Assembly (NCBI GenBank): GCA_017446025.1
Contig: JAFSRR010000018.1
Span: 1 to 34,814 of the forward strand
From: Bacteroidales bacterium
GTDB taxonomy: Bacteria > Bacteroidota > Bacteroidia > Bacteroidales > UBA1402
DNA length: 34,814 bases
Direction: 5' to 3'
Below the pieces are notes generated by a model. That model saw nothing but the letters and a program-made list of their open reading frames with translations, had not been told where the DNA came from and searched no databases. The translations under genes and the position numbers were made by a program. Position 1 is the first letter of the stretch. Every line of letters begins with the position of its first letter. Positions 1 to 34,814 of this stretch are shown here, piece after piece.

Positions 1-45
1 AAGCCCGCTCTCTATCTCTTGTACTACTTGTCTTTTTTCATCCTT
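1..45 (-). other. Possible frameshifted start of a leftward gene (transposase-OrfA-like)
   Basis: On the minus strand one frame stays open from 45 to the window edge and reads KDEKRQVVQEIESGL. This resembles the first helix of IS3-type OrfA or similar helix-turn-helix proteins, where a K-x-x-VV-x-EIESG pattern is common. No start codon lies in this frame; a TGA sits directly upstream at 48-46. The ATG at 49-47 would join the frame if one A were missing from the AAA at 46-44. A minus-strand promoter lies at 109-140. This is inference from only 15 codons; the match may be chance and the rest of the gene is outside the window. Confidence 0.22.
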
Positions 46-108
46 TCATAGATCGCTCTCTCGCTCCTCGGAAACAGGCCCTCGCGGGCTCCTCCCCAAA
101 AGCGGGTG

Positions 109-140
109 CAAAAGTACGGCAAGTTTTATTTCCCACCAAA
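109..140 (-). promoter_or_regulatory. Bacteroidetes-type promoter, reading left
   Basis: Read on the minus strand, TTTG (140-137) is followed after exactly 20 bp by TACTTTTG (116-109), a full match to TTTG-N19-21-TAnnTTTG. Transcription would begin near 102 and leave the window to the left, so a leftward gene probably lies just outside. The leader between about 100 and 50 holds a short GC-rich hairpin (AGGCCC/GGGCT, around 77-91). Apart from this, the palindrome at 189-201 and the rightward promoter at 243-274, I see nothing in 46-339. Confidence 0.6.
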
Positions 141-188
141 TAATCTCACAACTTTTTTTCAAGAAAAATCATCGGGGAAAATCAAGAC

Positions 189-201
189 ATTGACTGTCAA
201 T
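189..201. promoter_or_regulatory. 13-bp perfect palindrome, possible operator
   Basis: ATTGAC-T-GTCAAT is a perfect inverted repeat lying between the leftward promoter (109-140) and the rightward sppA promoter (243-274). The position suits a shared operator. No regulator is known for it and a 13-bp palindrome can arise by chance. Confidence 0.3.
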
Positions 202-242
202 ACTGTTTTGTCGAAATTTTTTTTCGGGGGGATGGCGAATTA

Positions 243-274
243 TTTGCGATTGGCATTGCTTTACACTATTTTTG
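243..274 (+). promoter_or_regulatory. Promoter of the sppA operon
   Basis: TTTG (243-246), 20 bp, TATTTTTG (267-274): an exact match to the Bacteroidetes housekeeping promoter. Start of transcription is expected near 281, giving a leader of about 60 nt before the ATG at 340. This promoter also argues against the longer GTG-initiated reading frame beginning at 106. Confidence 0.75.
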
Positions 275-339
275 CCTGCTCAATGGAACGTCAAAAACAG
301 AAAACTAATCATACCAACAATTCTAAAAACCAATCTACA

Positions 340-2103
340 ATGAAACCCTTCATCAAAGCATCACTGGCCGCCGCCGTGGGTGTCATCATCGCCACGGTCG
401 TCTGCGGTATCTTGTCTGTCATTATGCTTTCGGGTCTGATGAGTTCTATGAGCAAACCCGTCAAGGTCGATAGCGGCAGCATTCTCAAAATCAACCTGAA
501 CGGAGCCCTGGCCGAATACGGGCAGGAAAATCCCTTCGCTTCCTTGAGCGGCGTCTTCTCTTCCAACTCCGACCAGGGACTTGACGAGATGATCAAAGCC
601 ATCAAGAATGCCAAGACCAACGACAACGTCATAGGCATATATATAAATATAGGTAACCTCAGTGGCGGCATCAGCAGCTACGAGGAAATCCGCCGCGCCC
701 TGGAATGTTTCAAGGAGAGTGGCAAGTTTGTCTATGCCTATATCGACCAGTCGTGCGGACAGGGCGCCTATTATGCCGGTTGCGTGGCCGACTCGGTCTT
801 CATGAACCCTTACGGCAGCCTCTCCCTGACCGGTCTGGCCGCCCAGCCCATGTTCTACACCGACGTGTTCAAGAAAATCGGTGTCACGCCCCAGGTATTC
901 AAAGTGGGCACCTACAAATCGGCCGTCGAACCTTACACCAACACCAAGATGAGCGATGCCAGCCGCGAACAGACCGTCTCCTACATGAACGGCATCTGGA
1001 ACAACATGCTGGAAGGTATCTCTGCCTGCCGCGGCCTGAGTGTCGAAAAGATCAACAGCCTGGTCGATGAATTCATCCCCCTGCAGGATGGCTGCTTCGT
1101 ACAGCAGGCAGGTCTGGTGGACGGCTTGCTCTACAAGACCGACATGCGTGAGAAACTGGCCGCCAAGGCCGATTGCAAGGTCAAAGACCTGAAAATCGTC
1201 TCCATCAAGGAGGTCAACAAGGTCCCGGCCAAGGGCAAGAAGTTCAGCGCCGACAAGGTGGCCGTGCTTTATGCTGCCGGTGAAATTTACGACGAAGGCA
1301 GTTCCATGTCGCAGGGCGAACAGATCGTTTCCGATCCGCTCATCGAACAAATCAAGAAAATCCAGGAAGACGACCACATCAAAGCCGTCGTACTGCGCGT
1401 CAACTCTCCTGGCGGCAGCGCCTATGCCTCGGAGCAGATCTGCCAGGCTGTCAAAGAGCTCAAAGCTGTCAAGCCGGTGGTTGTTTCCATGGGCGACTAT
1501 GCTGCCTCGGGCGGTTACTACATCTCTTCCAACGCCGACACCATCTTTGCCGCTCCGACCACGTTGACCGGTTCGATCGGCATCTTTGGGCTGAGCTTCA
1601 ACCTGTCTGAACTGACCAAGAAGGTCGGTCTGCATTTCGATATGGTCAAGACCAACCGGTATGGTGACTTCGGCAGCTATTATCGCGAAATGACCGCCGG
1701 TGAGAAAGCCCTGATGCAGGGTCACATCGAAAAAGGCTACGACCTGTTTGTAAGCCGCTGCGCCGAAGGCCGTCACATGGATCCCCAGGACATCCGCAAG
1801 ATTGCCGAAGGCCGTGTATGGACAGGCGAGCAAGCCCTGGGCATCGGACTGGTTGACAAGCTGGGCTATCTGGACGACGCCATTGCCTGTGCCGCCGCCA
1901 TGGCCGGCCTGGAAGAGTATCGCACGGTTGCCTTCCCCGAAAAGAAAGACGCCATGACCCAACTCATGGAGAACTTCTCGATGGGAGCCAAGATGAAACT
2001 CATCAACAGCTCGATAGAAAACCGCGTCAAGGCCGAGGTCAAGGAACTTCAGCGCCGCGGCGGTGTACTGGCCCGCATGCCTTACTCCATCACCATTGAC
2101 TGA
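340..2103 (+). CDS. sppA: Signal peptide peptidase SppA, 67K type
   Basis: Membrane-anchored serine protease that degrades cleaved signal peptides in the inner membrane. The 587-aa protein has one N-terminal membrane segment (about residues 8-33) and the tandem-domain layout of the long SppA type. The Ser/Lys dyad is visible: Lys193 in GTYKSAVEP in the first half and Ser390 in DYAASGGYYIS in the second half. NSPGGSA near 355-361 is the conserved oxyanion-side loop. The ATG at 340 was chosen because the frame continues upstream to a GTG at 106 but that part overlaps the promoter at 243-274 and encodes low-complexity, non-homologous sequence. It is the first gene of a tight operon; lpxK follows after 2 bp. 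Length matches the family. Confidence 0.95.
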   Translation: MKPFIKASLAAAVGVIIATVVCGILSVIMLSGLMSSMSKPVKVDSGSILKINLNGALAEYGQENPFASLSGVFSSNSDQGLDEMIKAIKNAKTNDNVIGIYINIGNLSGGISSYEEIRRALECFKESGKFVYAYIDQSCGQGAYYAGCVADSVFMNPYGSLSLTGLAAQPMFYTDVFKKIGVTPQVFKVGTYKSAVEPYTNTKMSDASREQTVSYMNGIWNNMLEGISACRGLSVEKINSLVDEFIPLQDGCFVQQAGLVDGLLYKTDMREKLAAKADCKVKDLKIVSIKEVNKVPAKGKKFSADKVAVLYAAGEIYDEGSSMSQGEQIVSDPLIEQIKKIQEDDHIKAVVLRVNSPGGSAYASEQICQAVKELKAVKPVVVSMGDYAASGGYYISSNADTIFAAPTTLTGSIGIFGLSFNLSELTKKVGLHFDMVKTNRYGDFGSYYREMTAGEKALMQGHIEKGYDLFVSRCAEGRHMDPQDIRKIAEGRVWTGEQALGIGLVDKLGYLDDAIACAAAMAGLEEYRTVAFPEKKDAMTQLMENFSMGAKMKLINSSIENRVKAEVKELQRRGGVLARMPYSITID

Positions 2104-2105
2104 TA

Positions 2106-3194
2106 ATGAAAAAGGGTGTGCTGTTGCCGCTGTCGTGGTTGTACGGTGCCCTGACCAAAGGGCGCAACTATCTGTACGACCACGGTTTCAAAGCCGCTGC
2201 CTCCTTCGACCTTCCCGTCATCTCGGTCGGGAATCTGACGGTGGGTGGGACCGGCAAGACACCCCTTGTTGAATATCTTATCCGACTGATCGGCGCCTCC
2301 CGCAAGGTAGCGCTGCTCAGTCGCGGATACAAACGCCTGAGCCGGGGCTTTGTGCTGGCCGACAAGACCAGCACGGCCCGCGACATCGGAGACGAGCCCC
2401 TGCAGATCCACCGCAAGTTTCCCGACATGGCGGTAGCCGTCCAGGAAAAGCGCGCCGAAGGCATCCGTTGCTTGCTGCAACTTCGGCCCGAAACCGAAGC
2501 AATCTTGCTCGACGATGCCTTCCAGCACCGGGCCGTCCAGCCCAGTCTGTCGCTGCTGGCCGTCGATTACCACCGACCTGTCTTCGACGACTGGCTGTTG
2601 CCGGCCGGAAGTCTCAGGGAATCCCGCCGGGGAATGAAAAGGGCCGATGTCATCGTAGTGACCAAATGCCCGGAATATTTGGGTGACGAAGAGCGAAAGT
2701 CATTCATCGCACGCCTGGGGAGCGAAAAGCGCCAGCAGGTGTTTTTCTCACACATCGCCTATACGGCCGTCTGTCCGGCTTTCCCGGAAAAGAGCCCCCT
2801 GACCCCGGTCGATCCCCTGTCACTGAAGGATAGTGGCCGGCCCTTGCTGGCTTTTTGCGGCATCGGCTCCCCGCAACCCTTTGTCGAATATATCCGGCAG
2901 CTTGACCCGCAGGCCGAGGTGCTCACCTTCCCCGACCATCACCGCTATACCGACAGCGACATAGCGCGTATTGCCAGAGCTGCTATGCCGGTCAGGGAGC
3001 AAGGCGGACTGATCCTGACCACCGAAAAAGACTGCTGCCGCCTGGCCGATCTTCCTGCCGCCGGGCAGATAGCCGACTGCCTCTGCTATCTAGGCATGGA
3101 AATGCAGTTTTGCACACCGCAGGAAGAGACATTATTCAACCAATTGATCACAGAACATGTACGAACATTCTCTCCAAGCCGCCGAGTGGATTAA
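2106..3194 (+). CDS. lpxK: Tetraacyldisaccharide 4'-kinase
   Basis: Adds the 4'-phosphate to the tetraacyl disaccharide 1-phosphate intermediate of lipid A (sixth step of the Raetz pathway) at the inner face of the inner membrane. The 362-aa product starts with the hydrophobic, membrane-associating segment LLPLSWLYGAL and has the family's P-loop GNLTVGGTGKTP at 42-53. Further conserved blocks are LLSRGYKR and DDAFQHR. The start lies 2 bp after the sppA stop. Its 3' end overlaps punA by 38 bp, which suggests translational coupling. Length is normal for Bacteroidetes LpxK. Confidence 0.95.
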   Translation: MKKGVLLPLSWLYGALTKGRNYLYDHGFKAAASFDLPVISVGNLTVGGTGKTPLVEYLIRLIGASRKVALLSRGYKRLSRGFVLADKTSTARDIGDEPLQIHRKFPDMAVAVQEKRAEGIRCLLQLRPETEAILLDDAFQHRAVQPSLSLLAVDYHRPVFDDWLLPAGSLRESRRGMKRADVIVVTKCPEYLGDEERKSFIARLGSEKRQQVFFSHIAYTAVCPAFPEKSPLTPVDPLSLKDSGRPLLAFCGIGSPQPFVEYIRQLDPQAEVLTFPDHHRYTDSDIARIARAAMPVREQGGLILTTEKDCCRLADLPAAGQIADCLCYLGMEMQFCTPQEETLFNQLITEHVRTFSPSRRVD

Positions 3195-3963
3195 GGCCCA
3201 TTGCAGCCAACAGCCCGAAATAGCCGTTGTCCTGGGCTCCGGATTGGGGGCCCTGGCCGATGCCATGACCGACCGGCAGGTGATTCCCTACCGGGAGATC
3301 CCCCATTTTCCCATATCGACCGTCGAAGGACACAATGGCAACCTGGTCTTCGGACGGCTGGGAGGCAGACACATCATGGTCATGCAAGGCCGTTTCCACT
3401 ATTACGAAGGCTACAGCATGAAGGAACTGGCCGTGCCCATCCGCACCATGAAACTGCTCGGCATCAAGACTCTGCTGCTGTCCAATGCCGCCGGCGGATT
3501 GAACCCCGACTACCAAATCGGCGACATCATGGTCCTGGAAGACCACATCAACCTCTTCCCGGAAAACCCGCTGCGTGGTAAAAACGACGAGCGCATCGGT
3601 CCGAGATTTCCCGACATGACCGAAGTCTATTCCAAAAGGCTGCGCGATCTCTTCGACCAGGTGGCCCGGGAAAACCATATCAAGTTGCAGCACGGAGTGT
3701 TTGTCGGCTGGCAGGGACCGTCTTTTGAAACCCCAGCCGAATACCGGATGCTGCACCTCCTAGGTGCCGACGCTGTCTCCATGTCCACTGTGCCCGAAGC
3801 CATCATCGCCCGTCACGCCGGCCTGGAAGTGTTCGGCATCTCGGTCATCACCAACGTGGCCAAGGCCCGGGAGGAGAATTCCCACCAGGAAGTGCAGGAT
3901 GCCGCCGGTATGGCCCAGCCCCGCATGACCCTTTTGTTCAGAGAACTTATTTCCAGAATGTAG
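3157..3963 (+). CDS. punA: Purine nucleoside phosphorylase (trimeric type)
   Basis: Phosphorolysis of inosine/guanosine and deoxy forms to free base plus (deoxy)ribose 1-phosphate; cytoplasmic purine salvage. The 268-aa protein shows the phosphate loop VVLGSGLG (24-31), GHNGNLVFG, QGRFHYYEGY, SNAAGGLNP (109-117), the GPSFETPAE block (188-196) with the purine-binding glutamate, and VPEAIIARH (212-220) followed by ITNVA with the base-binding Asn233. These mark the low-molecular-mass trimeric family of human PNP and Bacillus PunA rather than the hexameric DeoD type. It starts inside the end of lpxK and is followed 2 bp later by thiL. Confidence 0.94.
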   Translation: MYEHSLQAAEWIKAHCSQQPEIAVVLGSGLGALADAMTDRQVIPYREIPHFPISTVEGHNGNLVFGRLGGRHIMVMQGRFHYYEGYSMKELAVPIRTMKLLGIKTLLLSNAAGGLNPDYQIGDIMVLEDHINLFPENPLRGKNDERIGPRFPDMTEVYSKRLRDLFDQVARENHIKLQHGVFVGWQGPSFETPAEYRMLHLLGADAVSMSTVPEAIIARHAGLEVFGISVITNVAKAREENSHQEVQDAAGMAQPRMTLLFRELISRM

Positions 3964-3965
3964 CC

Positions 3966-5012
3966 ATGACCGAAGAATTGCATCCCCAGCGCACCGAAAT
4001 CAGCCAATACGGCGAATTCGGCCTCATAGATTTCCTGACCGGTAAAATCGAGTTGAAGAATGCTTCCTCCAAAGTAGGCATCGGTGACGACGCAGCCGTC
4101 ATCAACTACGGCGATTGCGATACGCTGGTCACCACCGACCTGCTGCTCGAAGGCATTCATTTCGACCTGAGCTATGTGCCCTTGAAGCACCTCGGCTACA
4201 AAGCTGCCGTGGTCAACATATCGGACATCTGCGCCATGAACGGCCGGCCCCGGCAGCTGGTCGTCTCCATCGGCCTTAGCAAACGTTTCTCGGTCGAGGA
4301 TGTGGCCGAGATCTACCAGGGCCTGCAAGCCGCCTGCGACTATTACGGAGTCGATCTGGTGGGCGGCGACACCTCTTCCTCGCTGACCGGCCTGGTGCTG
4401 AGCCTGACCTGCCTGGGCGAAGTGGAGAAAGGCAAGGCCGTGCTGCGCAGCGGTGCCAAGCAGCACGATCTCATCTGTGTGTCGGGCAACCTGGGAGCCG
4501 CCTACATGGGGCTTCAACTGCTCGAAAGAGAGAAACGGGTGTTCCAGGGGGAAAAAGACTTCAATCCCGACTTCGAAGGCAAGGAATACCTGCTCGAGCG
4601 CCAGTTGCGGCCCGAGGCCCGCAAGGACATTGTCGAGAAACTGGCCGAAATGGGCATCGTGCCGACGGCCATGATGGATGTCTCCGACGGTCTGTCGTCC
4701 GACATCCTGCACATCTGCAAGCAGTCCCGCTGCGGCTGCCGCATCTACGAAGACAAACTGCCCATCGACTACCAGACGGCCGCCCTGTGCGAGGAGATGA
4801 ACATGAATCTCACCACCGCCGCCCTGAACGGAGGAGAAGACTACGAACTGCTCTTCACCGTGCCGCTCAGCGAGCATGAACGCATCGACGAGTGGAAAGA
4901 TGTCCGCATCATCGGCTATATCTGCCCCCCGGAAGAAGGGGCCAAACTGGTGAGCCGCGACGGCAACGAGTTTGACATCATCGCCCAGGGCTGGAAGCAT
5001 TTGCAGGATTAG
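3966..5012 (+). CDS. thiL: Thiamine-monophosphate kinase
   Basis: ATP-dependent phosphorylation of thiamine monophosphate to the cofactor thiamine pyrophosphate, the last step of thiamine synthesis. The 348-aa protein has the PurM/ThiL fold signatures: VGIGDDAAV near the N terminus, TTDLLLEGIHFD with metal-binding Asp, the NISDICAMNGRP block, VGGDTSSS, MDVSDGLSSD and GGEDYELLFTV. Last gene of the sppA operon. Its final codons contain the -33 box of the next gene's promoter (5000-5003). No terminator is visible after it, so read-through into the sugar kinase is possible. Confidence 0.94.
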   Translation: MTEELHPQRTEISQYGEFGLIDFLTGKIELKNASSKVGIGDDAAVINYGDCDTLVTTDLLLEGIHFDLSYVPLKHLGYKAAVVNISDICAMNGRPRQLVVSIGLSKRFSVEDVAEIYQGLQAACDYYGVDLVGGDTSSSLTGLVLSLTCLGEVEKGKAVLRSGAKQHDLICVSGNLGAAYMGLQLLEREKRVFQGEKDFNPDFEGKEYLLERQLRPEARKDIVEKLAEMGIVPTAMMDVSDGLSSDILHICKQSRCGCRIYEDKLPIDYQTAALCEEMNMNLTTAALNGGEDYELLFTVPLSEHERIDEWKDVRIIGYICPPEEGAKLVSRDGNEFDIIAQGWKHLQD

Positions 5013-5031
5013 TGCTTTTTGCCTATCTTTG
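5000..5031 (+). promoter_or_regulatory. Promoter of the PfkB sugar kinase
   Basis: TTTG (5000-5003), 20 bp, TATCTTTG (5024-5031): exact consensus, starting within the last codons of thiL. Predicted transcription start near 5038, leader about 35 nt. Confidence 0.7.
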
Positions 5032-5072
5032 AAGCCTCATGACAATTACGAACTATCTATAACTCAAACAAC

Positions 5073-6152
5073 ATGGAACTCAAACTTAAGAAAAACGCCA
5101 AGTACGCCATGCTCGTTCCCACCAGCATGGGTCTGCGTATCACCCCCGATGCCGGCCAGCCCGTCCACTCGAGCGACACGTTCAAGCTGCAGGCCACCAG
5201 TGCCGAGACCAACGTGGCCAGTGTCGCCTCTATCCTGGGTATGCCCGTCAAGGTGCTGACCACCTTTGTCAAAGGCAGTCCGTTTGCTCATTTCATCAAG
5301 GCCAATCTCAGAAGCCGCGGCATGGACTTTGAAGGTCCCGAAGTGGCTCAGGGAGGTCCCTGGGGCTATCGTCACCAGATCAATATCGCCGACAGCGGTT
5401 ACGGTTCACGTGGTCCCCGCGTTTGGAACGACCGTGCCGGTGAAGTTGGCCGTACGCTGAATGTCAAGGATTTCGACCTCGACCGCATTTTCGGTCAGGA
5501 AGGGGTTCAGATTGTCCACCTCTCCGGTCTGATCGGGGCCCTGTCGCCCGAGACCAGCCGCTTCTGTCTGGAAATCGCCCGCGCTGCCAAGAAATACGGT
5601 TCGCTCATCTCCTTCGACCTGAACTACCGCGCTTCCTTCTGGGTAGGCCGCGAAAAAGAGCTGCACGACATTTTCAGTGAAATCGCCAGCCTGTCGGACA
5701 TCCTCATCGGCAACGAAGAAGACTTCCAGCTCTGCCTCGACATCGAAGGTCCGGAAGCCGGCGGCAAGGACATTGCAGCCAAAATCGAAAGCTTCAAGGA
5801 AATGATCAAGCGCGTCAAAGCCGCTTATCCCAATGCTTCTGTTTTCGCCACCACCCTGCGTCAGGTCAACAACACCAACAGCCACAACTGGGGTGCCATC
5901 ATGCTGGCCGGTGACGAATGGTTTGTCGAGATGCCGAGAGAAATCCACGTGTTGGACCGTATCGGCGGCGGCGACGGCTATGTAGGCGGTATGCTCTATG
6001 CCATCCTCAAGGGCTGGGAGCCCGAAAAATGGATCCAGTTCGGTTGGGCCAGCGGCGCTTTGGCCACCACCTTCCTGACCGACTACGGTCAGCCCGCCGA
6101 CGAAGACCAGATCTGGAGCATCTACGCCGGCAACGCCCGCGTCAAGAGATAA
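5073..6152 (+). CDS. PfkB-family sugar kinase, KdgK-like
   Basis: Cytoplasmic ribokinase-family kinase. The 359-aa protein has the C-terminal catalytic signature RIGGGDGYVGG (297-307) with catalytic base Asp301, and FDLNYRASFW (181-190), a block typical of 2-keto-3-deoxygluconate kinases. That makes phosphorylation of KDG the best guess, but other ketose or keto-acid sugars are not excluded. The first glycine block of the fold is weak, and residues 95-130 form an unusual lid region with a GPWGYRHQ stretch. It is a single-gene unit with its own promoter and a strong terminator; no pectin or uronate genes are next to it to support the substrate. Confidence 0.8.
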   Translation: MELKLKKNAKYAMLVPTSMGLRITPDAGQPVHSSDTFKLQATSAETNVASVASILGMPVKVLTTFVKGSPFAHFIKANLRSRGMDFEGPEVAQGGPWGYRHQINIADSGYGSRGPRVWNDRAGEVGRTLNVKDFDLDRIFGQEGVQIVHLSGLIGALSPETSRFCLEIARAAKKYGSLISFDLNYRASFWVGREKELHDIFSEIASLSDILIGNEEDFQLCLDIEGPEAGGKDIAAKIESFKEMIKRVKAAYPNASVFATTLRQVNNTNSHNWGAIMLAGDEWFVEMPREIHVLDRIGGGDGYVGGMLYAILKGWEPEKWIQFGWASGALATTFLTDYGQPADEDQIWSIYAGNARVKR

Positions 6153-6172
6153 TCCTCCATTGGAAGATTGCC

Positions 6173-6207
6173 ACAGCCCGGTCCCGCAAGGCCGGGCTGT
6201 TTGTTTT
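6173..6207 (+). terminator. Intrinsic terminator after the sugar kinase
   Basis: A 9-bp stem ACAGCCCGG/CCGGGCTGT (6173-6181 with 6192-6200), 10-nt loop, followed by TTGTTTT. It also lies just beyond the stop of the convergent nikR-like gene; the minus-strand side has no good T tract, so it is mainly a plus-strand terminator. Confidence 0.8.
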
Positions 6208-6608
6208 CAGTCGGCCCGCCCCATCACCAACTTGCCGTGGCGTATGCCCTTGATGGCCGTCAAGCGGTCGGACAAGGCCGTCAGGCGATAGGCTTCGCCC
6301 GTGATGGTGGCCGTGTGCAGGCAGAAGTTACGGTTCAGGTAGTACTGCGAAGAAGACAGGATCAGGTCGCTGTATTGCTGTTGGATACTCTCTATCTTGG
6401 AGGCGATGTCCGTGCGGCTGCGGTCGTACATGATGATGACCGTGCCGGCCACCACATGGTTGCACTGCCACTTCTGCTCGGCGATATTCTTCTCGATCAG
6501 GAAACGCAAAGCTTGGGAACGATTGCTGAAACCGCTCGACAAGACGTATTCGTCCAAAGCCGTGAGTACTTCTTCGTCCAGGGAAACCCCAAATCTTTTC
6601 AACGCCAT
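6207..6608 (-). CDS. NikR-family ribbon-helix-helix regulator with degraded nickel site
   Basis: DNA-binding transcriptional regulator of 133 aa. The N-terminal ribbon-helix-helix (residues 3-45, with RFGVSLDEEV and NRSQALRFLIEKN) and the C-terminal ACT-like domain (about 52-133, ending GIRHGKLVMG) align with E. coli NikR without gaps across the metal site. The four nickel ligands of E. coli NikR are His76, His87, His89 and Cys95; here the aligned residues are Gln, Gln, Tyr and Cys. Only the cysteine remains, so canonical square-planar nickel binding looks impossible and a different effector or mode is likely. It faces a TonB-dependent receptor across 109 bp, which suggests it controls that receptor and itself. 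The family call is firm; the effector is unknown. Confidence 0.88.
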   Translation of the reverse strand: MALKRFGVSLDEEVLTALDEYVLSSGFSNRSQALRFLIEKNIAEQKWQCNHVVAGTVIIMYDRSRTDIASKIESIQQQYSDLILSSSQYYLNRNFCLHTATITGEAYRLTALSDRLTAIKGIRHGKLVMGRAD

Positions 6609-6638
6609 CTCTCTTACTGTTATTTTATTATAAATGGA

Positions 6639-6669
6639 TTTGTCATGCCAAATCTGTGCATTACCTTTG
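6639..6669 (+). promoter_or_regulatory. Promoter of the TonB-dependent receptor
   Basis: TTTG (6639-6642), 19 bp, TACCTTTG (6662-6669): full consensus. Predicted start near 6676, leader about 42 nt. It lies next to the opposite -7 box of the nikR-like gene, so the two promoters probably compete. Confidence 0.7.
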
Positions 6670-6676
6670 TCTCACG

Positions 6677-6684
6677 CAAAAGTA
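6677..6684 (-). promoter_or_regulatory. Probable -7 box of the nikR-like gene
   Basis: Minus-strand TACTTTTG matches TAnnTTTG. The -33 region at 20 bp spacing reads TGTT rather than TTTG, so the promoter may be weak or need help. Confidence 0.5.
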
Positions 6685-6709
6685 ACACAAATTATTTAAT
6701 TCGTAACAC
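6682..6709. repeat. Paired GTAACAC repeats around an AATTA-TT-TAATT inverted repeat; candidate operator
   Basis: GTAACAC occurs at 6682-6688 and again at 6703-6709, exactly 21 bp apart (two helical turns), flanking the inverted repeat AATTA/TAATT at 6690-6701. The block overlaps the nikR-like -7 box and lies just downstream of the receptor promoter. This is where an autoregulated divergent repressor would be expected to bind. NikR proteins usually use inverted half-sites, so the direct repeat is not a classical NikR site. Confidence 0.4.
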
Positions 6710-6717
6710 GATTCCAC

Positions 6718-8598
6718 ATGAAAAAGTTTTGTTTTGCCGTATTGATGCTGGGGGGCATGGCTTTCAATGCCTTTGCGCAAACCGACAGCGTCATTCCTTT
6801 GAAAGACCAGGTAGTGACCGGTGCCCGTCAGGTGGCCGATATCCGGCATCTGCCGATGACCGTAAGCGTAGTGGGCCGCGACGTGCTCACAGAGAGTGCA
6901 CAACCTTCCATCCTGCCCACCCTGATGCAGGAGATTCCCGGCCTGATGCTCACCAGCCGCGGCATGATGGGCTACGGGGTGAGTACCAACGCTGCCGGCG
7001 GCATCAACATGCGCGGCCTGAGCGGTGGCGGAGGTCAGTTGATGGTCCTTATCGACGGCCATCCACAATACCAGGGCATCTACGGCCATCCCATTGCCGA
7101 CAGCTACCAGGCAGCCATCGCCGAAAGAGTTGAAGTGCTCCGCGGCCCGGCCTCCGTGCTCTACGGCAGCAACGCCATGGGCGGTGTCATCAACATTGTC
7201 ACCCGCCAGCCGGCCGAAGACGGTTCGCATACCCATGTCACGGCCGGTGCCGGCAGCTACGGCACAGTACAAAGCGAACTGGATTACCAGATAAAACAAG
7301 GTAAGTTCACAGGTACGGCCTCCGCCCTGTATAACCGCTCCGACAACCATCGCCCCCGCATGGGATTCGAGCAATACGGCGGCTACCTGAAAGGAGGCTA
7401 TCAGCTGAGCAGCCATTGGAACCTTTCGGCCGATGCCAACCTCAATCATTTCAACGCCTCGAACCCCGGCCCCGTCAGCAGCGCGCTGTATGATGCCGAC
7501 CAATGGATCACGCGCGGTTTTGCGTCCCTGGCCCTCGACAACCACTATGGCAGCAGCACTGGCGCCGTAAGCGTCTATACCAGCTTCGGACGGCACAAGA
7601 TCGATGACGGTACCAACGATCCGGCGGCTCCCACCGTACGCTACTTCCAGTCGAAGGATTATCTGGCCGGTGTCTCCCTCTACCAGAGCATGCAGCTGAT
7701 GGAAGGCAACCGCCTGACGGCCGGCATCGACTACCAGCACATCTACGGCCATGCCTACTACACGTCCAAAGCCACGGGAGACGTGATGGATACACCCGCC
7801 GCTTCCAAGCAGAGCGGCGAGTCGCACCGCAACGAAATCGCCGCCTATGTGGATGTCCGTCAGGACCTGCTCAGCTGGATGACGCTGGATGCCGGCATCC
7901 GCGTCGATCATCACTCGGTGGTCGGCACCGAGTGGATCCCTCAGGCCGGCCTGGTGTTCCGCCTCATCGAGGACGGCACCCTCAAGGCTATGGCCGGCAA
8001 GGGCTTCCGCAACCCCACCATGCGTGAAATGTATCTCTATCCTCCCTCCACCGAGGAGTTGGAGCCCGAGCGCACCTTCAACTACGAACTCTCCTGGAAG
8101 CATTACCTGCTCGACGACCGCCTGAGCTATGGTGTGAACCTCTACTACGTGAAAGGAGACAACCTCATCATTACGACAGCCACGGTTCCCAAGAAGAACG
8201 TAAACACCGGCCAAATTGAGAACTACGGTGCCGAATTCGAGGCAGCCTGGCAGATCAACAACTCTTTGAGCCTGCGCACCAACCATGCTTACCTGCACAT
8301 GGAGCATCCCGTCATCTCCGCACCGGAGTATGTCGGCTTTGTGGGCGCCCGCTACCAGATCCATCCCTTCAGCGCCCAGTTGGGGCTGCAGTACATCGAC
8401 AACCTCTACACAGCCGTCGGAGACACGCCTCAGAAAGAAAGCTTCTGCCTGCTCAACGCCACCCTGGGCTATCAGGTGACCAAGTTCTTGAAATGCTGGG
8501 TCAGAGGGGAAAATCTGCTGGATCAGGATTACAGCATCATGGCCGGCTACCCCATGCCGGGGGCCAATTTCATGGCCGGCATCATGCTAAGCCTGTAA
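6718..8598 (+). CDS. TonB-dependent outer-membrane receptor
   Basis: Energy-dependent outer-membrane importer of 626 aa. It has a signal peptide ending AFNAFA|Q (cut after residue 20), a TonB-box-like segment DQVVTGAR (30-37), then a plug domain with INMRGL, LIDGHPQY (111-118) and the ERVEVLRGPASVLYG stretch (136-150), followed by a 22-strand-type barrel ending in a hydrophobic alternate-residue strand [10 protein letters not shown]. It lacks the carboxypeptidase-like extension of SusC proteins and is near BtuB in size, so small metal chelates, cobamides or siderophores are likelier than glycans. The divergent NikR-family gene hints at metal uptake, but that regulator has lost its nickel site, so the substrate is open. 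The 3' end overlaps tatD (convergent) by 17 bp. Confidence 0.92.
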   Translation: MKKFCFAVLMLGGMAFNAFAQTDSVIPLKDQVVTGARQVADIRHLPMTVSVVGRDVLTESAQPSILPTLMQEIPGLMLTSRGMMGYGVSTNAAGGINMRGLSGGGGQLMVLIDGHPQYQGIYGHPIADSYQAAIAERVEVLRGPASVLYGSNAMGGVINIVTRQPAEDGSHTHVTAGAGSYGTVQSELDYQIKQGKFTGTASALYNRSDNHRPRMGFEQYGGYLKGGYQLSSHWNLSADANLNHFNASNPGPVSSALYDADQWITRGFASLALDNHYGSSTGAVSVYTSFGRHKIDDGTNDPAAPTVRYFQSKDYLAGVSLYQSMQLMEGNRLTAGIDYQHIYGHAYYTSKATGDVMDTPAASKQSGESHRNEIAAYVDVRQDLLSWMTLDAGIRVDHHSVVGTEWIPQAGLVFRLIEDGTLKAMAGKGFRNPTMREMYLYPPSTEELEPERTFNYELSWKHYLLDDRLSYGVNLYYVKGDNLIITTATVPKKNVNTGQIENYGAEFEAAWQINNSLSLRTNHAYLHMEHPVISAPEYVGFVGARYQIHPFSAQLGLQYIDNLYTAVGDTPQKESFCLLNATLGYQVTKFLKCWVRGENLLDQDYSIMAGYPMPGANFMAGIMLSL

Positions 8599-9280
8599 AG
8601 GCACGCACATTGTCTGCCACCTGCCGTTCCAGCTGGGGCAGCGATACCGACAACACGGCAGCAGCCTGCTGATAGACCGCAGAGATTTCCGGCCCCTGGC
8701 CGGGGGTCTCTGCGTCTGTTTCAAGGAGCAGCCTGTCGGGCGGACAAGCTTTCAGCGACTCACTGTTGAAACGGGAGCCGAAAGAAAGGTAGAATCCCTG
8801 GGCCGTCCATTGCCGGGTCTGTTGTGGTTTGCCCCGGAAACCATGGATCATCCAGGCCGGGATGGAAGGGTATTTCCGGCGGCAGGCCAGGAGGTCGGCC
8901 ATCGCATGGACACAGTGCAAGACCACGGGTGTACGCAGTCTATCGGCCACTTCGAGTTGGAAATCGAGCCACTGTGTCTGAAGATTCCATGAAGTATCGC
9001 CGAAACGATGCAGGCCGATTTCACCGACGAAACGCAGTTCGGGCAGTGCCAGCAAGGCTTCGAGCCATTCCTCTTCGGGAGCCTCTCCGACATCGAAAGG
9101 ATGCAAGCCGGCACCCAGCAGGCAGCCGGGCATTTTTGCCACGCCCAACTCGATTGTCATGAGTTGCAAGGCTTGGGAAGGATCGTCCGACAGCGCCCGC
9201 AGGCGGACGGCCGAAAGACAAAGCAGCCGGGAATCGTCTCCCCTTCGCGATGCAATATGAGTATGGGCGTCTGTCATCAT
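8582..9280 (-). CDS. TatD-family metal-dependent deoxyribonuclease
   Basis: Predicted Mg/Zn-dependent hydrolase acting as a 3'-5' exonuclease or D-aminoacyl-tRNA-type hydrolase in the cytoplasm. The 232-aa protein has the TIM-barrel metal ligands: His6 and His8 in DAHTHIA, Glu87 in VGEIGLH, His122 in LHCVHA, His146 in IHGFRG and Asp189 in LLETDAETP. It is about 25-30 aa shorter than E. coli TatD. Start: ATG at 9280 overlaps the yidD stop by 4 bp (ATGA); the second Met is equally possible. It is the last gene of the minus-strand run and overlaps the TonB receptor tail-to-tail. Confidence 0.88.
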
Positions 9281-9519
9281 GGCACCGGGTCATAACCGTG
9301 GCCACCCCAGGGATGGCAGCGCGAAATGCGTTTGATGGCCAGCCACCCTCCCTTGAAGGGGCCGTACTTCTTGATGGCCTCGATGGCATACTGCGAGCAG
9401 GTGGGTGTAAAGCGGCAGGAGGCGGGCGTCAGCGGGGAAATGCAGGCACGGTAGAAATAGACCGGCAGCAACAGCAACCAGCCCAGCACCTGTTTTGTAT
9501 ACTTCCACATTGTCTTCAT
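9277..9519 (-). CDS. yidD: Membrane protein insertion efficiency factor YidD
   Basis: Small amphipathic inner-membrane-associated protein that helps YidC insert membrane proteins. The 80 aa contain the family core: [20 protein letters not shown] (23-42), [15 protein letters not shown] and the C-terminal [14 protein letters not shown], with the conserved cysteines. It overlaps rnpA upstream and tatD downstream by 4 bp each, so the three are probably translationally coupled. yidC and rpmH, its usual neighbours in many bacteria, are not here. Confidence 0.95.
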
Positions 9520-9941
9520 GACTGCAGGGCCCGGGCTTTTTCCAGACCGGCCTGGATCTTGGCCAGCAATTTACCCATCTTGGCATAAACGGTGGCATAG
9601 TCCGAGAGACTGTCCTGCTGCCAGACAATGGCCAGCTGCAACTCGCAGCCTTGCTCACGGACCAGGGCCAGCAGACTGTGTTTCTGCAGCCGGTAGGCTT
9701 CGCGCATCAGGCGTTTGGCGCGATTGCGCTGGAAGGCCCGGTGCAGTTTTTTCTTGGGGGCGCTGATGAGCACCTTAACCGGATAGCCGTCCGTGGAATC
9801 TTCGGCAGGAAGACAACGCCAACAAGCCCGAAGAGGGAAAGACATCGCGGTCTCTCCTTCACGGAACAATGCATCAATGCGTAATTCGCCGCATAAACGC
9901 TCTTCTTTTCGAAAAGTATTTCTCAGCGTTTCGGCAGCCAC
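9516..9941 (-). CDS. rnpA: Ribonuclease P protein component
   Basis: Protein subunit of RNase P, which binds the catalytic RNA and the 5' leader of precursor tRNA. The 141-aa product has [11 protein letters not shown] (8-18), the beta-strand segment [16 protein letters not shown], and the RNR signature [13 protein letters not shown] (72-84). The start at 9941 places this homologous region near the N terminus; hemD ends 13 bp upstream. The gene sits between hemD and yidD rather than after rpmH. Confidence 0.94.
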
Positions 9942-9954
9942 GGCACCGTTTTGA

Positions 9955-10707
9955 CTATTTCTTTTTGTTGGATTCCTTCAAGTATGCCTCGATGGCAGCC
10001 GTAATGGAGGGTGCCTGAGGCGTGGGAGCCTCGATGTCGAGCCGAAGGCCGGCATCTTTCACAGCTTGGGCGGTTGATTTGCCCAGGGTGGCGATACAGA
10101 TTTCGCCCTGCTGGAAATCGGGGAAATTCTTCATCAGCGAAGCGATACCGTTGGGGCTGAAGAAGACAAGCATGTCGTAGTTGAATTCCTCCTCGGGGGT
10201 GAAATCGTTGCTGATGGTCCGATACATAATCGACTTGGTGTGGAAAATCTTCTTTTCCTCGAGCAGGGAGCAGAGATCGTCGTTGTTCACATCCGATACC
10301 GAAACCAGGTATTTTTCCGAGGGGTGTTTCAAAATCAGGGTCACCAAGCCATCGATTTTGCCGCTGGCAGGATAGAAGATCTTGCGCTTGCGGTACTGGA
10401 TATACTTCTGCAGGTACAGGGCCACGGTCTCGTTGATGCAGAAATACTTCATATCCTCGGGCACCTCGACCCGGGTTTCCTCGCAAAGACGGAAGAAATG
10501 GTTGATGGCCGTCCGGGCGGTAAAGACAACCGCCGTATGGTCCAGGATGGATATCCGCTGATGGCGGAATTCCTTAGCCGTGATGCCTTCAACCTTTATG
10601 AAAGGACGGAAATTAATCTTGACTCCGTACTTCTTTTCCAGATCATAGTAGGGAGATTTTTCGGAAGCAGGCTTGGGCTGCGATACGAGAATATTCTTGA
10701 TCTTCAC
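9955..10707 (-). CDS. hemD: Uroporphyrinogen-III synthase
   Basis: Cyclises and inverts ring D of hydroxymethylbilane to give uroporphyrinogen III, the branch point of haem and corrinoid synthesis. The family has low sequence identity. The 250-aa protein shows the two alternating alpha/beta domains: KNILVSQPKP at the start, VVFTARTAINHFF (60-72), YDMLVFFSPNGIASLM and ATLGKSTAQAVKDAGL near the C terminus, which matches the conserved (F/V)-(F/T)-S-x-(N)-(G) and IG-x-(T/S)-T-A blocks. Together with DUF4271 directly upstream, this is the usual Bacteroidetes arrangement. It may be co-transcribed from the frd promoter or use an internal -7-like box near 10795. Confidence 0.86.
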   Translation of the reverse strand: MKIKNILVSQPKPASEKSPYYDLEKKYGVKINFRPFIKVEGITAKEFRHQRISILDHTAVVFTARTAINHFFRLCEETRVEVPEDMKYFCINETVALYLQKYIQYRKRKIFYPASGKIDGLVTLILKHPSEKYLVSVSDVNNDDLCSLLEEKKIFHTKSIMYRTISNDFTPEEEFNYDMLVFFSPNGIASLMKNFPDFQQGEICIATLGKSTAQAVKDAGLRLDIEAPTPQAPSITAAIEAYLKESNKKK

Positions 10708-10733
10708 GTCCTATTCAATTTAAGATTAATACT

Positions 10734-11519
10734 TTAGCTCAGCAAAAACACACCCTTGCACAAAAGGCAGATTGGGAGAATTTCCGCGCCGCAAAAGTAC
10801 AAAATAAAATGAAAGGACGATACTCTTTGAATAGAAAAAAAGCGCAAGACTGTCAACAACTTCAATAGCGCCGATATCACCCACATGGATAGCGAGGCCA
10901 CCAGCAGCGTCATGGCCGGGAAAGAGATGATCTCGTTGAACAGCAGCAGAAAAGCCAGAAACAGCGCTACAAAGCAGAAAGGCGTCACATAAAGGCTGTG
11001 CACAACGGCCTTGACAGTGTCGGGCAGATGCAGCCAGGCAAACAGGCTGGTGCCGAAGAAGCGGAGAAACACGTAGCCCATGGTGAGCAGAAAGGCCATA
11101 TAGAGATGTGGCCAATCCGTATCGTAAAGCCTGGGGTAAGGGTTTTGCTGCAGCATCAGGGAGGTGACCAGCACCCAGATGATACAGGACACCACAAAAA
11201 ACAAGGTCTGGAAGTTGCTCAGCCGGACATCGCCTTCGTCGGAGGCCCCCAACCGGCTACCCGGCAGGAGCACCTGGCGCAGCAGGTCCTTCAATTGTCC
11301 GCGGCTGGCAAACAGGTAGGCCAGCAAAAGAAGGCACAGCACAATCAACCCGTATGATTTCAGCCCGTCAGACACATCGTGCGAGCGGGCATGTCCTTCG
11401 TAGGCCAAGGATTGGACAGTGCAAACAAAAGATGTATCCCCAGATGCAGCCGACACAACCTGGAGCGTGTCTGCGCCCGGAGTTGTCCAGGCGCCCTGTG
11501 CATACATCTGAGGATACAT
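10734..11519 (-). CDS. DUF4271 multi-pass membrane protein
   Basis: Function unknown. The 261-aa protein has a polar N-terminal part of about 50 residues and then several hydrophobic helices (about 55-73, 105-126, 137-158, 170-200, 207-228), ending in FHFILYFCGAEILPICLL. The layout and the position just before hemD match the DUF4271 family found in Bacteroidetes. It begins 22 bp after frdB, so it probably belongs to the frd transcript. The start is uncertain: the first 30 residues have no recognisable conservation. Confidence 0.75.
   Translation of the reverse strand: MYPQMYAQGAWTTPGADTLQVVSAASGDTSFVCTVQSLAYEGHARSHDVSDGLKSYGLIVLCLLLLAYLFASRGQLKDLLRQVLLPGSRLGASDEGDVRLSNFQTLFFVVSCIIWVLVTSLMLQQNPYPRLYDTDWPHLYMAFLLTMGYVFLRFFGTSLFAWLHLPDTVKAVVHSLYVTPFCFVALFLAFLLLFNEIISFPAMTLLVASLSMWVISALLKLLTVLRFFSIQRVSSFHFILYFCGAEILPICLLCKGVFLLS
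10792..10799 (-). promoter_or_regulatory. Weak candidate -7 box for hemD
   Basis: Minus-strand TACTTTTG lies within the 3' end of the DUF4271 gene, about 85 bp before the hemD start. No TTTG is found at 19-21 bp spacing, and the bases also encode ordinary codons (Tyr-Phe-Cys), so it may be chance. Confidence 0.25.
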
Positions 11520-11541
11520 CGTTGATGGATTCGGTCGGATC

Positions 11542-12297
11542 CTAGTCTTTGAACTTGGCCGACAGGAATTCGCGATTCAAACGGGCGATGTTGGAGATGG
11601 AGACATTCTTGGGACATTCGGCTTCGCATGCACCCGTGTTGGTGCAGTTGCCAAATCCCAGTTCGTCCATCTTGGCCACCATGGCCTTGGCACGGGCAGC
11701 AGCCTCCACCTTGCCCTGGGGCAGCAGAGCCAGCTGGCTTACCTTGGCCGATACAAACAACATGGCCGAGCCGTTTTTGCAGGCGGCCACACAGGCACCG
11801 CAACCGATGCAGGAGGCAGCGTCCATGGCCAGATCGGCGATGGGCTTGGCGATAGGCGTGGCATTGGCATCGGGGGCACCGCCGGTATTGACCGACACAT
11901 AGCCACCGGCCTGGATGATCTTGTCAAACGCCGAACGGTCCACCATCAGGTCGCGGATCACCGGGAAGCCGTGGGAACGCCAGGGCTCGATGGTGATGAC
12001 ATCGCCGTCCTTGAACTTGCGCATATGCAGCTGGCAGGTGGTGATGTCTTCGTCGGGTCCGTGGGGATGACCGTTGATATACAGCGAGCACATACCGCAA
12101 ATACCTTCACGGCAGTCATGGTCGAAGACCACCGGTTCCTTTCTTTCGGCGATGAGCTGCTCGTTGAGCTGGTCCATCATCTCCAGGAAAGAACTGTCTG
12201 TCGAGACATTGCTCAATTGATAAGTTTCGAACTTGCCGGGGGCCTTGGGACCTCTCTGGCGCCAAACTTTCAACGTGATATTGATACTTTTTTCCAT
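11542..12297 (-). CDS. frdB: Fumarate reductase / succinate dehydrogenase iron-sulfur subunit
   Basis: Electron-transfer subunit of the membrane quinol:fumarate reductase (complex II family). Cluster ligands are visible in the 251 aa. The [2Fe-2S] site has Cys62, Cys67 and Cys70 in [10 protein letters not shown] plus Cys88. The other two clusters use Cys163, 166, 169, 173 in [11 protein letters not shown] and Cys218, 224, 228 in [13 protein letters not shown]. It lies 3 bp after frdA. In anaerobic Bacteroidales the enzyme runs as fumarate reductase, with menaquinol as donor and succinate as product; sequence alone does not fix direction. Confidence 0.96.
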
Positions 12298-12300
12298 GAC

Positions 12301-14256
12301 TTATTTGTAATTGCGTTGTTGTACTTTGGTAAACTCATAGTTCAACTCTTCCTTGATGAGCTGAGGTTCCTGATCTTCGCCCATGTACTTCCAGCAGCCT
12401 ACATAGGAGAACTTGTCGTCCTGACGAAGGGCTTCGCCTTCGGGTGTCTGATACTCTTCGCGGAAGTGGCCGCCGCAAGATTCCTCGCGGTGCAGGGCGT
12501 CGGTGGCCATCAACTGTCCGATCTCAATGAAATCGGCCAGACGCAGGGCCTTCTCCAGTTCGACATTCTGATCCTTGGCTTCGCCGGGGATGAATACATT
12601 GGTCCAGAATTCCTGTTTGATGCGCTTGAGTTCGACCAGCGCCTTTTTCAAGCCTTCGGCGTTGCGACCCATGCCGACGAAGTCCCACATGATGAGACCC
12701 AGTTCCTTGTGGATGGAATCGACCGACCGCTGGCCCTGGATGGACATCAGCTTGTCGATACGCTCGTTGATGGCCTTTTCGGCTTCGAGGAATTCGGGCA
12801 GCTCGGTCGAGAAGCGCGGGGTGCGGATCTCGTCGGCCAGATAGTTCTGGATGGTATAGGGCAGTACGAAATAACCGTCGGCCAGACCCTGCATCAAAGC
12901 CGAGGCACCCAGACGGTTGGCACCGTGGTCCGAGAAGTTGGCTTCACCGATACAGAACAGGCCGGGGATGGAAGTCTGCAGTTCGTAGTCGACCCAGATG
13001 CCACCCATGGTGTAGTGGATGGCCGGGAAAATCATCATCGGCTCCTCATAAGGATTGGAGTCGGTGATCTTTTCGTACATCTGGAACAGGTTGCCGTAGC
13101 GGGCCTCGACCACGTCCTTGCCCAGGCGGTTGATGGCTTCGCTGAAATCCAGGAACACAGCCAGGCCGGTGTTGTTGACACCGTAGCCGGCATCGCAGCG
13201 TTCCTTGGCGGCACGGGAGGCCACGTCACGAGGCACCAGGTTGCCGAAGGCAGGATAACGGCGTTCGAGATAGTAGTCGCGGTCTTCCTCGGGGATGTCG
13301 CGGCCTTTGAGCTTGCCGGCCTGCAGGGCCTTGGCATCCTCCAACTTCTTGGGCACCCAGATACGGCCGTCGTTACGCAGCGACTCGGACATCAGTGTCA
13401 GTTTCGACTGGTTGGTGCCGTGCACGGGGATACAGGTCGGATGGATCTGGGCATAGCAGGGATTGGCGAAATAGGCACCCTTCTTGTAGGCCTGCCAGGC
13501 AGCCGAACCGTTGGAGCCCATGGCGTTAGTCGAAAGGAAGAAGGTGTTGCCGTAACCGCCGGTGCCGATCACCACAGCGTGGGCGGCATAGCGTTCGATC
13601 TTGCCGGTGATGAGGTTGCGGACAATGATACCGCGGGCCTTGCCGTCGATGATGACCAGGTCGAGCATCTCGCGGCGGGTGAAGAGCTTGACACTGCCCT
13701 TCTTGACCTGGCGGCTCAGGGCCGAATAGGCGCCCAGCAGCAACTGCTGGCCGGTCTGGCCTTTGGCATAGAACGTACGTGACACCTGGGCACCGCCAAA
13801 CGAGCGGTTGGCCAGCGTGCCGCCGTATTCACGGGCGAAAGGCACACCCTGGGCCACGCACTGGTCGATGATGTTGTTCGACACTTCGGCCAGACGATAG
13901 ACGTTGGCCTCGCGGGCACGGTAGTCACCGCCCTTGATGGTGTCGTAATAGAGACGATAGACCGAGTCACCGTCGTTCTGATAGTTCTTGGCTGCGTTGA
14001 TGCCGCCCTGGGCAGCGATGGAGTGGGCCCGGCGCGGAGAATCCTGGATACAGAAATTCAGTACGTTGAAACCAAGTTCTCCCAAGGAGGCGGCAGCGGA
14101 GGCGCCGGCCAGGCCGGTACCGACCACAATAATGTCCAGACGACGCTTGTTCGACGGATTGACCAACTTCTGGTGAGCCTTGTAGTTGGTCCATTTTTCA
14201 CTCAAAGCACCTTCGGGGATCTTCGAGTCGATCACGATTTTTTTGGAAGTTGCCAT
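12301..14256 (-). CDS. frdA: Fumarate reductase / succinate dehydrogenase flavoprotein subunit
   Basis: Catalytic subunit with covalently bound FAD, on the cytoplasmic side of the inner membrane. The 651-aa protein has the dinucleotide motif [12 protein letters not shown] (44-55), the flavinylation block [15 protein letters not shown] with His78 as the probable FAD-linked residue, a capping-domain segment HPTCIP, the [16 protein letters not shown] stretch carrying a catalytic arginine, and [12 protein letters not shown] near the FAD. Length is typical of the B-type (Wolinella/Bacteroides) enzyme, longer than E. coli SdhA. It lies 4 bp after frdC. Confidence 0.97.
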
Positions 14257-14260
14257 ATGC

Positions 14261-14941
14261 TTAGGAGATTAAATTGACAATCAGATAATAGACGGGAATT
14301 GCCATAAAGAGCAACATGATGATGGTGGCATAAACGTTGGAGATGCACTTGATGCGGGGCAGCCACGTGTTGTTGCTCCAGCCCAGCGTCTGCAGCGAAC
14401 TCCAGATACCGTGGGTCAGGTGCAGCCACAAGGCCACCAGCCAGACGATATACAGGATGCAATAGACCGGACTCTGGAACAGGTGCTGCACGACGGCGGC
14501 TCCAGCCACGTGGATTTCCTCGCCGTCGATGATGCCCATCAGCTCGACGAGCTGCATCTTGGCCCAGAAATTGTAGAGGTGCAGGCAAAGGAAGCCACAG
14601 ACGACGATACCCAGGACCAGCATGTTCTGAGAGGCCCATTCCACGCCGCCGGGACGTGCTTTCACCCGGTAGGCATTGGCGCCTCTGGCCATTTTGTTCT
14701 GGATGGTCAGCCACAAGGCATAGCAGATGTGGATGACGACCAGCAGGGCCAGGCCCAGCGTGCCGACCAATGCGTACCAGTTGGCTCCAAGGAAATGACA
14801 AATGGCATCATAGACCTCCGGCGAGATGATCACGAAGATGTTCATGATGCTGTGGAACGTCAGAAACAGCACCAGGGCAGCGCCGGTGATACTCATGACA
14901 AGTTTTCTTCCGATAGAAGAATTGACAATAAATACGCCCAT
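14261..14941 (-). CDS. frdC: Fumarate reductase / succinate dehydrogenase cytochrome b subunit
   Basis: Membrane anchor that binds haem b and menaquinone. The 226-aa protein has five hydrophobic helices (about 17-40, 57-82, 107-125, 152-176, 200-224) with histidines in or near them ([31 protein letters not shown]) that suit di-haem ligation, as in Wolinella-type FrdC. The ATG at 14941 was chosen over a longer frame reaching 15124 because the promoter at 14976-15007 lies within the extension. First gene of the frdCAB operon. Confidence 0.93.
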
Positions 14942-14975
14942 AGTTTTTACGTTATTAAATTCAGTGTATGAGCGG

Positions 14976-15007
14976 CAAAAGTAATCCTTTTTTGCGGACT
15001 GCACAAG
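14976..15007 (-). promoter_or_regulatory. Promoter of the frdCAB operon
   Basis: On the minus strand CTTG (15007-15004), 20 bp, TACTTTTG (14983-14976). The -7 box is a full match and the -33 box is 3 of 4. Predicted start near 14969, leader about 28 nt. Confidence 0.65.
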
Positions 15008-15039
15008 GGCATTAAAGAAATAATTCTGTAATGCGTCTG

Positions 15040-15071
15040 TTTGGTTTTCCCCTCGCTTTGCCTTACCTTTA
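15040..15071 (+). promoter_or_regulatory. Promoter of the serine acetyltransferase operon
   Basis: TTTG (15040-15043), 20 bp, TACCTTTA (15064-15071), one mismatch at the last base. It points away from the frd promoter, 32 bp apart. Predicted start near 15078, giving a leader of only about 15 nt. Confidence 0.6.
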
Positions 15072-15092
15072 CGGACCTTTTTCAGATGTCCT

Positions 15093-15989
15093 ATGACAAG
15101 CGGTATTCCCTCAAAAACTGACAAGATTGTCGAGCAGTTGGCAGATTACAAAACCTTGAAAATCATGCGCTATGACCAGTGTCATGCCGAAGCGCTGCCC
15201 GCCGAAGGAGAGTTGCACGAAATCGTCACGCTCTGCCGTTCCCTGTTGTTTCCCGGCTTTTTCGGCCCGGTCCTCGAGCGCCGCGACAACCTGGGGGAGT
15301 ATATCGGCCAGGTGGCGGAAAAGCTGTTTTTGCTGCTGTGCCGGCAGATAACCGCCGGTCTCTGCTTCCAACCCGACAAATGCCCGCACGACGGAAAGAC
15401 CCTGCAACAGCAGGCCGAAGAAAAGGCCCGGACCTTCATGTCGATGCTGCCCCGGCTGCGTGAGCAACTGGAACAGGATGTGATAGCCTCCTACAACGGC
15501 GATCCGGCCGCCGAAAGCCCGGCCGAAGTCATCGCCTGCTATCCCGGCATCCGGGCGGTGAGCAGCTACCGTATCGCCCATGCCCTCTACGAGCTCAATG
15601 TGCCGATCATTCCCCGGATGATCACCGAAATGGCCCATTCCGAGACCGGCATAGACATCCATCCTGCCGCCCGCATCGGCACTTCCTTCGCCATCGACCA
15701 CGGCACGGGCGTCGTCATCGGAGCCACGACCATCATCGGCGACCGGGTCAAACTGTACCAGGGCGTCACCCTCGGGGCCAAGAGCTTCCCGCTCGACGAG
15801 AACGGACATCCCATCAAAGGCATCCTGCGCCATCCCATCCTGGAGGACGATGTCATCATCTATGCCAACTCCACCATCCTGGGCCGGGTCACCATCGGTC
15901 GCGGCGCCATCATCGGCGGCAACGTCTGGGTGACAGAAGATGTCCCGGCCGGCGCCCGGGTGATGCAATCGAAAAAGAAATCCCTGTAA
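15093..15989 (+). CDS. Serine O-acetyltransferase (EpsC/CysE type)
   Basis: Acetylates L-serine to O-acetylserine for cysteine synthesis. The 298-aa protein has an alpha-helical N-terminal part (to about 175), then IDIHPAARIG and a left-handed beta-helix of hexapeptide repeats with the catalytic Asp202-His203 pair in AIDHGTGVVIGA, a loop LGAKSFPLDENGHP, and ILRHPILEDDVIIYANSTILG where CysE has the acetyl-CoA-binding coil. The long N-terminal region resembles the EpsC-annotated proteins of Bacteroidetes. An out-of-frame 11-codon ORF (15086-15121) overlaps the start. No cysK is adjacent. The rRNA methyltransferase follows after 12 bp. Confidence 0.9.
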   Translation: MTSGIPSKTDKIVEQLADYKTLKIMRYDQCHAEALPAEGELHEIVTLCRSLLFPGFFGPVLERRDNLGEYIGQVAEKLFLLLCRQITAGLCFQPDKCPHDGKTLQQQAEEKARTFMSMLPRLREQLEQDVIASYNGDPAAESPAEVIACYPGIRAVSSYRIAHALYELNVPIIPRMITEMAHSETGIDIHPAARIGTSFAIDHGTGVVIGATTIIGDRVKLYQGVTLGAKSFPLDENGHPIKGILRHPILEDDVIIYANSTILGRVTIGRGAIIGGNVWVTEDVPAGARVMQSKKKSL

Positions 15990-16001
15990 ATCTTTCCTCC
16001 C

Positions 16002-17171
16002 ATGCAAGCCGAAACCTTCGAGATGATCGCCAAGACCCTGCAAGGCTTGGAAGAAGTCCTGGCCAGGGAAATTGTGGAGCTGGGCGGAGACGACGTGGAA
16101 ATCGGCCGCCGCTCGGTGTTTTTCCGCGGCGACCAGCGACTCATGTACAAGGCCAACCTGCACCTTCGCACCGCCCTGCGCATCCTCAAACCCGTGGCCG
16201 CCTTCGATGCCAAAAACGCCGACGAAATCTATGAGCACCTGCGTCGTTTCGACTGGAAGGGCTATTTCGGCCTGGAGCAGACCTTCACGGTCGATACGGT
16301 GGTGTATTCCGAACATTTCCACCACTCGCAGTTCCTCACCTACCGGGTCAAGGACGCCATCGCCGACAGTTTCAACGAAAAATACGGCCGGCGCCCCTCG
16401 GTCAGGCTCACCCGGCCCGACATCTACATCCACCTGCATGTGTCGCACAACCATTGCACCCTGTGCATGGACAGTTCCGGCGAGTCGCTCCACAAGCGCG
16501 GCTACCGCGACGAGCAGACCGAAGCCCCGCTCAGCGAAGTGTTGGCCGCCGGCATGCTGCTGCTGGCCGGCTGGGACGGGCAGACCAATTTTATCGACCC
16601 CATGTGCGGCAGCGGCACCCTGCCCATCGAGGCTGCCCTGATCGCCCTGAACATCCCGCCGGGCATCTACCGCAAGGAGTTTGCCTTCCAGAAATGGAAA
16701 GACTACGACCGGGAGCTGTTCGACGAACTCTACGACGAGGACACCCAGCGCGAGTTCAAATACAAGATCTACGGCTCGGACATTTCCAAGCAGGCCATCG
16801 CCATTGCCGAGAGGAATGTCCGCAGCGCCGGACTCACCAAATATATCCATCTGAAGGCCAAACCCATCCAAGAGATCGTCACCACCGTCGGCCCGGGCGG
16901 CCTGCTGGTGACCAATCCGCCCTATGGGGAGCGCCTCCGCCCCGAAAACCTCTACCAGCTCTACGAAGACCTGGGCGAGCGGCTCAAACACGTGTTCACG
17001 GGCTATACGGCCTGGGTGCTGAGCCAAAGGCGCGAGTGTTTCGACCACATCGGCCTGCGCCATTCGGCCCGCATTCCGCTGATGAACGGCAACCTTGAAT
17101 GTGAATTCCGCAAATACGAGATTTTCAGCGGCAAGATGGATGGTTACAAATCCCGACACCGCAACGACTGA
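16002..17171 (+). CDS. THUMP-domain rRNA guanine-N2 methyltransferase (RlmL N-terminal-domain type)
   Basis: SAM-dependent methyltransferase, probably making m2G in 23S rRNA. The 389-aa protein has an N-terminal ferredoxin-like/THUMP region (about 8-155), then a Rossmann domain with SAM motif FIDPMCGSGTLPIEAAL (197-213), YGSDISKQAI and the catalytic NPPYGERL (305-312). This is the one-enzyme (RlmL-NTD/YcbY-N) form without the fused RlmK C-terminal domain. The substrate position G2445 is inferred from E. coli. Between epsC and the RNase H gene in an apparent operon; the RNase H ATG follows 4 bp after the stop. Confidence 0.9.
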   Translation: MQAETFEMIAKTLQGLEEVLAREIVELGGDDVEIGRRSVFFRGDQRLMYKANLHLRTALRILKPVAAFDAKNADEIYEHLRRFDWKGYFGLEQTFTVDTVVYSEHFHHSQFLTYRVKDAIADSFNEKYGRRPSVRLTRPDIYIHLHVSHNHCTLCMDSSGESLHKRGYRDEQTEAPLSEVLAAGMLLLAGWDGQTNFIDPMCGSGTLPIEAALIALNIPPGIYRKEFAFQKWKDYDRELFDELYDEDTQREFKYKIYGSDISKQAIAIAERNVRSAGLTKYIHLKAKPIQEIVTTVGPGGLLVTNPPYGERLRPENLYQLYEDLGERLKHVFTGYTAWVLSQRRECFDHIGLRHSARIPLMNGNLECEFRKYEIFSGKMDGYKSRHRND

Positions 17172-17175
17172 GCAG

Positions 17176-17814
17176 ATGGCAAAGAAAAACCAGTTCTATG
17201 TGGTCTGGGTTGGACGCCAGCCAGGCATCTACCCCTCCTGGGACAGTTGCCACGCGCAGGTCGACCAGTTTGAAGGCGCCCGCTATATGGGATTTCCCAC
17301 CCGGGAGGCCGCCCAGGAAGCTTATGCCGGCGGCTGGCAGCAAGCCTATGCAGCCCATCGGCAGGCCCAGGGCCAAGCCAGCCCGTCGAAGAGTGCGTCG
17401 CCCCGTCCCACCGGCGAGTTTCTGGCCGTGGATGCCGCCTGCAGCGGCAATCCCGGGCTGATGGAATACCGGGGTGTCTATCTGCCGGCCGGCAACGTGG
17501 TCTTCCACCGCGGTCCCTGGACAGACGGCACCAACAACATCGGCGAGTTCCTGGCCATCGTCCATGTCCTGGCCCTGCAGACCGAAAAAGGCACCCGCCT
17601 GCCTGTCTATTCAGACAGCGCCAACGCCCTGCTGTGGGTCAGGAAAAAGAAGTGCGGCACCCGGCTGGCCCACACCGGCCGCAACGAACAGCTCTTCGAC
17701 ATGATCGCCCGGGCCGAAAGGTGGCTCGAAACGCACGACTACAGTGCCATCCCCCTGCACAAATGGGATACGTCCAACTGGGGTGAGATCCCTGCCGACT
17801 TCGGCCGGAAATAA
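17176..17814 (+). CDS. Ribonuclease H with viroplasmin-type N-terminal domain
   Basis: Cleaves RNA in RNA:DNA hybrids. The 212-aa protein begins with a hybrid-binding (caulimovirus viroplasmin) domain: QFYVVWVGRQPGIYPSWD, then FEGARYMGFPTREAAQEAY (6-50). A Ser/Pro/Ala linker (about 65-79) leads to the RNase HI fold with Asp86 (VDAACSGNPG), Glu124 (NNIGEFLA), Asp147 (YSDSANALLW) and a final Asp at 198 or 208 as catalytic residues. The ATG at 17176 was chosen: it gives the hybrid-binding domain at the very N terminus, 4 bp after the upstream stop; the frame continues upstream inside the methyltransferase gene. Convergent with xerD, 12 bp away. Confidence 0.92.
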   Translation: MAKKNQFYVVWVGRQPGIYPSWDSCHAQVDQFEGARYMGFPTREAAQEAYAGGWQQAYAAHRQAQGQASPSKSASPRPTGEFLAVDAACSGNPGLMEYRGVYLPAGNVVFHRGPWTDGTNNIGEFLAIVHVLALQTEKGTRLPVYSDSANALLWVRKKKCGTRLAHTGRNEQLFDMIARAERWLETHDYSAIPLHKWDTSNWGEIPADFGRK

Positions 17815-17826
17815 TCCCTCCTTTTT

Positions 17827-18726
17827 TTATTGGTGCTTGCGATTTCGCGGCAGATAATCCAGGATCTGCTGCTTGAGGAAGTGTTTGTCGATGTGGGTGT
17901 AGATTTCGGTGGTCTGGATGCTCTCGTGGCCCAGCACCTGCTGGATGACCCGCAAGTTGGCCCCGCCTTCGAGCAGATGGGTGGCAAAACTGTGCCGGAA
18001 AGTGTGCGGGCTGATGTTTTTCTGTATGCCGGCCTCGGCGGCCAGCTGTTTGATGATTTTGAACACCATCGACCGGGTCAGGGCAGCCCCGCGCCGGTTG
18101 AGGAAAACGTAGTCTTCTTGCCCCCGTTTGATATCGAGTTTGCTGCGATCGTGCATCCACAGCCCGATTTCATGGATGGCCGAAGCGGCGATAGGCACCA
18201 GTCGCTGCTTGCTGCCCTTGCCCTCGACCAGGATATATTCCTCGTCGAAATAACAGCGCGACAGTTTGAGCGACACCAGTTCCGACACCCGCAGACCGCA
18301 ACTGTACAGTGTCTCCAGCATGGCCCGGTTGCGCTGGCCTTCGGGGCGGCTGCGGTCGATGCAGCCGATGATGGCGTCGATTTCCCGGACCGACAGCACC
18401 TCGGGCAGATGCCTTCCCAGCCGGGGCGTTTCGACAAGGCTCATCGGGCTGACTTTCAGGTAGCCGTCCATCACCAGGAAACCGTAGAACGAGCGCAGGC
18501 CGGAGATGATGCGGGCCTGTGAGCGGGCACTGATGCCGATGTCGCGCAAATCGCAGAGGAACGCTTCGATTTCCTCACGCGTCAAATCGGCCAAAGGGCG
18601 GTCGCCGGCGTAATCGGAGAGTTTGTGCAAATCCTCCAGATAGGCCGCCACGGTGTTCTCCGACAGGGATTTCTCCAACCTCAGGTAGTTGGTGTATTTT
18701 TTCATCCACTGTTTGCTCTCAGCCAT
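17827..18726 (-). CDS. xerD: Tyrosine recombinase XerD
   Basis: Resolves chromosome dimers at dif at the septum with XerC. The 299-aa protein has the N-terminal SAM-like core-binding domain (about 5-90) and the catalytic domain with Arg146 (CGLRVSEL), Lys170/173 (VEGKGSKQR), His241 and Arg244 (HTFRHSFATHLLEGG), His267 (LGHESIQTTEIYTH) and nucleophile Tyr276. Full-length and intact, at a housekeeping location without attachment-site duplications, so it is the cellular recombinase rather than a phage integrase. The ATG at 18726 is the family start; the frame stays open far upstream through aroQ as antisense. XerC versus XerD is hard to separate by eye; the Bacteroidetes context of aroQ next door favours XerD. 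Confidence 0.9.
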   Translation of the reverse strand: MAESKQWMKKYTNYLRLEKSLSENTVAAYLEDLHKLSDYAGDRPLADLTREEIEAFLCDLRDIGISARSQARIISGLRSFYGFLVMDGYLKVSPMSLVETPRLGRHLPEVLSVREIDAIIGCIDRSRPEGQRNRAMLETLYSCGLRVSELVSLKLSRCYFDEEYILVEGKGSKQRLVPIAASAIHEIGLWMHDRSKLDIKRGQEDYVFLNRRGAALTRSMVFKIIKQLAAEAGIQKNISPHTFRHSFATHLLEGGANLRVIQQVLGHESIQTTEIYTHIDKHFLKQQILDYLPRNRKHQ

Positions 18727-18742
18727 TTTTGTTATACCTTTG
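18712..18742 (+). promoter_or_regulatory. Promoter of the aroQ operon
   Basis: TTTG (18712-18715), 19 bp, TACCTTTG (18735-18742): full consensus. The -33 box lies in the first codons of xerD. Predicted start near 18749, leader about 29 nt. Confidence 0.68.
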
Positions 18743-18760
18743 TCTATTATTATGTAGAGG

Positions 18761-18768
18761 CAAAAATA
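18761..18768 (-). promoter_or_regulatory. Probable -7 box of xerD
   Basis: Minus-strand TATTTTTG matches TAnnTTTG, 35 bp before the xerD start. No TTTG is seen at the usual spacing. Confidence 0.4.
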
Positions 18769-18777
18769 AGCATTTTC

Positions 18778-19203
18778 ATGAAAATTGTCATCATCAACGG
18801 ACCCAATCTGAACCTGCTGGGCAAAAGGGAGCCCGGCATCTATGGAAGCACTCCGTTCGAAGACTTCTTCGACACCCTCCGAAAGGAATACCCGGCCGTA
18901 GAGCTCGAATACCGCCAGTCCAACCACGAAGGGACGCTCATCGATTGGATCCAGCAATATGGCTTCGAATGCGACGGCATCCTGTTGAATGCCGGGGGCT
19001 ACACCCACACCTCCATTGCCCTGGGCGATGCCATCCGGGCCGTCACGGCACCGGTCATCGAAGTGCATATTTCCGATATCTACCAGCGGGAATCCTTCCG
19101 TCATGTGTCCATGATCAAGGAGGCCTGCGTCAAAAGCATCGTCGGCCATGGGCTGGATTCCTACCGCCGGGGCATCGAAGCCATTCTCCATCACGATTTC
19201 TGA
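18778..19203 (+). CDS. aroQ: 3-dehydroquinate dehydratase, type II
   Basis: Third step of the shikimate pathway (3-dehydroquinate to 3-dehydroshikimate), cytoplasmic dodecamer. The 141-aa protein has NGPNLNLLGKREPGIYG (7-23) with catalytic Tyr22, NAGGYTHTS (71-79), and the second active-site block EVHISDIYQRESFRH with catalytic His97. The usual form of that last block is HISN-x-x-x-RE-x-FR; here residue 100 is Asp instead of Asn, a small departure. Start at the family-conserved MKIVIINGPN, 29 nt after the predicted transcription start. First gene of a five-gene plus-strand run. Confidence 0.94.
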   Translation: MKIVIINGPNLNLLGKREPGIYGSTPFEDFFDTLRKEYPAVELEYRQSNHEGTLIDWIQQYGFECDGILLNAGGYTHTSIALGDAIRAVTAPVIEVHISDIYQRESFRHVSMIKEACVKSIVGHGLDSYRRGIEAILHHDF

Positions 19204-19209
19204 CCACTC

Positions 19210-19842
19210 ATGGACGAAGCCCTCGAAGCCTACCTCTGCCGGCATTGCGAGCCGGAACCCGAGCTCCTGCAAGAGCTTCGGCGCGATACCTACGTCCATT
19301 TTCTCAACCCGCGCATGGTATCGGGCCATCTGCAAGGCCGCCTGCTGGTGATGCTCTGCCGCATGCTGCATCCCCGGCGGGTGCTGGAACTGGGCACTTT
19401 CACGGGCTACGCCACCCTCTGCCTGGCCGAAGGCACCGCAGAAGAGGCGGAAATCCATTCCATCGAGCACAACGACGAGTTGGAAGACCACCTCAAGAAA
19501 TGGTTCGCCCGCTCGCCCTACGGCCACAAGATCCGGATGCATTTCGGCGAGGCCGAGACCCTGATTCCCCAAATGGAGGGCAGCTTCGACCTGGTGTTCC
19601 TCGATGTGGACAAACGCCATTACAAAGCCTGCTACGAGCTGGCTTTGGACAAGATGCCCGCCGGCGGTTTCATGCTGGCCGACAACACCCTTTGGAACGG
19701 GAAAATGCTCGAACAGATCGAGCCGGCCGATTGCCAGGCCCTTGCAGTTTCCGATTTTAACGACTATCTTGCCGCCGATCCCCGGGTCGAGAAGTTCATC
19801 CTCCCTGTCCGGGACGGCCTCACCATCATCAGAAAAAAATAA
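19210..19842 (+). CDS. SAM-dependent O-methyltransferase (COMT/TrmR-like family 3)
   Basis: Class I methyltransferase of 210 aa. Visible motifs: SAM-binding VLELGTFTGYATLCLAEG (58-75), acidic IHSIEHNDELE, metal-site FDLVFLDVDKRHY, and ADNTLWNGK which carries further metal/active-site residues. The layout is that of the cation-dependent O-methyltransferases that include bacterial TrmR (tRNA 5-hydroxyuridine methylation). The translation-related neighbour rbfA makes a tRNA role possible, but small-molecule substrates are not excluded. Starts 6 bp after aroQ. Confidence 0.85.
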   Translation: MDEALEAYLCRHCEPEPELLQELRRDTYVHFLNPRMVSGHLQGRLLVMLCRMLHPRRVLELGTFTGYATLCLAEGTAEEAEIHSIEHNDELEDHLKKWFARSPYGHKIRMHFGEAETLIPQMEGSFDLVFLDVDKRHYKACYELALDKMPAGGFMLADNTLWNGKMLEQIEPADCQALAVSDFNDYLAADPRVEKFILPVRDGLTIIRKK

Positions 19843-19849
19843 CCGCCCT

Positions 19850-20185
19850 ATGGAAACCACCAGACAAAACAAAATAAGCCGCCTGCTGCAGAAAGAACTC
19901 AGCGAAGTGTTCCTGTCGGAGACCCGGAAAATGCCGGGGGTCATGGTCAGCGTCAGCGTGGTCCGCGTCAGTTCCGATCTGAGCATCGCCCGGGCCTACC
20001 TGAGCATCTTCCCCACCGCCCGGGCTGAAGAGATCCTCAAGAACATCCAGGACAATGCCAAGGCCATCCGCTATGAGATGGCCCAGCGGGTCCGCTTCCA
20101 GCTGCGCAAAATGCCCGAGCTGAGCTTTTTCATCGACGACTCCCTCGACTACGCCGAACGCATCGACTCCCTGCTCAAACAATGA
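19850..20185 (+). CDS. rbfA: Ribosome-binding factor A
   Basis: Binds the 30S precursor and helps 16S rRNA 5'-end maturation, including at low temperature. The 111-aa protein starts METTRQNKISRLLQKELSE and has the KH-type fold with VSVVRVSSDLSIARAYLSIF (37-56) and RVRFQLRKMPELSFFIDDSL near the end. The ATG at 19850 was chosen as the family start, 7 bp after the methyltransferase stop; the frame is open further upstream. The stop overlaps the next ATG by 4 bp. Confidence 0.93.
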   Translation: METTRQNKISRLLQKELSEVFLSETRKMPGVMVSVSVVRVSSDLSIARAYLSIFPTARAEEILKNIQDNAKAIRYEMAQRVRFQLRKMPELSFFIDDSLDYAERIDSLLKQ

Positions 20186-21411
20186 ACCTTCCCCTGCATA
20201 TTGCCGGCCGCTACCTGCTGTCGAAGAAATCGCACAACGCCATCAACCTGGTCTCGCTGGTATCGGTATTGGGAGTGGCCGCCGCCACCCTGGCCCTGGT
20301 CTGCACCCTGTCGGCCTTCAACGGCTTCCAGGGACTGATCGGCACCCTCTACGGCAATTTCGACCCCGACCTCAAGATCAGCGCGGTCCAGGGCAAGAGT
20401 TTCCACACCGGCACCCAGGCCTTCGACCGTGTCAGACAGTTGCCAGGAGTGGCCGTATGCTGCGAAAGCATCGAGGAAAACGTGCTGGTCCGCTACAAGG
20501 ACAGCCAGACCAGCGCCGTGTTGAAAGGTGTTGCGGCCTCCTTCGACAGCCTGACCAGCATCCGTGACTGCCTGCGGGCCGGTTCGTTCAAACTCAATGA
20601 CGAAGGGATCGATTTCGCCACCATTGGGGCCGGACTGGCCGCCACGCTGGGCACAGGCTACTCCTTCATCGATCCCATCATGATCTACGCGCCAAGGCGC
20701 AAAGGCACGGTGAGCCTGATTAATCCGGCCGCCTCGTTCAAAGCCGTCCCGATTCTGCTCACGGGGGCTTTCGCCATCGGCCAGCCCGAATACGACGACC
20801 AGCGCATGATCGTGCCCCTGGCCTTCGCCCGGCAACTGCTTGAATACAGCGATGACGAAGTCAGCTGCGTCGAGATCAAGGTGGCCCGCAAAGCCGAATT
20901 GAAAACCGTCAAGAAACAGATACGCGAGATCCTGGGCCAAGGCTACCGGGTGGAAGACCTGCACGAGCAGAAAGCCGAATTCTACCGCATCAACCGGATG
21001 GAAAAATGGATCACCTACCTGATGCTCTGTTTTATCCTGATCATCGCCCTGTTCAATGTCATCGGCTCGCTGTCGATGCTCATACTGGAAAAGAAGGAGG
21101 ATGCCGGCATCCTGGCCAAACTGGGTGCCGACGGGCGGCTCATCCGACGGGTGTTCCTCTACGAAGGCTGGCTCATCGCCCTGAGCGGCGCCGTGCTGGG
21201 CATCGTCCTGGGGGCGGCGCTGTGCCTGTTGCAACAGCGCTACGGCTGGCTCAAGCTGGGCGACGGCAACTTCATAGTATCGGCCTATCCCGTCGCTCTC
21301 AAGCCGGGCGACCTGCTGCTCGTCCTGGTCACCGTGCTCACTGTCAGCCTGCCGTCGGTCTGGTGGCCCGTCCACTATATTTTCTCTGGAAATGAGCCGT
21401 CGGAGTCTTGA
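20182..21411 (+). CDS. LolC/LolE-type lipoprotein-release ABC transporter permease
   Basis: Inner-membrane permease of the FtsX/MacB superfamily that extracts lipoproteins with LolD. The 409-aa protein has one N-terminal helix (21-46), a large periplasmic domain (about 47-270), and three C-terminal helices (about 277-302, 326-350, 376-396). The segment EKKEDAGILAKLGADGR between helices 2 and 3 is the LolC/E coupling motif region. A matching ATPase gene lies at 27927-28580, 6.5 kb away on the other strand. ATGA overlap with rbfA and a 20-bp overlap with the protease gene. Confidence 0.9.
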   Translation: MNLPLHIAGRYLLSKKSHNAINLVSLVSVLGVAAATLALVCTLSAFNGFQGLIGTLYGNFDPDLKISAVQGKSFHTGTQAFDRVRQLPGVAVCCESIEENVLVRYKDSQTSAVLKGVAASFDSLTSIRDCLRAGSFKLNDEGIDFATIGAGLAATLGTGYSFIDPIMIYAPRRKGTVSLINPAASFKAVPILLTGAFAIGQPEYDDQRMIVPLAFARQLLEYSDDEVSCVEIKVARKAELKTVKKQIREILGQGYRVEDLHEQKAEFYRINRMEKWITYLMLCFILIIALFNVIGSLSMLILEKKEDAGILAKLGADGRLIRRVFLYEGWLIALSGAVLGIVLGAALCLLQQRYGWLKLGDGNFIVSAYPVALKPGDLLLVLVTVLTVSLPSVWWPVHYIFSGNEPSES

Positions 21412-23596
21412 CATATGGCTCCTGCTCGGTCTGCTGCTTCCCCTGCCTTTGCAGGCCCAACCTTCCCGGGGCGGACAACCCCTGCCCACCCGGCTGCAGG
21501 GTGTCACGACTCGTTGCATCGACCCCTACGGCATAGAGCTGCCCGCTTTCAACGTGGATTCCGTCCTATATGAGGATTCCCTCTATGCCAATTCCCATGG
21601 CCCGCTGCACTTCGCCCACAAGATTCCGGTCAACATCAATCCCGACAACGCCGGCGAGACGCAATACCTGGCCGACGGCACCAAGGTCTGGCGGGTGAAG
21701 ATCCGCTCGAAAGGGGCCTTTTCCCTGAATGTGATCTTCGACCGCTTCAGGCTGCCGCCCGGTGCCAAGGTCTTTCTGTACAATCCCGACCGCAGCCGGA
21801 TACTCGGTGCCTACACGGCCGAAAACTGTCCCCAGGGGGAAGACTTTCCCACCTCGCCCGTCGAAGGCGATGAACTGGTCATTGAATACCAGCAGCCGCC
21901 CCGTTGCGAATTTGAAGGGGAACTGCAGATCTATGAGGTCAACCACGACTACCGCGGCCTCAGGGCCGGCCCGCGCTTCGACTATCTCGACCTGCCCTGC
22001 CTGCCCCATGTCTCCTGCGAGAAAGAGCTTGAAACCATCTCCAGAAGCATCTGTCTGCTCATCGTCAACGGAGACACCTACTGCACGGGGGTCCTGCTCA
22101 ACAACACCCTGCAAGACGGACGTCCCTACCTGTTGACCGCCTCCCATTGCCTGGATGGCAATCCCAGTCTGGGCAGACGCACCCTGGTCTATATGAACTA
22201 CCAGAATCCCCGTTGCATGGAGCAGATCCGCGGATCGGAAGAGTTTTCCCTGGCGGGAGGCACCACCCGGGCCCTGTCCGAAGAGATAGACTTCGCCCTG
22301 TTGGAACTCGACCACCTGCCCCCGGCCGATTTCCGTCCCTGGCTGGCCGGCTGGAAACTGTCGCCCGATTCGCTGGCCGATGCCCCTTTCTGCTGCATCC
22401 ATCACCCCTATGGCGAAGGCAAACGCTACTGCCTGGAACTGGACAGCATCGAAAAAAGCGACTGGGCATGGCCCGACGACATTGAGCCGGGCAACCACTG
22501 GCGCGTGCGGCACTGGGAGACGGGACACACCTGGATCGGGTCGTCGGGTGCGCCGCTTTTCAACAAGGACCGTCAGGTCGTCGGCACGCTCACGGGCGGA
22601 GATTCGGGAGGCAGCACCGGTTGTGCCGAATATACGGCCGGTGACTATTTTTCGCGGTTCGACCAAGCCTGGGACCATTATCCCACGCCCAACAAGCAAC
22701 TCAAATACTGGCTCGATCCGGGCAACACCCAACAGACAGAAATTGAAGGCCTCGATCCCTGGGCCGCACGACACGCCGTCCGCCTGAGCCACATCGGTGA
22801 CGAGGATTCCATCGGAAGTTTCAAACTGCCCGGCTACGGCTACCTGATGGGACACAACAGCGAACGCCGGTCATACTACGCCGAAAGTTTCTTTACCGAC
22901 AGCAACGTCGTCGTGCACGGCATCTACCTGATGCCTGTGCGGGGCACCAACCGGCAGCCCATCGTGGTGCAGATACTCGATGGCGACCATCCCGAAACCG
23001 TCCTGGCCGAAAAAACACTGAAACTCTCGTCGGTGGACTACCACAATCGTCAATTCAACTATTTGGAGAAAAATGATTTTGCCGGCAAGGAAAACTATCT
23101 ACGCCTGGACACGGCCGTGGCCGTAGGCACCCACTGGATGGTGGCCTGCCGCCTGTTCTACCCGACCCCGGGATCATCGGCCGAAGCCGACACTTTTGCC
23201 CTGTATGGTTCGGCCACCCCGCGCAACCGGGCCTGGTTCTTCGACGAGGAATGGCGGCCCTTCACCCGCTCGACAGCCTATCCCAGGGCCATGTCACTCT
23301 GGGTGGAGCCCGTCGTTTCCACCTCCCGCGACGGGTCGGCGCCGATGCCTTTGCCGGTGACGGAAATCAAGACGGCCTACTCGCCCTCTTCGCGGCTGCT
23401 GTATTTCCAACTGCCGTCCGACTGGCATCGCACAGTCAATATCGAAATCCTGGATGTCAACGGCAAAAGCGTCTATCACCAGACCAGCTATACATCCCAG
23501 TCGCCTTTTTATGTGCCGGTTTACCTGCGCAGCGGCCTGTACCTGCTGCGCCTCAGCGATGCCTATCATTCTCATTCACAGAAGATTTTCTTCTAA
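21392..23596 (+). CDS. T9SS-secreted trypsin-like serine endopeptidase
   Basis: Predicted secreted protease of 734 aa. It has a signal peptide (about 1-22, LPLPLQAQ end), an N-terminal region (about 45-205) that resembles a propeptide/beta-sandwich, then a chymotrypsin-fold domain with His252 (LTASHC), Asp300 (EIDFALLEL) and Ser385 (WIGSSGAPLF). Many cysteines (CTGV, SHC, PRC, CCIHH, GCAEY) suggest disulfides. It resembles the lysyl-endopeptidase group, but specificity cannot be read. After an ordered stretch (about 460-640) the last 75 residues (RLLYFQLP, VNIEILDVNGKSVY, LRSGLYLLRLS, SQKIFF) form a type IX secretion type A sorting domain. The gene starts inside the permease gene's end, so it rides on the aroQ-rbfA transcript. 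An unusual position for a secreted enzyme. Confidence 0.88.
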   Translation: MSRRSLDIWLLLGLLLPLPLQAQPSRGGQPLPTRLQGVTTRCIDPYGIELPAFNVDSVLYEDSLYANSHGPLHFAHKIPVNINPDNAGETQYLADGTKVWRVKIRSKGAFSLNVIFDRFRLPPGAKVFLYNPDRSRILGAYTAENCPQGEDFPTSPVEGDELVIEYQQPPRCEFEGELQIYEVNHDYRGLRAGPRFDYLDLPCLPHVSCEKELETISRSICLLIVNGDTYCTGVLLNNTLQDGRPYLLTASHCLDGNPSLGRRTLVYMNYQNPRCMEQIRGSEEFSLAGGTTRALSEEIDFALLELDHLPPADFRPWLAGWKLSPDSLADAPFCCIHHPYGEGKRYCLELDSIEKSDWAWPDDIEPGNHWRVRHWETGHTWIGSSGAPLFNKDRQVVGTLTGGDSGGSTGCAEYTAGDYFSRFDQAWDHYPTPNKQLKYWLDPGNTQQTEIEGLDPWAARHAVRLSHIGDEDSIGSFKLPGYGYLMGHNSERRSYYAESFFTDSNVVVHGIYLMPVRGTNRQPIVVQILDGDHPETVLAEKTLKLSSVDYHNRQFNYLEKNDFAGKENYLRLDTAVAVGTHWMVACRLFYPTPGSSAEADTFALYGSATPRNRAWFFDEEWRPFTRSTAYPRAMSLWVEPVVSTSRDGSAPMPLPVTEIKTAYSPSSRLLYFQLPSDWHRTVNIEILDVNGKSVYHQTSYTSQSPFYVPVYLRSGLYLLRLSDAYHSHSQKIFF

Positions 23597-23713
23597 CCCC
23601 CGGACAAGTCGGATTGTGCGAGACAAAAAAAATGTTAAAGTCCTCCCGGCTCGCTCAAAAATTCGTATTTTCGCAACAAATAGAGGATTAATCAATTTTT
23701 AAAAACCAAAGCT

Positions 23714-25405
23714 ATGAACAAATCAGTCAAGTTTTCCCTGATGATGGCTATTGCCTTGATGCTCACTGCCTGCGGCCCCAAGCTGGCACTGATGCGTGAA
23801 CACTTTACCGTCACTCCCGAAGTGCTTGAAAGCGTAGGCGGCCAGGTCGATGCCACCATCGACGGTGTCGTCCCCGAAAAAATGTTCCCCGCCAAAGCGG
23901 TTGTCACCATTACCCCGGTGCTCAAATATGAAGGCGGCGAAGTGGAAGGCACTCCGCTCACCCTGCAGGGCGAAAAAGTCAAAGGCAACGATCAGGTAAT
24001 CCCGACCAAGGCCGGCGGTGCCTTCAAGATGAAACCGTCCTTTGAATACATTCCCGAGATGCAGCGTTCCGAGCTCTATGCGCGCGTTTCCATCGCCAAG
24101 GGCAAAAAGACGGTCAACCACCCCGAAATCAAACTGGCCGACGGTGTCATCGCCACCGAAGCCCTGGCCAATGCCAAGACCGCTACGCCTGCCAATGCCC
24201 AGGACAAGTTCCAGCGCATCATCCAGGAAGAAACCCAGGCCAACATCATGTTCCTTATCCAGCAGTCCAATATCCGCAACAGCGAGCTCAAGAGCGAGGA
24301 GGTAAAAGCCCTGGCCGATGCCATCGCCGCCGCTGCCAAGACCGAGAACAAGGAAGTGGCAGGCGTGAAGATTTCCTCCTATGCTTCTCCCGACGGTGCC
24401 GTCGATCTGAACGAGAAACTGGCCGCCCAGCGTGAGAAGAACACCACCAGCTACATCAACCGCGAACTGAAGAAAGCCAAAACCGCCGCTGAGGTCGAAG
24501 CCGATTTCACGGCCGAAGACTGGGCTGGTTTCCAGGAACTGCTGAAGAACTCCAACATCCAGGACAAAGACCTCATCTTGAGAGTGCTCTCCATGTATTC
24601 CGATCCCGAACGCCGGGAGACCGAGATCAAGAACCTGGCCTCCGCCTACAAGGCCCTGGCCGATGAGATCCTGCCCCAGCTGCGCCGTTCCAAGATGACC
24701 GTCACGGTCAATGTCATCGGCCGCTCCGACGAGGAAATCATCGAGTCGTTCTTTGCCGATGCCTCCAAGCTGAGCATCGACGAACTGCTCTACGCTGCCA
24801 CCCTGTTCAATCCGGCCGACCGCAAGGAAGCCGTCTATCGCGAGGCTGTCAAGCTGTATCCCGACGACTACCGCGCCTACAACAACCTGGGCAACCTGGC
24901 CTACGCCGCCGGCAAGGTCGAAGAAGCCAAGGATTGGTACGAACAAGCCTATGCCAAGGAGCAGGCTCCCGAAGTTTGCGTCAACCTGGCTCTCTGCGCC
25001 ATGGCTGAGAATGCCGACAATGCCGTCATCGAGAAATACTTGAGCCAGGCTGCCGGTGCAGAAGGCTACGAACAGGCCATGGGTCTGTACAATATCAAGA
25101 AAGGCCAGTATGCCGAAGCTGCCAAGGCTTATGGCGAGACGGCCAGCAACAACGCCGCCCTGGCCCAGATCCTGGCCAAGAACTACACCAAGGCCAAATC
25201 CATCCTCGACCAGGTCGATCCCAAGGACGCCGAGACCTATTACCTGATGGCCCTTGTCGGTGCCAAGACCAACAACAAGGACGAAGTCATTGCCGGTCTC
25301 AAGGAAGCTGTCACGCTCGATCCCAGCCTCAAGGAGAAAGTCCTGAAGGATGTCGAGTTTGCCAAATACGCCACCGACCAAGCCGTTCTCTCAATTGTCA
25401 AATAA
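23714..25405 (+). CDS. TPR-containing lipoprotein with OmpA-like middle region
   Basis: Predicted envelope lipoprotein of 563 aa with lipobox LTAC (Cys20). After a beta-rich region (about 25-140) comes a segment with ISSYASPDGAVDLNEKLAAQ (near 225-245) that resembles the peptidoglycan-facing loop of OmpA-like domains, interrupted by a charged helical insert, and then TPR-type helical repeats (about 350-560, e.g. YRAYNNLGNLAYAAGKVEEA). Similar proteins occur widely in Bacteroidales without a defined role; a scaffold in the cell envelope is a reasonable guess. Monocistronic: a 117-bp gap upstream with a partial -7 box (TATTTTCG, 23666-23673) and a strong terminator downstream. The codon use is extremely GCC/AAG/GAA-rich, which suggests high expression. 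Confidence 0.78.
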   Translation: MNKSVKFSLMMAIALMLTACGPKLALMREHFTVTPEVLESVGGQVDATIDGVVPEKMFPAKAVVTITPVLKYEGGEVEGTPLTLQGEKVKGNDQVIPTKAGGAFKMKPSFEYIPEMQRSELYARVSIAKGKKTVNHPEIKLADGVIATEALANAKTATPANAQDKFQRIIQEETQANIMFLIQQSNIRNSELKSEEVKALADAIAAAAKTENKEVAGVKISSYASPDGAVDLNEKLAAQREKNTTSYINRELKKAKTAAEVEADFTAEDWAGFQELLKNSNIQDKDLILRVLSMYSDPERRETEIKNLASAYKALADEILPQLRRSKMTVTVNVIGRSDEEIIESFFADASKLSIDELLYAATLFNPADRKEAVYREAVKLYPDDYRAYNNLGNLAYAAGKVEEAKDWYEQAYAKEQAPEVCVNLALCAMAENADNAVIEKYLSQAAGAEGYEQAMGLYNIKKGQYAEAAKAYGETASNNAALAQILAKNYTKAKSILDQVDPKDAETYYLMALVGAKTNNKDEVIAGLKEAVTLDPSLKEKVLKDVEFAKYATDQAVLSIVK

Positions 25406-25422
25406 TTGAAGTGTCAGTAACG

Positions 25423-25456
25423 AAAAGCCCGAATGAACAACGTTCGGGCTTTTTTC
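25423..25456 (+). terminator. Intrinsic terminator after the TPR lipoprotein
   Basis: Perfect 11-bp stem AAAAGCCCGAA/TTCGGGCTTTT (25423-25433 with 25443-25453), 9-nt loop, run of six T. The preceding A tract would let it also act from the other strand, but no minus-strand gene ends here. Confidence 0.9.
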
Positions 25457-25496
25457 TGACGCTCCCGATCCATCTACCCTTGTATCCCTCTGTATT

Positions 25497-26588
25497 ATGA
25501 CAGAACTATCGGCAAACACCCGACTCAAGCGCGTCCCCTCCGAACGCCATGCCTCTTTCTACCGGTTACAGACCGAAGGCCTGCACAACGAATACTACAT
25601 CATCAGCAGTGAAGGAACCCGTCGGCTGATGTCCTCTCCCGAAGTGGTCGGATACGAATCCTACCTGGCCATGCAGAGTTCCACCACTGCTGCCCTGCGC
25701 TCCCTGTTCCGCAAACAGAAACAGGAAAAGGTGGACATCCTCACCATCCTGCGCGGCGGACTGAACTACCCCTTGGAAGAATGCTGTTACAAAGCCGGCC
25801 TGAAGGTCCCCAACATGAACTTCATCTCCTGCGAGCGGACCATCAAGGACGGGGTCATCACCGGCCTGGACATCAAATACGAAAAGCTGCACATTGCCAA
25901 AGGCGTCACCATGATGATCGGTGATATCATCGCCACGGGCGACACCCTGCGCATGTGCCTGCACGAAGTCGTCGATTTCTTCTACCAGCACGGCGGCTCC
26001 ATCAAGCGCATCATCTTCTTCACCATCGGCGGCACCAAGGCCATCGAGGTGATGGAAGACCTGGCCGGACACCTCAGGGAGCGCTTCCCCGAATTCGAGT
26101 GCTTCCAGTGTGTCTTCTACGAAGGCATCTTCACCATCTACCAAGACAAAGGCGTGACGGGGGTCAACGTCCCCGAAATCGACTTCGGCTGGAAGGGTGG
26201 CGTCATTTCGCCCGAGTTCCGCCACTATATGCTTTCCTACAGCGAAAACGCCCTGTACGAGAAATGCATCATCTACGACGGCGGGGCCCGGCGCTACGAA
26301 ATCCCGGTGCACTACGAAGAAGTGATCGGCTATTGGAAAGACTTGCTGGCCGTTGCCGACAAGGCCGATTTCCAAGCCTTCGTCGCCGAGAAGATAGGTT
26401 ATGAAAGAAACATCTCCTACGAAGACTGGCTCAACGTGACCTATTTCAACGGCCTGAACAACCTGCGTCCGCTCTACCTGCAGGAGCGCGCCTTTGTGGC
26501 ACGCGCTTCCCGGCGCAAGCTGAAGGATATTTGCCGACAGCGCATCAGGGAAGTCAAGAGAACTCTCGGAAGAAAATACATCATCTAA
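25497..26588 (+). CDS. Phosphoribosyltransferase-like protein, unclassified
   Basis: A 363-aa protein with a type I phosphoribosyltransferase core: ILTILRGGLNYPLEE (81-95) fits the pyrophosphate loop, and VTMMIGDIIATGDTL (137-151) fits the PRPP-binding motif of hydrophobic residues, acidic pair, then a Gly/Thr loop. The first acid of the usual ED/DD pair is Gly142. It is much longer than APRT, HPRT or UPRT (about 180-210 aa): the C-terminal 170 residues (with IYQDKGVTGVN, EKCIIYDGGARRYEIP) match nothing I recognise. The codB-type permease follows after 11 bp, so a salvage step for the imported base is the natural inference. A weak promoter-like TACCCTTG lies at 25475-25482, too close to the ATG to be convincing. 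Actual reaction unknown. Confidence 0.72.
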   Translation: MTELSANTRLKRVPSERHASFYRLQTEGLHNEYYIISSEGTRRLMSSPEVVGYESYLAMQSSTTAALRSLFRKQKQEKVDILTILRGGLNYPLEECCYKAGLKVPNMNFISCERTIKDGVITGLDIKYEKLHIAKGVTMMIGDIIATGDTLRMCLHEVVDFFYQHGGSIKRIIFFTIGGTKAIEVMEDLAGHLRERFPEFECFQCVFYEGIFTIYQDKGVTGVNVPEIDFGWKGGVISPEFRHYMLSYSENALYEKCIIYDGGARRYEIPVHYEEVIGYWKDLLAVADKADFQAFVAEKIGYERNISYEDWLNVTYFNGLNNLRPLYLQERAFVARASRRKLKDICRQRIREVKRTLGRKYII

Positions 26589-26599
26589 TCTCTTATTTT

Positions 26600-27853
26600 A
26601 TGAATACGACTAAAACCAACGATGCGGACTATACAACCGGCAAGGTTGCGTCGACGGGCCGCAAAAGCAATTTGAGCATGTTTATGATCATGCTGGGTTT
26701 CACCTTCTTCTCGGCCAGTATGTGGGCCGGGCAGACGCTGGCCGGCGGGCTGGACTTCTGGGGCTTCTGTGCCGCCCTGTTGCTGGGTGGCGCCATCCTG
26801 GGAGCCTACACCGGCTCTCTGGGTTATATCGGTGCTGAGAGCGGTCTGACGCTTGACATGCTGGCCCAGCGCAGTTTCGGCAAAAAAGGCAGCTGGCTGC
26901 CCAGCGCCATGATCAGTTTCACACAGATCGGCTGGTTCGGCGTCGGCCTGGCCATGTTTGCCATCCCCGTCGCCAAGGAGATCATGCACCTGGATGTCAC
27001 GCCCGACTCCATGCCCTGGCAGGGTTACGCCCTGGTGGTCGTGGCCGGTATCCTGATGACTTCGACGGCTTATTTCGGCATCAAGAGCCTGACCCTGATC
27101 AGCTATATCGCCGTGCCCCTGGTGGCCATTCTCGGCACCGTGGCCATGATCATGGCTGTAAACCGCGGTGACGCCGGTCTGGTAGAACAGTTCTCGCGCG
27201 GTGTCAAGGACATGTCGGTCATCGCCGGCGCCGGTTTGGTCATCGGCAGCTTTGTCTCGGGCGGTACGGCCACACCCAACTTCACCCGTTTTGCCAAAAA
27301 CGGCAAGGTGGGCCTGTGGGTCACTGTGGTGGCCTTCTTCCTGGGCAACAGCCTGATGTTCTTCTTCGGAGCCGTTTCGAGCATCTACGTGGGCGGTAAC
27401 GATATCTTCGAAGTCATGCTCAACCTCAACCTGTTCTACATCGCCATCCTGGTACTGGGCCTGAACATCTGGACCACCAACGACAATGCCCTGTATTCCG
27501 GCGGCTTGGGACTGTCCAATATCTTCGGTCTGAGCAAAAAGACCATGGTGCTGATTTCCGGTATCCTGGGCACTGTGGCAGCCGTATGGCTCTATTGGAA
27601 TTTCTGCGGCTGGCTCAACGTGCTCAACTGCACCCTGCCTCCCGTCGGCATCATCTTGGTACTCAGCTATTTCATGAACCGCAAGGCCTATCTCAACGAC
27701 GAGATGAAAATTGTTCAGGTCAACTGGTGGGCTGTCATCGGCGTCGTACTGGGAGCTGTTGTGGCCAACCTTGTCAAATGGGGCATCCCCTCCATCAACG
27801 GCATGGTCACCGCCGCCATCATCTTCCTCATTGGCGAAAAGCTGCGCAAATAA
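26600..27853 (+). CDS. codB: NCS1-family cytosine/nucleobase permease (CodB-like)
   Basis: Inner-membrane Na+- or H+-coupled importer of cytosine or a related base. The 417-aa protein is close to E. coli CodB (419 aa), with about 12 hydrophobic helices and NCS1 features: MWAGQTLAGGLDFWGF in helix 1, SFTQIGWFGVGLAM in helix 3, GSFVSGGTATPNFTRF near helix 6 and NIWTTNDNALYSGGLGLS around helix 8. The ATG at 26600 was chosen because the upstream frame would overlap the preceding gene and lacks homology. It forms a two-gene unit with the phosphoribosyltransferase-like gene. No cytosine deaminase (codA) is in the window, so the substrate stays a family-based guess. Confidence 0.88.
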   Translation: MNTTKTNDADYTTGKVASTGRKSNLSMFMIMLGFTFFSASMWAGQTLAGGLDFWGFCAALLLGGAILGAYTGSLGYIGAESGLTLDMLAQRSFGKKGSWLPSAMISFTQIGWFGVGLAMFAIPVAKEIMHLDVTPDSMPWQGYALVVVAGILMTSTAYFGIKSLTLISYIAVPLVAILGTVAMIMAVNRGDAGLVEQFSRGVKDMSVIAGAGLVIGSFVSGGTATPNFTRFAKNGKVGLWVTVVAFFLGNSLMFFFGAVSSIYVGGNDIFEVMLNLNLFYIAILVLGLNIWTTNDNALYSGGLGLSNIFGLSKKTMVLISGILGTVAAVWLYWNFCGWLNVLNCTLPPVGIILVLSYFMNRKAYLNDEMKIVQVNWWAVIGVVLGAVVANLVKWGIPSINGMVTAAIIFLIGEKLRK

Positions 27854-27872
27854 ACCCCATACCCCTATATGA

Positions 27873-27914
27873 AGACAGGGCGGCTCGGTCTTGAGTCGCC
27901 CTGTCTGCTTTTTT
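27873..27914 (+). terminator. Intrinsic terminator after codB
   Basis: A 14-bp stem AGACAGGGCGGCTC/GAGTCGCCCTGTCT (27873-27886 with 27893-27906, one G-T pair), loop GGTCTT, then six T (27909-27914). It separates codB from the convergent lolD. Confidence 0.88.
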
Positions 27915-27926
27915 CCCCGATCCTGA

Positions 27927-28580
27927 CTATACTATCATGCCGTCCTTCATTTCGATGATGCGGTTGGTGAGGGCGGCCATCTCCCGGTCGTGGGTGACTA
28001 TGACAAAAGTCTGGCCAAACTGATCGCGCAAGTCAAAAAACAGACGATGCAGGGAAGCTTTGTTGGCCGAATCGAGACTGCCGGAGGGTTCGTCGGCAAA
28101 GACCACTTTGGGCCGGTTCACCAGCGAACGGGCCACAGCCACTCTCTGACGCTCACCGCCCGAAAGCTCGGAAGGTTTATGCTGACAACGGTCGGTCAGG
28201 TGCATGTAGTCGAGGATTTCCCGGGCCTGCCGCTCAGCCTCCTTTTTGCTGCGACCGGCAATCAGGGCCGGGAGACAGACATTTTCCAAAGCGGTGAACT
28301 CAGGCAACAACTGGTGGAACTGAAAGACAAAGCCGATATGGCGGTTGCGGAAAGCAGCCCGGGCTTTGTCGCCCAGCCGGGATACCTCCTGTCCGTCGAT
28401 GACCACCCGGCCGCGATCGGCCCGGTCCAGGGTGCCCAAAATCTGGAGCAGCGTGGTCTTGCCCGCCCCGCTGGGGCCGACGATGGAGACCACCTCTCCC
28501 TTTTCGACACTGACACTGAGTCCGCGCAACACATGCAAGTTGCCGAAACTCTTGTGGATATCCGTTGCTTCGATAATCAT
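27927..28580 (-). CDS. lolD: Lipoprotein-release ABC transporter ATP-binding protein LolD
   Basis: ATPase that powers lipoprotein extraction with LolC/E-type permeases. The 217 aa contain Walker [10 protein letters not shown] (35-43), a Q-loop region [16 protein letters not shown] typical of the MacB/LolD group, signature [15 protein letters not shown], Walker [13 protein letters not shown] and switch His in VTHD. Overlaps the antiporter stop by 4 bp (ATGA), so both are translated from one transcript. The probable partner permease is at 20182-21411. Confidence 0.92.
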
Positions 28581-30664
28581 ATGCTCTTTTTCTTGGTTTT
28601 CAATTCAATAGGACCCGAATAGGTGGTCATGTTCTGCGTATACAGCCGCTGTTCGGGGAAGACAAAAGCCACCGTACGGTCGGGGAAGGTGGAGGCTATC
28701 ATCGTGGGCATGTTTTCCAGCGAAGCATCGTAGGAGACACCGTCACGACGGGAGAGGACAAACATCAACAGGCTGTCTGCAGAGAGATTGTCCACCAGCA
28801 TGGGAATGTTCTGCCAGTTGTGCCAGTCGTTGTATTCGACCGTCAGGTCGGGATAATGACGGGTCTTCAAACGGCGAACATGCTGGAGGGTGGCCGGATG
28901 GCCGTACAGGATGAGCGGACAGCCCAGGTTGCGGCACAGCAGCGAACAACGCTTGATGAGCGAGCCGAAACCATGCTCATATTCCGATTTCTCGGGCAGG
29001 AAGAGCACCACCGAGCGCCAGGAAGCCGGACGCGACTTGAAGCGGAAAATATACAGATTGGTATGCACCTGCCCGATGAGCCGGTGCAGCCGGTTGCTGA
29101 ACGGAGAGTCGGCACTGGTGGCAAAGTGGCTCATATACAAGATGACATCCGATATGGCATATTCGCGCACCGCCTGTTTGATACCGGCCGTCACATCCGA
29201 GTCGAAACGCATGATCTGGTGGAAATCCGCCTCCATCGAAGCGGCATACTGGGCGCTCATGTTGAGCAGGTTGCTGCATTGTTTGCGGTCGGCGCCCGTG
29301 TCGTCCTCCACCACGCTCAGGGCGTAGAGCTCGTCCTGGGGATTGCGACAGAAAGCGGCCGTCTGGACCAGATACTCGATGATTTTCGGATTGGCCACGG
29401 GGATAAGGATATGCGCCGCATCCTGCCGGTCCACTTCCTTCTCGTCCTTTTCGAGCATCATCCGGCGGGCGGCCCGCTCGGTCACCACAGGGCTCACCAG
29501 GCAGCTGATCAAAATCATGATGACACTGCCGTTCAAGACCGATTCACTGAGCAGGCGGACGGGCGTACCATCGTCCTGGTAGCCGACAATGATATGATAG
29601 CCGACCGTCACCACGGCCAGCGTGACGGCCGCCCGACCGCTGGTCAGGCCGAAAAGCAACGAACCTTCGCTGGCGCGCATCTTGAACAGCCATTGCGAAC
29701 ATTTGGCCGCCATCCATTTGCCCGCCAGCACCACGGTGGTCATCACTACGGCCACCATAATACCCTCCCAGCTCTGCACAAAGGAGCGCAGGTTGATCAT
29801 CATGCCCACGCTGATGAGGAAATAGGGGAAAAACAGCGCATTGCCCACAAAACTGACCCGGTTCATCAAACTCGACAGCTTCGGTATCTGGGTGTTCAAG
29901 GCCAGGCCCACGAAGAAGGCGCCCAGGATGCCCTGGAAGCCGGCTATCTCGGTCAGCAACGCCCCCAGGAAAGCCATGGCCAGCACCATGACAAATCGCA
30001 GCACCCCGTCGGCATAGCGGTTCAAGAACCAGCGACACAGCCGGGGCAGCACATAGAAGATAATGCCCAAGGTAGCGGCCAGTTTGAGCACCATACCCAG
30101 CCACCGCTCGCTCGATGCGTTGTCCTGGAAATGACAGTCCACCCCGGCCAGCAGGAACATGGCCAGCGTCACGGCGACCACCGTGCCGCCCACAGCGATG
30201 TTCACCGCCGAGCGGTTGGCCAGGCCATAACGACTGATGATGGGAAACGAAACCAGTGTATGCGAAGCAAAGACACTCATCAGCAGCACAGCCGACATCA
30301 GACTGAAATGCATCAGCCAGAGCGAAGAGGCCAAGCCCAGCAGGGCCGGCAACGAAAAAGTGATGAGACCGAAAACCAGGCTACGACCCAGGTTTTTGCG
30401 CAAATCCCGGATGTCGATTTCCAAGCCGGCCAGGAACATGATGTAATAAAGGCCCACCTGGCCGAAGACATCGATGCTGCGGTCGAAGGGCAGGATGTTC
30501 AAGGCATAGGGACCCAGCAGCAGGCCGGCTACGATCATGCCGACGATATGGGGGATATGCAGGCGTCGCATCAACATCGGCGCCAGCAGGATAATCAGCA
30601 AAACCGTCAGGAAAACGGCTATCGGATTGACGATAGGAAAGGTGATGCCGAGTAATGAATCCAT
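28577..30664 (-). CDS. CPA2-family cation:proton antiporter with C-terminal UspA-like domains
   Basis: Inner-membrane monovalent cation/H+ exchanger of 695 aa. The N-terminal 400 residues hold about 12 hydrophobic helices (start [18 protein letters not shown]; conserved [11 protein letters not shown] and [10 protein letters not shown] blocks of the KefB/NapA group). The C-terminal part (about 415-690) lacks a TrkA-N/RCK domain; it looks like two universal-stress-protein-like halves (first starting [11 protein letters not shown], second around [10 protein letters not shown]), which may sense nucleotides or pH. The ATG at 30664 was chosen because the perfect promoter lies 19 bp upstream and the longer frame to 30889 is not hydrophobic. 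Translationally coupled to lolD. Confidence 0.88.
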
Positions 30665-30682
30665 GCCCCTGAATTGTGGGTG

Positions 30683-30714
30683 CAAAAGTAATGCAAAGGC
30701 GGTAAAACAGCAAA
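30683..30714 (-). promoter_or_regulatory. Promoter of the antiporter-lolD operon
   Basis: Minus-strand TTTG (30714-30711), 20 bp, TACTTTTG (30690-30683): exact consensus, lying between the antiporter start and the stop of the lamin-tail gene. Predicted start near 30676, leader about 12 nt. Confidence 0.72.
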
Positions 30715-30717
30715 TTT

Positions 30718-31704
30718 TCAGGGCTGTACAGCCACCACAAAATACTGTCTGAACACCTGCCCACCGGCCGTATGACATTGCGCCCTCACCAGATAGCGTC
30801 CAAAAGGGACCGCGCGGCCTTCGTCGTCGAGGCCCGACCAGCAGACAACGCCCTCTCGGCCCAGCAGCCGATTGTCGGCCAGCGTGCAAAGGGGCACCGA
30901 CGCCTGGTCATAGACCGTCACATTGGCCACACAGCCGACGGCGAATCGGTAGTAGAGCCGCCACTGGCTGTCGGTGCCCAGACGATGAGGAAAAAACACC
31001 TCAGATGAAGCATGGAAGCAGTTTTCGGCAGCCTCGGGGAAGACAGGCCAGGGACGGTATTGCGTGTTTTGCCGGCCCGGACTGCCGAAGCCGGCATCGG
31101 CCGCCGCCGAAGTCCAGCAGGCCGGATCGGCCGAGGGAAGGCGGGGATGCAGTTTCTCCAGCGCGATGCCCTCCCTGACCGCTACCAGCGGATGATGCAG
31201 GTATTTGGTGTAAGGGAATTCATCGATGATTAGCCCCGCCTGATCGGTCAGCACCACACAACCCGATTCATTGGGATAGGACGGGAAACTTTTGATTTGC
31301 AAGCGGAGGCTGTCGGATGGGGAACCGTAATCGGCGGCCACCCGTGCCGTATCGCCGCTGAGCAGGCAATAGCCGCCCGGACTGAGAAAACAGGCCGCGG
31401 TGCTCAGCCGTTTGCCTGTCCCCAGTACGCCGGCCGCACTGCGATTGGCCAGAAAAATCCCGGATAGGTCGACCGCCTGCCGGGAAACATTCACGATTTC
31501 CACGTAATCCGCTCCGTCGCCCAGGGGGTCGAACAGCAGCTCATTGATGCTCAGAAGGCTCGGGAATGTATTTTTATCAAATTCACCGACCCTTGTTGAA
31601 TCTACATCATTAGATTGATTATCAACATAATTATCATCAACCCAAGGGGCACATGAAATGCATAAAAGCCACATTATGCATAACATTTTCATTATTGTTC
31701 TCAT
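30718..31704 (-). CDS. Lamin-tail-domain (LTD) lipoprotein
   Basis: A 328-aa predicted envelope protein. The N terminus (MKMLCIMWLLCISCAPW) is a short hydrophobic signal with a lipobox-like CISC; the -3 residue is Cys rather than Leu, so lipidation is probable, not certain. Next comes an Asp/Asn-rich linker (about 22-45), then an Ig-like lamin-tail domain (SLLSINELLFDPLGDGADYVEIVNVS, about 48-180). The C-terminal region (about 225-328) has FPHRLGTDSQWRLYYRF and a FlgD-Ig-like ending RYLVRAQCHTAGGQVF. Such LTD proteins are common and uncharacterised in Bacteroidetes. The first 120 bp are clearly AT-richer than the rest. Met5 (31692) is an alternative start. Confidence 0.75.
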   Translation of the reverse strand: MRTIMKMLCIMWLLCISCAPWVDDNYVDNQSNDVDSTRVGEFDKNTFPSLLSINELLFDPLGDGADYVEIVNVSRQAVDLSGIFLANRSAAGVLGTGKRLSTAACFLSPGGYCLLSGDTARVAADYGSPSDSLRLQIKSFPSYPNESGCVVLTDQAGLIIDEFPYTKYLHHPLVAVREGIALEKLHPRLPSADPACWTSAAADAGFGSPGRQNTQYRPWPVFPEAAENCFHASSEVFFPHRLGTDSQWRLYYRFAVGCVANVTVYDQASVPLCTLADNRLLGREGVVCWSGLDDEGRAVPFGRYLVRAQCHTAGGQVFRQYFVVAVQP

Positions 31705-31721
31705 GGTATTCCGATTTTTTC

Positions 31722-31729
31722 TAATTTTG
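31722..31729 (+). promoter_or_regulatory. Probable -7 box of asd
   Basis: TAATTTTG matches TAnnTTTG, 75 bp before the asd ATG. The -33 element at proper spacing is poor (TTCT). It lies in the divergent gap with the LTD gene. Confidence 0.4.
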
Positions 31730-31747
31730 CAGCAACATTCCAGGCCA

Positions 31748-31755
31748 CAAAAGTA
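31748..31755 (-). promoter_or_regulatory. Probable -7 box of the LTD lipoprotein gene
   Basis: Minus-strand TACTTTTG matches the -7 consensus, about 44 bp before the ATG. The nearest TTTG is 25 bp upstream, longer than usual. Confidence 0.4.
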
Positions 31756-31803
31756 ACTTCTGGAATTGTTATAATGAGAACAAAATATTAATATTATCCT
31801 AAC

Positions 31804-32805
31804 ATGAAAATCGCCATTGTCGGCGTCAGCGGCGCCGTAGGTCAGGAATTCCTGAAAGTATTAGCAGAGAGAAACTTTCCCATCGACGACCTGGTACTGT
31901 TCGGCTCTTCGCGCAGTGCAGGACGCACCTATTCTTTTAAAGGCAAAGACTATACCGTCAAAGAACTCCGGCACAACGACGACTTCAAAGGCATCGACAT
32001 AGCTTTCACCTCAGCGGGGGCCGGCACTTCCAAGGAGTTTGCCGAAACCATTACCAAATACGGAGCCGTCATGATCGACAACTCCAGTGCCTTCCGCATG
32101 GACAACGACGTGCCCCTGGTGGTGCCCGAAGTGAATCCCCAGGATGCCCTGGTCCGCCCCAGGGGTATCATCGCCAACCCCAACTGCACCACCATCCAGA
32201 TGGTCGTGGCCTTGAAAGCCATCGAAAACCTGAGCCATATCAAACGGGTGCATGTGGCCACTTACCAGGCAGCCAGCGGCGCCGGTGCTTCAGCCATGAA
32301 AGAACTCACCGAGCAATATGCCCAACTCCTGCGCGGCGAGCAGCCCACCGTCGAGAAGTTCTTCTATCAGCTGGCCTACAACTTGATCCCCCAGGTGGAC
32401 GTTTTCACCGAAAACGGCTACACCAAAGAGGAAATGAAGATGTACAACGAGACTCGCAAGATCATGCACTCCGACGTACAGGTCAGTGCCACCTGCGTGC
32501 GCGTGCCCGTACTGCGCGCCCATAGTGAAAGCGTCTGGATTGAAACCGAGCGTCCCGTGTCTGTCGAAGAGGCCCGGCAAGCATTCTCGCAAGGGGAAGG
32601 ATTGGTCCTGCAGGACAATCCGGCCGAAAAGGCCTATCCTATGCCCTTGTTCCTTTCGGGCCAGGATCCTGTGTATGTGGGTCGTATCCGCAAAGACCTG
32701 AGCAATCCCAACGGCCTGACATTCTGGTTGGTCGGCGACCAGATCAAAAAAGGTGCCGCCCTGAACGCCGTCCAGATTGCCGAATACCTCGTCAAACAGG
32801 CTTGA
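31804..32805 (+). CDS. asd: Aspartate-semialdehyde dehydrogenase
   Basis: NADPH-dependent reduction of aspartyl phosphate to aspartate semialdehyde, the branch point for lysine/diaminopimelate, threonine and methionine. The 333-aa protein has the dinucleotide motif [13 protein letters not shown] (5-17), [21 protein letters not shown], the catalytic Cys128 in ANPNCTTIQ, and [13 protein letters not shown] in the substrate domain. Monocistronic; convergent with the FKBP gene, 9 bp apart, with no obvious terminator between. Confidence 0.96.
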
Positions 32806-32814
32806 CGCCCTCAC

Positions 32815-33342
32815 TCAGTCGGTGGCCGACTTGAGCTCAATTTTAAATACCAAGGTTGAATAGGCCGGTATCGTGGGCGTGGAATAGATATAGTCCATCG
32901 AACCGTAGCCCAGGTAATAGGGTATGTACACTTTCCACACCGAACCCACCGGCATGCGCTGCAATACATGGGTGAAACCCTCGATGGTGGTAGTGCCCAA
33001 GGCAAAGGAAAGACTCCCTTCATCAAACTGGCTGCCGTCGTAGAACCATCCGGTGTAAGACACCGTGACCGTCTGTCCGATGACCGGGATCGGCCCGTTG
33101 CCGCGGCTCAATTCCTGATAATAGATGCCGGTGGCCGGCTGGGCCTGATAGTCGACCCCTCTGTCGGCGGCCAGTTGCTCGTCGTTGATTTCCAGGGGAA
33201 CGATATTGGCGGAATCTTTCAGGGATGCCATGAATTTTTCGTTGTCCTGCCGCCAGCGACGCGACTCACCGTTTTCCAGACAGGAGGAGAGCAACAGGGC
33301 CAAAAGGCCTGAAAGCAGCAGTATGGATGTTTTTCTGTTCAT
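32815..33342 (-). CDS. FKBP-type peptidyl-prolyl isomerase lipoprotein
   Basis: Periplasmic or outer-membrane-anchored proline isomerase/chaperone of 175 aa. The N terminus MNRKTSILLLSGLLALLLSSC has a clean lipobox LSSC (Cys21). A linker (about 22-75) leads to the FKBP domain: VTVSYTGWFYDGSQFDEG, LQRMPVGSVWKVYIPYYLGYG and VFKIELKSA at the end, which are the standard FKBP strands and active-site aromatic residues. The ATG at 33342 was chosen since it gives the signal peptide; the frame continues upstream over the promoter. Divergent from the fucosidase gene. Confidence 0.93.
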   Translation of the reverse strand: MNRKTSILLLSGLLALLLSSCLENGESRRWRQDNEKFMASLKDSANIVPLEINDEQLAADRGVDYQAQPATGIYYQELSRGNGPIPVIGQTVTVSYTGWFYDGSQFDEGSLSFALGTTTIEGFTHVLQRMPVGSVWKVYIPYYLGYGSMDYIYSTPTIPAYSTLVFKIELKSATD

Positions 33343-33351
33343 CTTCAAAAT

Positions 33352-33386
33352 TTTGAAGCAAAGGTAGTGTTTTATTTGTATTTTTG
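33352..33386 (+). promoter_or_regulatory. Probable promoter of the GH95 gene
   Basis: TTTG (33352-33355), 23 bp, TATTTTTG (33379-33386). The -7 box is a full match, while the spacing is 2-3 bp longer than usual. Predicted start near 33393, leader about 34 nt. Confidence 0.5.
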
Positions 33387-33390
33387 CACA
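33359..33390 (-). promoter_or_regulatory. Promoter of the FKBP gene
   Basis: Minus-strand TGTG (33390-33387), 20 bp, TACCTTTG (33366-33359); -33 is 3 of 4. It overlaps the opposite GH95 promoter almost completely, so the two cannot be occupied together. Confidence 0.55.
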
Positions 33391-33426
33391 TCCAGTATCA
33401 TCACAGCAAACAAACACGCTCCAAAA

Positions 33427-34814
33427 ATGAGAATTTCACATTTCAAAAAACTGACACTTAGCGCGCTAACCATTTCTCTCCTGTCTTTTGCGGCCCAGGC
33501 AAACGACTTGCAACTGCGTTACGACCACCCGGCCGTCTATTGGGAAGAGGCGCTGCCCATCGGCAACGGCCGCATCGCCGGCATGGTTTACGGCCAACCC
33601 GCCGACGAAGAGATACAGCTCAACGAAGAGACCGTTTCGGCCGGTGCCCCCTACGAAAATCACAACCCCGAGGCCAAAGACGCCCTGGACGAAATCCGTC
33701 GCCTGATCTTTACCGGCAGCTATGCCGAGGCCCAGAACCTGGCCGGTGAAAAAATATTGTCGAAAAACGGTTTCGGCAAGCCCTACCAGACCGTCGGCAG
33801 CCTCCGGCTGCATTTCGACGGGCATGAGAACTACCAGGATTTCCAGCGTACACTCGACCTGAACCAGGCCGTGGCCACCACCACCTATACGGTCGATGGC
33901 GTCACCTACAAACGTGAAGCCTTCGCCTCCTTTGCCGACCAGCTCATCATCGTGCGCCTGACCGCCTCCCGGCCGGGCAGCCTCAACTTCTCGGCCCGCC
34001 TCACCTGCCCCCAGCAAGTGCAGCGCGAAGTCCCCGACAGCCGTCACCTGAGCATGGAGGGCATGACCCGCGGCAGCGGCAAGGGCGACAGTGACGGGCA
34101 AGAGCCCCGACTGCGTTTCCGCGCCGACCTGCAGCTCAAGACCAAGGCCGGCAGCGCCGTCCACACAGACTCCTCCCTGGTGGTCAAAGGCGCCACGGAA
34201 GCCATCATCTATGTGGCCATGGCCACCAATTTTGTCAACTACAAGGACATTTCGGCCGACCCCGTTCCACGCAACCAGGCCAGTCTGAAAAATGCCGGCA
34301 AACCCTATGCCAAAGCACTGGCCCAGCACACAGAGGCTTATCGCCGGCTGTTCGGCCGGGTCAGTCTGGACCTGGGACGCACCGCCCAGGCCGACAAGCC
34401 CACCAATGTACGGGTCAAAGAGTTTGCCACCAGTTTCGATCCGCAACTGGTCGAGCTGTATTTCCAATTTGGACGCTATCTGCTCATCAGCTGTTCGATG
34501 CCCGGCTGCCAGCCGGCCAACTTGCAGGGCAAGTGGAATGCCAGCCTCAACCCGGCCTGGTCGTGCCGCTATACGGTCAACATCAATACCGAAATGAACT
34601 ACTGGCCGGCCGAGATCTGCAACCTCAGCGAGACCCACGAACCCCTGGTGCAGATGGTCCGCGAACTGTCTGAGGCCGGTCGGGCCACCGCCCGTGAAAT
34701 GTACCGCAGCCGGGGCTGGTGCCTGCACCACAACACCGACCTGTGGCGCATGACCGGCGCCGTCGATCGCGCCTACTGCGGACCCTGGCCCACCAGCAAC
34801 GCCTGGCTGTGCCA
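33427..34814 (+). CDS. GH95 family glycoside hydrolase (alpha-L-fucosidase/galactosidase), 5' part
   Basis: Secreted or periplasmic exo-glycosidase cleaving alpha-1,2-fucose (or alpha-L-galactose) from host or plant glycans. The first 462 codons are in the window; the family is about 750-830 aa, so the gene runs off the right edge. Visible: signal peptide cut near LSFAAQA|ND (25), the N-terminal beta-domain motif WEEALPIGNGRIAGMVYG and IQLNEETV, and in the start of the catalytic barrel LQGKWNASLNPAW and VNINTEMNYWPAEICNLSE (384-402), whose Asn385/Asn387 match the two asparagines that activate water in the inverting GH95 mechanism. LHHNTDLWR follows. The general acid and Asp further downstream are not reached. 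No SusC/D genes are seen in the window. Confidence 0.92.
   Translation, partial: MRISHFKKLTLSALTISLLSFAAQANDLQLRYDHPAVYWEEALPIGNGRIAGMVYGQPADEEIQLNEETVSAGAPYENHNPEAKDALDEIRRLIFTGSYAEAQNLAGEKILSKNGFGKPYQTVGSLRLHFDGHENYQDFQRTLDLNQAVATTTYTVDGVTYKREAFASFADQLIIVRLTASRPGSLNFSARLTCPQQVQREVPDSRHLSMEGMTRGSGKGDSDGQEPRLRFRADLQLKTKAGSAVHTDSSLVVKGATEAIIYVAMATNFVNYKDISADPVPRNQASLKNAGKPYAKALAQHTEAYRRLFGRVSLDLGRTAQADKPTNVRVKEFATSFDPQLVELYFQFGRYLLISCSMPGCQPANLQGKWNASLNPAWSCRYTVNINTEMNYWPAEICNLSETHEPLVQMVRELSEAGRATAREMYRSRGWCLHHNTDLWRMTGAVDRAYCGPWPTSNAWLC

What the first reader, a model, noticed from the sequence alone, without database searches (positions are those of the whole stretch)
25497..27853. Oversized phosphoribosyltransferase-like protein coupled to a CodB permease
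A 363-aa protein with PRPP-loop motifs (IGDIIATGDTL with Gly in place of the first acid) is followed 11 bp later by an NCS1 permease. It is nearly twice the length of the known base phosphoribosyltransferases and has a C-terminal half I cannot assign. There is no cytosine deaminase nearby. The pair could be a direct import-and-trap route for a base or base analogue, or the first gene could be a sensor or an activity other than salvage.
Basis: partly seen in the sequence, partly recalled or inferred. Interest (0 to 1): 0.6.

Follow-up and report, generated by a model that had tools for sequence, protein, structure and literature searches.

The report
Candidate cytosine phosphoribosyltransferase with cytosine importer
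Next to a cytosine importer, these gut bacteria carry a remodelled relative of the enzyme that salvages uracil; it probably turns imported cytosine directly into the RNA building block CMP, a one-step reaction that two 2021 papers say is not known in any organism.

Summary
In detail: a 363-aa protein (25497-26588) with intact phosphoribosyltransferase loops lies 11 bp before a CodB-type permease (26600-27853), followed by a strong terminator. No Pfam or NCBIfam family claims the protein. A confident AlphaFold model matches uracil phosphoribosyltransferases (UPRTs) best. The extra length is an N-terminal part, an insertion and a five-helix C-terminal extension, not a second known enzyme. All 37 distinct loci with intact loops (rumen Bacteroidales and a few more distant species) have CodB directly downstream, usually overlapping, in at least eight gene contexts. 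Every cytosine-contacting CodB side chain is kept. No host genome searched has an E. coli-type cytosine deaminase, and most already have an ordinary UPRT. The loop by which UPRTs select uracil is rebuilt (PGLGD to C-I/T-I-Y-D, with an invariant Glu). Three relatives that have lost the catalytic loops lack CodB. Best explanation: CodB imports cytosine and this enzyme joins it to PRPP, giving CMP. Two 2021 papers say no organism is known to have such an enzyme. Activity and base preference are inferred, not shown. It is a new family with a directly testable function.

The parts
25426..25458 (+). Likely intrinsic terminator of the upstream gene (AGCCCGAA..TTCGGGCT + T-run), separating it from the pair
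   Evidence: Read in the sequence; its stem was found by the hairpin scan; the same hairpin is in L006 and L007
25497..26588 (+). UPRT-fold phosphoribosyltransferase-like protein, 363 aa; proposed cytosine phosphoribosyltransferase
25746..25769 (+). PPi-loop motif ILRGGLNY (residues 84-91)
   Evidence: ILRGGLN invariant in 22 of 22 aligned members; last residue Y or F
25914..25949 (+). PRPP-loop motif MIGDIIATGDTL (residues 140-151)
   Evidence: G142, D143, A146 and G148 invariant
26139..26249 (+). Insertion (about residues 215-251) relative to UPRT, between the FYEGIF strand and the base loop
   Evidence: Comparison with UPRT lengths and motifs; model secondary structure
26253..26297 (+). Proposed base-recognition loop LYEKCIIYDGGARRY (residues 253-267), equivalent to UPRT YIIPGLGDAGDRIF
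   Evidence: E255, C257, I259, Y260, D261, G263 and R265 invariant in 22 of 22; UPRT motif; structural alignment end points
26301..26585 (+). C-terminal helical extension (about residues 269-363), no counterpart found
26600..27853 (+). CodB-type cytosine:cation symporter, 417 aa, cytosine-site side chains conserved
27873..27906 (+). Intrinsic terminator after codB (15-pair stem, T-run)

Best explanation
The two genes form a cytosine salvage unit. CodB imports cytosine with a cation. The 363-aa protein, a diverged and enlarged member of the UPRT fold group, joins cytosine to PRPP, releasing pyrophosphate and CMP, and so traps the base in one step without deamination to uracil. CMP kinase then makes CDP. 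Shown here: obligate pairing with CodB, conserved cytosine site in CodB, intact PRPP and PPi loops, UPRT-like fold (predicted), no CodA in hosts, CMP kinase in nearly all hosts. Inferred: that the protein is catalytic, that the base is cytosine, and that Glu255 and Tyr260 in the rebuilt base loop switch selection from uracil to cytosine.
For: All 37 distinct homologous loci with intact loops have codB directly downstream on the same strand, gap -14 to +57 bp, mostly an 8-bp overlap, in at least 8 unrelated flanking contexts. In 393 sampled genomes of the order, the only three with CodB above the NCBIfam cut-off are the only three with an intact PRT. CodB residues contacting cytosine in 7QOA by side chain (Gln105, Trp108, Phe204, Phe33, and the Asn280 region) are conserved in all. 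CodB of P. vulgaris binds no purine bases and prefers cytosine (PMC9379551). The fold's best matches are UPRTs, Z 11.9-13.8 against 9.8 for the next group (Foldseek top six); weak sequence matches to UPRT models (2.6e-4; hhalign 3.1e-4). UPRT's uracil-selecting main-chain positions (T. gondii I229 and G234, PMC10970046) fall at invariant Glu255 and Tyr260. No CodA in 29 host genomes while the E. coli control rings. 26 of 29 hosts have a separate UPRT above cut-off. CMP kinase in 27 of 29 hosts. Relatives lacking the loops also lack CodB.
Against: No enzyme activity has been measured. CodB of P. vulgaris is also inhibited by uracil and isocytosine. A yeast-type or unrecognised cytosine deaminase was not searched for. 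No UPRT above cut-off was found in the window's own incomplete genome or in G002, so a uracil role cannot be excluded there. Glu255 is kept in two relatives that lost the catalytic loops, so it may be structural. The base-loop register is fixed only to about one residue, in a part of the model with pLDDT about 57-75. Two CodB-like permeases elsewhere in the phylum stand without this protein.
Confidence: 0.6

Rival explanations
1. It is a phosphoribosyltransferase for another small base that CodB admits, such as uracil, isocytosine or an unknown cytosine analogue.
For: The fold is UPRT-like. Uracil and isocytosine inhibit cytosine uptake by P. vulgaris CodB. No UPRT above cut-off in G000, G002 or G023, though these bins are incomplete.
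Against: 22 of 29 hosts carry a canonical UPRT of at least 259 bits as well. The UPRT uracil loop PGLGD is replaced by C-(I/T)-I-Y-D in every member. CodB's cytosine side chains are all kept. Uracil and isocytosine barely stabilised CodB.
Confidence: 0.2
2. It is a PyrR-like sensor: a PRTase fold that binds PRPP and a pyrimidine and regulates its own operon or pyrimidine genes, with little catalysis.
For: Enlarged C-terminus with no known counterpart. Relatives that lost both loops persist, two of them between trmD and pyrD-pyrK. A conserved leader hairpin lies at the start of the unit in most relatives.
Against: PPi and PRPP loops are invariant in every CodB-linked member, which binding alone would not require. 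The structure is nearer UPRT than PyrR (13.8 against 9.6). No nucleic-acid-binding family was found.
Confidence: 0.12
3. It acts in the reverse or hydrolytic direction, for example removing cytosine from CMP, with CodB exporting the base.
For: PRTase reactions are reversible in principle (general knowledge).
Against: CodB is known as a cation-coupled importer (PMC9379551), and its Na2-site residues checked here (Gly29, Phe32) are conserved.
Confidence: 0.03

Closest known systems
Uracil phosphoribosyltransferase (Upp; PF14681, TIGR01091)
   Same: Fold over about 180-190 residues at 2.7-3.3 A, ILR-x-GL PPi loop, ATG-type PRPP loop, D-(A/G)-G-x-R near the base site
   Different: 363 against about 208 aa; PRPP loop GD instead of DP; uracil loop PGLG replaced by CIIY; insertion before the base loop; C-terminal helices; below the Pfam and NCBIfam cut-offs
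codBA operon of Escherichia coli (cytosine permease + cytosine deaminase)
   Same: A CodB permease encoded together with an enzyme that consumes the base; in both the coding regions overlap or nearly so
   Different: The deaminase is replaced by a phosphoribosyltransferase-like enzyme and no CodA was found in the hosts
PyrR (pyr attenuation protein / UPRT)
   Same: Type I PRTase fold, pyrimidine theme
   Different: Structural match clearly weaker (Z 9.6); CodB linkage; no RNA-binding evidence
PRTase-CE (PF24390)
   Same: Weak, non-significant matches in 5 of 22 members, best 0.014
   Different: No better than Pribosyltran (0.0022) or UPRTase (0.021); no conflict-system context

Membership tests
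Type I phosphoribosyltransferase fold | PRPP-binding loop and PPi loop | tested here: met
   ILRGGLN and GD-x-x-A-(T/S)-G in 22 of 22 aligned members
Type I phosphoribosyltransferase fold | PRTase fold | tested here: met
   AlphaFold pLDDT 87.5, pTM 0.89; top PDB matches are all PRTases
Uracil phosphoribosyltransferase | Match above Pfam PF14681 or NCBIfam UPRT cut-off | tested here: not met
   No hit for the window protein; best of 22 members 2.6e-4, in 3 members only
Uracil phosphoribosyltransferase | Uracil-binding loop PGLGDAGD | tested here: not met
   C-(I/T)-I-Y-D-(G/A)-G-(A/S)-R in all members
Uracil phosphoribosyltransferase | Closest fold among solved structures | tested here: met
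   The 14 best Z rows are UPRTs
Cytosine permease CodB | Above NCBIfam NF008241 cut-off | tested here: met
   432.6 bits against 326
Cytosine permease CodB | Cytosine-binding side chains of 7QOA | tested here: met
   Gln105, Trp108, Phe204 and Phe33 equivalents in every row; Gly221 replaces Ala207, a main-chain contact
codBA-type cytosine deamination operon | Cytosine deaminase CodA | tested here: not met
   None in 29 host genomes; E. coli control rings
Cytosine phosphoribosyltransferase (proposed) | CMP formed from cytosine and PRPP | not testable with these tools
   Needs an enzyme assay
PyrR regulator | RNA binding to pyr leader | not testable with these tools
   No Rfam match anywhere in the window

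The most novel reading that the evidence does not exclude
This is the first natural cytosine phosphoribosyltransferase: a UPRT-fold family with a rebuilt base pocket, always made with CodB, giving one-step cytosine-to-CMP salvage, in many species under a nucleotide-responsive start-site or leader hairpin.
Probability: 0.5. Interest if true: 0.87.

Novelty: new variant of a known kind. Interest (0 to 1): 0.72.

Why it matters
Two 2021 papers state that a cytosine phosphoribosyltransferase has not been identified in any organism (PMC8497467, PMC8842674). One of them lists making such an enzyme synthetically as a goal and sets its absence within an argument about CTP synthesis coordinating cell growth. 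A natural family would overturn the stated absence. It would also add a route to CMP that bypasses UTP and CTP synthase, and would offer an alternative to CodA for selecting or activating 5-fluorocytosine. One enzyme assay decides it.

Tried and rejected
Full-length membership of a known family: rejected, no Pfam, NCBIfam or PDB sequence match. PRTase-CE: weak and no better than other PRTases. Second catalytic domain at the C-terminus: predicted alone it is five helices at low confidence (pLDDT 73, pTM 0.49) with no PDB match below E 4; this does not show a new fold. Mobile or viral origin: no relative found in plasmids or viral contigs. Rfam riboswitch: none in the window. Leader hairpin as proven RNA structure: covariation does not support it over chance, so an operator for a DNA-binding protein is equally possible. 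Leader as a shared pyrimidine regulon signal: rejected for the exact pattern, which occurs once per genome where present. I expected CodB in other Bacteroidota to sit beside CodA; the two above-cut-off examples sit beside neither.

Full report
What is there. The window lies in contig C69 of a 2.1-Mb, 81%-complete genome bin; its closest named relatives are rumen Bacteroidales bins. The first ORF (25497-26588, 363 aa) and the permease (26600-27853, 417 aa) are separated by 11 bp. A hairpin followed by a T-run precedes the first gene (25426-25458, read), and a 15-pair terminator-like hairpin follows the second (27873-27906). The pair therefore looks like one transcription unit.

The permease. 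It scores 432.6 bits against NCBIfam cytosine permease (cut-off 326), and its only PDB sequence match is CodB 7QOA. The paper on that structure (PMC9379551) names Gln105 and Trp108 as essential for transport. It describes Phe204 and Phe33 as contacts and Asn280 as a water-mediated contact, and reports that cytosine is the best ligand and purines do not bind. Mapped through, Gln105, Trp108, Phe204 and Phe33 are present in every CodB next to this protein, and the NIWTTNDN stretch carrying the Asn residues is kept too. Ala207, a main-chain contact, is Gly.

The first protein. Alone it matches no Pfam or NCBIfam family and no PDB chain. Some relatives match UPRT models weakly (best 2.6e-4), and profile comparison with UPRT gives E 3.1e-4 with the PPi and PRPP loops in register. 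The AlphaFold model (22 sequences, pLDDT 87.5, pTM 0.89) has UPRTs as its 14 best structural matches, Z 11.9-13.8 over 179-195 residues, against 9.8 and less for adenine and hypoxanthine enzymes and PyrR (Foldseek agrees). The extra length is therefore an N-terminal part, an insertion at about 215-251 and a helical tail from about 269, not a second enzyme that can be named.

Conserved sites. Across 22 aligned members the PPi loop (ILRGGLN), the PRPP loop (GD-x-x-A-T/S-G), Arg114, Tyr128, Glu209-Gly210 and the loop E-K/R-C-I/T-I-Y-D-G/A-G-A/S-R are invariant or nearly so. In UPRTs the corresponding loop is YIIPGLGDAGDR. In T. gondii UPRT the main chain of I229 and G234 in that loop binds O4 and N3-H of the pyrimidine (PMC10970046). 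Anchoring on D-(A/G)-G-x-R, those positions are Glu255 and Tyr260 here. The structural alignments with several UPRTs end at model residues 267-271, which agrees with this register within about one residue. M. tuberculosis UPRT makes no product from cytosine (PMC3570474). Replacement of this loop by one with an invariant Glu is what a switch to cytosine might need, but this is inference.

Linkage. A genome-collection scan and genome searches gave 37 distinct loci with intact loops: 33 from the scan, the window, L004, and two divergent ones, L005 and L055. L002 and L003 repeat L006 and L007. All 37 have codB immediately downstream; most overlap by 8 bp. Flanking genes fall into at least eight unrelated sets, so the pair is kept while its surroundings change. 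In an even sample of 393 genomes of the order, three have an intact member and the same three are the only ones with CodB above cut-off. A same-genus genome that is 96% complete (G001) has neither. Three further relatives (L056, L057, L058) have lost the PPi and PRPP loops, and none has CodB nearby. In a phylum sample two CodB-like permeases above cut-off (G129, G444) have neither this protein nor CodA beside them, so CodB-like genes can occur without it.

Host metabolism. Thirty genomes were searched, 29 of them hosts. None matched E. coli CodA. With the NCBIfam cytosine deaminase model only short fragments of at most 37.5 bits appeared (cut-off 438), while the control search rang in E. coli. 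UPRT: 22 hosts have a match of at least 259 bits and 26 have at least one match over cut-off; none over cut-off was found in G000, G002 or G023. CMP kinase is found in 27 of 29 hosts, including the window's genome. The window's genome also has HPRT, APRT and OPRT homologs, a xanthine-PRT-like protein and a ComF-type protein. Ordinary purine and orotate reactions are therefore covered elsewhere.

Mechanism. I conclude that imported cytosine is most likely joined to PRPP to give CMP. The alternatives are another base, or a sensor. Two papers state that a cytosine phosphoribosyltransferase has not been found in any organism (PMC8497467, PMC8842674), and no paper in the library describes one under other spellings. 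The library covers open-licence papers only, so older literature could hold reports of the activity.

Leader. In most relatives outside the window's genus, a Bacteroidetes-type -7 box (TAnnTTTG; general knowledge) is followed within about four bases by CCCGRTTA-loop-TAATCGGG and then, almost at once, the start codon. In L004 the start codon lies inside the stem. The exact pattern was found once in each of 7 of 10 genomes searched and nowhere else in them. The arrangement recalls E. coli pyrC, where nucleotide-sensitive start-site choice controls translation (cited in PMC5730371), and codBA, which is UTP-sensitive (cited in PMC6245113). Covariation does not separate an RNA hairpin from a DNA operator, so regulation is left open. 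The window's genus lacks this hairpin.

Limits. All evidence is comparative. The genomes are metagenome bins, many incomplete. The base loop is the least certain part of the model. Cytosine deaminases of the yeast type were not searched for.

Noticed in passing
L008, L009, L012, L023, L031, L035-L038 and others, 0-80 bases upstream of the PRT start: Conserved leader: TAnnTTTG promoter box, then CCCGRTTA-loop-TAATCGGG and the start codon; unique to this operon in the 7 genomes where the exact pattern was found. Could be a nucleotide-responsive start-site/hairpin control or a repressor operator.
   Followed up: partly
L056:4610-5566, L057:5020-5979: Relatives of the PRT that have lost both catalytic loops lie between trmD and pyrD-pyrK (tested in L056); possible pyrimidine-related pseudoenzymes of unknown role.
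   Followed up: partly
L058:4812-5708: Another loop-less, more divergent relative (about 21% identity to the L055 protein) in a different family of the order, with no CodB nearby.
   Followed up: no
Host genomes, e.g. G524:C30:101842-102450: Many hosts carry a second UPRT homolog (about 112-131 bits to PF14681) besides the canonical one; its role is unclear.
   Followed up: no
L126:3288-4571 and L127:3463-4608: CodB-like permeases elsewhere in the phylum with changed sodium/cytosine-site motif (NIWTTQDN) and no deaminase or PRT beside them.
   Followed up: partly
window 25480-25512: In the window's own leader a weak 5-bp hairpin encloses the start codon (TCTGT-ATTATG-ACAGA); z-score only -1.36.
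   Followed up: no
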